From the NCBI GenBank assembly GCA_001769535.1, contig MEOH01000018.1:124001-188000 (forward strand): a stretch of 64,000 nucleotides of DNA, read 5' to 3'. This document shows, piece after piece, positions 1 through 64,000 of the stretch. The translations under genes and the position numbers were made by a program. Source of the DNA: Bacteroidetes bacterium GWF2_38_335. GTDB taxonomy: Bacteria > Bacteroidota > Bacteroidia > Bacteroidales > GWF2-38-335. Each line of letters starts with the position of its first letter. The stretch's first letter is position 1. Below the pieces are notes generated by a model that saw only the letters and a program-made list of their open reading frames with translations, was not told the origin of the DNA and made no database searches.

Positions 1-267
1 TGCAAAAAAAAGAAAGTGAAAATTGTTTTTGACGAAAGAATTCAGAATGAACACAGTGAGTATGTATGGATTTTCAATTCCTTTTATTCAAAGGAAATAC
101 AAAGAAACGAAACTGAATTTAACTTCATAAAGCTAACTTTCGATGGGCATACAGGCATAATGGAAAAGAAAGCACTAAAATATTTCCAGACATACTTCGG
201 ATTAAGATTTATACCTAAATCCGGTTTTGATGAAAAAGAATTGATTTATCCTAAACTAGAATCTTAA
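1..267 (+). CDS. C-terminal fragment of an unrecognised protein (cut by window edge)
   Basis: The reading frame is open from the first base to the TAA at 265-267, so this is probably the 3' end of a longer gene and not an independent 83-residue protein starting at the GTG at 16. The visible part is rich in aromatic and charged residues with no motif I recognise. It ends 4 nt before the deacetylase-like gene, so the two are probably co-transcribed and it likely belongs to the same surface-polysaccharide operon. No function can be assigned from this fragment. Confidence 0.55.
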   Translation, partial: CKKKKVKIVFDERIQNEHSEYVWIFNSFYSKEIQRNETEFNFIKLTFDGHTGIMEKKALKYFQTYFGLRFIPKSGFDEKELIYPKLES

Positions 268-271
268 GAAA

Positions 272-1129
272 ATGAGTCTCACAATCTGCCTTAGTCACGA
301 TGTAGATCGGACAAGAAAAACTTTCCAGTATTTTTCTCATTCTGTTAAAGCTGTATTAAAGTTGGATTTTAGAAGTTTCTTTTATCAATTCGGATCAGTT
401 TTTTATGAAAACCCCTACTGGCAATTCGAAAAAATAATAGAAATTGAAAATTCCTACAACTTGAAATCAACATTCTTTTTTCTAAACGAAACCTATCCAT
501 TCAAACCTTTTGCAATAAAAACATGGCCGATATCTGTTGGATATTACAATATAAAATCAAAAAAAATCTCTGGTATTATCCAAAAACTTGACCAACAAGG
601 ATGGGAAATAGGACTGCATGGCTCATATAATTCTTATAAAGATTTTGAACTTCTACAAAAGGAAAAATCAGACCTTGAGGAAATTATTTCCCACAGAATC
701 CTGGGAATTCGGCAACATTTTTTAAACATGAATTCGGAGACCTGGGCTTTGCAAAAAAAAGCAGGATTTCTCTATGATTCATCTCTTGGATTCAGGGATA
801 AAGCAGGATATAAAAATGAAAAAACTGACATTTTTGAACCTGAAAGCCTCCCGGGTTTTTTTGTTGTTCCTATGTCATTAATGGATATGACGGTAATGAA
901 TAAAAAAGATCCTTGGGGTGAAACTGAAAAATTACTGGATTTTGCTGAAAAAAACAAAGCTATTGTTGTTGCCAATTGGCATCATAGGGTATTTAATCCC
1001 AAAGAATTTCCAAATTATCCAGATATTTACATTAAACTTATCAAAGAAGGCAAAAAGAGAAATGCCACATTTTTGACTATTGGCGAATATGTTCAAAACC
1101 AAATTATTAACAGAAGTGGAAAAATATAA
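272..1129 (+). CDS. Polysaccharide deacetylase-like (NodB-fold, CE4-related) protein
   Basis: This 285-residue protein begins with a beta strand leading into SHDVD (residues 8-12), the position of the metal-binding Asp pair of NodB-type deacetylases. It later has GLHGSYNS, which matches the His-containing second motif. The end of the domain carries a WHHR motif. Bacteroidota proteins of this type sit in capsule or exopolysaccharide loci and are presumed to remove acetyl groups from glycans; the substrate is unknown. There is no signal peptide, so it should be cytoplasmic. It lies 4 nt after the preceding frame and overlaps the following WecG/TagA gene by about 41 nt, so translational coupling is likely. 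The family call is fairly secure; catalytic activity is inferred. Confidence 0.7.
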   Translation: MSLTICLSHDVDRTRKTFQYFSHSVKAVLKLDFRSFFYQFGSVFYENPYWQFEKIIEIENSYNLKSTFFFLNETYPFKPFAIKTWPISVGYYNIKSKKISGIIQKLDQQGWEIGLHGSYNSYKDFELLQKEKSDLEEIISHRILGIRQHFLNMNSETWALQKKAGFLYDSSLGFRDKAGYKNEKTDIFEPESLPGFFVVPMSLMDMTVMNKKDPWGETEKLLDFAEKNKAIVVANWHHRVFNPKEFPNYPDIYIKLIKEGKKRNATFLTIGEYVQNQIINRSGKI

Positions 1130-1829
1130 TCTATTAAAATGTCCTTGTCTGGCGATATCAAGTTATAGCCAAGCTTATGAATATGTTTCAGAATTAATAA
1201 AGAGTAAAAGGGGTGGTTACACAGCTGCAATAAATGCACTAAAAATCCTTCAATACCGCAAAGACAAACAAACAAAAGAAATAATCGACAATGCAATTCT
1301 TCAAACACCCGATGGTTTCGGAGCATTAATTTCCTTCAAATGGTTACACAAAATAAAGGTCATAAAATTAGACTTGCCAGGTTTAGTCCTCGATATATCC
1401 AATAACACTAGTCTTCGTGTATTCCTTCTTGGCGCTTCAGAAGAAAACAATTTAGCAGCCGTAAATGGTATCGCCAACTTATACCCAAATATTATTGTGG
1501 CAGGCCGGCAAAACGGTTTTTTCAACAACCTCAATATGGTTGTTCATGCCATTCAAAATGCAAAACCCGACCTTGTGCTTATCGCAATGGGTTCTCCAAA
1601 ACAGGAAATACTAAGTGCAGAACTTCTTAAAAATTTTCCTGAAACCCTTTTTATCGGTTGCGGAGGGCGATTAGATATTCTTGCCGGAAAACTCAAACGC
1701 GCTCCAAATTGGTATATTAAAAATAACCTTGAGTGGTTTTATAGATTATGGAAACAACCAAAAAGAATTAAGCAACAAATTTTTTTATTTAAATTCCTTA
1801 TTATTCTTATAGTAAAAAAAATGTTTTAA
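1089..1829 (+). CDS. WecG/TagA/CpsF family glycosyltransferase (GT26)
   Basis: The 246-residue protein shows the family signature: LLGASEE, then the PDLVLIAMGSPKQE strand, then GCGGRLDILAGKLKRAPNW followed by LEWFYRLWKQP. GT26 enzymes transfer an N-acetylmannosamine-type sugar from a UDP donor to a lipid-linked acceptor on the cytoplasmic membrane, in wall teichoic acid, enterobacterial common antigen or exopolysaccharide assembly. The exact sugar cannot be read from sequence. I chose the ATG at 1089 over the in-frame TTG at 1080; either start lies inside the upstream deacetylase-like gene. The C-terminus ends in a hydrophobic, lysine-flanked helix that may be membrane-associated. A terminator follows directly. 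Confidence 0.88.
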   Translation: MFKTKLLTEVEKYNLLKCPCLAISSYSQAYEYVSELIKSKRGGYTAAINALKILQYRKDKQTKEIIDNAILQTPDGFGALISFKWLHKIKVIKLDLPGLVLDISNNTSLRVFLLGASEENNLAAVNGIANLYPNIIVAGRQNGFFNNLNMVVHAIQNAKPDLVLIAMGSPKQEILSAELLKNFPETLFIGCGGRLDILAGKLKRAPNWYIKNNLEWFYRLWKQPKRIKQQIFLFKFLIILIVKKMF

Positions 1830-1853
1830 ATAAAGTAAATATTCCTTTAAAGT

Positions 1854-1882
1854 TAAAAAAGCCGGTCACCCGGCTTTTTTTT
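1854..1882. terminator. Bidirectional intrinsic terminator between convergent genes
   Basis: An A-run, the arms GCCGG and CCGGC around TCAC, and a T-run form a hairpin with A/T tracts on both sides. It works in either orientation and lies exactly between the convergent WecG/TagA gene and the M6 protease gene, whose stop codon sits at the hairpin edge. Confidence 0.85.
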
Positions 1883-4800
1883 ATTCGCATTTAATAAATC
1901 GTATGACCTCCTTGGCATAGGAGCATTCAATATTTACAAAATAAATTCCTGTTTTTAAATCAGCAACATCAAATTCAATTTCGTTATGACCATTGTTTCC
2001 CATTGTAGCAATAGATCTTAATTTTCTTCCTGAAATGTCCACAATTGAAATTGAAAACTCACTTTCAACATCAGCATTAAATGCCACTTTTAAATTTGAC
2101 ACAACAGGATTTGGGTAAACATTACAGCTAATATCCAAAACATTAATATTTTCACTTATAATGCTTTCCTTGCTCGAAGAAGTAGTAAAATTAACTGTGC
2201 TTGAGTAAGCTGAATATACTCCGCCATTATAGGTTCTTAACCTGCAATTATAATTTGTAGCAGGCAAAAGACCTGTTAAGGTGTATGGGCTTGTTGTACT
2301 AGTTTTGTATGACCAGGATGTTGCACTTTCCTTTTTGTAATAAATAATATAATTGGTAGCACCTTCGCCATCCCATGATATTGTAGCTGTTGTGGCAGTG
2401 GTTGCATCAACTAAAACATTTGACGCAATAACCGGAGCACCATCGAGTGTTGTGAATGTAACTGTACTGGTATATGGAGTGTAAACACCGGCATTTAAAG
2501 TCCTAAGCCTACAATTGTAATTAGTGTTTGGCTCAAGGTTATTCATCAAATATGGACTTGAAGTGCTTGAAAAATATGCCCAACTTGTAGCTCCAACTTT
2601 TTGATAATAAATAATATAATTGGTAGCTCCTTCTCCATCCCAGGAAATTGTTGCGGTTGTTGCGGTGATTCCTTCAACAGCCACATTCGTAGCAACGACG
2701 GGGGCACCGTCCTGAGTTGTGAAATTTACAGTGCTTGTGTAAGATGAATATATCCCTCCATTATAAGTCTTTAATCTACAATTGTAATTGGTGTTTGGCT
2801 CAAGGTTATTAATTACATAAGGACTTGAAGTACTTGTATTGTATGTCCAGGTAGTTGCCCCTACTTTTTGAAAATAAATAATATAATTTGTTGCCCCTTC
2901 TCCATCCCAGGAAATTGTTGCACTAGTTGGAGTTGTACCTTCAACAGTAATATTGGTTGCAATTATACCAATCATAGTAACATTTTGAGTAACATTTTGA
3001 TCCACAACATCAAGAGTTCCTCCTGTACTGTTATAATTTGCTGCTGATATACTATATGGAAGAAGGGTGCCAACATTTACATTAGTAAATATTGTTTGTC
3101 CTGATAAATTGGTAGGTTGTGTTAATCCATTAAATGTAACACTTGCCCCTTCAATAGGACTTGTCCCATCACTAACATTAAAAGTAACGCTATAAGTAGA
3201 AACTCCAGCAACAATATTTAATGAATAATCCTCTGTTTCCCCCCATTCCTGAGCATGATCAACATCACAAGCTCCAGGGTCTCCGTTATATTCCATATTT
3301 ATTCTCATGCGTGTACTCCCAAGCGTTGCACCTTCAGGAATAGTAATATTCTGACTTAATACCCCGGCAGTAACATTTGTAATATCGCCTAAATCATAAG
3401 CTTCTTCTGCATCAAAAGTATAACTCTTATCCCAATCAAAATATGCCCAGCAATGGTCTGTATAAGCCCCTAAAGTATTAATAGTAACCGATAAAAGATG
3501 CGTACTGTTTAAATTAACATCTGTAGATTGAGCAGTATAATCTCCATATCCACTTGCTGATTCATCACCTGAGGCATTGTTAATAGTATTAAAAGTAACA
3601 TTTAGTATGTATTCACTTCCCGCTGATGTGTATGTAGAAGCACAATATGAAGGTGCCTCAACGCTATAACTATATGCAGGCGTTGTTGTTGTTTCATCTG
3701 TATTATCTGTTGCTTCTATCTTATAATATACAGTGGTTCCAATTGTTTGTGCAGGAATCAACGTGCTGGTTTGATAGGTGTTTCCTCCTGTTAAGGTCAT
3801 ATTAATAACATTCCCGTAGGTTACTCCATCTGTGCACCATAAACATTTTGCTGTATTGATTGTTCCGTTATCTGTAATATCTGCAGATACCCCAACAGTA
3901 CTGGATTCGTAAACAGGATCAGGACTATGAACTACATTAACAATTGTAGGCGCTGAGGAACCTCCCATAAAATCAAAATAGATTACTTGTGATGTTTCCG
4001 ATATGTTTGTTATTGGCTTACTTGTATTTGCAGGTGCCCAGGATTGTGCACTTGGAGTAGTGCCATCTGTAAAACTTGTTGCTCCTGCCGGAAATGCATC
4101 TCCGGCTCCGTGAGCTATTGTACCATCTGCTTCTTCCATATCCATTCCCTGGTGAGTCGGATCGCAATTAATGCAATTTCCCGCACCTTCAATATAGTTC
4201 TCATCTACATGATAAATCAATAATCCATGTCCGGGTAAATAGGCATCAAAACCAATCTGCTGCCTGTTTTCTATTACAAAAAATTCATTGGTTGTTGTGG
4301 TTGCATATTTATATGCCACCTGATTGTTTTCTACATTGGGCATAGTAATTGAAGCTGCTGTGGTTAATGCGGGCAAAGCAATCCAATTCAGTAAATATTT
4401 AGCATAGGCATTATGATGTGCCGGCGAACTTCCACCGTTATTATATGATCCTCCAGCCATGCAGTCCCAATTACCCAAATCTTCAGATTCTCCTCCTGAT
4501 TCCGCATAATCAGTATCATACCAATCGGGTAATCCCAAATTATGTCCAAATTCATGGCAAAGTACTCCAATTTTACCCATGGCTCCCCAACTTGTCTCAG
4601 GGTTCATAGTATAAGCTTGAATATTAACTCCGTCATAGTTACGGGCATTGGCACCATACAAGCCCCAACTGTGTGACCAAATATTCGACAAATCTCCTTG
4701 TTCAGCGCCATCTCCCTGATGTATTACCATTACACCATCTACATATCCATTTCCGTCATTGTCAAATATTGAAAAATTAACACCGCCAGCTTCTGCTGCA

Positions 4801-5534
4801 TCTACTGCTTCTGCAGCTAATGCTTGTTTTCTTGCACCATCAGGGTCATTCTCTTTTCCATAATAATCATGAGGATTGGCAGCTGTGTACCATCCAACAA
4901 CTGTTGAATTTACAGTTAAATCTCCGTAAGAAGTTTCAAGATAATACTCTTGAAATGATCCTGTCCCATTATATCCTGCTTGATTCATCATATTGTTAAA
5001 ATTCGATTGAGGAAATGTCGCAGCAGCATCGGGAAATTGAATCAATATTACCAGCAAATTTCTCGTTCCTGAAGTAGGAAACGCCTTTGCTGATCCAGAT
5101 TTTGAATCTGGTTGATAATCTGAACGAAGTTGTTCAATTTTCTCTGAACTAAAAGGAATGCCTTTGTTCCTGTTGGTAAGATATGCCTTTTCAACAGACG
5201 TCTTTTTTTCATTATCCGAACTAACCAAAACTCCTGAAGGAATGAGGTCCCCATTAGAATTATTGTCAGCATATTCAAAATAACCAGATGCGTTTTTTAT
5301 GATTGCATATCCCTCTTTCGATTCACACCAGTTTACAGCACCATCCCCTTTTTGAAAAAAAGTAATTGTGGTACCATTTGGTTGAATATATCTGATTTCA
5401 TGAGGGTCTGCCGGAACTCCAAAACTTTTCGCTATAAATTTTAGTTTACTTTCCCCTGTATCTTGTGAAAACATCAGATAAGGCAGAGCCAGAAAGAAAC
5501 ATGATAAAATTAATGTTATTGTAATTTTTTTCAT
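1881..5534 (-). CDS. Secreted M6-family metalloprotease with GEVED-like, FN3 and T9SS sorting domains
   Basis: This 1217-residue exoprotein starts with a clear signal peptide (MKKITITLILSCFFLALPYLMFS). The peptidase domain of the immune-inhibitor-A type (M6) follows, with the zinc motif HEFGHNLGLPDW at residues 327-338 and the downstream NWDCMAGGSY segment. A GEVED-like region ending in EWGETEDYSLNI lies near 750-770. Three fibronectin type III repeats of about 90 residues, very alike, fill roughly 858-1120. The last 85 or so residues, beginning CNVYPNPVVSNL, are a T9SS type A sorting domain, so export and surface attachment or release through T9SS is expected. The protein probably degrades extracellular protein. 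It is monocistronic, with a terminator on one side and the repeat array on the other. Confidence 0.92.
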   Translation of the reverse strand: MKKITITLILSCFFLALPYLMFSQDTGESKLKFIAKSFGVPADPHEIRYIQPNGTTITFFQKGDGAVNWCESKEGYAIIKNASGYFEYADNNSNGDLIPSGVLVSSDNEKKTSVEKAYLTNRNKGIPFSSEKIEQLRSDYQPDSKSGSAKAFPTSGTRNLLVILIQFPDAAATFPQSNFNNMMNQAGYNGTGSFQEYYLETSYGDLTVNSTVVGWYTAANPHDYYGKENDPDGARKQALAAEAVDAAEAGGVNFSIFDNDGNGYVDGVMVIHQGDGAEQGDLSNIWSHSWGLYGANARNYDGVNIQAYTMNPETSWGAMGKIGVLCHEFGHNLGLPDWYDTDYAESGGESEDLGNWDCMAGGSYNNGGSSPAHHNAYAKYLLNWIALPALTTAASITMPNVENNQVAYKYATTTTNEFFVIENRQQIGFDAYLPGHGLLIYHVDENYIEGAGNCINCDPTHQGMDMEEADGTIAHGAGDAFPAGATSFTDGTTPSAQSWAPANTSKPITNISETSQVIYFDFMGGSSAPTIVNVVHSPDPVYESSTVGVSADITDNGTINTAKCLWCTDGVTYGNVINMTLTGGNTYQTSTLIPAQTIGTTVYYKIEATDNTDETTTTPAYSYSVEAPSYCASTYTSAGSEYILNVTFNTINNASGDESASGYGDYTAQSTDVNLNSTHLLSVTINTLGAYTDHCWAYFDWDKSYTFDAEEAYDLGDITNVTAGVLSQNITIPEGATLGSTRMRINMEYNGDPGACDVDHAQEWGETEDYSLNIVAGVSTYSVTFNVSDGTSPIEGASVTFNGLTQPTNLSGQTIFTNVNVGTLLPYSISAANYNSTGGTLDVVDQNVTQNVTMIGIIATNITVEGTTPTSATISWDGEGATNYIIYFQKVGATTWTYNTSTSSPYVINNLEPNTNYNCRLKTYNGGIYSSYTSTVNFTTQDGAPVVATNVAVEGITATTATISWDGEGATNYIIYYQKVGATSWAYFSSTSSPYLMNNLEPNTNYNCRLRTLNAGVYTPYTSTVTFTTLDGAPVIASNVLVDATTATTATISWDGEGATNYIIYYKKESATSWSYKTSTTSPYTLTGLLPATNYNCRLRTYNGGVYSAYSSTVNFTTSSSKESIISENINVLDISCNVYPNPVVSNLKVAFNADVESEFSISIVDISGRKLRSIATMGNNGHNEIEFDVADLKTGIYFVNIECSYAKEVIRFIKCE
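2180..2960 (-). repeat. Three tandem FN3-coding repeats of about 270 bp inside the M6 protease gene
   Basis: Three consecutive units encode the phrase ATISWDGEGATNYIIY with nearly the same flanks (PNTNYNCRL, FTT). Similarity is visible in the DNA as well as the protein, so the units duplicated recently or are being homogenised by recombination. Confidence 0.85.
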
Positions 5535-5639
5535 ATTAAGAAGATATTAATTTATTAAACAGTTTTTGTTACAAGAAATATTTTACGAAAATGAAATAAA
5601 ATGGTTTCAATTTTAATGAAAATTGAAAAGGGCTGAAGA

Positions 5640-5931
5640 GATCATTACGCTGCGCTCATGATGACCCCACTTCGAATATTTTTTATGTTTTTTCTCTAAG
5701 CGTAAACAACCTTGTTTACCGGTCATTGCGATCCGCTAGCCAGCGGAGTAGCAACCTCTCCAATCAAACCGTAAACCCTTCAAAACCCTCTTTCAATAAA
5801 CCCCTCGCCAATCCTCAGCAGATCATTACGCTTCGCTCATGATGACCCCGCTTCGAATGTTTTGTTCATTTTTACCTTACCGAAAACAAATATGTTTACC
5901 GGTCATTGCGAGCGCAGCGTCGCAACCTCCC
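5640..5931. repeat. Composite palindromic repeat units 1 and 2
   Basis: Each unit has module A at 5640 and 5821, with arms ATCAT and ATGAT around a TACGCT-type core. About 50 bp of T-rich sequence and a conserved AACAA-TTTACC segment follow. Module B comes last, at 5721-5758 and 5901-5927. In unit 1, module B has arms CCGCT and AGCGG; in unit 2 it has TTGCGA and TCGCAA. Unit 2 runs to within a few bases of the stop codon of the GIY-YIG gene. I see no coding sequence in 5535-5931. Confidence 0.8.
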
Positions 5932-6231
5932 CTACCCAACACTAAGCCCCTCAAACAAATCCCTCCACTCCACATTCGTCCCATTAATCAACTCCTCCTT
6001 CCGCTTCCTCGAATACTTCTTAATCTGTTTCTCCCGATCAATAGCTAGTTGCATTGAAGGCAAAACCTCATAATACATCAAATAAAACAAATTGTACTTA
6101 GCTGTAAAAGAATGAGGATGCTTCTTAGCCCTGTGTTCCAAAACTCTGTTTACCAAATCATTTGTAACACCAACATACAGCACGTTTTTGTGCTTGTTTG
6201 TCAATATATAAACACATTTGCCAATTTTCAT
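5932..6231 (-). CDS. GIY-YIG domain nuclease family protein (UPF0213/YhbQ-like)
   Basis: A 99-residue single-domain protein. It has CVYILTN near residue 7, a variant GIY element, and VLYVGVTNDLVNRVLEH about ten residues later, which gives the YIG-like strand and conserved Arg and His. IDREKQIKKYSRKRKEELI then supplies the conserved Glu region. This is the stand-alone GIY-YIG family common in Bacteroidota. Members are putative structure-specific or repeat-associated nucleases, but the physiological role is mostly unknown. The gene is wrapped on both sides by copies of the same palindromic repeat, which is unusual and suggests it moved or was amplified together with those repeats. Family call is secure; role is inferred. 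Confidence 0.88.
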   Translation of the reverse strand: MKIGKCVYILTNKHKNVLYVGVTNDLVNRVLEHRAKKHPHSFTAKYNLFYLMYYEVLPSMQLAIDREKQIKKYSRKRKEELINGTNVEWRDLFEGLSVG

Positions 6232-6239
6232 TTAGCAAA

Positions 6240-6520
6240 CATAATAATTTGTTTTGTATTTATCATTGCCGCAAACAACATTGTATCCGGGTCATTGCGA
6301 GCGCAGCGTCGCAACCTCCTAATCAAACCGAAAGCACAATCAAAACATTCTCCAACAAGCCCTTCTGCCAATCCTCAGCTGATCATTACGCTGCGCTCAT
6401 GATGACCCTGCTTTGAACATTTTTTACGTTTTTTACCTTACCGAAAACAACCTTGTTTACGGGTCATTGCGATCCGCTAGCCAGCGGAGTAGCAACCTCT
6501 CCAATCAAACCGTAAACCCC
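6240..6520. repeat. Composite palindromic repeat units 3 and 4
   Basis: Unit 3 has a diverged module A and a clear module B (6290-6315, arms TTGCGA and TCGCAA). Unit 4 has module A at 6381-6407 and the CCGCT/AGCGG form of module B at 6461-6499. Both match units 1 and 2 on the other side of the GIY-YIG gene. Unit 4 runs directly into the stop codon of the glycosyltransferase gene. Confidence 0.8.
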
Positions 6521-7597
6521 TTACCCCCCTTCAATCACCCCCAAATACTTCTCCGCAATCTTAATCCAATCATACTCCTTTTTTATCTTTTCTAAATTCA
6601 TTTGCTTCCATATATCTCTATCAGGATTTACGATATCAATTCCTTTAAAAACCTTACTAAGATCATCAATATCACTAAAATAAAATGCGTTTTCCCCTAA
6701 AACACCTTTGTTAAATTCATTTCTATGTGCAATAATTAATGCCCCGGCAGCCATCGTCTCTAACAATGAAGGGTTGGTTCCGCCAACACTATGCCCGTGA
6801 ATGCATGCTGAAGAATATTGCCTTAAATCAGCAAGTTTCTGGTAATCATATAACCCTTCAATAAAAACAAGATTCGCGTTTGCATTTGTGTTTTTTGAAT
6901 TTATTTTTTTGTTTGAAATCACAACTAACTTTCTGTCAGAATTGGAATTACTCCAGGCACGAATTATTGTGTCAATCTGATTGTCAGGATCATCCCTGGC
7001 AACAGTAAGAAAATAGTTGTCTTCTTCAAGTTTGAATTTTTGCAGTATTTCAGAAGAAAAACCAACCGGAATATCTGCTCCATAAGGAATGTAAATGGCT
7101 TCTTTATTATAGGAGGAAAATAGATATTCCTTAATTCCGGGATGGTCGGCAATAAGGACATCAGCAATTTTTACAGCAATTTTTTCTGATTTCATTAGAA
7201 TGTGCTTTGAAATGGAATGGTATTTTTTTCTTTTCCACTCCATGCCATCCATGTTTACAATTATTTCCGTTTCTTTTCTGTTAAGATACTTAAGCGCAAA
7301 AGCAGAAGTCCCATATCCACAAACAATCACCGCATCACATCTCTCTTTAATTGCATGTTTAATACAGATGTAATCGTAATAAAAATGGGCAGCACCTTTT
7401 AGAATTTTTTCATGACAAGTTTTTCTTATAATCTTAACCCCTTCAAAATATTGTTCTTTGTAGGGATGATAGTTAGGATTATAAACAAGAACCTCATGCC
7501 CATTCGCCACTAATAAAACAGAAAGCTTTTCGGCAAATTGTTCAAATCCCCCGTATTGATTTGGAATACCTCTTGTACCGGCAATTGCAATTTTCAT
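6521..7597 (-). CDS. GT4-type glycosyltransferase with DUF1972 N-terminal domain
   Basis: The 358-residue protein starts with MKIAIAGTRGIPNQYGGFEQFAEKL, the hallmark of the DUF1972 N-terminal domain of rhamnosyl- and related transferases. It ends in a GT4 C-terminal domain with GHSVGGTNPSLLETMAAG, which holds the nucleotide-sugar-binding Glu. It probably adds a sugar to a lipid-linked surface polysaccharide in the cytoplasm; donor and acceptor are unknown. Its start overlaps the stop of the NTP_transf_5 gene by 4 nt (ATGA), so the two are translationally coupled. The last codons (IEGG, then TAA) are flush with a palindromic repeat unit, so the natural C-terminus may have been altered by the insertion. 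Confidence 0.9.
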   Translation of the reverse strand: MKIAIAGTRGIPNQYGGFEQFAEKLSVLLVANGHEVLVYNPNYHPYKEQYFEGVKIIRKTCHEKILKGAAHFYYDYICIKHAIKERCDAVIVCGYGTSAFALKYLNRKETEIIVNMDGMEWKRKKYHSISKHILMKSEKIAVKIADVLIADHPGIKEYLFSSYNKEAIYIPYGADIPVGFSSEILQKFKLEEDNYFLTVARDDPDNQIDTIIRAWSNSNSDRKLVVISNKKINSKNTNANANLVFIEGLYDYQKLADLRQYSSACIHGHSVGGTNPSLLETMAAGALIIAHRNEFNKGVLGENAFYFSDIDDLSKVFKGIDIVNPDRDIWKQMNLEKIKKEYDWIKIAEKYLGVIEGG

Positions 7598-8631
7598 TTT
7601 TCGAAATTAATTCTTTTTGACGGGTTATAAAACAGTCTCATAAACCTTAATCTCAGAAGTTCTTTCTTGTATTCTGCTGAACGACTTAATGAAAAGAGGT
7701 AAAAGGATTTATTTACTTTATCCCAAACAGATGCTTTTCTTTTGGCAAGTGTTTTCAGGCAAAGTACTCCGGTTTTAGAATGGTTTTTATTATCGTCACC
7801 ATTATTTTTCATTAGCCAGTCAAGTGATTCAAAAATGCCGGTTAAGGATTTTTGATGATCACTAATGATTTCAAAATCTAATCCTTCAAGTTGAATTTGG
7901 AACAGGTCTTTAATCCATTGTAATTCATTCCATTGATGAACCGTTCCATGCAAAGCAAAATAATAAGACGCAAAAGTTTTTCTGGTTGTTTTAACATCAA
8001 ATCCTGAGATATTGATTCTTTCAGTTTGAGTAAACAAACTGTTATAATCCACAGGCAGTAAGTGGATATTTGAAAATAATTGCCAGTGAATTTCAACTTT
8101 AACTTTTCCCTCACGATTAACAAACTCAGCATTGTGATTTACCTTCTTAAGTTTATCTAAAGGAGTTTTGTTAATACACTTATAGTTTAGCAATCCCATT
8201 ATTTGAGAGACCTTTTCAATATCATCGGGCATCACAAAAATATCCAGGTCCCTGAAATCCCTTCCTGCCAAATCATTATATAACTGCAATGCCAGGACAG
8301 GGCCTTTCATGGTAAACCAGGGAATGTTTTCTTCCTCAAGTTTTTTCCCGATTCTGATCAGTTCATTTGTGAGCAAAAGAGCTCTTTTTGTAATTTTATT
8401 CTGGTTTTCTTTAATGCGCTCCACCACCCCCTCAGGCACCCCGTCCCCATGCTCCTTCAAATACCGGTAAACCGCCGGCGTCACCCGATGCCGTTTCATC
8501 CACTGCAAAAAAACCTCCCAGTCAACGGCCTTAATCAACTCCTCTTTTGTCCACCGCTCACTGCCGCACATCACCAGCAGGAGCTTGAGCTCCGGAGGAT
8601 AGGATTCGATGATTTTCTGCAGTTTGTTCAT
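7594..8631 (-). CDS. Uncharacterised nucleotidyltransferase (NTP_transf_5 family)
   Basis: The 345-residue protein has an N-terminal helical region and then MKGPVLALQLYND followed by GRDFRDLDIFV (residues 108-133). This is the KG...R...DxD arrangement of the polymerase-beta-like NTP_transf_5 family, with D128 and D130 as likely metal ligands. Substrates of this family are unknown. Members occur in polysaccharide loci and frequently in lasso-peptide/RiPP loci beside B2 proteases. Here both contexts apply: it is coupled to a glycosyltransferase downstream, and a B2-like gene lies about 3 kb away. A -7 box sits only 4 nt before the ATG, so the transcript may be almost leaderless. Confidence 0.82.
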   Translation of the reverse strand: MNKLQKIIESYPPELKLLLVMCGSERWTKEELIKAVDWEVFLQWMKRHRVTPAVYRYLKEHGDGVPEGVVERIKENQNKITKRALLLTNELIRIGKKLEEENIPWFTMKGPVLALQLYNDLAGRDFRDLDIFVMPDDIEKVSQIMGLLNYKCINKTPLDKLKKVNHNAEFVNREGKVKVEIHWQLFSNIHLLPVDYNSLFTQTERINISGFDVKTTRKTFASYYFALHGTVHQWNELQWIKDLFQIQLEGLDFEIISDHQKSLTGIFESLDWLMKNNGDDNKNHSKTGVLCLKTLAKRKASVWDKVNKSFYLFSLSRSAEYKKELLRLRFMRLFYNPSKRINFEK

Positions 8632-8635
8632 GGTA

Positions 8636-8643
8636 CAAATATA
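8636..8643 (-). promoter_or_regulatory. -7 box TATATTTG of the NTP_transf_5 gene
   Basis: On the minus strand TATATTTG fits the Bacteroidota TAnnTTTG consensus. It ends 4 nt before the ATG at 8631, which predicts a very short or absent leader. I see no convincing -33 TTTG partner. Confidence 0.5.
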
Positions 8644-8689
8644 GGAAAAGATAATTCCTTTTGGGAAAATCGAATATTGGAAATGGGAT

Positions 8690-9050
8690 TTTATTGAACC
8701 CGCTAGCCTGTGGGTTCCTGTTTGCTACGAAACTAAAACCGTAGGTTTCACCTACGGCTATTATTGTTCAATCCACTATCGTGGATTGGCTCTTCAAGGC
8801 AAACAAGAGCTAAAAAAACAAAAGAAACAAAAGGAACCCTTCAAACAAAAAGGAATGCCGACTAAAGTCGAGCATCCTCGAAAATTTCATTTTCGGGACA
8901 AAACAAACGCCGCAGGCAAAGAACAAAAAGAACCCTTCAAACCAAAAGAACCAAACAAACGCCGCAGGCAAAGAACAAAAAGAACTTTAAAAAACCCTTA
9001 GAACAAAACAAACAAAAGAAACAAAAAGAACCCCTCAAACACCCCCTCCT
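8690..9050. repeat. Palindromic repeat mosaic, block 1
   Basis: Successive hairpins: GAACCC/GGGTTC at 8696-8717; CCGTAGGT-TTC-ACCTACGG at 8739-8757; CAATCCAC/GTGGATTG at 8769-8788; CGACT/AGTCG followed by CGAAAAT/ATTTTCG at 8853-8897. A purine-rich A/G tract follows, built from short words such as AAAGAACAAAAAGAA and CGCCGCAGGCAAAG. The open frames here only translate this low-complexity DNA. Confidence 0.8.
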
Positions 9051-9300
9051 TTTTTATTCCCGCACAAATCCTTTTCTAAATTCTGCACAACATAAAACCT
9101 AAATAATGCACAGTAAAAAACCTAATATTTGCACAATAAATTTTTTCTCTCATTTTTAAAAATTTTTTAAATACCGGGTTTTTGTTTGAAACCCAGGCAA
9201 TACAAAAATTGATACAACTAAAATGGATTTGCCAAAATCATTGAATATGATTGCCGGCACAGGAATGAGCCATCTCCGTCCCGACAGAATAAACGTGATT
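9051..9300. other. AT-rich spacer with no recognised gene
   Basis: Between mosaic blocks 1 and 2 lies about 250 bp of AT-rich sequence. It includes a short near-repeat around TGCACA (9083-9136). I see no credible coding sequence, RNA gene or strong hairpin. Confidence 0.5.
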
Positions 9301-9960
9301 TCCCTGGCTTCGTTGGGAAAATAATAAACGTACGGGCAAACCTATGTGGTTACCCCCATACCCCAAACCAAAAGAACAAAAAGCGGAACCCTAAATGGGT
9401 TCAATAACAATAGCCGTAGGTGCAACCTACGGAAAATATAGCCGGGAAAAACAGAACCCTAAACGGGTTCAACAATTTAAATATCAACCAAATACAATAT
9501 TGAACCCTTTCAGGGTTCCTGATCGCCGCGAAACTAAAACCGTAGGTTTCACCTACGGCTATTATTGTTCAATCCACTTTCGTGGATTGACTCTTCAAGG
9601 TAAACAAGAGCTAAAAAAACAAAAGAAACAAAAAGAACAAAAAAAACGCCGCAGGCAAAGAACAAAAGAAACAAAAAGAACCCCCCCTCCCCTCCGTAAA
9701 CCAAGCCCAACGGGCTGGCCATGTAACAACCCGGGGTGCAACGCAGTGTAACCCCGGGAGAACAAAAAGAATGCCGACTAAAGTCGTGCATCCCCGAAAA
9801 TTTCATTTTCGGGACAAAAAAAACAAACAAGAACAAATAAACATCTAAACAAATAAACATCTAAACCAAAAGAACAAAACAAACGCCGCTGGCAAAGAAC
9901 AAAGAGAACAAAAAAAACAAACAAGAACAATCCCGATCCCGATTGCCTTCAAACCAAAAA
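9300..9960. repeat. Palindromic repeat mosaic, block 2
   Basis: This block contains GAACCC/GGGTTC hairpins at 9386-9402, 9454-9470 and 9502-9518 (the last with a TTC loop). CCGTAGGT/ACCTACGG occurs twice, at 9414-9432 with loop GCA and at 9540-9558 with loop TTC. Further hairpins are CAATCCAC/GTGGATTG at 9570-9589, CCCGGGGT/ACCCCGGG at 9730-9758, and the CGACT plus CGAAAAT hairpins after 9770. Purine-rich connectors like those of block 1 join them. Confidence 0.8.
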
Positions 9961-9996
9961 AGCCATAAACAATTAGCAAAAAACCTATGTTTTTTG

Positions 9997-10004
9997 TATC
10001 TTTA
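9997..10004 (+). promoter_or_regulatory. Candidate -7 box of the DUF6922/AbiEii operon
   Basis: TATCTTTA is one base from the TAnnTTTG consensus and lies 18 nt before the chosen ATG at 10023. It argues against the in-frame ATG at 9987, which would lie upstream of the promoter. Confidence 0.45.
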
Positions 10005-10022
10005 CACCACAAAGTAAATTTT

Positions 10023-10319
10023 ATGCTATCATTGGTTCAACAATTAAATAAGGTATATTTTTGGGATGTAAATTTCGAAACCTTAAACGAAATCAAATCC
10101 AAACGGTTAATCATTGAACGGGTTTTATGTTTTGGTAATCTTAATGAAATTAAGCTGTTAATTCATTTTTACGGAAATAAGGAGATTATCAACACCATCT
10201 GCAAGCTTAATTATATTGATCCCAAAACACTAAATTTTTTAATGTTGCTTTTTAATCTACCAAAAAAAAGTTTTCGATGCTGCACAAAGAAACAGTCGAT
10301 CCAAAAACCCTGGAATTAA
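10023..10319 (+). CDS. DUF6922 family protein, probable antitoxin partner
   Basis: A 98-residue protein with FWDVNFETLNEIKSKRLIIE, then NEIKLLIHFYGNKEIINTIC and YIDPKTLNFLMLLFN. This is the compact all-helical pattern of the DUF6922 proteins that precede AbiEii-type nucleotidyltransferases in Bacteroidota. By analogy with AbiEi/AbiEii it is probably the antitoxin or regulator of a type IV-like system. No catalytic residues or DNA-binding motif are obvious by eye. Its last 43 nt overlap the start of the AbiEii gene, so the pair is co-translated. The ATG at 10023 is preferred over the one at 9987 because a -7 box lies between them. Confidence 0.75.
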   Translation: MLSLVQQLNKVYFWDVNFETLNEIKSKRLIIERVLCFGNLNEIKLLIHFYGNKEIINTICKLNYIDPKTLNFLMLLFNLPKKSFRCCTKKQSIQKPWN

Positions 10320-10909
10320 TTATTAAACTGCAAAGTAAAACTTACCTCAAAGACTTTTATCTGGTCGGAGGCACAGCTTTGGCTTTAAAAATAGGCCATA
10401 GAAAATCGATTGATATCGATTTGTTTTCGAATTTTGATTTCGATACGGAAGAATTGTTAGAAAACCTTTCAAGTGATTTTTCATTTCATCTCTTTTTTTC
10501 TGCTAAAAACACAATAAAGGGAAGTATAGATAATGTTCAAATTGATATATTAGCCCATCGTTATCCCTATGTTTGCGAACCAAAAACCATTGATCAGATT
10601 TCAATGTTGTCTGTTCCTGATATTATTGCCATGAAATTAAATGCTATTACTGTAAGTGGCCAACGGGTAAAAGATTTTATTGATCTTTATTACCTTCTTT
10701 ATGATTATTCGGTTGAAGAAATGATTTCCTATTATAAACAAAAATACGCTCTTTTTAATGAAGTTAATGTTCTAAAAAGCATGACATGGTTTGATGATGT
10801 TGACACAAATGAATGGCCGATTATGATAAAAGATAATAATTTGAAATGGACTCAAGTGAAGAAAAATATTAATAGTCACGTTAGCAAATATTTAAAAAAA
10901 CAATTTTAG
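10277..10909 (+). CDS. AbiEii/AbiGii family nucleotidyltransferase, probable toxin
   Basis: The 210-residue protein has GGTALAL at residues 31-37 and RKSIDIDLF at 42-50, which together form the nucleotidyltransferase signature (GG, then DxD) of AbiEii toxins. A later segment, MKLNAITVSGQRVKDFIDLYYLL (about 118-143), holds the conserved Lys and the KDfiDl motif. AbiE systems are type IV toxin-antitoxin modules; the toxin modifies an RNA or another target with NTP and can cause abortive phage infection. Length and motifs are intact, so the gene looks functional. The pair is isolated on both sides by palindromic repeat mosaic, consistent with acquisition as a unit. The defence role is inferred. 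Confidence 0.85.
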   Translation: MLHKETVDPKTLELIIKLQSKTYLKDFYLVGGTALALKIGHRKSIDIDLFSNFDFDTEELLENLSSDFSFHLFFSAKNTIKGSIDNVQIDILAHRYPYVCEPKTIDQISMLSVPDIIAMKLNAITVSGQRVKDFIDLYYLLYDYSVEEMISYYKQKYALFNEVNVLKSMTWFDDVDTNEWPIMIKDNNLKWTQVKKNINSHVSKYLKKQF

Positions 10910-11640
10910 CGGGTTCAACAACTTTAATATCAACAAAATACAACATTGAACCCGCTAGCCAGCGGGTTCCTGTTTGCTACGAAACTAAAACCGTAGGTTT
11001 CACCTACGGCTATTATTGTTCAATCCACTATCGTGGATTGAGATTGACTCTTCAGCAATCATGATGGCCCCGCTTCAACCATTTTTTACATTTTCACTAT
11101 TCCCCAAACGTACGGGCAAACCTACGTGTTTGCCCCCAAACCCGAAACAAGGAACCCGTAACCTCAAAACCGTCCCATCCATTTCCGCCGGAACAGTCTT
11201 TTTTGTTCTAAAGACTTCACGGCCGGCGGTTCTTTTAGCAACATATTAAACCCCAGCCTATAGCTGGGGCTGAATTAACCTGGCCTTTCAGGCCGAATGT
11301 TTCGCGGTTTTTTAATAGTAAGCCCAAACCCCAAACAAAAATAAACGCCGCAGGCAAAGAACAATCCCGATAATTATCGGGAGAACAAATCAACCTTCCG
11401 TAAACCAAGCCCAACGGGCTGGCCATGTAATAACCCGGGGTGCAACGCAGTGTAACCCCGGGAGAACAAAAAGAATGCCGACTAAAGTCGAGCATCCTCG
11501 AAAATTTCATTTTCGGGACAAAAGAAACGCCGCAGGCAAAGAACAAAAAGAACCCTTCGAACAAAAAGAACCAAACAACCGCCGCAGGCAAAGAACAAAA
11601 AGAACAAAAAGAACATCCCAATCCTATCCCCTAACCAGCA
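10910..11640. repeat. Palindromic repeat mosaic, block 3
   Basis: The order repeats blocks 1 and 2: GAACCCGCT/AGCGGGTTC at 10948-10969, CCGTAGGT-TTC-ACCTACGG at 10991-11009, and CAATCCAC/GTGGATTG at 11021-11040. Next comes a stretch resembling module A of the array at 5.6 kb (about 11057-11098) and GGGCAAAC/GTTTGCCC around 11113-11134. CCCGATAATTATCGGG (11366-11381), CCCGGGGT/ACCCCGGG (near 11434-11462) and CGACT plus CGAAAAT hairpins follow, then purine-rich connectors. It fills the gap between the AbiEii gene and the B2-like gene; I see no real coding sequence. Confidence 0.8.
11249..11296. repeat. Diverged copy of the RAYT-linked hairpin element
   Basis: CCCCAGC/GCTGGGG (11251-11269) is followed by CTGAATTAA and then GGCCT-TTC-AGGCC (11282-11294). 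The same order and connecting words occur in the elements upstream of the RAYT near 22 kb, but both stems have changed on both arms and still pair. Confidence 0.7.
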
Positions 11641-11724
11641 TCTCATCAACCCCCATCAACCCCCACCCCCCCTCTTGCAAAAACCCCGTTTTTAAACTAT
11701 TTTTGACTCAAATATTTTCAATAC

Positions 11725-12159
11725 ATGAATTTGCCCCGACGGTTTAAAAGACTCAGCAGAAAGGAAAAGAAACTCTTTTTCAGAGCTTTCAGATGCCTGT
11801 TCGTGGCTTTCCTTAAAACATCCTTCCTCCCCATGAAAAAATATATCCGCTGCATGGGTACAGAAAATAAAGTCATCAACTTTGTTCCGGATGAAAAGAC
11901 CGCCGCATTCCTTGCTGATCTGAAACAGGCCATACGCCGTGCCGCAAAATATGCCCCCTTCAAATCAAAATGCCTGCAACAGGCCTACGCCGGCAAGCTA
12001 ATCCTCAACCGCGAAAACATTCCGGCTACCATTTTTTTTGGCGTGGCAAAGGATGATATGGGCGGACTAAAAGCCCATGCGTGGCTCAAATCAGGCGATT
12101 TTTTTGTCTCCGGCGGCAAAGAAAGCCCTGCATTTACCGTTGTTTCGTTTTTTTCCTAA
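11725..12159 (+). CDS. Lasso-peptide B2-like transglutaminase-fold protease
   Basis: A 144-residue protein of typical B2 length. The probable catalytic Cys is C83 in SKCLQQAYAG. A strand, ATIFFGVAKDD, leads to KAHAWL with H118, then SGDFFVSGG and the terminal FTVVSFF, all characteristic of B2 leader peptidases (PF13471 family). The third triad residue is not clear; D125 is a candidate. B2 enzymes cut the leader from a lasso-peptide precursor, normally with a PqqD-like B1 protein and an asparagine-synthetase-like cyclase. Neither partner nor a precursor is visible in this window, so this is an orphan. A related context clue is the NTP_transf_5 gene 3 kb away. It converges on the FN3 gene. Confidence 0.8.
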   Translation: MNLPRRFKRLSRKEKKLFFRAFRCLFVAFLKTSFLPMKKYIRCMGTENKVINFVPDEKTAAFLADLKQAIRRAAKYAPFKSKCLQQAYAGKLILNRENIPATIFFGVAKDDMGGLKAHAWLKSGDFFVSGGKESPAFTVVSFFS

Positions 12160-12165
12160 CCCAAA

Positions 12166-12185
12166 CCCCGCCCTTAAGGGCGGGG
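12166..12185. terminator. Perfect 20-bp palindrome between convergent genes
   Basis: CCCCGCCCTT and its complement AAGGGCGGGG meet without a loop. The palindrome lies between the B2-like and FN3 genes and contains the stop codon of the FN3 gene at its centre (12174-12176). It lacks a T-run, so it may act as a hairpin repeat more than a classical terminator. Confidence 0.6.
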
Positions 12186-13889
12186 ATATATCCCCCACGG
12201 CGCCGAAGGCCCGGATTCATTACCCGCCGAATCAACGGCTGAAACCTGATATTCATATTTTTTTCCCGGCCTGGCTGTTTTGTCGGTAAAAACCGTCTCC
12301 CCTGCTCCTACCGCATTTTTATTCAGCAAAACCTTTCTCCCTTCTTCGTCCGTGCGCCTCACATAATACCCCGCCGTTTGCCCTGTACGGTCGCCAGGCC
12401 ACCGCACAACTACGCCATCCTTTTCTGCTTTTACCTGCGTGATCACCGGCTCCGGGGGCGCCATTTTATCCGGCAGTCGCACCGCTACCGTATCCGACAG
12501 CTTGCTTTCATTAAACGATGAATCTACCGCCGAAACACTATAAACCATGGTGGTCTTCATTCCGGCTCTTAAATTGTCTGTATACCTGCTTTCTTTTATC
12601 GGCTTCACCGTTTGTCTGATGAGCTTCCCCGATTCGCTTGTGCCTCTGTACACGTGGTATCCCGCAAGGTCTGATTCGGTGTTTGCGCTCCAGGTAAGTA
12701 TGACGCTGCTGTTTTCGGTACCGGCGCTCAGCGACAAAGGTGATAACGGTTCGCGGGTGTCCCGGATATCCAGTATCCTCGGAAAGGAATACACTTCTCC
12801 TCTTTTTTCAAATCGTACCCGGATTTTAAAATAATATTTCCCGGGTTTCTCAAATTTCAGGGTATCTATTCTATTAAATAACGAAGCATCACCGGATTTA
12901 AAAACCTTATAATCGCTCCCGTTTTCTGAAATCAAAAACTCATAATCCGAAAATTTTTCTCCTGAAAATTGCCATGAAACTGTTGCCGAAAGATGGGCAT
13001 ACTGCTCCGATAATATGGCGATTTTTCCCAAGCTGTTTGCGGATTTGTAAACTTCTATGCAGACTGCCGAATCTCTCATAAAATCTATACTTCCTGCACC
13101 AACGGTGTTCCCGAAATAATCAATGCACACCAATCTGTAACACACCAAATCTCCGTTGCAAAAACCGGTTGAATCTGAATAAAATAATGGTGGATATACC
13201 AGCTCTCCATTAATGTTTTTAACTTTTGAAACGATCACGGGCAATGCATTTATTTTTTTAAAGGGCGATTGGTTAACCGACCGGTAAATATCCGCAGCAA
13301 AGTATTTTTCCTCCTCCGGACGCCATTTAATGTTCACCGCTTTTTCTTCCTGAGAAAGCTGAACTTCTTTTGGAAACATGACTTCTGGCGGTTTTCCGGA
13401 AATGATTTCCTGCGGATTGCCTATCTGAATTTCTTTTCCTCCCCGCAATCCGGTTACTTTATAAAAATAACTTGTTCCCTCATTGCAGGTGGTATCAACA
13501 TACATCATTCCCAGATACCGGGCAAAATCATTGCTTAAAACCGCTTTGATGAACAGTGAAATTTTTACAAATCCTCTGAAGTTTTCCGTGCTGATGGCAT
13601 CTGCAAGCTTTATGTAATCCTGAAGCGTACTGTCATTTTTAAATTCAATGTCGGCCGGAAATGTTGCTCCCTTTTTTACAACAACCGGGTTAAGCAGAAT
13701 ATAATCCTCTTTTCCTTTTTCAGCTCTGTAAATTCTGAATCCATCGTAGGCAAGCAGATTTTCTGTAAACCATTTTACCATCACCTCATCCGGATTTTCG
13801 CGGCTTGTTCCAACTATAATTTTTTCCTGAGAGAACAGGTTTGTGACGCTAAATAAAAGTAATAACAGCAGATAATTTTGTTTTTTCAT
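12174..13889 (-). CDS. Secreted fibronectin type III protein of the TANFOR operon
   Basis: The 571-residue protein begins with a signal peptide (MKKQNYLLLLLLFSVTNLFSQ). The N-terminal third opens with an FN3-like strand pattern (DEVMVKWFTENLLAYDGFRIYRA). Two clear FN3 domains close the protein, at roughly 385-475 (VILTWSANTESDLAGYHVYRG) and 478-570 (VVVRWPGDRTGQTAGYYVRR). There is no lipobox and no T9SS sorting domain. FN3 arrays in Bacteroidota usually mediate protein or glycan contacts at the cell surface. It is the last gene of a four-gene minus-strand operon, 43 nt after the giant TANFOR-like gene, so it is probably a partner of that protein. The final YPRP and stop are encoded by a palindrome. 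Confidence 0.8.
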   Translation of the reverse strand: MKKQNYLLLLLLFSVTNLFSQEKIIVGTSRENPDEVMVKWFTENLLAYDGFRIYRAEKGKEDYILLNPVVVKKGATFPADIEFKNDSTLQDYIKLADAISTENFRGFVKISLFIKAVLSNDFARYLGMMYVDTTCNEGTSYFYKVTGLRGGKEIQIGNPQEIISGKPPEVMFPKEVQLSQEEKAVNIKWRPEEEKYFAADIYRSVNQSPFKKINALPVIVSKVKNINGELVYPPLFYSDSTGFCNGDLVCYRLVCIDYFGNTVGAGSIDFMRDSAVCIEVYKSANSLGKIAILSEQYAHLSATVSWQFSGEKFSDYEFLISENGSDYKVFKSGDASLFNRIDTLKFEKPGKYYFKIRVRFEKRGEVYSFPRILDIRDTREPLSPLSLSAGTENSSVILTWSANTESDLAGYHVYRGTSESGKLIRQTVKPIKESRYTDNLRAGMKTTMVYSVSAVDSSFNESKLSDTVAVRLPDKMAPPEPVITQVKAEKDGVVVRWPGDRTGQTAGYYVRRTDEEGRKVLLNKNAVGAGETVFTDKTARPGKKYEYQVSAVDSAGNESGPSAPWGIYPRP

Positions 13890-13932
13890 TGATTAAAGTT
13901 TGATGAAAATGTTATCATTGGCAGTTTTACCA

Positions 13933-16900
13933 TCAATCCAATTGTTTAAGAAAACTCATTTCAAAATCAGCGCTGATACACAGGATTGTGATTTCTCCGG
14001 CAAGCCTTCCCTCAACCTTTATGGGTTTCGGATCAAAAATTACTCCGGCCGATCCCGAAATATAAGCTTCAGCCAGCGTCCATGTTCCCGAGTCATCTCC
14101 TCTGGTCCAGTCGGCCCCGATTCCCGCCCAGGCTTCTGCCCAAACCGATGCCTCTTTTATTCTGAATACCGGATTGTATTGAACCTTTGCAGATATTCCT
14201 GCCGCTGCATAAAATCCGGCAAACGGTGTTACTCTATATGCGCCAATTGATATGGGATTGGGCGTGCGTGCCATGGCCGAAAATGATAATCCCAGTCCGA
14301 TTTCTGCATCCGTCTGTGTTAAATTTAGCCAGCCCGTAGGCGCCCAGCCTGTGCATCCGGGGAGAAAAACCACTTTGTTTTCGGGCGATCCCACCCGCAA
14401 AGACCATTCTCCGGGTTTCACATCTACCGCCATATCTGCTGAGGCACATAAGCCCGGATTGTTGATCTCAACCGCCGCCAATCCCAGAAAATGGTCGCTT
14501 TCGGAGTTGTAGCTGAAATCCAGACTGCCTTTGACAACGGCACTGTTGTCGATGGTGAGGAGTTGCGGGTTCGGACTTTTTGCCTGAACATTTCCCGAAA
14601 ATTCCAGATCATAATTCCCCGATTCCTGCACCACAACAGTTGTCCCTGCTTCAATCCTCAGATTGTGACCGGCATTCACTGCGTCAAAAAACACCATGTG
14701 CAAACCGGCACCAAAATTTACTGCGGCATCCGGAATTATCCCTGTCCCGGGATCATCTGTCATGTGCTTGTAAAGTCTGCCACAAACGCCCATGAGCTTG
14801 ACCGGACCTAATAATAGCGGCGGGGTTAATGGTTTGGCCTCCGGAGTTATCGGTCCGCCCGGATTTGACGATCCACCCGGCTCTACCTGACAAAACCAGT
14901 ATTCCGTTTCGGGATTTTTTCCGGAAGTATAGATTCCCCTGATGGAAAACCCTTTTTGGGCAGAGGGAACCTTTACAAAAAAGTCCATGTCGCCGCGCCA
15001 AACATCACCGAAAACGGGATCGTCGCTGATAAAATTTACCGTTCCTGTAATGTCAACAACCGACGAGCTGATGGAAATGTTTGTGGGATCCATGGCCAAA
15101 ATACCCGATAAATCGCCGCTGGCAATGCGCGCCCCCAGATTGTCAAAATTAAGGTCAATATTGTCGGCCAGCAGATTCATCAGCTGTTCTCCTGCAATGG
15201 CCTCAAGCAGTGCGGCAATCTCATCAGCATATTGCGAAGCGAGCTGTGCAATGTAATAAGTGATTTTTTCGGCCACATCACTTTTGATGTTGTTCCAGAT
15301 ATTGTTGAGGTTTATTCCTTGTATTGCATCGCTGACCAGACCGGCAACACAATTTTCCCATTTTCCGGTCTCAAAGCAGCCGTCGAAAAAACCGGTGGAA
15401 ATGCTGTCGATAAAATCAACCGGAGAGAAATCAGCGGGCGTGCCGGCAATGAATTTCATGGCATTGGCTGTCACAAAATTTTTCAGTTGTATGTTGATGT
15501 TGTCACGGATGTTTTCGTTGATGAACGATGAAACCGGAATGGAAATATTGTTGTTTACAGATGCGCTTACCGATCCGCAAAGCTCCATGGCTGTGTTGTT
15601 TCGGCAGGAGGCAATTACCTCACTGATGATGGCCTCAACTTCAATTTTATCGTTTTGGAGTGCCTGGATGAGCTGGTTTTGAATTTCAGAAAAAACCACG
15701 TCCAGTTTTTCGCCGATCTGCCCACAGGCAAGTTGATTGAACCCCTGAATGCGCGTGTCAAGCATTTCGTTCAGCTGCTGTGCCTTGGTGTCAATAAAGG
15801 TGTTTACCGGCTCAAGAAGCAGCTCAACCGTGGTTTCAATAAGCAGATTTTTGTAATATTTTAGTTTTGTTTCCAGTGAACTTTTTTGTGCCGGGTTTAA
15901 ATGGAGGGAGAAATTCCGTATCAACTCCAACGTCTCTGAAAACTCCGGGGGCATTGAAATTTCTATGTTTCCGTAAAATTCGAAAAGATCCGTTTCCTCC
16001 GATGCAATTTCCTGTGCAGCAGGAAAACCGGTCATTATTTCATCACCGGTGGAATAGGAGGCGGTATCTGAAAAATCCATGGAGATATTTTCTGATGAAA
16101 GACTTTGGAGCAGATCATTCTGCACATCATTCAGGTCTTCGTTTGCTGATTCGATGGCAGCAATTTCATCCTCATATCCGTTGGTCTGATCAATGGCTGA
16201 AGTGTCCACCGACACCTCTGTCCCGTCGTCCTGAAGCAGGGAATTTTCAGCGATGCTGTAGAGGTTTATCTCGGGCTGGCCATCCGGACCGGTTACGTCG
16301 TTGCCCAAATTGATGCCGCAAACCAATCCCAGTGAATAGTATTTTCCCGATCTGCCGCAGCCAACCGCCCGGGTAATTACCTCATAATCGCCAACATTTC
16401 CCGTCACCTGCTCGGCAAGGTTAATGACTCCATCCGGCACAATAAATCCCGCATTTCCGTTTCCCCAGATCCGAAGGTTGCTGATGTTTTCGATGGTAAT
16501 ATTAAGTGCCGGCCAGTGCAGTGAAATATCCGTATCCAAAAGGCAATGGTTTTGAAAAACAGCCCGGGTAACAGTCAGATTGATTTTCTGGTTCTCGTTT
16601 TCCGGATTGAAACAAAACTGCAGGTTTTCGGGCAGATTGGTAAGATAACCATCATAAAAGCCATTGTCGGTAAGCGGAATTCTGAACCTGAATTTTTCTG
16701 AAATGCTGTAAAAAGGTATTTGAATGTTTCCGCATAATGCGCCTTCAGAAAGTACGTTGTTTTCGATATTGAAAAAGATACTGTCGAGCACACCCGAAAA
16801 ACTGTTGAAAAATACCGGCGGATCATTGATCTTTGTCAAAACAGCGCAACTCAATCCATCCTGGTCAAGGAAAGCAAATGCTTGATTCTTCTGGCTTTCA

Positions 16901-18945
16901 GAGATCGTGCAGGAAAACGGTGAATCAAAAACCAGCTGGTTTTCCAAATCGGCGAGCAAGGGACAAATGATGCTAAAATTATTAAAATACAAACCCTTCC
17001 ATGTTTCATTCCCCGAAAATTTACCCGGAGATTTCCCATTGTCAAAATCAAAAACTGTTTCGCCGGGATTGAGGCAAAATCCTGTTTCGGGAACAAGCCT
17101 GATGCCTTTTTGAAGTTCCCCTGCGCTGGTAAAATATACCAGATTGGGCGCATTGCTGAACCTGACGGTCATGGTGTCCTGATTGCCCGCAAAAACCCTG
17201 TAAGATTCTGTTTTTCCGATCAGGTTCAAGGCGAAACTATTTCCGGTAAAGGTTATCCGGGAGCTGCTTTCAATGTGCCAGTTGAATCCCGAAGGAAAAG
17301 TCATGTTATAAGATCCGTCATCCACAGCAGTGGAGCCGTATATTTTAAGTTCGTTATAGCTGAACCATTTTTTTGTTGCGGTAATTTTCGCCTTTGATCC
17401 GGGAGTTACAGCATGTGGAAAATTCATTTCGAAATGCCCGCTGATCCTGAAATTCTGGTTATCCAGACAAAAAGAATCGGGAACAAAAATGCCGGCTGGG
17501 TTTTTTGAGTCTTCGGGGTTAACCGGAATATCGTTTACCGCAGTCACTTTTCCGCTGATCACACCGCTTTCCAGCAGATACAGTCCGGAATTTTCAGTAA
17601 TTCTGAGATCATGGTATTCCAGTTCCTGCAAGGTTCCCGATGAAGTGATTTTTACCAGTCCCTTTCCCGAAAACTTCTCTGCATCAGCACTGAAAGTCTG
17701 GGTAACAGTAACAAGTTGATTTCCTGCATAAAACTGGTCAATCATGGGCGGACCGGTGAAGGTTCTGATTTCGCTTGAGGCCACTTCTTCGCCCTGCGTA
17801 AAGGCTTTTACCTGCCAGGCATATTTGGCAAGGGCTGTGAACATCGTGTTGGTTACATGAACGTTTTCGGAATGAATTACCGTTGGCCCGATTTGCGCTT
17901 CTGCCCAGGGAATATTTGTCTGGATGGCCGTAAGGGAGTCCGATTCAAAATTCACAATTTTCAACCGGTAAGTCAGTTCCTGTCCGGATACCACATTATC
18001 CGGAGCAGTCCAGCGAAAAACAGGCAAATCATTTTTCATGAATGAATAACCTTGTCCGGGCTCAATAAGACCAATATTTCCCCCGGTGGGATACCCGTAA
18101 CAAAACCAGCAGGCCTCACTGTATCCGTTGTTGGCAATGATGTTTTGATTTAGCTGATCAACAGCTCTGATTCGGAAGGTGTATTTTTTTCCGCGTGAAA
18201 AAACGAGAGAAGGATTTGGGAGACTGTAGGATGTTGTCGTAAGGGGCTCAGATTCATAAACTTTCAGCACCTGATTAAGATTTAAGGCCTGAGACGGGTC
18301 AGAAACAGTACCGGTAATTTCAAAAATCTCCAGTGAATAGCTCAGCGGATTTGCTGGGTCATTGATAACCGGATTTGCCTGCTGCCACTGAAAAAACAAA
18401 GAAGGCTCCGAGGTATTGACAACATTACCGGCCGAAGGAAACACACACACAGGGGGATCGCCCAGCTTCAGAAAAGCACCAGAGCAAACGGTTTCAGAAA
18501 GTTTTTTATTGCTGTTATAATCGTAAACGGTAACACAGAGGGAATAAAATCCCTCGGGAAGTTTCATGGGCATTCCTGCAGTTTTATCCACTCCGGCCGT
18601 CACCGTGTTTGAGGCAAGAAAATACTGTTCCATTTCGGACTTTGAAAACACATAAGCCACCCCGGGGTAAAGAATAGCCGGCTGATCAGGAACATAACCG
18701 GGTTTGGTCCTGACCAATACCGCTGTGCTTTCCAGAGTAATTTCAAGTCTTACAGGCCACGAAGGTTCGCTCAGATCCTTTAAAGTGGCAGTTACGTTAA
18801 TATTGCCGCCTCCCGTTTTAAAATAATCTGAAGGAAAAACCGAATAGGGCGGCAGCCAAGACAATCCGGCTTCAACCGGAAAAACCTGAGAAAAACCTGA
18901 GAAAGAAAGAAATATCAAAATAACTAGCAAGCTGTGTTTTCTCAT
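13933..18945 (-). CDS. Giant TANFOR-like surface protein (1670 residues)
   Basis: The ATG at 18945 gives a proper signal peptide (MRKHSLLVILIFLSFSGFSQ); a longer frame from 18972 would put extra residues before it. The mature N-terminus (VEAGLSWLPPYSVFPSDYF, then LKDLSEPSWPVRLEITLES and LPEGFYSLCVTVYDY) resembles proteins annotated TANFOR in Bacteroidota. Two FN3-like Ig segments follow near residues 175-420. Residues about 1000-1250 are helical, with long amphipathic stretches. The last 350 or so residues alternate in short strands, rich in Gly and aromatics, and look barrel-like or beta-helical. No T9SS sorting domain is visible. Function is unknown; a large cell-surface or outer-membrane structural role is inferred. 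The start lies 1 nt after the stop of the upstream gene. Confidence 0.75.
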   Translation of the reverse strand: MRKHSLLVILIFLSFSGFSQVFPVEAGLSWLPPYSVFPSDYFKTGGGNINVTATLKDLSEPSWPVRLEITLESTAVLVRTKPGYVPDQPAILYPGVAYVFSKSEMEQYFLASNTVTAGVDKTAGMPMKLPEGFYSLCVTVYDYNSNKKLSETVCSGAFLKLGDPPVCVFPSAGNVVNTSEPSLFFQWQQANPVINDPANPLSYSLEIFEITGTVSDPSQALNLNQVLKVYESEPLTTTSYSLPNPSLVFSRGKKYTFRIRAVDQLNQNIIANNGYSEACWFCYGYPTGGNIGLIEPGQGYSFMKNDLPVFRWTAPDNVVSGQELTYRLKIVNFESDSLTAIQTNIPWAEAQIGPTVIHSENVHVTNTMFTALAKYAWQVKAFTQGEEVASSEIRTFTGPPMIDQFYAGNQLVTVTQTFSADAEKFSGKGLVKITSSGTLQELEYHDLRITENSGLYLLESGVISGKVTAVNDIPVNPEDSKNPAGIFVPDSFCLDNQNFRISGHFEMNFPHAVTPGSKAKITATKKWFSYNELKIYGSTAVDDGSYNMTFPSGFNWHIESSSRITFTGNSFALNLIGKTESYRVFAGNQDTMTVRFSNAPNLVYFTSAGELQKGIRLVPETGFCLNPGETVFDFDNGKSPGKFSGNETWKGLYFNNFSIICPLLADLENQLVFDSPFSCTISESQKNQAFAFLDQDGLSCAVLTKINDPPVFFNSFSGVLDSIFFNIENNVLSEGALCGNIQIPFYSISEKFRFRIPLTDNGFYDGYLTNLPENLQFCFNPENENQKINLTVTRAVFQNHCLLDTDISLHWPALNITIENISNLRIWGNGNAGFIVPDGVINLAEQVTGNVGDYEVITRAVGCGRSGKYYSLGLVCGINLGNDVTGPDGQPEINLYSIAENSLLQDDGTEVSVDTSAIDQTNGYEDEIAAIESANEDLNDVQNDLLQSLSSENISMDFSDTASYSTGDEIMTGFPAAQEIASEETDLFEFYGNIEISMPPEFSETLELIRNFSLHLNPAQKSSLETKLKYYKNLLIETTVELLLEPVNTFIDTKAQQLNEMLDTRIQGFNQLACGQIGEKLDVVFSEIQNQLIQALQNDKIEVEAIISEVIASCRNNTAMELCGSVSASVNNNISIPVSSFINENIRDNINIQLKNFVTANAMKFIAGTPADFSPVDFIDSISTGFFDGCFETGKWENCVAGLVSDAIQGINLNNIWNNIKSDVAEKITYYIAQLASQYADEIAALLEAIAGEQLMNLLADNIDLNFDNLGARIASGDLSGILAMDPTNISISSSVVDITGTVNFISDDPVFGDVWRGDMDFFVKVPSAQKGFSIRGIYTSGKNPETEYWFCQVEPGGSSNPGGPITPEAKPLTPPLLLGPVKLMGVCGRLYKHMTDDPGTGIIPDAAVNFGAGLHMVFFDAVNAGHNLRIEAGTTVVVQESGNYDLEFSGNVQAKSPNPQLLTIDNSAVVKGSLDFSYNSESDHFLGLAAVEINNPGLCASADMAVDVKPGEWSLRVGSPENKVVFLPGCTGWAPTGWLNLTQTDAEIGLGLSFSAMARTPNPISIGAYRVTPFAGFYAAAGISAKVQYNPVFRIKEASVWAEAWAGIGADWTRGDDSGTWTLAEAYISGSAGVIFDPKPIKVEGRLAGEITILCISADFEMSFLKQLD

Positions 18946-18946
18946 A

Positions 18947-20653
18947 TTAAAAAGAAATTTTAAGGTACACATTAGACTGAGTGATGTTTCTGAAAGACGA
19001 ATTGCCCGTTTTGAATGATTTTGTAAAATCCGCCCCCAAAGCAGATGATTTTATCAGCTGATAGGTAAATCCCGCACGGATATTATATAAACACGCTGTT
19101 TCAGATTCGCGGAGTATGCTTATAGCATCCGAAAAAGTGACAGAACAGTTCAGTTTTTTTTTGAAAAGAATTTTTCCGGCCGTTATTGAAGGAATACAGG
19201 TAAAGCTTTGGCTTTGATCGTTATCCATTTTGTTTCCTGAAATCATGGCATTGAGGTTGAGGCCTGACTTTTTGAATGACTTTACCTGCGACAGGGACAT
19301 GGAAAAAATTCCGGTTTCATTTTGAGCCCCATCCCTTGCTGCAGTTGCCTTTTGAAAAGAAGTAAAAAAACTGAAAGCCGACTTTTGAGTTTCATTTTCT
19401 GAGGAAGAATTGAAAGAAACAGAGTAGTTTTCGTTAACCTGAAAATACCTGATCGAATCAGTCATTTCAATGCGTGCAGGAACCAGGTTTGATGAATAAT
19501 TGGAATATCCGAGCGCTGCAGATTTGCCCTTGCTGATGTTCCAGGAAATATTTGCCCCCGAAATATATTTCATTCCGGTTGATTCCAAAAGCTTATCTAG
19601 GTTGTTTCGCTGGATTCCCGTATTACCGGAAAAATTTACTTTGTTTTTAAAAAACGCCCTGGCAATATTAAGCGTATAAGATTCCAGATCATTTGAAACA
19701 TAAGGTATTCCAAGCGTTTTATATCCCGGATCAATATGCCTGAAACCCAGTCCGACAGTTTGTTTTTTCATCCTGATTTTCAAATCCGAAACAAATACTT
19801 TTTTGAAACCCGTGGCCGGATATTTTATGAATCCGGGAAAAAAACTGTTCGCAAAAACACCGGTATTTGATGCTTCTGAATTAACAAGGATGTTTTCATT
19901 CAGGGCACTCAGAGCCAATTCATTTGACCAGTTAAGGTTTTTCAGAATGTTGGATTTGGAGGTAAGGCTTAAGCAGAGGTTGTCGGCCGGACCGATATTC
20001 AATCCCGGGGGTAAATTCTCTGTTTTTGTGAGATCAAAGGTCCTGAACAGGATTAATTCAACACGGTTCTTTTTGCCTTTCAAAGCAATTTTGCCGGCAT
20101 ATCCCCGTCGGTCGAAAAACGGATGGATATTCAAATATTCCCGGTCAATATCTTCCACTGCAACGTTTTCATAATCCTCGGGCTTTTTGAACCGTCCGTA
20201 TAAAACCGTAAACTCGTACCACTTTCGGTTGGGCTTGTATTCGATGGCCCCGCCCAAAAAGGTAGTCCCGGAAAGAGTAAATCCCGACAGGGCCAGAGTC
20301 CTGTAGCCCCCGTGGACTGTAAGGGATTTGTAGCGTGGACTGATTCCGTACTCGCGATATTCCGGACAGTCAACTCGTTTTTCCTGTTTGGTATAGGTTC
20401 CGGAAAGCGGCACATCTACGAGGCCATAAAAATTCAGGTTCACATTGCCGGACAGAAAATAGTTCCATGGATTAGTTTCGTTCACACCCTCTCCAAAAAC
20501 CATATACCCTTGCCGGGCAGTAAAATTCCCCCCGAAAGTCAGCGGCTTGTTATTTTTTACGGATGAAATATCCTGAGACGCGGCCATTGCTGTAATAAAA
20601 ACCAAAATTATTAAAAGAGTCATTGCCGGTCCCGCTTTTTTGTCAGTCCTCAT
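18947..20653 (-). CDS. Predicted outer-membrane beta-barrel protein of the TANFOR operon
   Basis: A 568-residue protein with an N-terminal hydrophobic segment (MTLLIILVFITAMAAS) fitting a signal peptide. It then has many alternating short strands with Gly and aromatic belts, for example GGYRTLALSGFTLSGTTFLGGAIEY and SGNTGIQRNNL. The sequence ends in NVYLKISF, with a terminal aromatic residue as in many outer-membrane barrels. I do not recognise a named family. Its start overlaps the HEAT-like gene by 4 nt and its stop is 1 nt from the start of the TANFOR-like gene, so the three are tightly coupled. It may be the membrane anchor or export pore for the giant protein. Confidence 0.65.
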   Translation of the reverse strand: MRTDKKAGPAMTLLIILVFITAMAASQDISSVKNNKPLTFGGNFTARQGYMVFGEGVNETNPWNYFLSGNVNLNFYGLVDVPLSGTYTKQEKRVDCPEYREYGISPRYKSLTVHGGYRTLALSGFTLSGTTFLGGAIEYKPNRKWYEFTVLYGRFKKPEDYENVAVEDIDREYLNIHPFFDRRGYAGKIALKGKKNRVELILFRTFDLTKTENLPPGLNIGPADNLCLSLTSKSNILKNLNWSNELALSALNENILVNSEASNTGVFANSFFPGFIKYPATGFKKVFVSDLKIRMKKQTVGLGFRHIDPGYKTLGIPYVSNDLESYTLNIARAFFKNKVNFSGNTGIQRNNLDKLLESTGMKYISGANISWNISKGKSAALGYSNYSSNLVPARIEMTDSIRYFQVNENYSVSFNSSSENETQKSAFSFFTSFQKATAARDGAQNETGIFSMSLSQVKSFKKSGLNLNAMISGNKMDNDQSQSFTCIPSITAGKILFKKKLNCSVTFSDAISILRESETACLYNIRAGFTYQLIKSSALGADFTKSFKTGNSSFRNITQSNVYLKISF

Positions 20654-21573
20654 TTAAACCCCCTTTTAATGATCCTGTAAGCACTTTTATTTTCGGCAAA
20701 CCACTCGTTCGTTTTCTCCATGATTTCCCTTCTGCTGCCCATTAAATCGCCTCCATTATCCTTTTCAACCGGAAATCCTTCCACGTGTTCGCTGAGATTA
20801 TCCAGAATTTTCATTGAACAAAGCACCAAACTTTCAGAATCAGGATTGCCGCATGAACAATAGTTTTTGCCCTCAAACACCAGGGAAAACAGATAATCAT
20901 ATATTTTCCTTGAGCAGGAAAAAAGCAATCCGGGCAAAACCTCATAAACAAAATCATCATTCACCGTAATGATATTAACAGAACCAAGGAGCAAATCCTC
21001 ATAGGTTTTTTCCCCGCATCTTACAAGAGAAATCAGGGCATACCATTTTTCTTCCGGAGTCAGTGTTCCGTTATGCCACAAAGTTTTTATTTCTGCGATG
21101 GTATTGGTATTGCCAGTCAATCCGGCAAGCAGCAGCAGGTATTTTCCGGGATGGCCGGATTTCCTCAGCATCATGCAAACCGAATCGTGGGCAGCGTTGT
21201 CGAAATCATCCTGAAAAAACAGCAGCAGTTTGCGCCGGCAGATGTTTCGGATACCGGCATCAGCATCATTATATCCGGCCAGCAGAGCCGTCACTGTTTT
21301 CCGGCGTATTTCAGCCTGTCCGGATTTTAATCCCTGGGATGCCAAAAGAAGAAAAGCATTTTTTCGCACCATAAGGAAAGTATCTGCACAATAATGCAGC
21401 AAAGCCTTTTGAACCCGCTGTTCGTTTTTTTGCAAAAAAAATGATTCCGGCACAACCGGATTGTTCTCCCCGGAAATTCCGGCAAAATATCGGTCAATTT
21501 CAGCTGATTGGGAAAAAGAACGACATAATATGTTAACAACGAACACTAAAATTAAAACGAAATTCCTGTTCAT
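20650..21573 (-). CDS. Periplasmic HEAT-like helical repeat protein
   Basis: A 307-residue protein with a signal peptide (MNRNFVLILVFVVNILCRSFS). Helical repeats resembling HEAT units follow: VRKNAFLLLASQGLKSG, IRRKTVTALLAGYNDADAGIRNICRRKLLLFF, and further pairs up to about residue 230. A CSCGNP segment near 240 contains two Cys. The family is not one I can name. It is the first gene of the four-gene surface operon and overlaps the beta-barrel gene by 4 nt (ATGA). A scaffold or chaperone role in the periplasm is plausible but inferred only from position and fold. Confidence 0.65.
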   Translation of the reverse strand: MNRNFVLILVFVVNILCRSFSQSAEIDRYFAGISGENNPVVPESFFLQKNEQRVQKALLHYCADTFLMVRKNAFLLLASQGLKSGQAEIRRKTVTALLAGYNDADAGIRNICRRKLLLFFQDDFDNAAHDSVCMMLRKSGHPGKYLLLLAGLTGNTNTIAEIKTLWHNGTLTPEEKWYALISLVRCGEKTYEDLLLGSVNIITVNDDFVYEVLPGLLFSCSRKIYDYLFSLVFEGKNYCSCGNPDSESLVLCSMKILDNLSEHVEGFPVEKDNGGDLMGSRREIMEKTNEWFAENKSAYRIIKRGFK

Positions 21574-21750
21574 ACCGGATCAACATGATTACAAAACAAT
21601 AATTTACAGTTGTTTAATCAATATTATTTCATCAATCCGGATACAGGCGCGGGAAAAGAATAAAATAATTTATTGTAAAATAAATAATAAATAATTAAAC
21701 AACCAAATGATTATGGTAAAATTAATGATGGTGCCTGTTGTTTGATTAAT

Positions 21751-22056
21751 CTGCCCTTTCAGGGCGCGGGGTATATTCACATTATTACCCGAGGCGCTGC
21801 CATCGGGCTGAATTGTGCTGCCCTTTCAGGGCGGGGATTACCGTTTGGTAAAAGATTATTTCAAACATCAAAATTATAAAAATTTTAATCATTTTTATTA
21901 TACAATATATTTTATTATATATATTTGTGTGTTTTTAAAAATAAACAAAACTGATTTAAAAGGATGAGTTCAAACGCCCTGAAAGGGCACCTTAATTCAG
22001 CCCAAGGTGAAGCCTTGGGTTAAAACGTAAATATATTAATGCGCCCTGAAAGGGCA
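21751..22056. repeat. Two inverted composite hairpin elements upstream of a RAYT
   Basis: Element 1 (about 21751-21833) carries GCCCT-TTC-AGGGC at 21753-21765 and at 21820-21832, with CCCGA/TCGGG at 21788-21807 between. Element 2 (about 21975-22056) is the reverse complement of the same plan: GCCCT-GAA-AGGGC at 21976-21988 and 22043-22055, with CCCAAGG/CCTTGGG at 22001-22019 between. The outer hairpins are exactly 67 nt apart in both. About 140 nt of AT-rich DNA separates the elements. They resemble the REP pairs (BIMEs) linked to RAYT transposases. Confidence 0.85.
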
Positions 22057-22071
22057 GGTAAAACTACAACT

Positions 22072-22527
22072 ATGTCACAATCATTATCAAAATTATTTGT
22101 TCATATTATTTATCATATTAAAAACAAAAACGCATACATCCGTAAAGAGGAAAAAAACGAACTGTATTCATATATAGGTAAAATCATTAAAGACTTAGAT
22201 TCTATTCCCATTTTAATAAATGGTGTAGAAAACCACGTCCACATTTTGTGCGTGATGTCTAAAAATATTGCCCTCTCAAAACTCATTGAAGAGATAAAGA
22301 AAAACAGCAGCAGGTGGATAAAAAAATTTGGTCCACATTATTCGTGTTTTGAATGGCAAGGTGGTTATGGTGGTTTTTCAGTTAGTCCTTCCATTTGTGA
22401 AAAAACAAAAAAATACATTGAAAATCAGGAGGAGAGGCACAAAAAAATATCGTTCCAAGAGGAATATTTATTGTTTTTAAAAGAATATGGTATTGATTAC
22501 AATGAGAAATATTTGTGGACGGATTGA
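22072..22527 (+). CDS. REP-associated Y1 (IS200-like) tyrosine transposase
   Basis: The 151-residue protein has the HUH motif as HVH at residues 55-57 (GVENHVHILC). The WQGGYGGFSVS motif lies at about 95-105, and KYIENQEERHKK includes the catalytic Tyr at Y115. These are the single-Tyr IS200/RAYT hallmarks for cleaving single-stranded hairpin DNA. I chose the ATG at 22072; an in-frame ATG at 22039 lies inside the adjacent hairpin repeat and would encode repeat sequence. Length is normal and all catalytic residues are present, so the enzyme should be active. Two inverted hairpin elements lie directly upstream; none is seen downstream. Confidence 0.92.
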   Translation: MSQSLSKLFVHIIYHIKNKNAYIRKEEKNELYSYIGKIIKDLDSIPILINGVENHVHILCVMSKNIALSKLIEEIKKNSSRWIKKFGPHYSCFEWQGGYGGFSVSPSICEKTKKYIENQEERHKKISFQEEYLLFLKEYGIDYNEKYLWTD

Positions 22528-22577
22528 TTTCATGGCGCGTGGGTCAATCGTATGATAACCAACAATTGTCAAACAAA

Positions 22578-23900
22578 CTACTCCTCCCTCAAATACTCAA
22601 ATTTCATTCCCCTTTGTTTTAGTTCAAAGGATTTTTCTTTCACATTAAAAGTCATGACAACCCCGGCTTTTCTGTTTTCAAAAACATTTTTGTCAATGGC
22701 TGTCAGCTCAAAGGAAGGTTGTCCTGTTGCCTGGCCGACCAGAATATTTTCATCCCGCGTAACGGTAATCTTCATGGCCAGTTTTTTCGAGGAGTAAACC
22801 CCGGTAAAAACATCCAGTTCTTCGGCAGAAAGTTCCACCATTTTAAACTCGGGAACATCAAAGGGTTTACCGAAAACCGCACACAATACCGTAATGGAAA
22901 TATCATTCATGTTGCAATTCAATCCGTTTGAAACTATGGAAAAAGAAACGCTGTCGGATGAGAAATATGAAAATACCGAGTTAAAACCATCTATTCCGCC
23001 CGTATGGCCAAACCCTTTTTTATCGTAAAATGGTATCTGAAAAAGTCCGTTCCCATAATGGTCGGTAATGGTTTTCATAAACTCCAGATGCTTGTCCGAA
23101 ACAAGTTTACCCGTAAATAACGCTTCGGCAAAAATATTAATGTCCACAGCAGTCGAAACCACTGCGCCTGCACCAATGGGAATTGACATGTCTGTCTCGT
23201 TTTCGGGCAGCCACTTATTCTTTTTGCGGAAATAAGAAAACGCCTGATTTTTTTCGGTGTTAATTTTTCCTCCGTACCTCGTGTTTTTTAAACTCAACGG
23301 CTTGATAATCTTTTCCTCCAGAATCTCGGAATAGGTCTTTCCATAAGCCTTTTCAAGTATCAGACTTAATAAAACAAAATTGGAATTGCTGTAAGCGGGA
23401 CCTTTACCCGGTTCAAAATCGCTTCCCCCGGCGGCTATAATCTCAACAAGTACTTCACGGGTAACCGGATCGATATTCCATTTGAGATAATCGGGATCAT
23501 CCGTAAAGTTATGAATACCACTTCGATGGTTTAGCATTTGGGCCAGGGTTATTTTTTTAGCATTGGGAATGTCGGGGAAAAATTTGCTGAGTTTCTGGCT
23601 CATACTAAGTTTTTTTTCTTCCACGGCTTTCAGCACCAAAACGGTGGTATAGGTTTTTGAGATTGACCCGATCCTGAATACTGTTTCATGGTTGTTTGCT
23701 ATTTGCTTTTCCACATCTGCAAAACCAAGAGAATTGCTGTAAATTTCCATGCCGTTTTTTGTTACAGAAACACTGCCCATAAAATTCCCTGAAGCTTCAA
23801 CAGAGGCGAAATATTCGTCCAGTTTTGCTTTTTCAAAAACCTGCGCAATCGTTGCATGCATGGTAAAAAGCAGCAGCATCAATAAAAAGAATTTTCTCAT
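22578..23900 (-). CDS. Secreted serine hydrolase (beta-lactamase/PBP4*-like, class C fold)
   Basis: The 440-residue protein has a signal peptide (MRKFFLLMLLLFTMHATIA). The class C serine-hydrolase motifs are present: S79-I-S-K82 with the nucleophile Ser and Lys, the YSNSN motif (Tyr-x-Asn), and FGHTGG in the place of KTG. LNHRSGIHNF is also typical. Such periplasmic enzymes act as esterases, D-aminopeptidases or peptidases; few are true beta-lactamases. The C-terminal 100 residues form a small beta-rich domain often seen with this family. It converges on the RAYT gene and is followed upstream by the hemD terminator, so it is probably transcribed alone. Confidence 0.88.
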   Translation of the reverse strand: MRKFFLLMLLLFTMHATIAQVFEKAKLDEYFASVEASGNFMGSVSVTKNGMEIYSNSLGFADVEKQIANNHETVFRIGSISKTYTTVLVLKAVEEKKLSMSQKLSKFFPDIPNAKKITLAQMLNHRSGIHNFTDDPDYLKWNIDPVTREVLVEIIAAGGSDFEPGKGPAYSNSNFVLLSLILEKAYGKTYSEILEEKIIKPLSLKNTRYGGKINTEKNQAFSYFRKKNKWLPENETDMSIPIGAGAVVSTAVDINIFAEALFTGKLVSDKHLEFMKTITDHYGNGLFQIPFYDKKGFGHTGGIDGFNSVFSYFSSDSVSFSIVSNGLNCNMNDISITVLCAVFGKPFDVPEFKMVELSAEELDVFTGVYSSKKLAMKITVTRDENILVGQATGQPSFELTAIDKNVFENRKAGVVMTFNVKEKSFELKQRGMKFEYLREE

Positions 23901-23915
23901 TTTTTTAAAAATTCG

Positions 23916-23948
23916 TTAAAAAAAAAGGCAGGGTAAATGCCCTGCCTC
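23916..23948 (-). terminator. Intrinsic terminator downstream of hemD
   Basis: On the minus strand GGCAGGG and CCCTGCC pair around a six-base loop and are followed by a run of nine or more T. The position fits the end of the hemD operon. Confidence 0.85.
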
Positions 23949-23964
23949 TTTCCTGTTTAGTACG

Positions 23965-24720
23965 TTACTTATTTCCGTTTTTCATTTCCTTTTTAATAAA
24001 CTGGTCAAGCGCCATAGTCATTGATGGAGCCTGAGGCATGGGGGCTTCGATATCAAGTCTCAGCTTTGCATCAACAACAGCTTTTGAGGTTGCCGGACCG
24101 AAAGCCGCAATTTTAGTGTTTTCCTGCTTAAATTCCGGAAAATTCTGAATTAATGATTTGATACCTGACGGACTAAAAAACACGAGCACATCGTAATCGA
24201 TCTGGGCTATATCCGATAAATCGCTGCTCACGGTACGGTAAATAACCGCTTCGGTGAAAGTGATCTTGCTTTTTGACAGTTTTTGGGGGATTTCTTGTTT
24301 ATGGATATCGGAAAGCGGAAGCAGATATTTTTCTTCCTTATGTTTCATGATAATGTCCATAAGTTCCTCAAACTTGCTTTTGCCGTAGAAAATCTTCCTT
24401 TTTCTGTAAACGATATACTTCTGCAGATAAAAAGCCGTAGATTCAGAAATGCAGAAATATTTCATGGTATCCGGAATAACCACCCTCAGCTCTTCACAAA
24501 TCCTGAAAAAATGATCAACAGCAGTCCGGCTGGTAAAAATAACCGCGGTATGCTCTCCAATATTTATTCGTTCCTGTCTGAATTCCTTTGCAGATATGCC
24601 TTCCACCTGGATAAACGGCCTGAAATCAATCTGCAGGCAGTATTTCTTTGCCAGTTCGTGGTAAGGCGACTTGTCTGTAGTCGGCTCAGGTTGCGAAACT
24701 AATATCCTTTTGATCTTCAA
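23965..24720 (-). CDS. hemD: Uroporphyrinogen-III synthase
   Basis: The 251-residue protein has the two-domain HemD pattern. The first domain carries KRILVSQPEP, then VIFTSRTAVDHFF; the second has VLVFFSPSGIKSLIQNFPEF and IAAFGPATSKAV. HemD closes hydroxymethylbilane to uroporphyrinogen III in tetrapyrrole synthesis in the cytoplasm. Sequence conservation is always low in this family, so the call rests on motif order and on the neighbour: in Bacteroidota hemD commonly follows a DUF4271 membrane-protein gene, as here (38 nt gap). A strong terminator lies just after the stop codon, so hemD is the last gene of its operon. Confidence 0.85.
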   Translation of the reverse strand: MKIKRILVSQPEPTTDKSPYHELAKKYCLQIDFRPFIQVEGISAKEFRQERINIGEHTAVIFTSRTAVDHFFRICEELRVVIPDTMKYFCISESTAFYLQKYIVYRKRKIFYGKSKFEELMDIIMKHKEEKYLLPLSDIHKQEIPQKLSKSKITFTEAVIYRTVSSDLSDIAQIDYDVLVFFSPSGIKSLIQNFPEFKQENTKIAAFGPATSKAVVDAKLRLDIEAPMPQAPSMTMALDQFIKKEMKNGNK

Positions 24721-24758
24721 ATTGATACCGGTTAATTATTAATACTTACGTGCCTTTT

Positions 24759-25748
24759 TCAATTCAATAATAACAATTTATACAGAACCGCGAAAGGTAG
24801 AATTTCAAGGGTACAAAGGTACAAAATCATATAAAATAATGAAACACCTGACTTAAAACAAATTTGAAATCCTCTGAAAATTCTCAAAACAACTGATAAT
24901 GTGAAGATTAGAAATCCGCTGTAGATCAGAATTTCTTTTGTGTCGGAAGGCATGTAAGCCATACCGGTAAGCAATGGAAACAGTATGATACCGAATAACT
25001 TATGATATAAAAAAATCTGATGGATATACTCGTCGAAATATTTACCGGCTAAAAATAGCGTCCCCAGTATTTTATAAACAACAAACTTTAAGATGTAAAT
25101 AAGAACAATAATTCCACAAACCGCAAAAAAACTAAGGACAGAATTATTTCCAAAAGGATAAATTTCGTGAAAATGAAGGATCAGATGGATAAAAAAGCTC
25201 AGGTTTATCACAAATACCATGTTAAGTAGTAAGGCCGCACGCTGTGTTAACGAGTTTTGCTCCAGATAAACCTTGTGTGAGAGCTGGTTATCGACCGCGG
25301 CCATGAAGAATTTCTTTAATTCCTTATTAAAAAACAGCCTGATCCATCCCAGCATCATAACCGTAAACAGTAAAACACCCAGATACCAATCCTGTTTAAA
25401 TTGCATTCCATCGCCTTCAATCATTCTGGTGATGGGATTGTCCTCCTTTTTCACAAGCATGCTGTCGGGAACGGTAAAAACATTTTCATTTGATTTAATT
25501 ACCGTGATTTCTTCTCCGGGCAGACTATCAGCCGGCATTTCGTTGTAAAAATGAAGTACCGGAAAGGTTTTTTCCTTTTGCCGGGATAAAATCTGGCCGG
25601 GTTCCACCAAATATTTTTTATGATATAAAGAATCCTTGGTGATTTTTGTGAGATAATTGTAATATTTCCGCAACTCAGGAGTCAGCTGTTCATTTTGTTG
25701 CTGTCTGTCTCTTCTTAATTGTTGAATATCAGGACTTTGTAAGGCCAT
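24759..25748 (-). CDS. DUF4271 integral membrane protein
   Basis: From the ATG at 25748 the protein is 329 residues; a longer frame would overlap uvrC. An N-terminal soluble stretch of about 115 residues, basic and Gln-rich, precedes roughly six to eight hydrophobic segments (for example YLGVLLFTVMMLGWI, FAVCGIIVLIYIL, ILIYSGFLIFTLSVVL). This layout and the position between uvrC and hemD identify the DUF4271 family, which is nearly restricted to Bacteroidota. Its function is not known. The conserved link to hemD suggests a role connected with heme or the cell envelope, but that is inference. Confidence 0.85.
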   Translation of the reverse strand: MALQSPDIQQLRRDRQQQNEQLTPELRKYYNYLTKITKDSLYHKKYLVEPGQILSRQKEKTFPVLHFYNEMPADSLPGEEITVIKSNENVFTVPDSMLVKKEDNPITRMIEGDGMQFKQDWYLGVLLFTVMMLGWIRLFFNKELKKFFMAAVDNQLSHKVYLEQNSLTQRAALLLNMVFVINLSFFIHLILHFHEIYPFGNNSVLSFFAVCGIIVLIYILKFVVYKILGTLFLAGKYFDEYIHQIFLYHKLFGIILFPLLTGMAYMPSDTKEILIYSGFLIFTLSVVLRIFRGFQICFKSGVSLFYMILYLCTLEILPFAVLYKLLLLN

Positions 25749-25761
25749 TCCCGATTTGTAA

Positions 25762-27567
25762 TTACTGTTTATCCCGTTGTTTTTCAAAATAGTCTTTAAT
25801 TATTTGTGCTTTTTTCTTACCTGAAATTTCCGCAATTTGTTCCAGGGTTGCTGCTGAAATATTTCTTACGGACCTGAATTTTTTCAGCAATAATTCTGCC
25901 GTTTTTTCACCTATTCCGGCAATTTTTTCAAGCTCAGAGGTCGTAAATTCCGAACTTCTTTTATTCCGGTGAAAGGTAATCGCAAACCTATGTGCCTCAT
26001 TTCTAATCTGTTGTATTATTCTGAGGGTTTCCGATTTTTTGTCCAAATATACCGGAATTTGGTCATTCGGGAAATATATTTCTTCGAGTTTTTTTACAAT
26101 GCCTATTACAGCTACTTTTCCCATCAATCCGAGTTCATCAAGAATTTTAACTGCCGCGCCCAATTGCCCCTTTCCGCCGTCAATAATAATTAATTGTGGA
26201 AGTGGCTCATTTTCATCTAATTTACGACGATATCGCCTGAAAACAATTTCTTCCATGGATGCAAAATCATCGGGACCGTCGACCGATTTTACATTAAAAT
26301 GCCGGTACTCCCTTTTTGCGGGTGCGGCATTTTTAAACACGACGCAGGAAGCCACGGGATTTGTCCCCTGAATGTTTGAATTATCGAAGCATTCCATTAA
26401 AACAGGCAATTCCGTTAATCGAAGATCGCTTTTTATACGCTCCAGTTTTCTGGTAACCGGAGGAATTTTTTCGGTTGTTTCTGCCTTTTTTCTTTTATCG
26501 GCTTTATAATACAATACATTTCTCATTGAAAGGTCGAGCAATTTTTTCTTGTCGCCCATTTTTGGGACATGAAATTTTGCTCCGGACAATGCCGGTGAAA
26601 GTTCAAAAGGGACTATTATTTCGGCTGCATTGCTGAAAGTTCTTTCCCTGATTTCGGCTATGGCAAAAAGCAATAAATCTTCATCCGATTCATCAATTCC
26701 AAGTTTCATTTCAACCGTATGCGCTTGAATCACTGAACCATTTACCACTTTCAGAAAATTCACATAGGCAGTTGATTCGTCGCGGGTAAATGAAAAAACA
26801 TCCACATTTTCTATGGAGGAACTTACAATAGCCGACTTACTTCTGTAATGCTGAATTTTCTCTATTTTTTCTTTTATTTCCTGTGCTTCTTCAAATTTTA
26901 GTTCTGCCGCCAGTCGCTTCATTTTTTCCTTTAATGTTTCCAGGACCGCGCCCACATGTCCTTTCAGGATATTTCTTATTTGGTCGATCTGACTGTCATA
27001 ATCAGGTTCCGTTTGCAGCCCAATGCAAGGGGCCTTGCAGTTTCCGATATGGTATTCGAGGCAGACTTTAAACTTTTTCTTATCAATATTTTCTTTTGTG
27101 AGATTCAGTGTGCACGATCTGGTTTTATAAACCTGAGTAATAAAATCTAGGATTGCATTTACCATGGGAACGGAGGTATACGGACCAAAATACTGATCCT
27201 TTCCTTTTTGCACGGTGCGTGTTTTAAAAACCCGGGGAAATGGTTCGTCGGTAACACAAATCCAGGGAAATGTTTTATCATCTTTGAGCATCACGTTGTA
27301 CTTGGGCTGATGCTTTTTCACCAGGTTGTTTTCCAGCAACAGTGCATCCGATTCGCTTTCTACCACAAGATTGTCAATCCTGTGAATCTGCGAAACCAGT
27401 ATTCGTGTTTTAGCATTGTTATGGTTTTTATTAAAATACGAGCTGACCCGTTTTTTTAGGTTTTTGGCCTTTCCGATGTACAAAAGTTTTCCTTCGGAAT
27501 TATAAAACTGGTAAACGCCCGGTAATCCGGGCAGATTTTTCAGATCGGTATTTTTTTCATCTGTCAT
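25762..27567 (-). CDS. uvrC: Excinuclease ABC subunit C
   Basis: A complete 601-residue UvrC. The N-terminal GIY-YIG nuclease is at about 13-90 (PGVYQFYNSEGKLLYIGKAKNLKKRV). The UVR domain that binds UvrB lies around 200-235 (AAELKFEEAQEIKEKIEKI). The RNase H-like endonuclease domain carries ECFDNSNIQGTNPVAS and the later IDGGKGQL. Tandem HhH motifs end the protein (LEKIAGIGEKTAELLLKKF). UvrC makes both incisions in nucleotide excision repair. It sits 6 nt after apt and 13 nt before DUF4271, within a long minus-strand operon. Confidence 0.97.
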   Translation of the reverse strand: MTDEKNTDLKNLPGLPGVYQFYNSEGKLLYIGKAKNLKKRVSSYFNKNHNNAKTRILVSQIHRIDNLVVESESDALLLENNLVKKHQPKYNVMLKDDKTFPWICVTDEPFPRVFKTRTVQKGKDQYFGPYTSVPMVNAILDFITQVYKTRSCTLNLTKENIDKKKFKVCLEYHIGNCKAPCIGLQTEPDYDSQIDQIRNILKGHVGAVLETLKEKMKRLAAELKFEEAQEIKEKIEKIQHYRSKSAIVSSSIENVDVFSFTRDESTAYVNFLKVVNGSVIQAHTVEMKLGIDESDEDLLLFAIAEIRERTFSNAAEIIVPFELSPALSGAKFHVPKMGDKKKLLDLSMRNVLYYKADKRKKAETTEKIPPVTRKLERIKSDLRLTELPVLMECFDNSNIQGTNPVASCVVFKNAAPAKREYRHFNVKSVDGPDDFASMEEIVFRRYRRKLDENEPLPQLIIIDGGKGQLGAAVKILDELGLMGKVAVIGIVKKLEEIYFPNDQIPVYLDKKSETLRIIQQIRNEAHRFAITFHRNKRSSEFTTSELEKIAGIGEKTAELLLKKFRSVRNISAATLEQIAEISGKKKAQIIKDYFEKQRDKQ

Positions 27568-27573
27568 CTGCGA

Positions 27574-28107
27574 TCAGAATTCAAATAAAGAAGTGACTTC
27601 CGATACTTTTTCAAGTTCTTTTCTTCCGTCAAGAAAAGAGAGTTCGCAAATAAAATTAGTATATATTTTTTTTGCACCACAAAGATTGATCAGCTTTATT
27701 CCGGCCAAAGCGGTTCCCCCGGTAGCCAGCAGGTCATCGTGCAACAGAACCACGTCATCTTTTGTAATGGCATCTTTATGCATTTCTACTTTTCCTTCGC
27801 CATATTCCAGTGAATAAGAAACCTCCCAGGTATCAGCGGGAAGTTTACCCGGTTTGCGAACCGGAACAAATCCTGCATTTAGTTTATAGGCGATAATTGA
27901 GCCCAGAATAAACCCCCTGGATTCTATTCCCACAACCTTTGTAATCCCTTTGTTTACGTACATTTCAGCAATGGCGTCGGCCATATAACGGAATATTTCA
28001 GGATCTTTCAAAGCAGTTGTAATATCTTTAAACATGATGCCTTTTTTCGGAAAATCGGGCACATTTCTAAATGAATTTCTTACATCGTCGATTGTAATTT
28101 TTTTCAT
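27574..28107 (-). CDS. apt: Adenine phosphoribosyltransferase
   Basis: The 177-residue protein matches the usual Apt length. It has DFPKKGIMFKDITTALKDP at the N-terminus, which is the adenine-specific region, then GIESRGFILGSIIAYKLNAGFVPVRKPGKLP. The PRPP-binding motif VVLLHDDLLATGGTALAG completes the set. The enzyme converts adenine and PRPP to AMP in purine salvage. It is directly downstream of adenine deaminase (31 nt), so the operon holds both alternative fates of free adenine. The surrounding order ade-apt-uvrC looks like a single transcription unit. Confidence 0.96.
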   Translation of the reverse strand: MKKITIDDVRNSFRNVPDFPKKGIMFKDITTALKDPEIFRYMADAIAEMYVNKGITKVVGIESRGFILGSIIAYKLNAGFVPVRKPGKLPADTWEVSYSLEYGEGKVEMHKDAITKDDVVLLHDDLLATGGTALAGIKLINLCGAKKIYTNFICELSFLDGRKELEKVSEVTSLFEF

Positions 28108-28138
28108 AGTTTATTAATATATTAATTTTTCGATTTTT

Positions 28139-29749
28139 CTAAATGAATTTTTGTTTTCCTACATCAAACAGACCTTTATCGCATATTTTTATTTCAGGAA
28201 TTGGTAAAAGTGTCATAAAAGCCATGGTCATAAACGGTGCTTTTAATTTGGATCCCAGATTCCGCGCATTATTTTCTATTTTCTTATATTTTTCTGCTAA
28301 TTCATAGCAATTCATATTGGTCATTAAACCACCGATTTCAAGCATCAGTCCGTTTTTCATCTTTCCCTCGGCCAAAGCAATACCGCCTTTCATTTCCACA
28401 ATTTTGTTCAATGCCTGGCAAATATCACTGTCGTTTGTTCCGATAGCAACCAGGTTATGGCTGTCGTGCGCAATACTTCCGGCTATGGCTCCTTTTTTAA
28501 GTCCAAAGTTTTTAATAAATCCCACGGCTGGTTTTTCATTGTTATACCTGCAAGCCACCACAATTTTCAGCACATCATTTTTAGTATCCGATTCAAAGTT
28601 TTTTCCTTTTGCCGGATTTTTAATGACTTTTTTCAAGGTTAACAATTCCCCGTCTATTACTTCGATGACCGGAATTTCTTTTTCGTTGCTGACAAATTTT
28701 ATTGCCTCAGGTTTTATTTTTGTCCGGATAAAATTATTTATAGCAGGTGAAGCAGTGACTTTAAATTTTGTTTTGCCATTTTCGTACACCGTTTTACCGG
28801 AAATTACCGTTTTTGATATATTTAAATCCTTAAGGTTATCCACCACGATGAAATCTGCAGGGTCATTTACCTTAAGCATTCCAATTTTCAAATTATAGTG
28901 TTTTATGGTATTATATGAAGCTGCGCGCAGCACATTAAACAGATCAAGTCCGTTTTTTAATCCGTTTTTTACAATTTCATTTATATGGCCGTTAATCAAA
29001 TCATCCGGATGTGAGTCGTCGGTACAAATCATCACATGATCGGGATGCAGATCAATAAGTTTATGAAGTGCCTCAAAATTTTTCGCAGCCGATCCATCGC
29101 GGATCTGAATTTTCATTCCGGCCTTAATTTTTTCCACCGCTTCATTTATATCCACACATTCGTGATCGGTTGAAATTCCGGCAGCCACATATTTTTTTAA
29201 ATCTTTCCCTTTTAAACCCGGCGCATGACCATCCACCGGTTTGTTTAGTTTTCGTGCAGCAGAAAGTTTTTTTTCAATTTCGGAATCGCCGTTCACCACA
29301 CCTGGGAAATTCATCATTTCCGACAAATAATGGATATCCTTCCTTTTTAACAATCGGGCCGTATCCTTAGCATCAATATGAAAGCCCGAAGTTTCAAAAT
29401 CAGAGGCCGGCACGCAGGAGGGCAGACCAAAATAAAATTTTACCGGCACCTTGCGGCTGTCGTCAATCATAAAATCAATTCCGCGCTCCCCCATAACATT
29501 TGCGATCTCGTGCGGATCAGAAACCACGGCAACTGTGCCGTGCTGGACGGCAATTCTTGCGAAAGCCGAAGGAGTAAGCATGGTGCTTTCGATGTGCACG
29601 TGCGAATTAACAAATCCCGGCATTATATACTGATCCGTTACGTTTTTTGCCGGAACAACGGAAATGATTTTTCCATTGTGATAACAGATCTCTCCGTCGA
29701 AAATTTTCTTGTCGACTACGTCGACTATTTTCCCAGATATTTTTTTCAT
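28139..29749 (-). CDS. ade: Adenine deaminase
   Basis: The 536-residue amidohydrolase has the metal-binding GFVNSHVHIESTM motif near residue 47-59. VSDPHEIANVMG, VDGHAPGLKGK and ICTDDSHPDDLINGHI follow in the order of bacterial Ade. The C-terminal domain contains IAHDSHNLVAIGTND, also typical. The enzyme deaminates adenine to hypoxanthine with ammonia release. Length fits the family. It follows mnmG by 28 nt and precedes apt, so it is probably part of the same transcript. Start at the ATG at 29749 gives a normal N-terminus (MKKISGKIVDVVDKKIF). Confidence 0.95.
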   Translation of the reverse strand: MKKISGKIVDVVDKKIFDGEICYHNGKIISVVPAKNVTDQYIMPGFVNSHVHIESTMLTPSAFARIAVQHGTVAVVSDPHEIANVMGERGIDFMIDDSRKVPVKFYFGLPSCVPASDFETSGFHIDAKDTARLLKRKDIHYLSEMMNFPGVVNGDSEIEKKLSAARKLNKPVDGHAPGLKGKDLKKYVAAGISTDHECVDINEAVEKIKAGMKIQIRDGSAAKNFEALHKLIDLHPDHVMICTDDSHPDDLINGHINEIVKNGLKNGLDLFNVLRAASYNTIKHYNLKIGMLKVNDPADFIVVDNLKDLNISKTVISGKTVYENGKTKFKVTASPAINNFIRTKIKPEAIKFVSNEKEIPVIEVIDGELLTLKKVIKNPAKGKNFESDTKNDVLKIVVACRYNNEKPAVGFIKNFGLKKGAIAGSIAHDSHNLVAIGTNDSDICQALNKIVEMKGGIALAEGKMKNGLMLEIGGLMTNMNCYELAEKYKKIENNARNLGSKLKAPFMTMAFMTLLPIPEIKICDKGLFDVGKQKFI

Positions 29750-29777
29750 AGTTTATAGTGTTCCACGTGGAACAATT

Positions 29778-31649
29778 TTATCTGCCTAAAAATATTAACA
29801 GGACATTAATGTCAGACGGACTAACTCCGCTAATTCGGCTTGCCTGTCCAATACTTTTTGGCTTAACTTTATTTAATTTTTGTCTTCCTTCAGTAGAAAT
29901 AGATTTAAACTGCTCATAATCAATGTCTTGTGGTAGTTTGACGTATTCCAGTCTTTTTATCTTCTCGGCCATATCTTTTTCCCTTTTTATATAACCGCTG
30001 TATTTTATCTCTATTTCAGCACTTTCCGTAATTTCTTCCTGCAAATCCCCGAGATTTTCCAAATATTTTTTAAGACTTGCCACCTGATTTTTCAAACTAC
30101 TTATGTTAATTTGTGGTCTTGAAATCAGATTTACCATTTTAGTTTTTTGCGTAATGGGTGTTGACGCATTTTGCAAAAGCAGCGTATTTATTTCATCTGG
30201 TTTTACTGATTCATTGTTAAAATATTCAATCAGTGCATCCCGCTTTTTATATTTTTCTGTAAACAGGTTATATCTTTCACTGGTAACAATACCGGTTTTA
30301 AATGCTTTCTCGGTCAGTCTGCGGTCCGCATTATCCTGACGCAATAAAATTCTGTATTCTGCCCTTGAAGTAAACATCCTATATGGTTCATCAACTCCTT
30401 TTGTGATCAAATCATCGATTAACACTCCGATATAGGCATCATCGCGGCCAAGTATAAACTCTTCGTTCCTTTGATTGACAACTGCATTAATACCGGCAAT
30501 AAATCCCTGGGCCGCGGCCTCTTCATATCCTGTGGTTCCGTTAATTTGTCCGGCAAAATAAAGACTTTTTATTTCCTTAGTTTCCAGGGTATTTCTTAAC
30601 TGTGTGGGTTGAAAATAGTCATATTCAATTGCATAACCCGGACGGAATATTTTAACCTTTTCCAATCCTTCAATTTTTCTTATTGCTTCATATTGAATTT
30701 CGAGCGGGAGAGAGGATGAAAATCCGTTTATATAATATTCATTTGTGCTAAATCCTTCAGGTTCAAGAAATAACTGATGACTTTCCTTTTCATTAAAAGT
30801 AACGATTTTATCTTCAATGCTCGGACAATATCTGGGGCCTACTCCTTTTATGGTTCCCGAAAACAAAGGGGATCTTGAAAATCCCTTTTCCAAAATTGCA
30901 TGAACCTCAGCATTGGTATAGCAGATGTGGCAACTTAGTTGATCTTTAATTCTTATATTTCCGGGTAAAAACGAAAATCCATAAATAAATTCATCTCCTT
31001 TTTGCTCCGTAAGTTTTTCAAAATTAATGGTTCGGCCATCAATTCTTGCCGAAGTCCCGGTTTTCATTCTGGATGCCTTTAGTCCGTTTTCAGTAAGCTG
31101 CTCCGTTAATTTATATGCAGAAAGTTCGCCGGTTCTTCCGCCCGTATACTGGACATCCCCAACATGCATCAATCCATTCAGGAATGTACCGTTAGTTAAA
31201 ATTACGGCTTTAGAATAAAACGATTTATTCAACTGGGTTTTTACACCGTGTACAATTTTATCCTCAATGATAAGAGCGTTAACGGTATCTTGCCAGAAAT
31301 CCAGGTTTTTCAGTTTTTCGAGCTCTTTTCTCCACTCTATTGAAAACTGTATTCGGTCGCATTGGGCGCGTGGACTCCACATTGCCGGTCCTTTGGATCT
31401 GTTCAGCATCCTGAACTGAATCATTGACCGGTCGGTAATAATTCCTGATAAACCACCCATTGCATCGATCTCTCTAACAATCTGGCCTTTTGCAACGCCT
31501 CCCATTGCCGGATTGCATGACATCTGAGCCATCTTAGTCATATCCATTGTAATCAACAATGTACGCGCACCCATGCGAGCTGAAACAGCTGCTGCTTCAC
31601 AACCTGCATGTCCGGCACCCACAACTATAACATCATACATCGTTTCCAT
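29778..31649 (-). CDS. mnmG: tRNA uridine-5-carboxymethylaminomethyl modification enzyme MnmG
   Basis: A complete 623-residue MnmG (GidA). The FAD-binding Rossmann motif VIVVGAGHAGCEAA is at residues 7-20. MSCNPAMGGVAKGQIVREIDA and FNEKESHQLFLEPEG follow, and GQINGTTGYEEAAAQGFIAGINA is the second FAD segment. The C-terminal helical domain ends ISGVSPSDINVLLIFL. With MnmE it installs the cmnm5 group on wobble uridine 34 of several tRNAs. A -7 box lies 14-21 nt before the start, so this gene heads the mnmG-ade-apt-uvrC-DUF4271-hemD series. Confidence 0.97.
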   Translation of the reverse strand: METMYDVIVVGAGHAGCEAAAVSARMGARTLLITMDMTKMAQMSCNPAMGGVAKGQIVREIDAMGGLSGIITDRSMIQFRMLNRSKGPAMWSPRAQCDRIQFSIEWRKELEKLKNLDFWQDTVNALIIEDKIVHGVKTQLNKSFYSKAVILTNGTFLNGLMHVGDVQYTGGRTGELSAYKLTEQLTENGLKASRMKTGTSARIDGRTINFEKLTEQKGDEFIYGFSFLPGNIRIKDQLSCHICYTNAEVHAILEKGFSRSPLFSGTIKGVGPRYCPSIEDKIVTFNEKESHQLFLEPEGFSTNEYYINGFSSSLPLEIQYEAIRKIEGLEKVKIFRPGYAIEYDYFQPTQLRNTLETKEIKSLYFAGQINGTTGYEEAAAQGFIAGINAVVNQRNEEFILGRDDAYIGVLIDDLITKGVDEPYRMFTSRAEYRILLRQDNADRRLTEKAFKTGIVTSERYNLFTEKYKKRDALIEYFNNESVKPDEINTLLLQNASTPITQKTKMVNLISRPQINISSLKNQVASLKKYLENLGDLQEEITESAEIEIKYSGYIKREKDMAEKIKRLEYVKLPQDIDYEQFKSISTEGRQKLNKVKPKSIGQASRISGVSPSDINVLLIFLGR

Positions 31650-31662
31650 TGCAAATTTTTTA

Positions 31663-31670
31663 CAAAGATA
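31663..31670 (-). promoter_or_regulatory. -7 box TATCTTTG of mnmG
   Basis: TATCTTTG on the minus strand matches TAnnTTTG exactly and lies 13 nt before the mnmG ATG at 31649. It is part of a divergent promoter region shared with the lipoprotein gene at 31744. Confidence 0.6.
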
Positions 31671-31706
31671 AATTTTATTATTTATACAGTTGGTTACCTT
31701 TTTTTT

Positions 31707-31714
31707 TAATTTTG
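31707..31714 (+). promoter_or_regulatory. -7 box TAATTTTG of the lipoprotein gene
   Basis: TAATTTTG fits TAnnTTTG and lies 29 nt before the ATG. A TTGG at 31690-31693 could be the -33 element, but the spacing is shorter than usual. Confidence 0.5.
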
Positions 31715-31743
31715 CGTCATATTAACCTTTAATTTAAATAAAT

Positions 31744-32238
31744 ATGAATAAACCATTTCTTTTAGTTTTAGCATTGCTTTTAGCAATCTCCCCGGTTTTT
31801 ATTTCCTGTTCTGACGATAAAAAAGAGGCTTCTGATACAGTTGAAAAATCAGATACCACAACAATTTCAGAAGAAGAAGTGAATAAAAGCCCTGATTGCC
31901 TCGGTCTGGTTAAAGACTATAAAGATATGGCTGTTAAGCTCATTGAGGTGATGACCAAAATGAAAGATAACCAAAATATTACTTCCTCCGACTATGTTGA
32001 TTTACTGAAAAGTGCAGGTGAAATTGAAAAACAGATTCAGGAGATGGGTCAGGAAAAAGTAGGGGAGACCTGCTGGCAGGAATTTCTGCAGGTACAACTT
32101 CAGATATCAGAAGCCATGGCCAATGCTGTTTCCGATTTGTCGCAGGGAGATGCGCAGGGCGCCGCTTTAAAGAATCTTAATACCTTGAATGATGCGTTAA
32201 ATACAATGAATTCGGTTCAGAAAATTATTAATCCGTAA
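31744..32238 (+). CDS. Small secreted lipoprotein of unknown function
   Basis: A 164-residue protein with a lipoprotein signal peptide: a hydrophobic core and lipobox ISPVFISC, with the lipidated Cys at about residue 22. The next residues (SDDKKEASD) are acidic, the usual surface-export-like pattern of Bacteroidota lipoproteins. The mature part is helical and has two further Cys (SPDCLGLV and GETCWQEF) that may form a disulfide. I cannot name a family. The gene runs opposite to its neighbours between mnmG and ybeY and has its own promoter. Confidence 0.75.
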   Translation: MNKPFLLVLALLLAISPVFISCSDDKKEASDTVEKSDTTTISEEEVNKSPDCLGLVKDYKDMAVKLIEVMTKMKDNQNITSSDYVDLLKSAGEIEKQIQEMGQEKVGETCWQEFLQVQLQISEAMANAVSDLSQGDAQGAALKNLNTLNDALNTMNSVQKIINP

Positions 32239-32265
32239 ACATATCGTGCTTAAAGACCGGAATTA

Positions 32266-32682
32266 TTAGTGATATTCACCAATATAATGATCTTCGAGCT
32301 TTCTCATAAGAAATTCTTCGGCTTTTGATTTGTCATTATAACCACAAAGGTGGAGTACACCGTGAATGATAACCCTCAATAGTTCTTGCTTATAATTGAG
32401 CTGAAGTTCCCGGGCATTGTCTTTTACCCTATCGGCACTGATAAACAAATCACCACTGATAATGGCCTCCACATTATAATTAAATGTGATGATATCGGTA
32501 TAATAATCGTGATTAAGCTGCTTTTTATTTATTTTATAAAGATACTCATCGGTGCAGAAAATAATGGTAATCTCACCTTCGGTTTTTTCCTCGTTTACTA
32601 TGGATTTGGAAACCCAGCTTTTAACTTTTCTTTGATTGACGATACCGGGTTTAATGCCTTCAAAACAAAAACTTACGGGCAC
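32266..32682 (-). CDS. ybeY: Endoribonuclease YbeY
   Basis: The 138-residue protein carries HGVLHLCGYND (H107 and H111), the YbeY zinc-binding motif, and TDIITFNY ahead of it, a conserved substrate-contact strand. The third His found in many homologues (GYDH) is replaced by GYND, a variation I recall from Bacteroidota relatives. YbeY is a single-strand RNase for 16S rRNA 3' maturation and ribosome quality control. It is 2 nt after the anti-sigma-type ATPase gene, so the two are co-transcribed with DUF4175. Confidence 0.93.
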   Translation of the reverse strand: MPVSFCFEGIKPGIVNQRKVKSWVSKSIVNEEKTEGEITIIFCTDEYLYKINKKQLNHDYYTDIITFNYNVEAIISGDLFISADRVKDNARELQLNYKQELLRVIIHGVLHLCGYNDKSKAEEFLMRKLEDHYIGEYH

Positions 32683-32684
32683 TT

Positions 32685-33083
32685 TTATTTAATTTTGAAT
32701 TTCAATTCCACTTCTGCACCATGGTGGTTAAATTTTATCTCATCAACCAGATGTTTCATAAGAAAGATTCCCCGACCGTGTGGTTTTTCAATATTTTCAG
32801 GAAGTGTTGGATCAGGAATTTCATCAAATTCAAAACCCTTTCCTTCGTCCTTAATAAAAAATGTCAGATAATCGCCGTCAATGCTATAAGCAACATACAC
32901 AAGCTTTTCAGGATCCAGTTTATTTCCATGAAGTATTGCATTGTTCACCGCTTCCACAACAGCCACCATCATATTTCCGTAAATCTCAGAGCTTAGTTCA
33001 TATTTCCCGCACAAGTCATCAACCAGTTTTTCAACGTAACTGACGTTCTCTATTTTTGACGGAAAGTTAAATTCACTTTTCAT
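32685..33083 (-). CDS. Anti-sigma-factor-type serine kinase ATPase (RsbW/SpoIIAB fold)
   Basis: The 132-residue single domain has the N-box VVEAVNNAILHGN and the G1 box IKDEGKGFEFDEIPDP. The G2-like segment HGRGIFLMKHLVDEI follows, placing it in the HATPase_c_2 group. Relatives in Bacillus phosphorylate anti-anti-sigma factors and bind sigma factors. Here no sigma or STAS partner is adjacent; the gene sits between DUF4175 (stop and start abut) and ybeY (2 nt), an order I believe is conserved in Bacteroidota. The target is unknown, and a link to envelope stress or ribosome maturation is only suggested by context. Confidence 0.88.
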   Translation of the reverse strand: MKSEFNFPSKIENVSYVEKLVDDLCGKYELSSEIYGNMMVAVVEAVNNAILHGNKLDPEKLVYVAYSIDGDYLTFFIKDEGKGFEFDEIPDPTLPENIEKPHGRGIFLMKHLVDEIKFNHHGAEVELKFKIK

Positions 33084-36000
33084 TTATTCTTCCAGTTTTA
33101 ATAAATACTCTTTATACTTTTTGTCATAGAACTTGTAAAGCTTTAGACTCGAAGTGTTTAAAAGTTCATCGAACTTTGAATTCTTACTCTTATACTGAAA
33201 TATTTCCTTAGGGTTACTAAAATTTTCAATTTTTGACTCTTTTGACTCTCTTTTTTTATCAATTTCTCTCTGATATTCACTGTTCTCGGCCTCAAGAAGT
33301 CTTGTAACTATTTGACTTTGACGCTTTAACAAAGTTGGTGTAATATTTTTGTTTGCAAGGTCCCTTTCGTTCTGTTCCACGAGATTTTTTATCTCTTTTA
33401 ATTTTTGTGCAGATTCGGGGCTCAAAGAAGAGTTGTTTATCATGTCACTGAGCATATCCTTAAATACTTCCTGTTCAGCGATCATTTTTGCCAGTTGCTT
33501 ATTGGTTGACTTGGGGTCAAGTTTGCCCTGACCGTCTTTCATTTGCTGTATCATTTGTTCAAGCTGCTCTTTCAGTCCCTGTTGTTGCTGACGCATTCCG
33601 GGTATTGGGCTGCTGCCCGGTTTATTTCCCGGTTTACTACATTGTTTATCTCCCGGTTTATTACAGTTAGAGTTTGCCTGCTCCATCATTTGCTGTAGTA
33701 TTTCGGACAGCAATAATAATAGGTCGTTTGCCGAAGTCATGACATATTGCTGTGATTTTCCTATTTCCATAAGATTTTGATCCGGGAAATTCTCATTGGC
33801 TTTCTCCATGTCGCGCTGTATGTTCTTAAGTTTTTCATTTATGGCGCTTCCAAGCATGGGAGACCGTTTTGCCAGGGCATACAGGGAATCTTTTATAATT
33901 TCAAAATCATCCTGCAGTTTAGCTTGTCTTTTATTGTAATCTTTTATTGCAGGATCGCCTCTTTTTGTTTTATTTACCGTGCCCATAAGGTCTTCCTGAT
34001 TAAAAGAAAACGTAACGAGGTTGTCAATAATCTGGCGCAGATCGTCCATGTTTTCGGAGTTCTGTGAGCAGGAGCCCGAGTTCATGAGGTTTTGCATGCG
34101 CTGGGCCATTTGTTTCAGATTCTGGGCGTTTGTTTTTTGTGATTTGGAGGCTTTATTACCCTTATTTTGTTCCATTGATTCCTTCTGCTCCTGAAAATTC
34201 TGGTTTACATCCTGTTGTTCCTGTTCCATTTTATCAAGCTGCATGGGGCTTTCAAGCTCTTTGTTTTTTTCAAGGGCGTCTTTATAATCCTTCATGACTT
34301 CCTTGAACTTATCGGATTGTTGCTGTTGTTTCTCCTGCAATTCCGATTCCGTTGCCTTTTTATCCTTCACCTCTTCAGAAAGCTTTTCCTGTTCCTCGGC
34401 CAGTTTATTTAATTCTTCGGCTGCTTTTTCAATGGTGCTTTCGATGTCGTATTTTTTCATGAGCTCCATGGTACGGTCGAGCTGTTCAGATAAATCATCC
34501 AAAGAAAGTTTCATATCCTTGGTGATTTCCTCCATCTTGTCTTTATTGAACTCTTCCATCATCTTATTGAACTCTTTTATCAGATCTTTAATTTCATCAT
34601 TAAGGAGTTCATCCATAATTTTTTCGAGTTGCTGCTGCTTTTCCAGGATTTCCTTTTCCTGCTCCGAAAAATTGTTTAGGAAGTCATTTTTCTGTTTATT
34701 TTCGAGGGACATCTGGTTAAGCAGACTTTCAAGTTTCTGCTGTTTTTTTGCGATGTCTTCCATTAATTTGTTTTGTTCCCATTGGGTCAGGTTGTCTTTG
34801 ATCATTCTTTCTTTCAGACTTTTGACATCCTTTTTGATTTCCTCGGTAAGCCGTTTGGACTCCTCCAGTCCGGACTGAACATTTTCGCTGGCTTCCTGTT
34901 CCACTTTCTTCAGTTCTTCGGCCGACGGGAATTTAAACTCCATCATTCCCGATCGTGTTGATTTACTGCCATTAACCTGATCGTTATCCCAAATCTGGAA
35001 ATAATATTCAATAACATTGTTGTCGCCTTTCAGTTTAGAAAAGTCGTAGGCAAAATAAAACTGTTGTGAATTGGTGTTTTTCAGTACCGGAATGGTTTCG
35101 GTGCGCACCGAGTCCTTTTCGCTTGTGCGATAACAGAATTTTAACTTTGAAAAACCATAGTCGTCATTTACAAGTCCCTGAAAATAAACCACAGAGGGAT
35201 TTACCGAGTCACTCAGTGAATTGATAAATATTTCGGGATAGATATCCGGAATCACATTAACAGCATAAGAAATCACATTCTTTTTTCTGAAATACTTATT
35301 GGCCAGGGAAACAGCATAATTGAAAGACCTCATGGCCCTTTTTTTGAGTACAAAATCAAATGTTTCACGTGAAGCATTTTGTTTAAGGGAGTCATCAAAA
35401 ACCAGAAAAAGCTCTTCATTGTCAGATGTTTTAAACATCCATTTAATATTTGTTCCCTGCGGAACAGCAAAGTCACCTGTGTTTTCAAGTTCAAAGTCCT
35501 TTTCACCGGTATATTCGGGAACGTCAGCTATAACCCTGAAATCGATAATGGAAGGAGGGGGGAGGACATCAATGGTATATCCGGCCGACCGGATGCCTTC
35601 GGATTCAAATTTAAATCCCAGGCTGTTGTTAATATTTCTGAATTTATATTTAAAAACCGATTTGGATCCGCGGCTCATAAAAAACTGATTCCCGCCGTAG
35701 GAAATGCTTACTTTATCGGGTACATATTCACCTTCGATACGCACTTGTATTTCAATGTCGGCGCCTTTTTCAACCACCAGTGAATCGTTAAGCAGTTCGA
35801 ATGCAAAAGGAGCTTCTTCAACATAAACGGTGTTGTAACTTAAAATTCTGTTTGTTCCTTCGGTAATGATAGCCGGAGAGAAGATCAGAATAATGGTAAT
35901 AACAACCCCAAGCAAACCGATATGTCTGAGATATCTGAGATTTTTACGGATATTCACGGCATTGGTAAAAGGGATGTTTCTGAACTGCATGGTTCTTTGC

Positions 36001-36401
36001 TGAATGCTGGCCACAATAAGGTCTCTTGAACGATCGCTTATTGTTGCAAGTTCGGCCAATTCGAGGGTATTAAGCAGTTTATCTTTAACTTCGCTGAAAT
36101 GTTCGGCAATAATTGAAGCGGCCTGTTTATGAGAAATGATTTTGCCTATCTGATAAAATTTCAACATTGGGATAACAAGGTACAAGACAAAAACCAATGA
36201 ATAAAGGCCAAGAGTTGTCCAGAAGATCAATGTCCTTACTCCAACCGGAAATCTCCCGTAATATTCCAGGAAGCTGACAAGCAGGAGGGAGGAGATATAA
36301 ATAATTACCGAAAGGAAAACGCCTTTAATGATGCGGTTTTTATAGTATTTTCTAATAAAACCATCAAGTTTTTCAATCAATATGGTAATGTTGTCTTCCA
36401 A
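33084..36401 (-). CDS. DUF4175 family membrane protein with long coiled-coil region
   Basis: A 1105-residue protein. Two membrane segments occur in the first 80 residues (VFLSVIIYISSLLLVSFLEY and TLIFWTTLGLYSLVFVLYLV) and a third around 155-180. A beta-rich extracytoplasmic region follows to about 500. Residues about 500-900 are an extended Glu/Lys/Gln/Met-rich coiled coil, and a short NKPGD/KPGSS low-complexity linker precedes more coiled coil to the C-terminus. This architecture defines DUF4175. Its job is unknown; a structural role in the envelope is likely. It heads a three-gene operon with the anti-sigma-type ATPase and ybeY, with a -7 box upstream. Confidence 0.88.
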   Translation of the reverse strand: MEDNITILIEKLDGFIRKYYKNRIIKGVFLSVIIYISSLLLVSFLEYYGRFPVGVRTLIFWTTLGLYSLVFVLYLVIPMLKFYQIGKIISHKQAASIIAEHFSEVKDKLLNTLELAELATISDRSRDLIVASIQQRTMQFRNIPFTNAVNIRKNLRYLRHIGLLGVVITIILIFSPAIITEGTNRILSYNTVYVEEAPFAFELLNDSLVVEKGADIEIQVRIEGEYVPDKVSISYGGNQFFMSRGSKSVFKYKFRNINNSLGFKFESEGIRSAGYTIDVLPPPSIIDFRVIADVPEYTGEKDFELENTGDFAVPQGTNIKWMFKTSDNEELFLVFDDSLKQNASRETFDFVLKKRAMRSFNYAVSLANKYFRKKNVISYAVNVIPDIYPEIFINSLSDSVNPSVVYFQGLVNDDYGFSKLKFCYRTSEKDSVRTETIPVLKNTNSQQFYFAYDFSKLKGDNNVIEYYFQIWDNDQVNGSKSTRSGMMEFKFPSAEELKKVEQEASENVQSGLEESKRLTEEIKKDVKSLKERMIKDNLTQWEQNKLMEDIAKKQQKLESLLNQMSLENKQKNDFLNNFSEQEKEILEKQQQLEKIMDELLNDEIKDLIKEFNKMMEEFNKDKMEEITKDMKLSLDDLSEQLDRTMELMKKYDIESTIEKAAEELNKLAEEQEKLSEEVKDKKATESELQEKQQQQSDKFKEVMKDYKDALEKNKELESPMQLDKMEQEQQDVNQNFQEQKESMEQNKGNKASKSQKTNAQNLKQMAQRMQNLMNSGSCSQNSENMDDLRQIIDNLVTFSFNQEDLMGTVNKTKRGDPAIKDYNKRQAKLQDDFEIIKDSLYALAKRSPMLGSAINEKLKNIQRDMEKANENFPDQNLMEIGKSQQYVMTSANDLLLLLSEILQQMMEQANSNCNKPGDKQCSKPGNKPGSSPIPGMRQQQQGLKEQLEQMIQQMKDGQGKLDPKSTNKQLAKMIAEQEVFKDMLSDMINNSSLSPESAQKLKEIKNLVEQNERDLANKNITPTLLKRQSQIVTRLLEAENSEYQREIDKKRESKESKIENFSNPKEIFQYKSKNSKFDELLNTSSLKLYKFYDKKYKEYLLKLEE

Positions 36402-36435
36402 TTTGCTTTATAAACAAGTAATACAAATAATAACG

Positions 36436-36443
36436 CAAAGATA
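36436..36443 (-). promoter_or_regulatory. -7 box TATCTTTG of the DUF4175 operon
   Basis: An exact TAnnTTTG match on the minus strand, 34 nt before the ATG at 36401. Confidence 0.5.
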
Positions 36444-36519
36444 AACCGCTAATTACTGTTTCGGTATAAAAATGATACAAAAATTTGTTAAATGCATAAA
36501 ATGACTAGGGGAAAATCCC

Positions 36520-36760
36520 ATTGTCTTCAGGCTTAAGTCTGTAATTATCAGCATTACTGTTATTTATTAATATTTTGTCCTAAAGCCGGACGGGCTCTTA
36601 CTTTTCCCTTGATGGAAAAGTAAACAAAAGATCAAGAACAAACGATGCTTCCCCCCGCTCTGTCAAATCTTTGAAAATAATAGCAAAGTAGGATAAACCC
36701 CTTTGCTTTATTTTCTAAAGATTTGCCATTCACCCCACCGCATGGCCCGCCGTTTGTTCA
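36520..36760. repeat. Non-coding repeat with hairpin and foldback
   Basis: From left to right: a segment similar to the right end of the MITE-like element at 62 kb, including AAGCCGGACGGGCT (36583-36596); a perfect hairpin with 10-bp arms TTACTTTTCC and GGAAAAGTAA (36598-36623); and a large foldback. The foldback has outer arms GAACAAACG (36636-36644) and CGTTTGTTC (36751-36759). Its inner arms of about 25 bp are at 36664-36688 and 36701-36725. Open frames over this stretch run through the repeat and are not credible genes. It occupies most of the gap between DUF4175 and the lipoprotein. Confidence 0.75.
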
Positions 36761-36900
36761 GGCCAGCGCACAGTTTTATCAATAGTATTAGCATTTTCGT
36801 ACAAAATTTGAAAATAAAAAAACAGCACAAAATCTTGTAAATGTGTCTGTTGCGAATATTAACCTGATAGTTACGGGGGAAAAACCCTGCGGGAGGTACA

Positions 36901-37356
36901 TCAGAAATTAAGAATGAACCATTTTTTTTCTCTTTTGATGAGTGTGATAATGGATTCCTTGTCACCGTTAATTCCATAGCGAATGGGCACCCGGGCGGTG
37001 TCACCCTTGATCATGACATTATCAAGAATCATTCCCTCGGAAAATTCATGAACAAAAATATCAATTTCATCATCGCTGAGTTCACAGATTTTTCTGGAAG
37101 CATCATTGTTTTCGCCAAACGGGTCGCAAAGATTATTGAGAATTTCCAGATTATAGGTCCGGGCAGCTTCAAAAACAGATTCCACGACCTTAACAGGATG
37201 GTTAAAGTTCACGTGTTTAGTTGCGGGTTCATCTGAAAAATCAGATATTTTAGAATCAAAACTGGTGGCATTGTCAATTGTACTTTCGCTGTCACATGAA
37301 AGGAATATAAATACCAATACAGCAGCACAATACGGGTATAAATTTAACTTTTTCAT
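36901..37356 (-). CDS. Lipoprotein with DUF4878/NTF2-like fold
   Basis: The ATG at 37356 gives a standard lipoprotein signal (MKKLNLYPYCAAVLVFIFLSC) with the lipobox FLSC; a start at 37380 would add residues before it. The mature 130 residues contain PVKVVESVFEAARTYNLEIL, then ICELSDDEIDIFVHEFSEG, and end ESIITLIKREKKWFILNF. This is the small alpha+beta layout with a terminal KWFI strand seen in DUF4878 and related NTF2-like lipoproteins. Function is unknown. It has a 300-bp repeat-rich gap downstream and lies between DUF4175 and ruvB without close coupling. Confidence 0.7.
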   Translation of the reverse strand: MKKLNLYPYCAAVLVFIFLSCDSESTIDNATSFDSKISDFSDEPATKHVNFNHPVKVVESVFEAARTYNLEILNNLCDPFGENNDASRKICELSDDEIDIFVHEFSEGMILDNVMIKGDTARVPIRYGINGDKESIITLIKREKKWFILNF

Positions 37357-37513
37357 ATATATTCTGGTCCAAAAAAACAATAAAACATATTTCTCTAATC
37401 GTCCCCAGGGGCGGAGTATTAATCTTTTTTTTACCCCGACAATTTTTTTGTCGAGGGTTGTTCAACTAAAATTTTTGATGCGTTTTCAACTTTCAAAAAT
37501 TTAGTTTCACGAA

Positions 37514-38569
37514 TCAAAACAATAATTTTTCCTGTCCCGGGTTTATTTTGCCAAGATGTTCATAAGCAATCTGAGTAGCTTCGCGACCCCTGGGCGTTCT
37601 TTTAATATAACCTTCCTTAATCAGAAACGGTTCATAAACCTCTTCAATGGTTCCGGCATCTTCGCCCACCGCGGTGGCAATAGTGCTCAATCCCACCGGT
37701 CCGCCCTTAAACTTTTCCACAATAGTTTTCAGGATGCGGTTGTCCATTTCATCCAGTCCGTGTTTGTCGATATCAAGGGCAATCAAGGAGTACCGGGCAA
37801 TTTCAATATCAATTCGTCCATCACCTTTAACCTGGGCAAAATCTCTTACCCTTCGGAGCAATGCATTGGCAATCCTTGGTGTACCGCGACTTCGTCCTGC
37901 AATTTCCTTAGCAGCTTCAGGTTTGATAAGAACTTTCAAAATATCAGCCGAACGTTCAACAATACGGGTTAAAATTTTAGCATCATAATACTCAAGATGG
38001 GCACTGATACCGAATCTGGCGCGCAGCGGACTGGTTAGTAAGCCGGACCTTGTAGTGGCACCGATAAGCGTAAAAGGATTCAGTGTAATCTGCACCGATC
38101 GTGCGCTGGGTCCTTTATCGAGCATGATGTCGATTTTATAATCTTCCATGGCTGAATAAAGGTATTCTTCGACAACCGGACTAAGCCGATGTATTTCATC
38201 AATAAAAAGCACATCGTTTTCTTCGAGATTTGTCAACAATCCTGCCAAATCACCCGGCTTATCCAAAACCGGTCCTGAGGTAACTTTTATTTCCACCCCC
38301 AGTTCATTGGCAATAATATTGGCTAGTGTGGTTTTTCCCAATCCCGGAGGTCCGTGCAGCAACACATGGTCAAGAGATTCTTTTCTCATTTTTGCAGCCG
38401 TCACAAAAACCTTCAGGTTGTCAATGATTTTTTCCTGACCGCTGAAGTCATTGAAATTCAATGGCCTTAGCTGTGATTCAAATTCTTTTTCCTCTTGAGA
38501 AAAATCTTCTTCCCTTATGTTGATAATGTCGTCCATCAGTTTTTCAAAATTATTAAAATTCTCGTTCAA
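37514..38569 (-). CDS. ruvB: Holliday junction branch migration helicase RuvB
   Basis: A complete 351-residue RuvB. It has Walker A GPPGLGKT at residues 73-80, Walker [11 protein letters not shown], the sensor segment [20 protein letters not shown], and a C-terminal winged-helix domain ([24 protein letters not shown]). RuvB hexamers drive branch migration at Holliday junctions with RuvA and RuvC, neither of which lies nearby. The N-terminal extension of about 30 acidic residues is slightly longer than in Gram-positive homologues. A small Cys-free hairpin (37434-37457) lies downstream but lacks a T-run on this strand. Confidence 0.97.
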
Positions 38570-38694
38570 TAAAAATTAATTTTTAAACCATGGTCAATAA
38601 CCGATGGCTGTATATGTTTATCAACTTTTTGGGTATTTAATAAATTATCTTGTTATTAATTTTGAGTAAGGGAAAAAGCATTTATTCACGATTA

Positions 38695-39321
38695 TTATTT
38701 ACTTGAGGTTTTTACAATATCATTATAAATCTCGCTGAAATTTATTTTTACATACAAATGATAGACAGGCGAATTGAATTTTTGTTTTAATTCTGTACTA
38801 CTGGTGGCAACCAGGCGATATCCAGCACCAAAACCCAGGGCAAGGTATTTGATTATCAGATAATGGCCAGTCAGATTTGTTTCATAAACCATTACCGGAG
38901 TTTTATGTAGTTTTTCCTCAAAATTTGTTTCATCTGTTTTATAAAAGGAGGTCCCGACACCCACCTGAATTGGCAAGCTGAATTCCCATCTTCCCTTTCG
39001 GTAATAGTTATACTCGGCAAAAAAGCTTAGATAGTTGAGTTTGAGCAGGTATTTTACCAGAACATCATTTGGATAAAAGTATTTTTTAATTTCAGTATCC
39101 AGGTAATTATAACCGGCCCCTACCTGAAAAACACCATTGTATTTAAGACCAATCTTTATTCCTGAAATTCGTGCATTTTGACTGGATATAAACGAATTGC
39201 GGTTATCAAACTTGAGTACAATTTTAGGTTTTTGCTTAAGGGAGAAAGCAATGGTATCAAAAACCTGTGCTTTGGAGAATAGAGAAAACAATACAAAAAG
39301 TAAAAGAAAGCTTTTTTTCAC
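38695..39321 (-). CDS. Secreted beta-rich protein paired with a YwqK repeat protein
   Basis: A 208-residue protein beginning with a signal peptide (MKKSFLLLFVLFSLFSKA). The mature part has alternating aromatic and Gly residues and ends KINFSEIYNDIVKTSSK. It resembles a small outer-membrane barrel (GLKYNGVFQVGAGYNYL, LPIQVGVGTSFYKT, LALGFGAGYRLV). The start codon is GTG and overlaps the TGA of the upstream YwqK gene (GTGA), so translation is coupled. I do not recognise a family; the pairing suggests the two work together at the envelope. Confidence 0.65.
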   Translation of the reverse strand: MKKSFLLLFVLFSLFSKAQVFDTIAFSLKQKPKIVLKFDNRNSFISSQNARISGIKIGLKYNGVFQVGAGYNYLDTEIKKYFYPNDVLVKYLLKLNYLSFFAEYNYYRKGRWEFSLPIQVGVGTSFYKTDETNFEEKLHKTPVMVYETNLTGHYLIIKYLALGFGAGYRLVATSSTELKQKFNSPVYHLYVKINFSEIYNDIVKTSSK

Positions 39322-40883
39322 TGATTCTGTGATTTAGATTCCTTCGGACTGCGGATTTTATAGCCATCAATTTTTATTTCCTCGCCATCTAAATAGGTTA
39401 TGGTAATAAACACACTTCCATCGGGTAAGTAATATTTCCAGCTGCCTTCTTTTTTACTCATAAGAAAGCGGCCTTCGGATTTTACTGTACCGTCGGGCCA
39501 ATAATATTTGTGTTTACCATTTTCATTTCCAAGGATGTATTTACCCTCGAAATATAATTTGTCTTCTTTGTAATAAAATTTCCATTCCCCATCCTCCAGA
39601 TCTTCTTTAAATTCGCCTTTCTGAATAATATCATTTACTGCATAAAGCCAATCGCCGGTTCGCATTCCATCCTGGTACATACCCTGTAAAATGATTTTTC
39701 CTTCACGGTCATATTCAGTCATCATCCCCTGTTCAACGCCATTTTCATAAATTTCTTCCCTGATGGGTGAACCTGTTTTGGTGACCCATTTCCATTCGCC
39801 CTCTTCTTTTCCGTTTTTATAGCTGCCTGTTTGTTCAATTTCGCCCGTTTCGTAATAGAATTTCCAGAGATTAACTTTTTTATTGTTGCTATAAGCACCT
39901 TCTTCTTTCAGGCTTCCCGACTCATAATAAAATTTCCATTTGCCCTGTTTTTTCCCTGATTTATCCACAATACCCTCGGCAATAACCAATCCGTTTGCAT
40001 CATAGGTTTTAGAAGCAATTACTTCCTCGTTTTCATCGTATTCGCGGTGCACGCCAACCGGAACGTTTTTCAAATAATTACCCTGGTATTTTATTTTGCC
40101 GTTTTCATGAAATTTTTTCACCAGATCAAGATGTTCATCATCTTCGGTGATTTCTTCGGTAATTTTCCCCATGTTGTATCTGATTACCGAAGTCAGATTA
40201 CCGTCTTTTGAATATTCACGGTACGTACCGTGCAGGGTATCATTTTTATATTTTGCTTCAATTTTTAGTTTATCACCTGGATAAAATTCTTTCCACACGC
40301 CCTGTTTCCATCCCTGTTTTGAGCGCCGGTTAATTTGTTCCCTTTCAATAAGAAAATCATTTTTGTATCGGATCAGGGTAATCAGGGTACTGTCGCGGCC
40401 AAATTCCTTTGCAATATCATCTTTTCGGCCATTTAAAAACGGAATGATAAACTGAAGTTCGCCGGAGGGATAATAATAAAATGAATTTCCCATCATCACA
40501 TCGTTCACATATAATTCTTTTGAGACAAGAAAATTATTTTCAACACCATTATTATCTTCAATCAACTCATATTTATACAGATATCCGTTTTTATGATCTT
40601 CGCGGTAAGAAATTTTTTGCGTGATATTGCCCTTTTCATCGTAAAAATTCCAGATGCTGTCAAGTTTAAAATCCAGTCTGTTTCCTTCCGATTTAAGCAT
40701 ACCGCTTTCGTAGTAGGTTTTCCAGAATTTATCAGGTTTTCCATCGCGCAAAAACCCCTCACTGGATTTTTTTCCGTTTTCGTAATAAAAAACGTTGTAT
40801 CCATTGTTATTCAGACTGTCATTTCTTTGAGAAAAAGAAGCAACAGAAACGAGTATTAATAATATACAAATAAAATTTTTCAT
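39318..40883 (-). CDS. Secreted YwqK/MORN-variant repeat protein
   Basis: A 521-residue protein with a signal peptide (MKNFICILLILVSVASFSQ). It then consists of about 20 tandem copies of a roughly 22-residue unit built on YYENGKxxxEG..xG.xxGxWxxY. This is the YwqK/MORN-variant repeat, for example GKWKFYYESGSLKEEGAYSNNKK and GEWKWVTKTGSP. Despite the common label "YwqK antitoxin", secreted Bacteroidota versions have no demonstrated antitoxin role. The repeats form a beta-meander surface likely used for binding. The stop codon overlaps the GTG start of a small barrel-like protein. Confidence 0.88.
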   Translation of the reverse strand: MKNFICILLILVSVASFSQRNDSLNNNGYNVFYYENGKKSSEGFLRDGKPDKFWKTYYESGMLKSEGNRLDFKLDSIWNFYDEKGNITQKISYREDHKNGYLYKYELIEDNNGVENNFLVSKELYVNDVMMGNSFYYYPSGELQFIIPFLNGRKDDIAKEFGRDSTLITLIRYKNDFLIEREQINRRSKQGWKQGVWKEFYPGDKLKIEAKYKNDTLHGTYREYSKDGNLTSVIRYNMGKITEEITEDDEHLDLVKKFHENGKIKYQGNYLKNVPVGVHREYDENEEVIASKTYDANGLVIAEGIVDKSGKKQGKWKFYYESGSLKEEGAYSNNKKVNLWKFYYETGEIEQTGSYKNGKEEGEWKWVTKTGSPIREEIYENGVEQGMMTEYDREGKIILQGMYQDGMRTGDWLYAVNDIIQKGEFKEDLEDGEWKFYYKEDKLYFEGKYILGNENGKHKYYWPDGTVKSEGRFLMSKKEGSWKYYLPDGSVFITITYLDGEEIKIDGYKIRSPKESKSQNQ

Positions 40884-41055
40884 TTATAAAGCTGATAATC
40901 CTTTCAGAATCTGTAAAAATAGTAATTAAAAATCAATATGAAAAATGTTTTGGATAAACGGAAAAATAATAATAAAATTATTCTATACAATTCTGATTAC
41001 TTCAATGACATTGATTTTTTTTAGAAAGTAGCATTCAGCAGAATTTTTCAAAACA

Positions 41056-41556
41056 CTAAAATACTTTTTCAATTGTTTTCATTGGTAAAAACATTTTTTT
41101 GCTGTCGGGAAGCAAAATAAAACCATATTTTTTATAGAACAATACAGCATTATTATCAATAGGATCAACAATAACCGCCATTGAACCCAGAGATTTTTTT
41201 GAAACATTCAATGATTCTCTCAATGCATGCATAAGCATATACTCTCCTTTTCCAGTTCTTGCATATTTTTGATCAACAGCTAAACGACCGAGCAAGGTAA
41301 CCGGAATATTTTTGTATGATTTAGGCAGCCTTTTTTTAAATTTATCGGGTATTTCAAAGCCTGGTAAACTAAAATTTGACAGGGTTGAGAAAGCAATAAT
41401 TTTATTACTTTTATCAGCCATTACGAAACAAACAGTCAGATTTTTTTTTATATCCTGGCTTACCTGAAATTTTATATAATCATCCAAAGCCTTTATTCCA
41501 CAGGAGAATTTATTCCGTATGTGCTTATTCTGAAGAACTGAAATTACAAAATCCAT
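41056..41556 (-). CDS. GNAT acetyltransferase toxin (TacT-like)
   Basis: The 166-residue protein has an N-terminal FSCGIKALDDYIKFQ, the CGxxxLDxYL-like start of TacT toxins. A central acetyl-CoA-binding segment follows, TLLGRLAVDQKYARTGKGEYMLMHAL, then IVDPIDNNAVLFYKKYGF near the end. TacT-type toxins acetylate the amino acid on charged tRNA and stop translation. Its gene is 1 nt after the antitoxin gene, in the usual antitoxin-toxin order. The motif is intact, so the enzyme is probably active. Aminoacyl-tRNA specificity cannot be told from sequence. Confidence 0.9.
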   Translation of the reverse strand: MDFVISVLQNKHIRNKFSCGIKALDDYIKFQVSQDIKKNLTVCFVMADKSNKIIAFSTLSNFSLPGFEIPDKFKKRLPKSYKNIPVTLLGRLAVDQKYARTGKGEYMLMHALRESLNVSKKSLGSMAVIVDPIDNNAVLFYKKYGFILLPDSKKMFLPMKTIEKVF

Positions 41557-41557
41557 T

Positions 41558-41842
41558 TTAATCTTTCAGGTTTTTCAAGTATTTTGACGCTGCTTTTTTA
41601 AGTTTAACTTCTGGTTCATTAACTTTAAGTATTGCATCAAAAAATATTTCCTTGTCTTTTTCGGAAGTCAAAAATCTCTCATGTTCTTCTATAACCTCTT
41701 TGGCGTGTTTTTTTAGGGCAAACATTACAAAAGCAGATAATGTTTTATGACCGCTGATTTCAGAAGCTTTTTCAAAAAACAACCTTTCTTTTTCAGACAG
41801 TCTTAATTCAAATCTGGAAAGTTTTAATTCTGCATATTTCAT
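41558..41842 (-). CDS. DUF1778 ribbon-helix-helix antitoxin (TacA-like)
   Basis: A 94-residue protein. The first half, LKLSRFELRLSEKERLFFEKASEISGHKTLSAFVMFAL, is the ribbon-helix-helix DNA-binding domain of the DUF1778 family. The C-terminal helix (EHERFLTSEKDKEIFFDAIL) normally wraps around and neutralises the GNAT toxin. It precedes the TacT-like gene by 1 nt, so both are translated together. A perfect inverted repeat between the promoter and the ATG is the likely binding site for autoregulation. Confidence 0.9.
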   Translation of the reverse strand: MKYAELKLSRFELRLSEKERLFFEKASEISGHKTLSAFVMFALKKHAKEVIEEHERFLTSEKDKEIFFDAILKVNEPEVKLKKAASKYLKNLKD

Positions 41843-41863
41843 AAAATAACTGTTTTATACAAA

Positions 41864-41890
41864 TGTACGTAAAAATTACGTACAAAGATA
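41864..41890 (-). promoter_or_regulatory. Operator and -7 box of the tacA-tacT operon
   Basis: The arms TGTACGTAA and TTACGTACA around AAA form a perfect inverted repeat at 41864-41884. A -7 box TATCTTTG (minus strand, 41883-41890) overlaps its far end. The DUF1778 antitoxin starts 22 nt downstream. This fits a repressor that blocks its own promoter. Confidence 0.8.
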
Positions 41891-41923
41891 TAACTATTTT
41901 AATAAAATACTTTTCACCTTTTT

Positions 41924-42859
41924 TTATATTTTCAACTTAGCAGATAACTCCAGCATTTTCTTTATCGGAATTACTGCTTTTTCAATGAGTTTTTTATCCA
42001 TAATAATTTCAGGTGATTCATTTTTAAGAGAATGATATACTTTTTCTAGTGTAATCATTTTCATATATTTACAATCATTACATCCGCAAGTAGAGTCAAT
42101 AGGGGGGGCCGGAATGAATGTTTTTTCCGGATTTTCTTTTTTCATCTGGTGAATGATTCCGGATTCTGTTGCCACAATATATTTAAGCGAAACATCAGTT
42201 TTGGCGAATTTAAGTAAAGATGAAGTGGATCCTATATGGTCGGCAATTATCAATAATGGTTTTTTACATTCGGGATGGGCCAGAATTTTAGCATCGGGAT
42301 TTTCTTTTTTTAGCTGAATTATTTTTTCAACAGAAAATTCTTCATGAACGTGACAGGCACCGTCCCAAACTACCATATTTCTTTCTGTTTTGCTGTTAAT
42401 ATAATTTCCCAGATTTCTGTCAGGTGCAAAAATTATTTTTTGATTTTTTGGTAAACTATCAACAATCTGCAGGGCATTTGATGAAGTACAGCAAATATCT
42501 GTCAGGGCTTTTATTTCGGCTGTTGTATTAACATATGAAATAACAATATAATCCGGATATTTTTCTTTAAACTTTATAAAATCTTCAGCTTTACATGAAT
42601 CAGCCAGAGAACATCCGGCGTCACGATCAGGAAGAATAACTTTTTTTTCGGGCGCCAGCATTTTTACTGTTTCTGCCATAAAATAGACTCCGGCAAGCAC
42701 AATAATTTTTTCCTTTAATTTTTCAGCTATTTGCGCAAGATACAGGCTATCTCCTAAATAATCAGCAATATCCTGAATTTCCGGAATCTGATAATAATGA
42801 GCCAGAATTACTGCATTCTTTTCTTTTTTCAGCTTTAATATTTCTTCTTTATAGTTCAT
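41924..42859 (-). CDS. nadA: Quinolinate synthase A
   Basis: From the ATG at 42859 the protein is 311 residues, the usual size; a longer frame starting at 42922 would add 21 unlikely residues and run into an inverted repeat. It has AVILAHYYQIPEIQDIADYLGDSL at the start, YVNTTAEIKALTDICCTSSNA, HPECKKPLLIIADHIGSTSSLL, and the late GCNDCKYMK motif. Conserved Cys residues for the 4Fe-4S cluster are visible. NadA condenses iminoaspartate with dihydroxyacetone phosphate in NAD synthesis. NadB and NadC genes are not in this window. Confidence 0.95.
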   Translation of the reverse strand: MNYKEEILKLKKEKNAVILAHYYQIPEIQDIADYLGDSLYLAQIAEKLKEKIIVLAGVYFMAETVKMLAPEKKVILPDRDAGCSLADSCKAEDFIKFKEKYPDYIVISYVNTTAEIKALTDICCTSSNALQIVDSLPKNQKIIFAPDRNLGNYINSKTERNMVVWDGACHVHEEFSVEKIIQLKKENPDAKILAHPECKKPLLIIADHIGSTSSLLKFAKTDVSLKYIVATESGIIHQMKKENPEKTFIPAPPIDSTCGCNDCKYMKMITLEKVYHSLKNESPEIIMDKKLIEKAVIPIKKMLELSAKLKI

Positions 42860-42900
42860 AAAGTTTGAAAGTTTAACGATTGTAAAGTTACAAAAAAGAT

Positions 42901-43024
42901 TAGTTGATTTGTTGATTAGCAAATTAGCAGATTAGCAAATGCTAAAAATAAATATTTGCTTGCAAATATTTATTTTTAGACTAATTTGCACATCAACCAA
43001 TTTGCAAATTTGCTAATCAACTAT
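42901..43024. repeat. Long AT-rich inverted repeat upstream of nadA
   Basis: The core is a perfect 18-bp stem: CTAAAAATAAATATTTGC (42942-42959) and its complement (42962-42979), with only TT between. Outer arms (42901-42941 and 42980-43024) are imperfect complements built from words like GATTAGCAAAT and TTGATTAGCA. Total span is about 124 bp. The rest of 43025-43480 is AT-rich and holds no gene that I can support. Confidence 0.8.
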
Positions 43025-43485
43025 TATTAATTATTATATTTTTAAAATTTAAAAAGAAATAGTCATATTAATAGGTCTGTTAATACTGTTTGAAAATTTA
43101 TTGAATTTTATTTGTTTTTTAAGATTATAAAAAGTTAATGATGATATATCAACAACATTGTTAAAATCTGTTTACTGAAACACAAAATTTTAGATTAGAA
43201 ATGAACAGAGTGTTAATAGCAAAACCGGTAATAAAAAACATTAAAAAAAAATATACATACCAGTTAAAAAAATGTTGATGAATTGGCTTTAAAAAAATGC
43301 TAAGTAATTTTGTTTTTTGAAATAGAAAATTAAAGCAAAACATTTTTTAAAAAGTCAAGATAAAAGAATCATTTTTTAGCAATATTCAATTAACAGATTT
43401 TTAAAAACCGGTTAATAAAATGAACTGTCTGATCTGTAAATTTATAATAATATTTGACTATTCTTGTGTCGTGAAAATAACCAAA

Positions 43486-43499
43486 TTAACCGCGGTTAA
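43486..43499. promoter_or_regulatory. 14-bp perfect palindrome upstream of rpiB
   Basis: TTAACCGCGGTTAA lies about 47 nt before the rpiB ATG. The GC core stands out in very AT-rich DNA, so it may be an operator for an unknown repressor. Confidence 0.4.
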
Positions 43500-43546
43500 T
43501 AACTATTTTTTTAATAATTCTTGTAAAATTTAACTAACTAAAGATA

Positions 43547-43993
43547 ATGGAGATAGAAAATAAAACCATCGGAATTGCCTGCGATCATGCTGCATATAAA
43601 ACCAAAGAAGCTTTAAAGGAAAAATTGATGAATCAGGGTTATGCGGTCATGGATTTTGGAACTCATTCTGAAGAAAGTTGTGATTATCCGGATTTTGCAC
43701 ATTTATTGGGCGAAGCCATTTCAAAAAAGAAATGTGATTTTGGATTTTCACTTTGTGGCAGTGGAAACGGAATTACCATGACAGCAAACAAACACAAAGG
43801 AGTTAGAGCTGCTTTGTGCTGGATGCCCGAAATTGCCACTCTCGCAAAACAACACAATGACGCCAATATTTGCGGAATTCCCGCCCGCTTTGTAACCATT
43901 GAACAAGCTTTTGCCATTGCCGATGCTTTTATTAAAGCTGAATTTGAAGGTGGAAGACATCAGAAAAGGGTTGAAAAGATTGAGGCAGTTTAA
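43547..43993 (+). CDS. rpiB: Ribose-5-phosphate isomerase B
   Basis: A 148-residue RpiB/LacAB-fold protein. It has IGIACDHAAYKTKE at 8-21, DYPDFAHLLGEAI, then SLCGSGNGITMTANK with the catalytic Cys at C70 and the GSGNG phosphate loop. H103 in KQHNDANI is a further active-site residue. It interconverts ribose 5-phosphate and ribulose 5-phosphate in the pentose phosphate pathway. The gene runs alone between nadA and mtaB, which are both on the other strand. Length and motifs are normal. Confidence 0.95.
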   Translation: MEIENKTIGIACDHAAYKTKEALKEKLMNQGYAVMDFGTHSEESCDYPDFAHLLGEAISKKKCDFGFSLCGSGNGITMTANKHKGVRAALCWMPEIATLAKQHNDANICGIPARFVTIEQAFAIADAFIKAEFEGGRHQKRVEKIEAV

Positions 43994-44029
43994 CGGCCAA
44001 ACAGTATTAAGGTAATTTTGTGGATTTGA

Positions 44030-45325
44030 TCAGCATTCGCGTATCTTCCCGCCCCACATACAATTTTCATCCTTAATTTTGGTTAGCACGACGGTGCGAA
44101 TATTATTTTTTAGTTTTTCATCAAACGGGGCGTATACTTTAATATAGTTGTCGGTAAAACCATGCAATTCATTGCCCGATTTTCTGTTTTCAAATAAAAC
44201 CGTGTGCTCTGTGCCCATATTTTTCTCAAAAAAGGCAATTGTTTTTTTCGCTGACAGCTCATGAAGCAGATTGCTGCGCGCCTTCATATCATTTGCACTT
44301 ACCTGATTCGGGAAATCGAATGCCTTTGTGTTTTTTCTCCGCGAGTAGCTGAACACATGCAGGTAGGCAAGCTCTTGGTTTTTCAGAAAATCCAGTCCTT
44401 CCATGAAATCCTCATCCGTTTCGCCGGGAAAACCCACAATAACATCACTGCCAACCGAGGCAAGGGGCATTTCGGAAATAATTTCTTTGACCACATCTTC
44501 AAAAACTTTTCTGAGATATCTGCGCTGCATCAGTTTTAAAACCTTATCACTGGCCGCTTGCAAAGGAATATGAAAATGCGGCATGATTTTGTCCGACTTT
44601 GCAACCAGCTCAATGATTTCGCGGGTAACCAGATTGGGTTCGATGGAGGAGATCCGTATCCTTGGGATATCAACTTTCTCATTAAGCTCTGAAAGAAGCC
44701 GGTAAAAATTTTCTCCGGTGGATTTTCCAAAATCCCCGATATTGACTCCGGTCAGTATTATTTCCTTAACTCCTTTCAGGGCAATAATTTTTGCTTCATC
44801 AACAATTTCGGTTATTGCGGGATTGCGGCTGTTTCCGCGGGCCAGCGGAATGGTGCAGTAGGCACATTTGTAATCGCAGCCGTCCTGTATTTTCAGGAAC
44901 GAGCGGGTGCGGTCGCCCACCGAATACGAATGGGCAAATCGGGCTTCACTGATATCACATGAAAAAGCTTTATTTTTAGGTTCCTTTTCCGCTTCCTCAA
45001 CGAATTTTACCAGATCAAACTTTTCGGCATTTCCCAAAACCAGTGAAACTCCGGGCATCTCAGAAAGTTCCTGAGCTTTCAGTTGTGCATAGCATCCCAC
45101 CACAATAATTTTTCCTTTTGGAAACCTGTTGTGTGTTTTTTTAATAACATCCCTGCATTTTCTTTCGGCTTTTTCGGTAACCAGACAGGTGTTGATCACA
45201 TAATAATCTGACTCCTCATTAAAATCGGAATGTTCAAAAAAATCAGGATTGAACAATCGCGCCAAGGTGGAGGTTTCTGAAAAATTCAGCTTGCAGCCGA
45301 GGGTATGGAAGGCTATTTTTTTCAA
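44030..45325 (-). CDS. mtaB: tRNA t6A37 methylthiotransferase MtaB
   Basis: The 431-residue radical SAM enzyme begins AFHTLGCKLNFSETSTL, the N-terminal UPF0004 domain with its cluster Cys. It has the radical SAM CxxxCxxC in IQDGCDYKCAYCTIPLARG, and a C-terminal TRAM-like part. LGCKLN at the start and IQDGCDYKCAYC separate MtaB from MiaB, which also occurs in this window near 61 kb. MtaB adds a methylthio group to t6A at position 37 of tRNA. The gene lies downstream of phoH with 76 nt between, in which a small GC-rich hairpin sits. Confidence 0.93.
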   Translation of the reverse strand: MKKIAFHTLGCKLNFSETSTLARLFNPDFFEHSDFNEESDYYVINTCLVTEKAERKCRDVIKKTHNRFPKGKIIVVGCYAQLKAQELSEMPGVSLVLGNAEKFDLVKFVEEAEKEPKNKAFSCDISEARFAHSYSVGDRTRSFLKIQDGCDYKCAYCTIPLARGNSRNPAITEIVDEAKIIALKGVKEIILTGVNIGDFGKSTGENFYRLLSELNEKVDIPRIRISSIEPNLVTREIIELVAKSDKIMPHFHIPLQAASDKVLKLMQRRYLRKVFEDVVKEIISEMPLASVGSDVIVGFPGETDEDFMEGLDFLKNQELAYLHVFSYSRRKNTKAFDFPNQVSANDMKARSNLLHELSAKKTIAFFEKNMGTEHTVLFENRKSGNELHGFTDNYIKVYAPFDEKLKNNIRTVVLTKIKDENCMWGGKIREC

Positions 45326-45345
45326 TATTATTTGTGATGTATTAA

Positions 45346-45383
45346 CCCTCCCCCTGCCCCTCCAAGGAGGGGAGGTCTCAGGG
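45346..45383. repeat. CCCCTCC/GGAGGGG hairpin, copy 1
   Basis: CCCCTCC (45357-45363) and GGAGGGG (45366-45372) pair around AA, and the flanks CCCTCC and GGAGGT extend it. A near copy lies at 60242-60272. It is between phoH and mtaB and may be a dispersed repeat. Confidence 0.6.
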
Positions 45384-45401
45384 AAAAAATTATTTTTTAT
45401 C

Positions 45402-46733
45402 CTACAGCAGGTTGCTGGCCAGTTCGGCGAGGTAACTGCGTTCTCCTTTAATCAGGTTAACGTGTGAAAAAATGTCCTGTCCGCGCATCTTGTCGGTCAG
45501 GTATGTTAAACCGTTTGATTTTGAATCAAGGTATGGGGAGTCGATTTGCTGAATGTCGCCGGTAAAGATCATTTTTGTTCCTTCGCCTGCGCGGGTAATG
45601 ATTGTTTTTACCTCATGCGGTGTCAGGTTTTGTGCTTCGTCAACAATGAAGAAAATATTTGAAAGTGAGCGGCCGCGGATGTAGGCGAGCGGAGTGATCA
45701 CCAGTTTTTCGGTTTTCTGCATGTCTTCGATGGTCATGTATTCGGTGCTCTGTGGCTTGAACTTGTTTTTAATAACCGAAAGGTTGTCAAAAAGGGGTTG
45801 CATGTACGGACCGATTTTTTCTTTTACGTCACCGGGTAAAAATCCCATGTCGCGGTTGGCGAGGGGAACAATAGGACGGGCGAGAAAAATCTGGTTGTAT
45901 CTTTTTCTCTGGAATAACGCGGCAGCCAGGGCTAGCAGTGTTTTTCCGGTACCTGCTTTACCAGTCAGGGCGATTAGCTGGACTTCGGGACGAATAAGTG
46001 CGTCAATGGCAAAGGTTTGTTCGGCATTTCGGGGTTCTATTCCGTAAACCTGCATTTTTTCCACCCGGTTTATCAACTTTTCATTAGGGTCAAAATGAGC
46101 AAGAGCACTTGATTTTAATCCCTTAAGAATAAGGTACTGGTGTGCAAAGGGCTTGAATTTGAATTTGAATTCTCCCACAGGAATACCATGATAATCCTCA
46201 TACATCTTGTTGATGGCGGCGGGATCAATATCTTCAATGGTTTCAACACCTTTATTCAGTTCATCAATATTTCTTACCTTATCGGTTTCATAGTCCTGCG
46301 CCAGAAAACCCAGTGATTTGGCTTTCATCCTCAGGTTGATGTCCTTGGTAATCAGTATAACGGTTTTATTCGGGTTATTGCGGAAAGTATATTCGGTAAT
46401 GGAAAGAATCCGGTGATCGGGAGTCATTTCGGGAAATGATTGGGAAACCTTTTCGGAGAAGGCTTTTCCTGTTTCAATAAACAGTTTGCCAAGTCCTTTT
46501 CCCAGCTTAATACCCTCGTTGATTAGTATATGGTCGCCCGAAAGCTTGTCCAGTTCACGGGTAAATTCACGGGCATGAAGGTTGATCAGGTCAGAGCCCT
46601 TTTTAAACTTATCAAGTTCTTCAAGAACTACAATTGGAATGACAATATCATTGTTCTGAAAAGCATAAATGCACTTGTAATCGTGAAGAAGGACGTTGGT
46701 GTCCAGAATAAAAATCTTAGTGTTTTTTGCCAT
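45402..46733 (-). CDS. PIN-PhoH family RNA-binding ATPase
   Basis: The 443-residue protein has an N-terminal PIN domain (KIFILDTNVLLHDYKCIYAFQNN, then VVLEELDKFKKGS). A C-terminal PhoH ATPase domain follows with Walker A GKAGTGKTLLALAAAL and Walker B-like FFIVDEAQNLTPHEVK. This is the YlaK/PhoH2 type: an RNase fused to a helicase-like ATPase. It differs from the shorter PhoH linked to ybeY in other bacteria. The role is probably RNA processing under stress; the substrate is unknown. A -7 box sits 26-33 nt upstream of the ATG. Confidence 0.9.
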   Translation of the reverse strand: MAKNTKIFILDTNVLLHDYKCIYAFQNNDIVIPIVVLEELDKFKKGSDLINLHAREFTRELDKLSGDHILINEGIKLGKGLGKLFIETGKAFSEKVSQSFPEMTPDHRILSITEYTFRNNPNKTVILITKDINLRMKAKSLGFLAQDYETDKVRNIDELNKGVETIEDIDPAAINKMYEDYHGIPVGEFKFKFKPFAHQYLILKGLKSSALAHFDPNEKLINRVEKMQVYGIEPRNAEQTFAIDALIRPEVQLIALTGKAGTGKTLLALAAALFQRKRYNQIFLARPIVPLANRDMGFLPGDVKEKIGPYMQPLFDNLSVIKNKFKPQSTEYMTIEDMQKTEKLVITPLAYIRGRSLSNIFFIVDEAQNLTPHEVKTIITRAGEGTKMIFTGDIQQIDSPYLDSKSNGLTYLTDKMRGQDIFSHVNLIKGERSYLAELASNLL

Positions 46734-46758
46734 ACAATAGTTTTTAGAATGTCGTTTT

Positions 46759-46766
46759 CAAAAGTA
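46759..46766 (-). promoter_or_regulatory. -7 box TACTTTTG of the PIN-PhoH gene
   Basis: An exact TAnnTTTG match on the minus strand, 25 nt before the ATG at 46733; a TTG upstream is present but close. Confidence 0.5.
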
Positions 46767-46842
46767 CGTAAAAATGTTCAATTGGGTTTTGGGATGATTA
46801 ATTTTTGCCGCTAATGCGCGAATTTTTTTTGTGTAATATTGG

Positions 46843-47271
46843 TTACTTCTTCTCCCATATCAGTTTTTTTCCAAAACCCAGGCGGTTATCGGTGAATTTT
46901 AATTTGTTCAGATCAATTACCCACAAATGTGTTTTCATTAACATTGCAACGGGAAACCTTTTCAGATATCGTGCCTTGACTTTTTTATGCAATTCATCGT
47001 TGGGTTCATACATTACGCCACAAAATTGCAATCCCTGAATCTTTCCCACCAGATTGGTTTCTAAAACAATTGAGCCTGCAACCTGATTGTTTTCCTTTGT
47101 GTCTTTCACGTGTTTTGTTTCGTGATCTGAGGTAAAAACAAGCATGTTTTCTTCCTCCAGATAAACATAGAAACAATTGGCGCACCATGGCTTATTTCCT
47201 GCTGATGTTGCCAGCGTGAGCACATGATGCTTATTGATGAATTCAATAATTCTTTTGTCAATGTCTGACAT
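46843..47271 (-). CDS. Pyridoxamine 5'-phosphate oxidase-like flavin-binding protein
   Basis: From the ATG at 47271 (MSDIDKRIIEFINKHHVLTLAT) the protein is 142 residues; the frame extends to 47307 but that would cross the -7 box. It has VLTLATSAGNKPWCANCFYVYLEEENMLVFTSDHETKHVKD, the split-barrel flavin-binding fold of the PNPOx superfamily, YhbP/UPF0306-like. Substrates are unknown. It is divergently transcribed from the M1 peptidase gene, only 53 nt away, so the two share a promoter region. Confidence 0.82.
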   Translation of the reverse strand: MSDIDKRIIEFINKHHVLTLATSAGNKPWCANCFYVYLEEENMLVFTSDHETKHVKDTKENNQVAGSIVLETNLVGKIQGLQFCGVMYEPNDELHKKVKARYLKRFPVAMLMKTHLWVIDLNKLKFTDNRLGFGKKLIWEKK

Positions 47272-47293
47272 TTCCTTAATTTTTATAATTTTA

Positions 47294-47301
47294 CAAATAT
47301 A
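47294..47301 (-). promoter_or_regulatory. -7 box TATATTTG of the PNPOx-like gene
   Basis: The minus-strand TATATTTG matches TAnnTTTG and lies 22 nt before the ATG at 47271. It falls inside the 53-bp gap shared with the M1 peptidase gene. Confidence 0.5.
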
Positions 47302-47324
47302 TTTCAAATGATTGATAAACTGCC

Positions 47325-49259
47325 ATGAAACAAGTTTTACTGTTTTTTTTCGGCCTCATTTCTTTGGCTGCGCTTGCTCAGGTGAGGGATTTTCAACAAG
47401 GTCCGGATATCTGCTCAAAATCAAAAATTGAACTGTTCAAAAGCTATAAAAACACTAAAAACTTAAAAGGCGCAGGCGGAATGTATGACCTGAAATACCA
47501 CCGGTTTGAATGGAACATCAATCCTTATATTGAATCTATTCAGGGAAATGTCACTTCTTATTTTGTTCCGTCATCTTCACTTACCGAAATCACTTTTGAC
47601 CTGTCCGATACCCTGATAGTTGATTCGGTGAAATACCATGGAATTCTTTGTGCAAATACTCTTTCCGCGGATGTCCTGACCATTACCTTTCCCTCTCTGC
47701 TACCCGCATCAGTACTCGATTCGGTTACCGTTTTTTATCATGGTGAACCGCGCGAAAATTTCAGGGCTTTTACTCAGGATTGGTATAATTCCCATGCAAT
47801 AATATGGACGCTTTCTGAACCCTACGGGGCAAAAGAGTGGTGGCCGTGTAAACAGGATCTGAACGATAAAATCGATTCCATAGACATTTTTGTAACGGCC
47901 CACCTGCGCAATAAGGTTGGAAGCAACGGAATCATCGTTTCCGAAACAATCAGCGACACGCTCAAAACCACCCACTGGAAACACCGGCATCCCATTGCGG
48001 CTTATCTTGTTGCCATTGCGGTAACTGACTATGTTGAATATTCTGATTATTGCGTGTTGTCAGAAGATGATTCAATCCAGATCCTGAATTACGTTTTTTC
48101 TGAAGATTCGGCCGAAATTGCCACTCTTACCCCAATTACTGCAGATTGTATGGAAAAATTCAACAGTAATTTTTTAATGTATCCCTACAAAAATGAAAAG
48201 TACGGCCATGCACAATTTACCTGGCCCGGAGGCATGGAGCACCAAACCATGAGTTTTATGGGGTCTTTTGGATACGAAATCGTGTCGCATGAACTTGCCC
48301 ACATGTGGTTTGGCGATTATATCACCTGCGGCTCATGGCACGACATCTGGGTAAACGAGAGTTTTGCCACCTACCTTTGCGGATGGGGTTATCAGTATTT
48401 TTTCGGCGGAATTTACTGGAAACTATGGCTAGATATCAATATTGAACGCATTACAGAATATCCCGACGGATCGGTTTATTGCCCCGACACCACCGACGTG
48501 GAACGTGTTTTCAGCAGCCGTTTGTCTTACCGTAAAGGCTCGGCACTGCTGCACATGCTGAGATGGGAGTTGGGCGATTCTGTTTGGTATCTGTCCATGA
48601 GAAACATCCTCAGCGATCCGGCCCTGGCTAACAATTATGCCATGACCGAGGATATTGTCGGGCATTTTGAAGCTGCCGGAGACACTTCACTTACCGAATT
48701 TTTCAACGACTGGTTTTATGGCGAGGGTTATCCGCAATATCAGATACACTGGATTCAGGATGAATCAAACCATGTTACCATGACCATATCGCAAACACAG
48801 TCGCATGAATCGGTATCCTTTTATGAAATGCATCTGCCCATTATGTTTTATGGCGAAGGAACCGACAGTCTGGTTCGCATCAAACACAGTTTTTCAGGCG
48901 AAAGTTTTGAAATCAATCCGGGTTTTTCTATTGACAGTGTGGTGCTCGATCCCGACCTCTGGCTGCTTACCAAAGATGCCCTTATTCAAAAAATTGAAGC
49001 CCCCGAACAGGAAGAAAATATTACCATTGCACCAAATCCGGTGCGTGATTTTCTGGAAATTAAAGTGAAAACCCCTCTCGAAATAAAAGAACTTAGTATA
49101 TTTGACAGCTCCGGTAAAATTGTATTCAGTACACTGGCCGGCAATGATAAATTAAAAATGAAAACCGACATTTCCCTGCTGCCCGGGGGACAATATACTG
49201 CGGTTATCACAACAAACGGGGGCACGTACAGAAAAAAAATTATTAAACTTAAAAATTAA
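47325..49259 (+). CDS. Secreted M1 family aminopeptidase with T9SS sorting domain
   Basis: A 644-residue protein with a signal peptide (MKQVLLFFFGLISLAALA). The M1 domain has GGMEHQTM near residue 302, a variant of the GxMEN exopeptidase motif. The zinc motif is HELAH (H322, E323, H326), with the third ligand E345 in NESFATY. The last 85 or so residues (ENITIAPNPVRDFLEIKV ... YRKKIIKLKN) are a T9SS type A sorting domain. The protein thus probably acts outside the cell in peptide breakdown. Its stop is 3 nt from the start of ribE, an unexpected pairing likely due to compact spacing alone. Confidence 0.92.
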   Translation: MKQVLLFFFGLISLAALAQVRDFQQGPDICSKSKIELFKSYKNTKNLKGAGGMYDLKYHRFEWNINPYIESIQGNVTSYFVPSSSLTEITFDLSDTLIVDSVKYHGILCANTLSADVLTITFPSLLPASVLDSVTVFYHGEPRENFRAFTQDWYNSHAIIWTLSEPYGAKEWWPCKQDLNDKIDSIDIFVTAHLRNKVGSNGIIVSETISDTLKTTHWKHRHPIAAYLVAIAVTDYVEYSDYCVLSEDDSIQILNYVFSEDSAEIATLTPITADCMEKFNSNFLMYPYKNEKYGHAQFTWPGGMEHQTMSFMGSFGYEIVSHELAHMWFGDYITCGSWHDIWVNESFATYLCGWGYQYFFGGIYWKLWLDINIERITEYPDGSVYCPDTTDVERVFSSRLSYRKGSALLHMLRWELGDSVWYLSMRNILSDPALANNYAMTEDIVGHFEAAGDTSLTEFFNDWFYGEGYPQYQIHWIQDESNHVTMTISQTQSHESVSFYEMHLPIMFYGEGTDSLVRIKHSFSGESFEINPGFSIDSVVLDPDLWLLTKDALIQKIEAPEQEENITIAPNPVRDFLEIKVKTPLEIKELSIFDSSGKIVFSTLAGNDKLKMKTDISLLPGGQYTAVITTNGGTYRKKIIKLKN

Positions 49260-49262
49260 TTT

Positions 49263-49889
49263 ATGTTTTCAGGAATTGTAGAAGAAGCTGCTCCGGTAGT
49301 ATCACTGAAAAAAGAAAAGGAAAATCTGCACATTACCATGCAATGCAGTTTTGTGAATCAGTTAAAAATTGACCAGAGTGTATCACACAATGGTGTCTGT
49401 CTTACCGTTGTTAAGATTGACAAAAAAGCTAAAACCTACACCGTTACTGCCATTAAGGAAACCCTTGAAAAAACAAATCTCGGACTTCTGAAAAAAGGAA
49501 GCAAGGTTAATCTTGAGCGCAGCATGACCATGGATAAACTGCTTGACGGACACCTTGTTCAGGGACATGTGGACCAAACGGCCACCTGCACAGCTGTTAA
49601 GGAAGCAGACGGAAGCTGGTATTACACATTCGAATACGACAAAAAAAGAGGTAACATCACCGTTGAAAAAGGTTCCGTTTCGGTTAACGGAGTCAGTCTG
49701 ACCGTTGTTAATTCCAAACCGGGAAAATTTGATGTAGCCATCATTCCCTTTACATACGAGGTGACCAATTTCCATCAATTCAAAAAAGGCACTGTAGTAA
49801 ACCTTGAGTTTGATGTAATAGGCAAGTACATTCAGAAAATCATGGCCGGATATCTTGAAGGCATGGAAAAGAAAATGAAGAAAAAATAA
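49263..49889 (+). CDS. ribE: Riboflavin synthase, alpha subunit
   Basis: The 208-residue protein shows two lumazine-binding repeats. The first begins MFSGIVEEAAPVVSL and includes VSHNGVCLTVV. The second has LLDGHLVQGHVDQTATC and VSVNGVSLTVVN. The enzyme dismutates two 6,7-dimethyl-8-ribityllumazine molecules to riboflavin. Length is slightly above the usual 195-205. I see no FMN riboswitch upstream; the gene begins 3 nt after the M1 peptidase stop. Other riboflavin genes are not in the window. Confidence 0.95.
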   Translation: MFSGIVEEAAPVVSLKKEKENLHITMQCSFVNQLKIDQSVSHNGVCLTVVKIDKKAKTYTVTAIKETLEKTNLGLLKKGSKVNLERSMTMDKLLDGHLVQGHVDQTATCTAVKEADGSWYYTFEYDKKRGNITVEKGSVSVNGVSLTVVNSKPGKFDVAIIPFTYEVTNFHQFKKGTVVNLEFDVIGKYIQKIMAGYLEGMEKKMKKK

Positions 49890-49912
49890 AAACAGTCCGA
49901 ACTTAATACATT

Positions 49913-51646
49913 ATGGCAAGCAGACTGTTCCGAAAAAAATCCATCGACAGCATCCTGCAGCATGCGGATACAGGCGAAGGCATTCAGATGAAAAAAAACC
50001 TGAATGTTCGTGACCTTACTGCATTGGGAATCGCGGCAATTATTGGAGCCGGAATATTCAGCACCATTGGAACGGCAGCAGCACATGGTGGTCCGGCCGT
50101 TTCGCTGCTCTTCATTTTTACTGCCATTGCCTGCGGATTTTCTGCCCTTTGCTATGCCGAATTTGCCTCGCGCATTCCCATAAGCGGCAGCGCATATACA
50201 TACGCCTACGCCAGTTTTGGAGAACTTATTGCGTGGATCATCGGTTGGGATCTTATTATGGAATATGCCGTGGGAAACATTGCCGTGGCCATTTCCTGGT
50301 CGGGTTATTTTACCGGAATGCTTGAGGGTTTCGGATTGTATTTACCCGAATTCCTTACCACCGATTTTCTTACTGCCTCAAGGGGTTTTGCCGAAGCATC
50401 TTCACAGATGGCAGCCGGAACAGACTTTTCTTCCCTTACTCCCGCACTCCAGGAAGCCTTTATGGCATGGAAAAACGCGCCCGAACTTTTTGGCATTTCG
50501 CTTATTGCCGACATTCCCGCTTTTTGTATTGTGGCCACCATCTCAAGTCTGGTTTACGTGGGAATCTATGAAACAAAAATGGCAAGCAACGTCATGGTAA
50601 TCCTGAAGTTGCTGGTACTCATTTTTGTAATAGCCATAGGGTCGTTTTATGTGAATACGGAAAACTGGTCGCCTTTTGCGCCAAACGGACTGGGAGGGGT
50701 GTTGGCCGGAGTGTCCGGAGTGTTTTTTGCCTACATAGGTTTTGATGCCATTTCGACCACGGCCGAGGAGTGTAAAAACCCCCAGCGCGATTTGCCCAAA
50801 GCCATGATATATTCCCTGGTTATTTGTACCGTACTGTATATCGCCATTAGTCTGGTTCTTACCGGCATGGTCAGCTATTCCGATCTGGCCGTCAGCGATC
50901 CCCTGGCCTATGTTTTCAAGAAACTTGATCTCGACTGGATTTCGGGAGTCATTGCTTTTAGCGCCATTATTGCCATGGCCAGTGTTTTATTGGTTTTTCA
51001 GGTGGGACAACCCAGGATTTGGATGAGCATGAGCCGCGATGGATTGTTGCCTCCGCGATTTTCCAGGTTGCATCCCCGATTCAGAACACCCGCATTTTCC
51101 ACTATCATAACAGGATTATTGGTTGCCATTCCAACCTTATTTATGAACCTTACAGAAGTGACCGATCTCACAAGCATCGGAACACTGTTTGCTTTTGTGC
51201 TGGTTTGTGGCGGAATACTCATGCTTGAGAAAGAAAATCAAAACATAAAAAAGGGCTTCAGGGTTCCTTATTACAGCAGTCGGTATATTTTGCCTCCCAT
51301 AATTGCAGCAGTAATTGCAGCACTGCTGTTCATTGATATGGAAGGTGTAAAAACTTTTTTCAGCAGCACAAATCCCAATGACCCTTCGATGAGTGTCTGG
51401 GAAGTTTTCAAACATAAAATTCCCATGTATGGGTATATAATTATCGGATCAGTACTGACATTTTATGCGGTAAAAAGAAAGCTTTCGCTGATTCCCGTTG
51501 CCGGATTGCTGACAAACCTGTATCTGATGACAGAACTGGGAATTACCAACTGGCTGCGTTTTCTGATTTGGCTGGCCATCGGTCTGATCCTTTATTTCTC
51601 TTATGGACGATGGAAGAGCAAGCTTAGGAAAGAAAACCCGGTTTAG
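49913..51646 (+). CDS. APC family amino acid permease
   Basis: A 577-residue transporter with about 14 hydrophobic segments. The consensus GIGAIIGAGIFSTIG-type motif of the APC superfamily appears as LGIAAIIGAGIFSTIGTAAA near residue 37-56. FFAYIGFDAISTTAEECKNPQRDLPKAMI matches the conserved TM6-7 region. The N-terminus (SRLFRKKSIDSILQHAD) is like cationic amino acid transporters of the YfnA/CAT type. The substrate is not readable from sequence. It is 23 nt after ribE, so the M1 peptidase, ribE and this permease may share a transcript. Confidence 0.9.
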   Translation: MASRLFRKKSIDSILQHADTGEGIQMKKNLNVRDLTALGIAAIIGAGIFSTIGTAAAHGGPAVSLLFIFTAIACGFSALCYAEFASRIPISGSAYTYAYASFGELIAWIIGWDLIMEYAVGNIAVAISWSGYFTGMLEGFGLYLPEFLTTDFLTASRGFAEASSQMAAGTDFSSLTPALQEAFMAWKNAPELFGISLIADIPAFCIVATISSLVYVGIYETKMASNVMVILKLLVLIFVIAIGSFYVNTENWSPFAPNGLGGVLAGVSGVFFAYIGFDAISTTAEECKNPQRDLPKAMIYSLVICTVLYIAISLVLTGMVSYSDLAVSDPLAYVFKKLDLDWISGVIAFSAIIAMASVLLVFQVGQPRIWMSMSRDGLLPPRFSRLHPRFRTPAFSTIITGLLVAIPTLFMNLTEVTDLTSIGTLFAFVLVCGGILMLEKENQNIKKGFRVPYYSSRYILPPIIAAVIAALLFIDMEGVKTFFSSTNPNDPSMSVWEVFKHKIPMYGYIIIGSVLTFYAVKRKLSLIPVAGLLTNLYLMTELGITNWLRFLIWLAIGLILYFSYGRWKSKLRKENPV

Positions 51647-51704
51647 CAGATAGTGACTATTTCCGTTCAGGTATCCCCTCTTATGCCATGCGCAAAAAAA
51701 TATC

Positions 51705-51774
51705 GAACAAGGAACACCGATTTTAGATTTATGAACTCAAAACTTCTTAAATCGAATATCGGTGTTCCTTGTTC
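51705..51774. repeat. Long intergenic hairpin with 17-bp perfect stem
   Basis: GAACAAGGAACACCGAT (51705-51721) pairs with ATCGGTGTTCCTTGTTC (51758-51774). The inner part also has arms of the type GATTTA and TAAATC. It lies downstream of the permease gene without a strong T-run, so it is better viewed as a dispersed repeat than a terminator. Confidence 0.75.
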
Positions 51775-51847
51775 TTAAATCATATCATTTTTATAGTCAA
51801 TCTATTATTATAAACAGGGTTGATTTTCAATTAAAATTAAAATTTAT

Positions 51848-51855
51848 TAGTTTTG
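51848..51855 (+). promoter_or_regulatory. -7 box TAGTTTTG of the lipoprotein gene
   Basis: TAGTTTTG matches TAnnTTTG, 23 nt before the ATG; a TTGA at 51820-51823 could be the -33 element. Confidence 0.5.
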
Positions 51856-51878
51856 AGCATCACAAAAAATAAACAGTC

Positions 51879-52661
51879 ATGAAAACCATTCTTATCTTAA
51901 CATCCTTACTTTTTTTTCTATGCAGTTGCTATGAAAAACCTGAAGAAAAACCAGATAAATCAAGACAGGAACTTGAAGATGCCGTGAATAAAAACAAAGA
52001 CAGTATAGATAGGAATACGAAGTATTACATCGAAAATACCAGAATAAGTTTTGGAACACCTATTTGTTTAAAATCTACTGAAAACATGGCAATTCCTATA
52101 ATTCTGGACGAAATTTATATGGATAAAGAAATGAATCAATATTCCTATTTTAACATTGCAGTGGTTGATTCAACTAACTACATGAAAAAACTTCTATTTG
52201 ATGAGTCAGTAGTTATTGAAGACATAAAAGTATTTGAAGATAGAAAGGAATATGTTTATAATGAATACTCCGAAGAATACTCTGACGGAGATGAAAGACA
52301 ATACTCCGGTCATTACAACTCTCAGGTTTTCTTTTATTTATATAAATTTAAAAATAGAAAGACAGATTACAGGCGGCTTTTTGTTTACAATTTAAAAACA
52401 GATAAATTAACCCAGCTTTCACCTGAAAAGGGAAATGTTCAATCATGGAAGGCTTTTAACAATCATTCAAAAGTTCTTATTTACTATAAATTCGATGGAA
52501 ATAAGGACGGAAAATACGATGAGAAAGACGATGAAAACTTAATTATGGTTGATCCCAATGACTTTAAAAAAACAGCTCCGCTATTTGATTTGGTAAAGCT
52601 CAAGGATATAAAGTACAAAGTTGCCAGGGAAAATAAATTAAAAACTGAAGAGGAAAAATGA
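51879..52661 (+). CDS. Lipoprotein of unknown function, possibly EF-hand-like
   Basis: A 260-residue protein with a lipoprotein signal (MKTILILTSLLFFLCSC, lipidated Cys 17) followed by a charged linker. The mature part is beta-rich. Near residue 205-217, DGNKDGKYDEKDD resembles a calcium-binding loop, DxNxDGxxDxxD, as in EF-hand or dockerin-like repeats. I do not recognise a family. It has its own promoter and is separated from the signalling cluster by 140 nt, so a joint role is not indicated. Confidence 0.7.
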   Translation: MKTILILTSLLFFLCSCYEKPEEKPDKSRQELEDAVNKNKDSIDRNTKYYIENTRISFGTPICLKSTENMAIPIILDEIYMDKEMNQYSYFNIAVVDSTNYMKKLLFDESVVIEDIKVFEDRKEYVYNEYSEEYSDGDERQYSGHYNSQVFFYLYKFKNRKTDYRRLFVYNLKTDKLTQLSPEKGNVQSWKAFNNHSKVLIYYKFDGNKDGKYDEKDDENLIMVDPNDFKKTAPLFDLVKLKDIKYKVARENKLKTEEEK

Positions 52662-52802
52662 TAATCTATTAATAGATTCTGTTTTGTTTTAACAAGAGTT
52701 TGAATCTGATTAATCCCTAAAAAAACCTATTTTATTAACAAGTTTTGTCGTTTATAATCAAATATACATTACATTTATATCCGCAAATGATAAGGTTAAG
52801 AA

Positions 52803-53639
52803 ATGGAAGTGAGTAACGAGGAAATATTATCTTTTATTGATGCCATAAAAAATTCATCGCCTTATGATTTTTCTGAATATTCAGAAAAATCATTTCGAAG
52901 ACGTCTTGAAAAAATTCTGGCCGACAACAACTACACCATGGATAAGCTGATCGCCAAAATCAACAAGGATCATCTGTATCTTGAAAAAATTGTTAAGGAT
53001 ATAACCGTCAACACCACAGAGATGTTTCGCGACCCCAAAGTGTGGCACGAACTCAGGTATAAAATCCTGCCCCAGCTTAAAAACAAAGAGCATATAAACA
53101 TTTGGCATGCAGGCAGCTCCACCGGAGAAGAATTGTATTCTATGCTGATACTGTTGGGCGAGATGGAACTGTTTGACAAAACCTCTATTTACGGTTCAGA
53201 CCTGAATTCGGATGTTATTGAAACCTCAAAAAACGGACAATACCGGTATAAGTTCAATGCCATTTACATTGATAATTACAATGCCGTTATGATTGACAAG
53301 CCGGGAAGTGAGGAAAAATATCAACTGGATTACGAAAAATATTTTACCATTGACAAAACCCGGGATATTATAAAAATGAATAAATTTTTGCTCGATAAAC
53401 CGATTTTTGCCAAACATGATCTGGTTTCGGGCACAAATATTTTTGATGCTAAATTTGATCTGATTATCTGCCGCAATGTGCTCATTTATTTCAATAACAA
53501 CCTGCAAAATAAGGTTTTCGACCTCTTTCATCGCAGTCTGAACGACAGCGGCTATCTGGTTATCGGATTGCACGAAAGCATACTTGGTCCCCTTACTGCC
53601 AAATTCGAGAAAAAATCTCAGGTTTATCAAAAGAAATAA
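52803..53639 (+). CDS. CheR-type protein glutamate methyltransferase
   Basis: A 278-residue CheR. The N-terminal helical domain contains KSFRRRLEKILADNNY. TVNTTEMFRDPKVWHEL matches the conserved T.FFRd region. The SAM-binding motif is AGSSTGEELYS at residues 103-113 (usually GCSTGEE), and LIICRNVLIYF lies near 225. It should methylate Glu residues of a chemoreceptor or another signalling protein. No receptor, CheA or CheW is nearby, so it belongs to a non-motility signalling module. It starts the CheR-CheR*-CheB series; the next gene follows after 3 nt. Confidence 0.93.
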   Translation: MEVSNEEILSFIDAIKNSSPYDFSEYSEKSFRRRLEKILADNNYTMDKLIAKINKDHLYLEKIVKDITVNTTEMFRDPKVWHELRYKILPQLKNKEHINIWHAGSSTGEELYSMLILLGEMELFDKTSIYGSDLNSDVIETSKNGQYRYKFNAIYIDNYNAVMIDKPGSEEKYQLDYEKYFTIDKTRDIIKMNKFLLDKPIFAKHDLVSGTNIFDAKFDLIICRNVLIYFNNNLQNKVFDLFHRSLNDSGYLVIGLHESILGPLTAKFEKKSQVYQKK

Positions 53640-53642
53640 TCC

Positions 53643-54464
53643 ATGGCAAAGTACCTGAGTTTATCCGATTTTGAACAGATCATTTCTGAATTAAGCAGGC
53701 ATATGGATATCGATTTTTCAGCTTTTTCTCCATTTCCCCTGAAAAACATTGTAGCCGCAAACATGCAGAAATGCAATGCCCCGGATGCCGCTCAATATAT
53801 TGCCAAAATCAGCCGCGATAAATATTTTCAGGCCGCTTTACTTAACGATTTATCATTTTTCGAAACCGAAATGTTCCGCGACGCAGCTTTTTGGTCGCTT
53901 CTTCATGATTCGGTGCTGCCTGCCCTGGGAAAAAGATATGAAAAACTCAATTTTTTTCTTCCTGTTTCAAATACCGGCGAGGAACTTTTCTCTCTGATAA
54001 TCCTGCTTAAGGATTGCGGAATATTTGAAAAATCAACCCTTTATGTTTCCTGCATGAATAAAAAAAATGCGGAGGATATCAGGAACGGACTGGCAGACAA
54101 GAAAAAATTTGCCGTTTGCAAAAAAAATCTTGACGAACAAAAAATGCCCATTGACCTTTCAAAACACTTTACCAGTAAATCCTGTCACGAGGTGCTAAAT
54201 GAAAAGCCCAACAGCAATGTGCATGTGGAAATTTCGCTTTTCAACCATTTTCCCGATAAGGATTTCCATCTGATCCTTATGAGAAACAAACTGATGTTTT
54301 TAAGTGAAAAAATGCACCGCAGCCTCATAGGGGAAGTTGACAGCCGCATTATTCCCGGAGGATTTCTGGCTCTTGGATACAGGGAAAATATCCTTGAAAA
54401 AGAAATAGAAAAAAAATATGAGCAGGTAATTAATACCGAAAAAATATTCAGAAAAATCGGATAA
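53643..54464 (+). CDS. Degenerate CheR-like protein lacking the SAM motif
   Basis: A 273-residue paralogue of the preceding CheR. The region SFFETEMFRDAAFWSLLHDSVLPAL matches the CheR catalytic-domain start. The SAM motif has become LPVSNTGEELFSL (106-118), so the Gly-rich turn is lost, and the later CRNVLIYF is MRNKLMFL. The fold is likely retained but methyl transfer is probably lost. Possible roles are a regulatory partner of the active CheR or a receptor-binding decoy; both are inference. It is 3 nt after CheR and 1 nt before CheB. Confidence 0.82.
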   Translation: MAKYLSLSDFEQIISELSRHMDIDFSAFSPFPLKNIVAANMQKCNAPDAAQYIAKISRDKYFQAALLNDLSFFETEMFRDAAFWSLLHDSVLPALGKRYEKLNFFLPVSNTGEELFSLIILLKDCGIFEKSTLYVSCMNKKNAEDIRNGLADKKKFAVCKKNLDEQKMPIDLSKHFTSKSCHEVLNEKPNSNVHVEISLFNHFPDKDFHLILMRNKLMFLSEKMHRSLIGEVDSRIIPGGFLALGYRENILEKEIEKKYEQVINTEKIFRKIG

Positions 54465-54465
54465 C

Positions 54466-55077
54466 ATGAAAAATGAATCTCCACAAAGCAAGCATCACTT
54501 TTCCGACAACGGTCGGGTTAAAGCTATTGCCATAGGTGGTTCGGCCGGAAGTTTCAAGGTTATCGTTGAAATTCTGAACAACATGACTGCCGGATTTAAC
54601 ATTCCTGTTTTCCTCTGCCTGCACCGTCTAAAGCATGTGCGCTGTGGATTTGTCGAAGCATTGTCTCTTAAATCAAACCTGAAAATTTCCGAACCGCTGG
54701 ATAAGGATTTTGTTAAAAACGAAATGGTTTACCTTGCTCCGGCCAACTATCACATGTATGTAGCTCCCGACAAACAAATTCACCTCTCAACTGAAGATAC
54801 CACCAACCATTCCCGTCCCTCGGTCGATAACATGTTCTTTTCACTGGCCGAAACCTATAAATCAGGATTGATCGGTATTTTGCTTTCCGGGGCGAATCGC
54901 GACGGGGCAAAAGGCATCGAGACAATACAAAAATTTGGAGGCACAACCATCATCCAGCATCCCGATGATGCCCAGGTCAATACCATGCCACTTTCTGCCC
55001 TCGACCTGATTAAACCCGATTACCTGATGAGCTCCGATGAAATCCTTGAATTCCTTATGCAATTAAGTAAAAAGTAA
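54466..55077 (+). CDS. CheB-type methylesterase domain without receiver
   Basis: The 203-residue protein is a stand-alone CheB catalytic domain. The nucleophile is S26 in GGSAGS, the base is H53 in LHRL, and the third residue is D147 in SGANRDGAKG. RPSVDNMFFSLAETY is also conserved. It should hydrolyse methyl-Glu on the same target as the CheR. Because no response-regulator domain is present, control must come from elsewhere, for example from the neighbouring degenerate CheR or from SiaB/SiaC. It begins 1 nt after the CheR-like stop. Confidence 0.93.
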   Translation: MKNESPQSKHHFSDNGRVKAIAIGGSAGSFKVIVEILNNMTAGFNIPVFLCLHRLKHVRCGFVEALSLKSNLKISEPLDKDFVKNEMVYLAPANYHMYVAPDKQIHLSTEDTTNHSRPSVDNMFFSLAETYKSGLIGILLSGANRDGAKGIETIQKFGGTTIIQHPDDAQVNTMPLSALDLIKPDYLMSSDEILEFLMQLSKK

Positions 55078-55080
55078 TAG

Positions 55081-55700
55081 TTTAAGGTCTGAAAGACCGA
55101 TTTGTAGCACCACAGGGTGAAACATAGTGTAACTGTGAAAAAAACCAAGAAGGGATTGCATTGACGAAGTCAGGAAAAACATTCGCGCATTCGCTGCAAA
55201 AAATACCTGCCGCGAATGCGCGAATGAAAGATCGTTTTATCATTAGTATTAAATTGTGATTTTATTAGCTTTTTTCGCATAGGGTTGCATTTCATTTCAC
55301 CCTATGCCGTTACAATCCCAGGGCTTTGCCCTTGCATCATCTGAGTTTAAGGTCTGAAAGACCGATTTGTAACACCACAGGGTGAAACATAGTGTAACCC
55401 TGTGAAAAAAACCAAGAAGGGATTGCATTGACGAAGTCAGGAAAAACATTCGCGCATTCGCGGCAAAAAATACCTGCCGCTAATGCGCGAATGAAAGATT
55501 GTTTTATTATTAGTATTAAATTGTGATTTTATTAGCTTTTTTCGCATAGGGTTGCATTTCATTTCACCCTATGCAGCTACAATCCCAGGGCTTTGCCCTT
55601 GCATCATCTGAGTTTAAGGTCTGAAAGACCGATTTGTAGCACCACAGGGTGAAACATAGTGTAACCCTGTGAAAAAAACCAAGCATTGACCAAGTCTGGA
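55081..55700. repeat. Three tandem copies of a 266-bp non-coding repeat
   Basis: Copies start at 55081, 55346 and 55613; the first two are full-length and nearly identical, the third stops near 55700. Each starts with GGTCT-GAA-AGACC and goes on to CACAGGGT/ACCCTGTG with a GAAACATAGTGT loop (copy 1 has lost two bases from the right arm). The full copies continue with a GCGCATTCGC-type inverted pair, GCATAGGGT/ACCCTATGC and AGGGC-TTT-GCCCT. No open frame is credible. The block separates CheB from SiaB; 55701-55785 is AT-rich leader sequence. Confidence 0.88.
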
Positions 55701-55785
55701 AATAGTATAATTTACGTTTTTCTTATCAAAAAATTGAATTATTCAAAATGATTACTTACTTTTATCTTCTAAATAAGATTTTCTG

Positions 55786-56394
55786 ATGACAAAGCAAGAG
55801 GATAATGGCAATAAACTGCTGGGTTTTGTATACGATTTCTTCAAAACGATGCAGGCCAATGAAATTAATCTGATTTATGAGGGTGAAATTACCCATCAGA
55901 TTACTAAAGCTTTTCTTACCCTGACAGAAGCAAGCCTTGAAAAAAGCGATGACACAAACCAGGTGCAGAAAAGAGTTTTCCATGTAATGGTGGAATGCCT
56001 CCAGAATATCACCAAACATGCCGATGAAATTGACATGAGCGAATTGGTGGATGCAAAATTCAGCAAAGGAATCCTCATGATCGGAAAATGTGACGATGAG
56101 TATTTCGTTACCACCGGAAATGTCATCAAAAATGATAAAATTGACGGACTGAAAGTTATGCTCGAGCATATCAACAGTCTGAACAAGGAAGAACTCAGAA
56201 ACCTCTACATAAAACAGCTTAACGAAGGTAAATTATCCGATAAAGGTGGCGCCGGTTTAGGTTTTATCGATATTGCACGAAAAACCGGACACCGACTGGA
56301 ATATGAATTCCTTCCCATTAACGGACATTATTCCTTCTTTGTTTTAAAAATGAAAATTACCCGTCAAAAAAGAACAAGTGATGAAACCATTTGA
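55786..56394 (+). CDS. SiaB family protein kinase
   Basis: A 202-residue GHKL-type ATPase. It has the N-box HVMVECLQNITKHADEI and, near the end, KLSDKGGAGLGFIDIARKTGH as the ATP-lid G-box. The helical N-terminal part resembles SiaB of Pseudomonas, which phosphorylates its partner SiaC. The SiaC-like gene follows immediately, overlapping by 14 nt, which supports the pairing strongly. In Pseudomonas, SiaA (a PP2C phosphatase) and SiaD (a diguanylate cyclase) complete the switch; neither is visible here, so the output may differ. Confidence 0.9.
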   Translation: MTKQEDNGNKLLGFVYDFFKTMQANEINLIYEGEITHQITKAFLTLTEASLEKSDDTNQVQKRVFHVMVECLQNITKHADEIDMSELVDAKFSKGILMIGKCDDEYFVTTGNVIKNDKIDGLKVMLEHINSLNKEELRNLYIKQLNEGKLSDKGGAGLGFIDIARKTGHRLEYEFLPINGHYSFFVLKMKITRQKRTSDETI

Positions 56395-56761
56395 ATCCCA
56401 CGAAAAAGAGGACTCTCCATTTGTAATAATGGACGCTGAAAATAACAACTTTATGATTTCGGGTAAATCACTGCCCGAAGATACATTCTCGTTTTACGGA
56501 CCAATATTGGCCTGGCTTAAGGAATATTCGGCTAACCCGAATCCCAAAACCGAATTCAATTTTAAACTGATCTATTTTAATACCGCTACCTCAAAATCAA
56601 TAGTGGACATATTGATTCTGCTGGAAAATATTAAAAAATGCGGACATGATGTTATTGTCAAATGGCACTATCCCGAAGATGACGAAGATATTCAGGATTC
56701 GGGCGAGGAATTTGCAAACATCATCGACATCCCTTTCGAGCAAATCCCTTACGAGTATTAA
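56381..56761 (+). CDS. SiaC family regulatory phosphoprotein (DUF1987)
   Basis: From the ATG at 56381 the protein is 126 residues; an in-frame GTG at 56378 is the only alternative. It matches the DUF1987/SiaC family: MISGKSLPEDTFSFYGPILAWLKEY and then LIYFNTATSKSIVDIL. In this numbering T68 lies in FNTATSKS, the same position as the phosphorylated Thr of Pseudomonas SiaC as I recall it. Unphosphorylated SiaC there activates a diguanylate cyclase. The acidic C-terminus (YPEDDEDIQDSGEEF) is also typical. It overlaps siaB by 14 nt. Confidence 0.9.
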   Translation: MKPFESHEKEDSPFVIMDAENNNFMISGKSLPEDTFSFYGPILAWLKEYSANPNPKTEFNFKLIYFNTATSKSIVDILILLENIKKCGHDVIVKWHYPEDDEDIQDSGEEFANIIDIPFEQIPYEY

Positions 56762-56912
56762 AATTTGACTCTTGTTTTTCCCTGACCAGGAAAAACACAA
56801 TCCCCTTAAAAGCGCTGACCACCGCATTTTGATGAATAGCTTCATCCAAATTCGGTATATTTAAATTGTTTTACTTAACTTGCTGCGCATTTGGCACATT
56901 AACTTTATTATT

Positions 56913-58625
56913 ATGAAGAATTTTCTACTTTCTTTCGCACTTTTCTGTGCTTTTTCTGCTTCATCTTTTGCTGAGGTTGTTTCTTTGGATTACGCCCGGA
57001 CTGTGGCCGGAAATTTTTATTCCTCACAATATCTTAAGGCAAACCAGAAATCCTGCACAGCTCATATTATTTCTGAATTTACCGGATTTTATGAGTCTGA
57101 CCCCGCTTATTATATTTTCGGAATGTCTGACAACGGCTTTGTAATATTAACCGCCGACAACCGCGTTTTTCCAATTATCGGATACTCCTTCGAAAACCGT
57201 TTCGACCCTTCTCAAACGCCCGAACAGCTCGAAGCTCTGCTGAACGCCTTTGCAAATCAGATCAACTTCATCCGCCAAAGCGAAACAAAAAATTCATATG
57301 AAAAACTCTGGTCCGATATTTACAACAACAAACACACCAAGGATCTGTATGATTTCAAAACCGTTCCCGCCCTCCTTACCACCAAATGGAACCAGGGCTA
57401 TCCTTACAACAATTACTGCCCCGAGCATTTCGACGGTCCGCATGGCCGCTGCTACGCCGGTTGTGTTGCCACTGCCATGGCGCAGGTAATCAAATACCAC
57501 AACTACCCCGAACACGGCAATGGTACCCACGATTATTTCTGGGGCGATATTTATACCGTTGATTATGAAAACACCTATTACCACTGGGAAGAAATGACCA
57601 ACTCGGCCACCACTTCAAGCGCCGACGCCATTGCCGAACTTACCTTTCATTGCGCCGTTTCGGTTGACATGAACTTTGGTCCCTACGGCTCTTCCAGCTA
57701 CACCGAATGGGTTCCCGATGCACTTAAAAACTATTTCAATTACCGGCCTTCCATCCGGTTTAAAGACCGTGTTGGCGCCGATTACGACCCGTGGGATATG
57801 ATGGTAAGGGACAACCTTGACAACGGCCTTCCTTTGATTTACAGCGGCCAGGGATCGGGCGGACACGCTTTCGTTTGCGACGGATATCAGGATACCTGCT
57901 ATTACCATTTTAACTGGGGATGGAGCGGCTATGGCGACGGCTGGTACTATTACAACGACCTCACGCCTCCGGGCAACGATTTTTCCTATTACCAGGGGGC
58001 AGTTTTTGACATTGCTCCGTATTTCGCACCCTATTGTGCCGACGGAAAAACCATGATCGAATACAACCGCAATTTTGGCGATGGCAGCGGAATGTCATTT
58101 TACTGGAACAACACATCCTGCGAATGGCTTATTGCGCCCATGGCCGATTCGGCCGAGTACATTTCCCTTTGGTTTAACTCATTCAACACCGAGCTGGGCA
58201 AAGACATTTTGTATATCTACGACGGAGCCGACGAAACCGCCCCGTTAATAAAACAATGTTCGGGAGGAGCAGTTCCCACGGGCGTTACCTCAACAGGAAA
58301 CACCCTGTTCCTGAAATTCGTCACCGACAGCATAAACCAGTTCCCGGGCTGGGAGGCCACATATATGTCGGGAGCCATAGGCATCAATGAGCTTTCTTCG
58401 GGCAAGCCTGTTAAAATCTACCCCAATCCCGCCAGCAGCATCGTTACCCTCGAAACCCCGGGCAAAGCAGACTGCACAATCCTTGACCTGCACGGAAAAA
58501 CCATCAGGAAATTTTCCGGCACCGGAAAAGAACTGATTGATGTTTCAGGCCTAACCAAAGGAATTTACTTTATCAGAGTCGTTTCTGCTGAATATTTTGG
58601 CGTGGTTAAATTGGTGGTGGAGTAG
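56913..58625 (+). CDS. Secreted C10 (streptopain-like) cysteine peptidase with CUB-like and T9SS domains
   Basis: The ATG at 56913 gives a signal peptide (MKNFLLSFALFCAFSASSFA); total 570 residues. A propeptide precedes the C10 domain, whose catalytic Cys is in GRCYAGCVATAMAQVIKYH. The catalytic His is in GSGGHAFVCDGYQD, followed by HFNWGWSGYGDGWY. A CUB-like segment (DGKTMIEYNRNFGDGSG ... LYIYDGADETAPL) comes next. A T9SS type A sorting domain ends the protein (PVKIYPNPASSIVTLE ...). It resembles interpain and related proteases of oral Bacteroidales. It stands alone between the SiaC gene and the ECF sigma gene. Confidence 0.93.
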   Translation: MKNFLLSFALFCAFSASSFAEVVSLDYARTVAGNFYSSQYLKANQKSCTAHIISEFTGFYESDPAYYIFGMSDNGFVILTADNRVFPIIGYSFENRFDPSQTPEQLEALLNAFANQINFIRQSETKNSYEKLWSDIYNNKHTKDLYDFKTVPALLTTKWNQGYPYNNYCPEHFDGPHGRCYAGCVATAMAQVIKYHNYPEHGNGTHDYFWGDIYTVDYENTYYHWEEMTNSATTSSADAIAELTFHCAVSVDMNFGPYGSSSYTEWVPDALKNYFNYRPSIRFKDRVGADYDPWDMMVRDNLDNGLPLIYSGQGSGGHAFVCDGYQDTCYYHFNWGWSGYGDGWYYYNDLTPPGNDFSYYQGAVFDIAPYFAPYCADGKTMIEYNRNFGDGSGMSFYWNNTSCEWLIAPMADSAEYISLWFNSFNTELGKDILYIYDGADETAPLIKQCSGGAVPTGVTSTGNTLFLKFVTDSINQFPGWEATYMSGAIGINELSSGKPVKIYPNPASSIVTLETPGKADCTILDLHGKTIRKFSGTGKELIDVSGLTKGIYFIRVVSAEYFGVVKLVVE

Positions 58626-58656
58626 TTTTCACCGAACCAAAATTATATTATTCACA

Positions 58657-58775
58657 GGGTGACTCAATGTCACCCCCCAAATATAGATACCATTTATAAC
58701 CCATCACCCATCACGTATAATCCATCACCTATCACCCATAACTTATAACCCATAACTTATAACCAACTTATGATA
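58657..58775. repeat. GGGTGAC hairpin and degenerate CATAAC-type short repeats
   Basis: GGGTGAC and GTCACCC (58657-58675) form a hairpin downstream of the C10 peptidase. The rest is made of variants of about 10 nt on the theme of CCATCACC and TAACCCATAACTTAT. The same words occur at about 60184-60225 and 60297-60326. Confidence 0.6.
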
Positions 58776-58776
58776 A

Positions 58777-59331
58777 CTAAGCCCCGTCAAAAAGCTCGTT
58801 AAATTCACGGTCGTTTTTCAGACTTATCAGCAGCTTGCGAATAGCTTCATGCTTCTTTTTTCTTAGATTGGAAAGAGATAATCCGGTTATTTTTTCCATT
58901 TCCTGATAGCTTTTTCCCTCAATGTACAGGTTTAAAATTCTTCTGTGATCAGGGTCAATTTTTTTGAAATGTCTGGTAAGTAAAACATGAATTTTCTCTT
59001 CGATTTCAGGAGGTGTTTCAGGCAGGTTCTCGGGTATATTTTCGTTTAGCGGTTTTTCTTTTCTGTGTTTTATCTCGTTGCTCCATATTGCTTTACAAAT
59101 ATTGAAAAAGGCCATTCTCATATTTTTTGACAAATCCATTTCTTCATTTCTTACTTTATTGTAAAAAACAATGATGCTCTCCTGAAAAACGTCCATGGCA
59201 TCATCTGCCGAACCTGAATTACTCATTACATATTTTCTTATTCCCGGGAAGAATTTTTTGTAAATAAACAAAATGATTTCATTATCTCTGATAAGCAATC
59301 CTTCTATTATTTCTTTATCGGAATAATCCAT
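58777..59331 (-). CDS. ECF-type RNA polymerase sigma-70 factor
   Basis: The 184-residue protein has region 2 (ILFIYKKFFPGIRKYVMSNSGSADDAMDVFQESIIVFYNKV) and region 4 (HRRILNLYIEGKSYQEMEKITGLSLSNLRKKKHEAIRKL), with the linker of an ECF sigma factor. Many Bacteroidota ECFs sit beside a FecR anti-sigma and SusCD genes, but none is present here. The control partner is therefore unknown; the HATPase_c_2 protein near 33 kb is a remote candidate only. No adjacent gene is close enough for an operon: the upstream neighbour begins beyond 59.5 kb. Confidence 0.88.
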   Translation of the reverse strand: MDYSDKEIIEGLLIRDNEIILFIYKKFFPGIRKYVMSNSGSADDAMDVFQESIIVFYNKVRNEEMDLSKNMRMAFFNICKAIWSNEIKHRKEKPLNENIPENLPETPPEIEEKIHVLLTRHFKKIDPDHRRILNLYIEGKSYQEMEKITGLSLSNLRKKKHEAIRKLLISLKNDREFNELFDGA

Positions 59332-59518
59332 AGCTTTTGATTTTACTGATCATTATTATCTTTTATGTTCAGTGTACAAAAGTGATTATTTTTTTGAAAA
59401 TAAAAAAAGGATTGTTAAATAATTTTCTTGTTATTTATTATTAGTATTGAAAAAATTACCAGCAAACTTATAACTAAATGTAAATTTGTAAAGTAACATC
59501 AAACCTGATGAGCAAGAC

Positions 59519-60025
59519 CTATTTACCAAACCCCGCAACAATTTTCTCCGCCTCTTCCTGTCGCTGCGTGCCGATCAGTACCTTGTCACCGTTTTTCAGC
59601 TCCAGTTGTATCCCAAATTTTCCCGATACATTAAATGCCCGTCCGGCGCCCCTGCTCATCACACCCCTGATGCCCCAGCCGCCGAATTCCTTTACCGGAC
59701 TGTATTTCCTTACATAACACTTTTCAATATCGTTCCAGCCATAGGTCCTTTCATGACGCAACAACGGAGGAAATTTTATGTGCACCCCCTCCTTGTCTAT
59801 GCGCGTGTGCAACCGCAACGACAAAAACAGCCACAGCAGCAACAACGGAATAACCTCAATGATAAACAGCATATAATCGGGCCCCGGATTGTTTCCAAAT
59901 GGCTTTTTTAAAATTACCTGCTGCACAATGGCATACAAAGTCAATAGATTAATCAAAATAACCACCGCCCAGATCCATAACTGACGCGGTCTTTGTTTTT
60001 CGGTAAAAATTGTTTCCATATCCAT
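59519..60025 (-). CDS. Membrane protein with bacterial PH-like domain
   Basis: I chose the ATG at 60025, giving 168 residues; the longer frame uses a TTG that lies inside a -7 box (TAAGTTTG, 60035-60042). Two hydrophobic helices (LWIWAVVILINLLTLYAIVQ and YMLFIIEVIPLLLLWLFLSL) come first. A beta-rich C-terminal part follows (RIDKEGVHIKFPPLLRHERTYGWNDIEKCYV ... FGIQLELKNGDKVLIGTQR), typical of PH-like domains attached to such helices. Function is unknown. It is an isolated gene between the ECF sigma factor and the AhpD-like gene. Confidence 0.75.
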   Translation of the reverse strand: MDMETIFTEKQRPRQLWIWAVVILINLLTLYAIVQQVILKKPFGNNPGPDYMLFIIEVIPLLLLWLFLSLRLHTRIDKEGVHIKFPPLLRHERTYGWNDIEKCYVRKYSPVKEFGGWGIRGVMSRGAGRAFNVSGKFGIQLELKNGDKVLIGTQRQEEAEKIVAGFGK

Positions 60026-60093
60026 AGTTTTTTTCAAACTTACATAAAAAATATCTTTCTACTCATCAAACCACCTTTTATATGTTGCGGTGC

Positions 60094-60328
60094 GCTGCAC
60101 CTTGGTTTGTTATTGGTTTTATTTTTTTTATTAAGATTGTGGTGCTCTGCACCTCAGTACAGCCCACAAAACCATCAAACAAAAATTCCACCACCCATCA
60201 CCTATAACTCATAACTCATAACTGTTTGAAAAGCCTGTCTACCCTCCCCCAACCCCTCCAGGGAGGGGAGATGTTTCGTCCTCAATTGTGTACATCATAC
60301 ATCACCCATCACCTATAACTCATAACCC
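60094..60328. repeat. Intergenic repeat-rich stretch with three hairpin or word types
   Basis: GGTGC/GCACC hairpins occur twice (about 60090-60102 and 60141-60154). CATAACTC-type words lie at about 60184-60225 and again at 60297-60326. A CCCCTCC/GGAGGGG hairpin (60253-60268) is the second copy of the one near 45.36 kb. No coding sequence is evident. Confidence 0.6.
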
Positions 60329-60664
60329 CTAAAGCGCCTCCCAATACTCCACCGCCCTCCGCGTATGCGGAATAACAATAGTGCCCCCCACCAGGTTGGC
60401 AACCGAGAAAATCTCGAAAAGCTCTTCAGTGGTTACCCCAAGTTCATGGCATTTTTCCAGATGGTACTTAATGCAATCGTCGCACCTCAAAACCATCGAG
60501 CTCACAAGCCCCAGCATTTCCTTGGTCTTTGCAGGCAGCGCGCCGTCCATATACGTCAGCGTATCAACTGAGTAAATCCGCTTCATCACTTTATTGTCAG
60601 AAGCCAGAATTTTATCGTTCATCTTTTTCCTGTATTCCCGAAAATCTTTTACCCGTTTATCCAT
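60329..60664 (-). CDS. AhpD-like carboxymuconolactone decarboxylase family protein
   Basis: The 111-residue protein has the CxxC motif RCDDCIKYHLEKCHELG, including the downstream His, and GVTTEELFEIFSVANLVGGTIVIPHTRRA, the standard helical AhpD/CMD fold. The CxxC-H arrangement suggests peroxidase or disulfide-exchange activity, not lactone decarboxylation. It sits 74 nt after miaB and may be read from its own promoter, although no clear -7 box is seen. Partner and substrate are unknown. Confidence 0.9.
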   Translation of the reverse strand: MDKRVKDFREYRKKMNDKILASDNKVMKRIYSVDTLTYMDGALPAKTKEMLGLVSSMVLRCDDCIKYHLEKCHELGVTTEELFEIFSVANLVGGTIVIPHTRRAVEYWEAL

Positions 60665-60738
60665 TGTCTATCTTTTTTAATTACGCTGTTTCAAGTTTGT
60701 AACTTGGAACATTAGTTTGTACCTGAAACATTAGTAAT

Positions 60739-62079
60739 TTACAGCTTTATCGCAACCCCAATCAAAGTAGCCGAAGTACACCGTTCAATCCGCACCATCA
60801 CATAATCACCGATCTTATAATTTTCTGCCGGAAAAACCACCACCTTGTTTTGTGAAGTCCGTCCCGACAAATCCTTTTTCGATTTCTTTGAAAACCCCTC
60901 CACAAGCACCTCATAAGTCTTTCCCAGATCCTTTTCCTTGCTCTCCTCCGACAGCTTGTTCTGCAAGGCAATAACCTCATTCAGTCGGCGCACCTTAACT
61001 TTCTCCGGAACATCATCCTTCATTTTTCGGGCGGCGTAGGTATTCGGACGTTCCGAATATTTAAACATAAAAGCAAAATCGTATCCCACCTCCATCATCA
61101 GCGACATCGTTTCCTGCTGGTCCTCTTCCGTTTCGCCGCAAAAACCGACCATGATATCAGTCGAAACAGAGCATTCCGGAACAATCGTTTTAATAGCATT
61201 GATTCTGTTCATATACCACTCCCGGCTATAGCCGCGGTTCATGATACCGAGCAAACGGGTCGACCCCGATTGTACCGGCAGATGAATGCTTTTACAGATA
61301 TTAGGATATTTTGCCATCATATAAAGCACCTCATCGCTCATATCTTTAGGATGAGATGTGGCAAAACGCACGCGCAAAGCCGGACTTACAAGAGCCACTT
61401 TTTCAAGCAGCAGGGGAAAGTTCACGATTTCCCCATCCGTCCATTTATAACTATCCACATTTTGTCCCAACAAAGTAATTTCCCTGAACCCGTTATCAAC
61501 AAGTTTTTTTGCTTCCTCAACAATGGTCTGGGGATTACGGCTGCGCTCAGCACCGCGGGTGTACGGAACAATGCAATAGGCACACATGTTTTCACATCCG
61601 CGCATGATCGAAATAAATGCTGAAATTTTGTTGCCGTCGGTGCGCACCGGCGAAATATCGGCATAAGTTTCCTCCCTCGAAAGCAGCGTGTTTATGGCCT
61701 TTTGTCCGCTTCCCGCAACCTTCACCAGACGCGGCAGGTCGCGGTAGGCATCCGGACCAACAACAATGTCGACCATTTTCTCCTCCTCGACCAATTTTTC
61801 CTTTAACCGTTCAGCCATGCAGCCGATCACACCAATGAGCAATCCCGGTCTTTTCTTTTTAACCTGATTAAACAGATTAAGCCGTCCGCGCACCCTCATC
61901 TCCGCATTTTCGCGGACCGAGCAGGTATTTACCAAAATCAGGTCCGCCTCCTCCATCATTTCAGTTTTGTCGTATCCCGCTTCGCTGAGAATTTTAACCA
62001 CCACTTCGCTGTCGGCAACGTTCATCTGACATCCGTAGGTTTCAATATAGAGTTTATGTTTGCTGTCTTCCATTTTCAA
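60739..62079 (-). CDS. miaB: tRNA-2-methylthio-N6-dimethylallyladenosine synthase
   Basis: A complete 446-residue MiaB. The N-terminal domain starts YIETYGCQMNVADSEVV with its first cluster Cys, and later LVNTCSVRENAE and GCMAERLKE. The radical SAM motif is RGCENMCAYCIVPYTRG. TRAM follows at the C-terminus. It adds a methylthio group to i6A37 of tRNA. Together with mtaB in this window it covers both classes of ms2 modification at position 37. A -7 box lies 11-18 nt upstream of the ATG. Confidence 0.97.
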   Translation of the reverse strand: MKMEDSKHKLYIETYGCQMNVADSEVVVKILSEAGYDKTEMMEEADLILVNTCSVRENAEMRVRGRLNLFNQVKKKRPGLLIGVIGCMAERLKEKLVEEEKMVDIVVGPDAYRDLPRLVKVAGSGQKAINTLLSREETYADISPVRTDGNKISAFISIMRGCENMCAYCIVPYTRGAERSRNPQTIVEEAKKLVDNGFREITLLGQNVDSYKWTDGEIVNFPLLLEKVALVSPALRVRFATSHPKDMSDEVLYMMAKYPNICKSIHLPVQSGSTRLLGIMNRGYSREWYMNRINAIKTIVPECSVSTDIMVGFCGETEEDQQETMSLMMEVGYDFAFMFKYSERPNTYAARKMKDDVPEKVKVRRLNEVIALQNKLSEESKEKDLGKTYEVLVEGFSKKSKKDLSGRTSQNKVVVFPAENYKIGDYVMVRIERCTSATLIGVAIKL

Positions 62080-62089
62080 AAATAAAACA

Positions 62090-62097
62090 CAAAGGTA
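62090..62097 (-). promoter_or_regulatory. -7 box TACCTTTG of miaB
   Basis: An exact TAnnTTTG match on the minus strand, 10 nt before the ATG at 62079. The terminal inverted repeat of a MITE-like element begins 14 nt further upstream, where a -33 element would be expected. Confidence 0.55.
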
Positions 62098-62111
62098 GGG
62101 TAAAGTTCTTA

Positions 62112-62537
62112 TTTTTCATAACCCCGGCTTTCAGGCCATTGTCGTCAGGTTTATATTTGCAACAAACATATATATAGTTTATTACGACAATATTTTTTTG
62201 ACAAATTGTAAAGTAACCCCTCAAAAACACAAAGCCAATCTTAAGTCAAAATGCGAATCCCAAGATCGCTGAGTGCGTTGGCTTGTCCACGTGTGGTGCG
62301 ATCCCGATAGCTATCGGGAACGGGTAATCCTTGTCCGCTAGCTAGCGGATCATGGCCTGTGCGAAGGATTAGCCCGGGTTTTTCACACGTGGTGACTTTT
62401 TTTGTTTCTTTTTTGTGTGGCAGACAAAAAAGAAAAGCCCGTCCGGCTTGAGGATAAAATATAAATAAACAAATGATCTTGTTGTGCTTACAAATATTAG
62501 CTTGACGGCAATGGCCTTCAGACCGGGGTTATAAAAA
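62112..62537. mobile_element. MITE-like element with long terminal inverted repeats
   Basis: The left end (62112-62149) and right end (62501-62537) are near-complementary over about 37 bp; the outer ATAACCCCGG and the inner GGCCATTG are shared exactly. Inside are nested palindromes: CCACGTGTG (62287-62295) and CACACGTGG (62384-62392), TCCCGATAGCTATCGGGA (62302-62319), TCCGCTAGCTAGCGGA (62334-62349) and a 12-bp hairpin (62405-62435). There is no transposase gene, so movement would need an enzyme in trans. Part of the right end recurs at 36.52-36.62 kb in opposite orientation. Confidence 0.75.
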
Positions 62538-62600
62538 ACAACCCCGTTGAATAGTTTTCTGAAATATTATTCTGACATTTGTATTCAAGAAATAACTCGT

Positions 62601-63179
62601 ATGAAATATATAACACTATTATTGATTCTGTTTGCTATGACCGGCTGCGAAAAAGAACGCACCGCTTCCGAAAAGGCTGAACTGATTTTTGCAGTGTACA
62701 TGAGCGATGAACAATCGGCCGAAATTGCCGAAGGCATTGACTTTTTTGAGGACCTTCTCATGAAGTATTACAACGTGGATATAAACAATATTAATTATGC
62801 CTACGATTATTTTTTGAACGATCTTTCTTCAACAACATCCCACGACATGTTTCAGAATCCGGCTGTTAAGAAAAAAATCGAAGAGTTCAGAAAATCCGGT
62901 CTCCTCGACAGCTTATATATTATCACAACCGTAGCAGGTACCCGGTTTTATAATATAAATACAACAGGATTGTTTTATAAGAGCCTGAAAAAGCAGATAA
63001 AAATTTCAACCCGCATGAAGGAATATATCGAAGGAATGAAAAAATTTCCCGAAACAAAACTGACCACCTGTGCCGAAACCCTTGCCTCAACCCTGATTAA
63101 AAAAGAATATTCCAATCCCGTTGTCAAAGCATTGGTCACTTTTGATATATTTTTCAGGATCGCACTAACTTTTGAGTAA
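62601..63179 (+). CDS. Lipoprotein of unknown function
   Basis: From the ATG at 62601 the 192-residue protein has a lipoprotein signal (MKYITLLLILFAMTGC, lipidated Cys 16). A longer frame would begin in the repeat element. The mature part is mostly helical, with EQSAEIAEGIDFFEDLLMKYYNVD and KKKIEEFRKSGLLDSL as visible helices. I cannot name a family. It is followed by yebC after 64 nt. Its upstream region is the MITE-like element, so its promoter may derive from that element. Confidence 0.7.
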   Translation: MKYITLLLILFAMTGCEKERTASEKAELIFAVYMSDEQSAEIAEGIDFFEDLLMKYYNVDINNINYAYDYFLNDLSSTTSHDMFQNPAVKKKIEEFRKSGLLDSLYIITTVAGTRFYNINTTGLFYKSLKKQIKISTRMKEYIEGMKKFPETKLTTCAETLASTLIKKEYSNPVVKALVTFDIFFRIALTFE

Positions 63180-63243
63180 TTTATTACATAGTTTTTATCA
63201 TTTTTCCTATTTTTACATTGTTCATTTAAAAAAAGCAATACCT

Positions 63244-63987
63244 ATGTCAGGACATAGTAAATGGTCAACCATAAAAAGAAAAAAAGGCGCCCTTGACGCC
63301 AAAAGAGGGCAGATTTTTACACGCGTTGTTAAAGAAATACAGCTTGCTGTAAAGGAAGGTGGCCCCGATTTCGAATCCAATCCAAAGCTTCGTATTGCCA
63401 TTCAAAATGCCAAATCGGCTAACATGCCCAAGGATAATATTGAGCGGGCCATCAGCAAAGCCAGCAATGAAGGGGCAAATATTGTCGAGGTTACTTTTGA
63501 GGGCTATGGAAATTACGGGATTGCCATTTTTATTGAATGTTTAACAGATAACAACCTCCGCACAGTCAGCGCCGTCAGGTCCGTTTTTAACAAACGCGGA
63601 GGTACCATGGGCACAAACGGTTCACTGAGCTTTCTGTTTGAAAGAAAAGGGGTGTTTACCATCAACAAAACCGGATTGATCCGTGAGGACCTCGAACTGG
63701 AACTGATTGATGCCGGACTGGATGAGCTGGATGAAGACGATGTAAATTTTATCATCTACACAAAACTTGAGGATTTCGGCAGCATGCAGAAAAAACTCGA
63801 TGAGATGAAAATCAACATCGAAAACGCCGTGCTGCAAAGAATACCCAACGACACCAAAGTGATTGATGTGTCATCAGCAAAAAAAATTCTGCAGCACATC
63901 GAGGAATTCGAAGACCTTGATGATGTGCAAAATGTTTACCACAATCTGGAAATGACTCCGGAACTGGAAAAGGCCCTGAACGAATAA
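63244..63987 (+). CDS. yebC: YebC/PmpR family transcriptional or translational regulator
   Basis: The true start is the ATG at 63244 (MSGHSKWSTIKRKKGALDAKRG), which gives 247 residues, the family's usual size. It has FTRVVKEIQLAVKEGGPDFESNPKLR, IERAISKASNEGANIVEVTFEGYG and IECLTDNNLRTVSAVRSVFNKRGGTMGTNGSL, all diagnostic. YebC proteins have been described as transcription regulators and, more recently, as factors that help ribosomes at proline stretches. The gene ends 13 nt before the window edge and is complete. Confidence 0.96.
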   Translation: MSGHSKWSTIKRKKGALDAKRGQIFTRVVKEIQLAVKEGGPDFESNPKLRIAIQNAKSANMPKDNIERAISKASNEGANIVEVTFEGYGNYGIAIFIECLTDNNLRTVSAVRSVFNKRGGTMGTNGSLSFLFERKGVFTINKTGLIREDLELELIDAGLDELDEDDVNFIIYTKLEDFGSMQKKLDEMKINIENAVLQRIPNDTKVIDVSSAKKILQHIEEFEDLDDVQNVYHNLEMTPELEKALNE

Positions 63988-64000
63988 AAATAAACCACCA

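Follow-up and report, generated by a model that had tools for sequence, protein, structure and literature searches.

The five genes at positions 52,803 to 56,761 of the window (the whole 64,000-nucleotide stretch of DNA analysed here) are probably what remains of a conserved Bacteroidota signalling operon, one that would couple a CheR/CheB methylation module to a SiaABC phosphoprotein switch and an ABC exporter. The window locus matches the operon's cheR, cheR*, cheB, siaB, siaC order and strand, and the same Che-Sia order recurs in many Bacteroidota families. Compared with the type arrangement of this operon, the copy in the window is reduced, orphaned and broken up.

The window locus and its genome

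All five reading frames were found where the first-pass annotation had placed them, and the Pfam scores of the five proteins exceed the respective cut-offs. The locus is composed as follows:

cheR, 52803..53639, + strand, 278 aa: active-looking protein-glutamate methyltransferase (PF01739, 126.5 bits)
cheR*, 53643..54464, + strand, 273 aa: conserved pseudo-CheR (PF01739, 44.1 bits, SAM-domain model only)
cheB, 54466..55077, + strand, 203 aa: receiver-less methylesterase domain (PF01339, 144.9 bits)
gap, 55078..55785, no strand, 708 nt: non-coding and repeat-filled, longest stop-free run 63 aa
siaB, 55786..56394, + strand, 202 aa: DUF6272/SiaB-family protein kinase (PF19788, 147.4 bits; NF038262, 177.1 bits)
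siaC, 56381..56761, + strand, 126 aa from the ATG at 56381: SiaC/DUF1987 phosphoprotein (PF09345, 132.6 bits, cut-off 24.5)

The Che genes are as tightly packed as first described, with 3 nt from the cheR stop to the cheR* start and 1 nt from the cheR* stop to the cheB start, and siaB and siaC overlap by 14 nt from the siaC ATG (17 nt if an upstream GTG is used). A point absent from the first-pass annotation is that 708 nt separate the Che half from the Sia half. This gap is occupied by a dispersed repeat, present as a tandem array of about 267-nt units (two complete ones plus the beginning of a third); in relatives, this position holds the GAF and SiaA-like phosphatase genes. The GAF, SiaA-like, TerB/ABC, lipoprotein and small-protein genes were not found at the window locus, and Pfam places a C10 peptidase gene after siaC.

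The window CheR has every residue covered by the motif check (HAGSSTGEE motif I, the SDLN Asp, the FRD Arg and the IYF Tyr), and both it and CheB are predicted to be catalytic from their motif residues. Pfam finds the methylesterase domain and no receiver in CheB, in agreement with its earlier description as receiver-less, and Ser26, His53 and Asp146 sit at the catalytic-triad (Ser/His/Asp) motif positions; among 46 sequences, at least 95% retain the three triad motifs. CheR*, in turn, lacks the SAM motif: motif I and the ribose-binding Asp are gone, with the FRD Arg, RN, G and E retained. Across homologues, the ribose-binding Asp is present in 0/68 CheR* versus 40/40 CheR sequences, and the motif-I Gly in 10 of the 68 CheR* sequences. 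The structure model of CheR* (pLDDT 90.7) has CheR 5ftw as its top PDB match; CheR* is a conserved pseudoenzyme that kept the CheR fold and lost the SAM site. A single-sequence search of the genome contigs with CheR* returned no relatives, probably because this protein diverges fast.

Pfam, NCBIfam and PDB matches all support the assignment of siaB and siaC. SiaB passes the NCBIfam SiaB_fam_kinase model (NF038262) at 177.1 bits, with a cut-off of 85, and falls under the cut-off of the SiaB equivalog NF038264 (68.9 bits, cut-off 225); SiaC falls under that of its own equivalog, NF038265 (80.2 bits, cut-off 150). The PDB matches are 6kko chain A for SiaB and 6k4f, 6kko, 6kkp and 7e6g for SiaC, in which N67-T68 carry the same numbers as in known SiaC and Thr68 is the conserved predicted phospho-acceptor. 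In a midpoint-rooted tree, the window SiaB adjoins operon-type SiaB, apart from its paralogues on contigs C22 and C29, with moderate support (SH-aLRT 86, within a clade at 95); as exceptions, the operon SiaB of genome G027 falls just outside and the operon SiaBs of G054 stand apart.

Searches of the whole assembly, which is 96.7% complete, returned no match to MCPsignal (PF00015), to the CheW domain (PF01584) or to GGDEF, so that the lack of a receptor, CheW and GGDEF protein noted in the window is true genome-wide. The CheW domain also forms the C-terminal end of CheA, which was covered solely through this domain. The lack of a PP2C phosphatase, in turn, stands for the locus and fails for the genome, where 43 SpoIIE/PP2C matches were found.

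The operon in Bacteroidota relatives

In relatives, the operon runs cheR-(GAF-PAS sensor)-cheR*-cheB-GAF protein-SiaA-like phosphatase-siaB-siaC-ABC transporter-lipoprotein-small protein. We collected 80 loci with the lipoprotein alignment as query, which biases the set towards intact clusters, and each denominator given here counts those of the 80 loci with enough flanking DNA. In these lipoprotein-anchored loci, cheR* was present in 53/59, cheB in 54/59, the GAF gene in 56/60, the SpoIIE gene in 58/61, siaB in 66/68, siaC in 65/68, the ABC transporter gene in 69/69 and the small protein in 80/80. Altogether 66 co-directional cheB-siaB pairs were counted (at least four contigs counted twice), spaced by 56 to 3923 nt with a median of 3.4 kb; their order and strand are constant in many families, and two conserved genes usually separate them.

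The operon phosphatase combines GAF-PAS-PAS domains with PP2C, and the one scanned, from locus L073, has SiaA as its top NCBIfam match (192 bits across residues 603-873, short of the 700 set as equivalog cut-off). The GAF-PAS sensor adjoins cheR in part of the relatives, in some cases with HAMP, and an MCP-type four-helix module was found in one of six scanned sensors. No kinase domain was found in these six sensors or in the one phosphatase. Among the neighbours that the first-pass annotation had proposed to look for, PAS proteins recur in part of the relatives in the form of the sensor, and neither histidine kinases (in the proteins scanned) nor GGDEF proteins (in 28 SiaB genomes) are. Its picture of a cluster without partners fits the window and not the relatives, in which a SiaA-like PP2C lies between cheB and siaB and a receptor-like GAF-PAS sensor exists. 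The target, too, is less than wholly unknown, as genes for an ABC transporter (a TerB-ABC fusion) and a lipoprotein of about 305 aa follow siaC in relatives, ahead of the small protein of about 145 aa. The output of the Sia switch is probably this transporter, acting as an export pump, judging from gene linkage, which extends to convergent siaBC and transporter genes at four loci outside this arrangement. The lipoprotein model (pLDDT 81.5) had no PDB match at E <= 0.001.

An 'ATQEE' coil is common to the sensor (16/23) and the phosphatase (34/75) and was considered as a candidate methylation site. The pattern was run on eight genomes, with a reversed control of 0 in all eight, and was found in three of four linked-operon genomes (G025, G042 and G037; not G015, by the strict pattern). 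The strict pattern was absent from both genomes of the window genus (G000 and the congener G001) and from the SiaB-less G003 and G023.

Co-distribution and competing explanations

The co-distribution of the two halves was evaluated in 60 genomes (our own, one congener and 58 from the same order) as raw counts, uncorrected for phylogeny. CheR*-CheB occurred in 23 of 28 genomes with SiaB versus none of 32 without it, and the lipoprotein family in 27/28 versus 0/32. Both CheW and MCP are missing from 9 of the 23 CheR*-CheB genomes. Among the SiaB matches listed, the halves are linked in at least 14 of the 25 genomes with CheB and SiaB, 13 of them co-directionally within 5 kb (window included) and one divergently at 5.1 kb. 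The order is thus not unique to this genome, and the halves do occur together elsewhere. Linkage and co-distribution favour the single methylation-plus-phosphorylation system first proposed, whose description needs amending in that partners exist in relatives and the window copy is reduced.

The halves could instead be co-inherited neighbours serving separate pathways, with the Che proteins acting on PAS/GAF sensors, SiaBC and PP2C acting on the transporter, and no signal passing between them. The halves are indeed unlinked in 11 of the 25 genomes with CheB and SiaB among the matches listed, the congener included, and siaBC-transporter pairs occur free of Che genes and operon-type phosphatase at four other loci (L093, L202, L211 and L214, two from the window genus), where siaBC is convergent with the transporter gene. 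However, CheR* was never seen beside CheB without SiaB in the 60 genomes, and 56/60 loci retain a GAF gene in the interval from cheB to the phosphatase gene. In addition, cheR heads siaBC-transporter clusters even where cheR*-cheB sit elsewhere (L206, L208 and L209), and does so in L212 and G008, where cheR* was not seen beside CheB. We therefore hold separate pathways to be unlikely, although this is the most serious competitor to a joint operon.

Less likely still is a relic in decay, in which case the locus would have kept little function in the window species. The middle and downstream genes are gone, a dispersed repeat fills the gap, and identity to the congener is only 32% for CheR* and 59% for CheB, the latter below that of operon pairs with similar CheR identity. 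Against decay, all five frames are intact, the catalytic and phospho-acceptor motif residues are retained, and SiaB (83%), SiaC (69%) and CheR (68%) are better conserved; CheR* identity is low between intact operons too (means of 37% and 49% for two identity classes, 400 sampled pairs). The congener also retains all five genes, although they are scattered (L077 and L078) and the halves unlinked. As for two unrelated gene sets lying side by side by chance, the repeat-filled 708-nt gap and the unlinked halves of the congener would fit, but the conserved order in relatives, with its 66 co-directional pairs (at least four contigs counted twice), refutes this very improbable reading. Least credible of all is control of a diguanylate cyclase by SiaC as in Pseudomonas, which the homology of SiaB, SiaC and T68 might suggest but which the GGDEF family model, at its own level of detection, rules out in these genomes, because GGDEF is found in neither our own genome nor any of the 28 SiaB genomes, and the single one of the 60 genomes that has it lacks SiaB.

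Proposed mechanism and known systems

In the joint operon that we favour, CheR would add methyl groups to the GAF-PAS sensor and CheB would remove them, and CheR*, unable to bind SAM normally, may be a scaffold or competitor that sets the access of both enzymes. The state of the sensor would tune the GAF-PAS-PP2C phosphatase, which would remove from Thr68 of SiaC the phosphate added by SiaB, and unphosphorylated SiaC would bind the TerB-ABC protein and alter its activity, presumably in the direction of export. At this site, the window genus appears to have lost the genes for the GAF protein, phosphatase, sensor and transporter, and the CheR/CheR*/CheB and SiaB/SiaC proteins would therefore have to act in trans, possibly together with other phosphatases and the homologues of transporter and lipoprotein that sit on contig C29. 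The lipoprotein family has six matches in our own genome, and paralogues occur outside the operon. An operon-type phosphatase encoded elsewhere in G000 or G001 was rejected, as matches there cover only the SpoIIE end or the PAS part of the L073 protein; the longest, at the SpoIIE end, covers its residues 531-874, and none spans the whole protein. Likewise, no full-length operon sensor was found in the window genus, the L066 protein being matched only from residue 453 on.

A bolder and more tentative proposal is a chemoreceptor pathway that needs no histidine kinase, in which receptor-like sensors adapted by methylation would signal through PP2C and SiaABC, as a partner switch of Ser/Thr type, to gate an ABC exporter, with a catalytically dead CheR as dedicated adaptor. 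If true, it would define a Bacteroidota signalling class in which CheR/CheB operate in the absence of both CheA and an MCP hairpin.

In the SiaABCD system of Pseudomonas aeruginosa, as set out in PMC7647112 and PMC8457831, SiaB is the kinase, T68 of SiaC the phospho-acceptor, SiaA a PP2C phosphatase and SiaD a diguanylate cyclase. The window shares with it a SiaB-family kinase and a SiaC with T68 at the same position, and a SiaA-like PP2C gene adjoins siaB in relatives, though not in the window copy. Unlike SiaABCD, the operon has no SiaD/GGDEF, places TerB/ABC transporter and lipoprotein genes next in relatives, carries a Che methylation module upstream and gives its phosphatase GAF-PAS-PAS domains. 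The Che half resembles chemotaxis CheR/CheB in the complete motif residues of CheR and the Ser/His/Asp of CheB, but differs in a genome without MCP or CheW, a receiver-less CheB and a second, conserved CheR* devoid of a SAM site. CheR/CheB also tune a non-flagellar output in Wsp, a chemosensory-like c-di-GMP system that uses MCP, CheA and a GGDEF regulator, whereas no MCP, CheW domain or GGDEF was found here. In SpoIIE/Rsb partner-switching, a PP2C phosphatase opposes a GHKL-type kinase on a STAS-like phosphoprotein; the logic is alike, but the operon has a transporter gene, and neither a sigma factor nor an anti-sigma factor was found in those of its genes that were scanned.

CheR/CheB methylation is conventionally chemoreceptor adaptation upstream of CheA. 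Here, in many Bacteroidota families, including genomes without a CheW or MCP match, these enzymes are linked with a transporter and a phosphatase-kinase-phosphoprotein switch. If confirmed, this would provide a second signalling logic for receptor methylation, along with a SiaC output independent of c-di-GMP and a conserved pseudo-CheR whose role can be tested. The Che-SiaABC-transporter operon is apparently undescribed: no account of the cluster was found by title or abstract start in a search that most subscription journals and bioRxiv lie outside of, and the sole match for SiaB, SiaC, CheR and CheB together, PMC9239204, treats SiaABCD and chemosensory classes separately in the passages concerned. 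The operon also suggests candidate functions for the unannotated CheR*, ~305-aa lipoprotein, ~145-aa protein and TerB-ABC fusion families, which occur in gut, rumen and environmental Bacteroidota.

The Che–SiaABC–transporter operon of Bacteroidota

A gene cluster joining Che genes, SiaABC-like genes and a transporter occurs in Bacteroidota, and its parts are co-distributed across genomes. Five genes of the window match it:

52803..53639, +, cheR
53643..54464, +, cheR*, encoding a second CheR-like protein (pseudo-CheR, CheR*)
54466..55077, +, cheB
55079-55702, non-coding repeat of ~267 nt with inverted-repeat arms, present as two complete units plus the beginning of another
55786..56394, +, siaB
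56381..56761, +, siaC

The first-pass annotation had described closely packed cheR, cheR* and cheB genes followed by overlapping siaB and siaC genes. An ORF check found the five reading frames at the same positions, with gaps of 3 nt (cheR/cheR*) and 1 nt (cheR*/cheB) and an overlap of 14 nt when measured from the siaC ATG. Pfam and NCBIfam likewise bore out the families proposed: CheR, with a weak match for the second copy, a receiver-less CheB domain, a kinase of the SiaB family and a phosphoprotein of the SiaC family. The repeat makes up the 708-nt interval between cheB and siaB, where stop-free runs reach at most 63 aa. It is considered dispersed because pieces recur elsewhere in the same genome (5394-5572 of locus L092; 10143-10358 of locus L093, as 37-40 nt pieces adjacent to a further siaC), and one of 31 nt also lies in the window near 46799-46829. 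Directly downstream of siaC (56880-58625) is a C10-family cysteine peptidase with a Spi inhibitor propeptide, a CUB domain and a T9SS sorting tail.

Comparison of match positions showed that many relatives have CheB and SiaB on the same strand, separated by ~4 kb. The conserved order is cheR, a GAF-PAS sensor at some loci, cheR*, cheB, a ~250-aa GAF protein, a ~870-aa GAF-PAS-PAS-SpoIIE phosphatase, siaB, siaC, a ~1030-aa TerB/ABC/ABC2-membrane fusion, a ~305-aa protein and a ~145-aa protein; domains were assigned by Pfam on the genes of one locus, L073, and the remaining loci were labelled by comparison with it. The L073 phosphatase scored best in NCBIfam against SiaA, at 192 bits across its last 270 residues, which falls short of the equivalog cut-off (700). 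Of 48 phosphatase sequences, at least 95% keep the PP2C motifs SGDF, DCTGHG, DG and DD, which, matched by eye, appear to correspond to the SiaA active-site residues given in PMC7647112. TerB was matched in the L073 transporter, with no Pfam match to it in a homologue on contig C29 of the window's genome; the first N-terminal residues are invariant in 13 aligned transporters, and membership of the ABC-2 family suggests export. By a permissive pattern, 80 of 93 sequences of the ~305-aa protein have a lipobox-like motif; those scanned matched no Pfam or NCBIfam family. Searches of open-access literature, judged from listed titles and abstract openings, turned up no description of the operon or of its signal flow.

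Searching genome contigs with a profile of this lipoprotein family (p305) gave at least 414 relatives among 588 stretches, from which the best 80 were kept. Taxon labels of these best 80 were Bacteroidota in 77, Chlorobiota in two (L128 and L174) and Kosmotogales in one (L142), the three outsiders being perhaps mis-binned. L142, for which mis-binning is probable, carries a Bacteroidota-like siaBC–transporter cluster whose SiaB nests among Bacteroidales. At loci of the 80 with enough upstream DNA, we found cheR* in 53/59, cheB in 54/59, the GAF gene in 56/60, the phosphatase in 58/61, siaB in 66/68, siaC in 65/68 and the ABC gene in 69/69, and the small downstream protein was present in 80/80. 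At least one of these genes was missing in five of the 59 longest loci (L130, L157, L171, L175 and L184), and at L167 the Che half is found past the transporter half, on the other strand. Since the loci were selected by similarity to one operon's lipoprotein, intact clusters are over-represented among them.

A less biased sample comprised 60 genomes, namely, the window's own, one congener and 58 of the same order; at least four of the 80 loci (L106, L129, L140 and L153) duplicate contigs of its members G019, G047, G053 and G042. SiaB was present in 28, CheB in 33 and both in 25. In at least 13 of these 25, window included, CheB and SiaB shared a strand and were no more than 5 kb apart; among the 13, G027 lacks the GAF gene and phosphatase and G054 lacks cheR*. 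The two genes are divergent and 5.1 kb apart in G035, and in 11 of the 25, among the matches listed, they are unlinked or only a different, fused SiaB lies nearby (G036). The lipoprotein family occurred in 27/28 SiaB genomes versus 0/32 others (Fisher 3e-16, phylogeny ignored); with six matches in the window's genome it has paralogues outside the operon and therefore marks SiaB genomes, not the operon alone. CheR*, counted only where adjacent to CheB, was found in 23/28 versus 0/32 (Fisher 4e-12, phylogeny ignored). Eight genomes have CheB without SiaB: the CheR adjoining CheB keeps a ribose-contacting Asp in five (G014, G021, G040, G050 and G058), as does a CheR fused to CheB in G039, so these six are ordinary CheR proteins, and no CheR was seen within the stretch examined around CheB in G003 and G013.

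CheR* as a conserved pseudoenzyme

After removal of near-duplicates, 40 CheR and 68 CheR* sequences were compared at positions that we take, by Salmonella CheR, to be SAM-binding or catalytic. The ribose-contacting Asp is present in 40/40 CheR versus 0/68 CheR*, the motif-I Gly in 39/40 versus 10/68, and the Cys preceding RN in 40/40 versus 2/68. The Arg of FRD, the Asn of RN, a Gly and a Glu are each kept in 68/68 CheR*, and the Tyr of IYF in 51/68, with Phe in the window protein. At the level of sequence, this demonstrates loss of the SAM site and marks CheR* as a conserved, predicted pseudoenzyme. A structure model of the window CheR* (pLDDT 90.7, 32-row alignment) matched CheR structures first, with B. 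subtilis 5ftw at the top (TM 0.76/0.80).

CheR* evolves rapidly throughout. For operon-locus pairs with a CheR identity of 70-84% (49 of 400 sampled pairs), mean CheR* identity was 49%, and between the window and its congener identities were 68% for CheR, 59% for CheB and 32% for CheR*. Beside the second CheB of G047 (L022, G047:C623), with a GAF-like match nearby, the adjoining CheR-like protein keeps the Asp and has lost motif I, and would be an intermediate between CheR and CheR*.

Candidate input and output

For 76 CheR* genes (with some contigs double-counted), the next recognised gene on the upstream side was cheR 53 times and the sensor 18 times; 4 had none and 1 reached a contig edge. 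Among 28 sensor matches, cheR lay within 900 nt of eight, while 14 others start at the locus edge with the neighbour on that side out of view. A sensor gene heading a siaBC–transporter cluster adjoins a divergent cheR in G017 and G055, whose cheR*-cheB pair lies elsewhere, and a co-directional cheR in G008, where no cheR* was seen next to CheB; at L208 of G056, cheR is at the head of such a cluster and overlaps a weak sensor match. Six sensors scanned contained GAF (6/6), PAS (5/6) and HAMP (one above and two below cut-off), and one beside a divergent cheR (L209:3169-5760) has an MCP-type four-helix module (PF12729), with no MCP signalling domain matched. Adjacency to cheR and this domain content make the sensor the likeliest candidate substrate of CheR. 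CheW was found in 16/28 SiaB genomes versus 3/32 others, and both CheW and MCP are absent from 9/23 CheR*–CheB genomes; the module is therefore not dependent on a chemotaxis array.

In P. aeruginosa, SiaC binds SiaD when unphosphorylated, SiaB blocks this binding by phosphorylating T68 (PMC8457831), and SiaA takes phosphate off SiaC (PMC7647112). The window SiaC matches P. aeruginosa SiaC in the position of N67-T68. However, whereas SiaD is the SiaC partner in SiaABCD, a family-model search matched GGDEF in 0/28 SiaB genomes here. The ABC fusion follows siaC in the lipoprotein-anchored loci, and a second arrangement, siaBC convergent with this transporter gene, occurs at L093 (G000:C29, the window's genome), L202 (the congener, G001), L211 (G008) and L214 (G038), with no Che genes or operon-type phosphatase within the stretch examined. 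This linkage, the likeness of SiaC around T68 and the absence of GGDEF lead us to propose the transporter as the putative partner of SiaC. In the best-supported reading, the signal would pass from methylation through the phosphatase and SiaC to the transporter.

History of the window copy

A quick, midpoint-rooted SiaB tree of 53 rows, which kept every fourth operon row from L106-L185, paired the window and congener (G001:C39) proteins with support 100. The pair sits next to 34 operon rows with joint support 86, within a clade of support 95, and is separate from the C22 and C29 paralogues; the operon SiaB of G027 is placed just outside, and the G054 ones are further removed. In the congener, the Che trio is on C172 and siaBC on C39, neither with the GAF, phosphatase or transporter gene alongside. 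Tree and layout together indicate that the genus kept five operon genes, the middle and output having been lost at the site. Full-length phosphatase and sensor counterparts were not found in either genome; C29 of the window's genome still has homologues of the transporter and the lipoprotein.

The window covers G000:C18:124001-188000 of that genome. The assembly (5.27 Mb, 29 contigs, 96.7% complete) has two CheR matches, both in the window cluster, one CheB match, the window's, three SiaC matches, four DUF6272 (SiaB family) matches, two of them within one fused protein on C22, and 43 SpoIIE/PP2C matches. Family-model searches of the whole assembly returned no CheW domain, GGDEF or MCP signalling domain. 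The window genes, if working, would act in trans, and some of the 43 PP2C proteins may be their partners. L092 (G000:C22:163.5-165.1 kb) and, in the congener, L203 (G001:C27) each encode a double-SiaB fusion protein with siaC after it; at L203 five SpoIIE genes flank the fusion gene, and the two that were scanned carry TPR repeats. One p305 match (G000:C26:128146-129024) contains three internal TAA stops.
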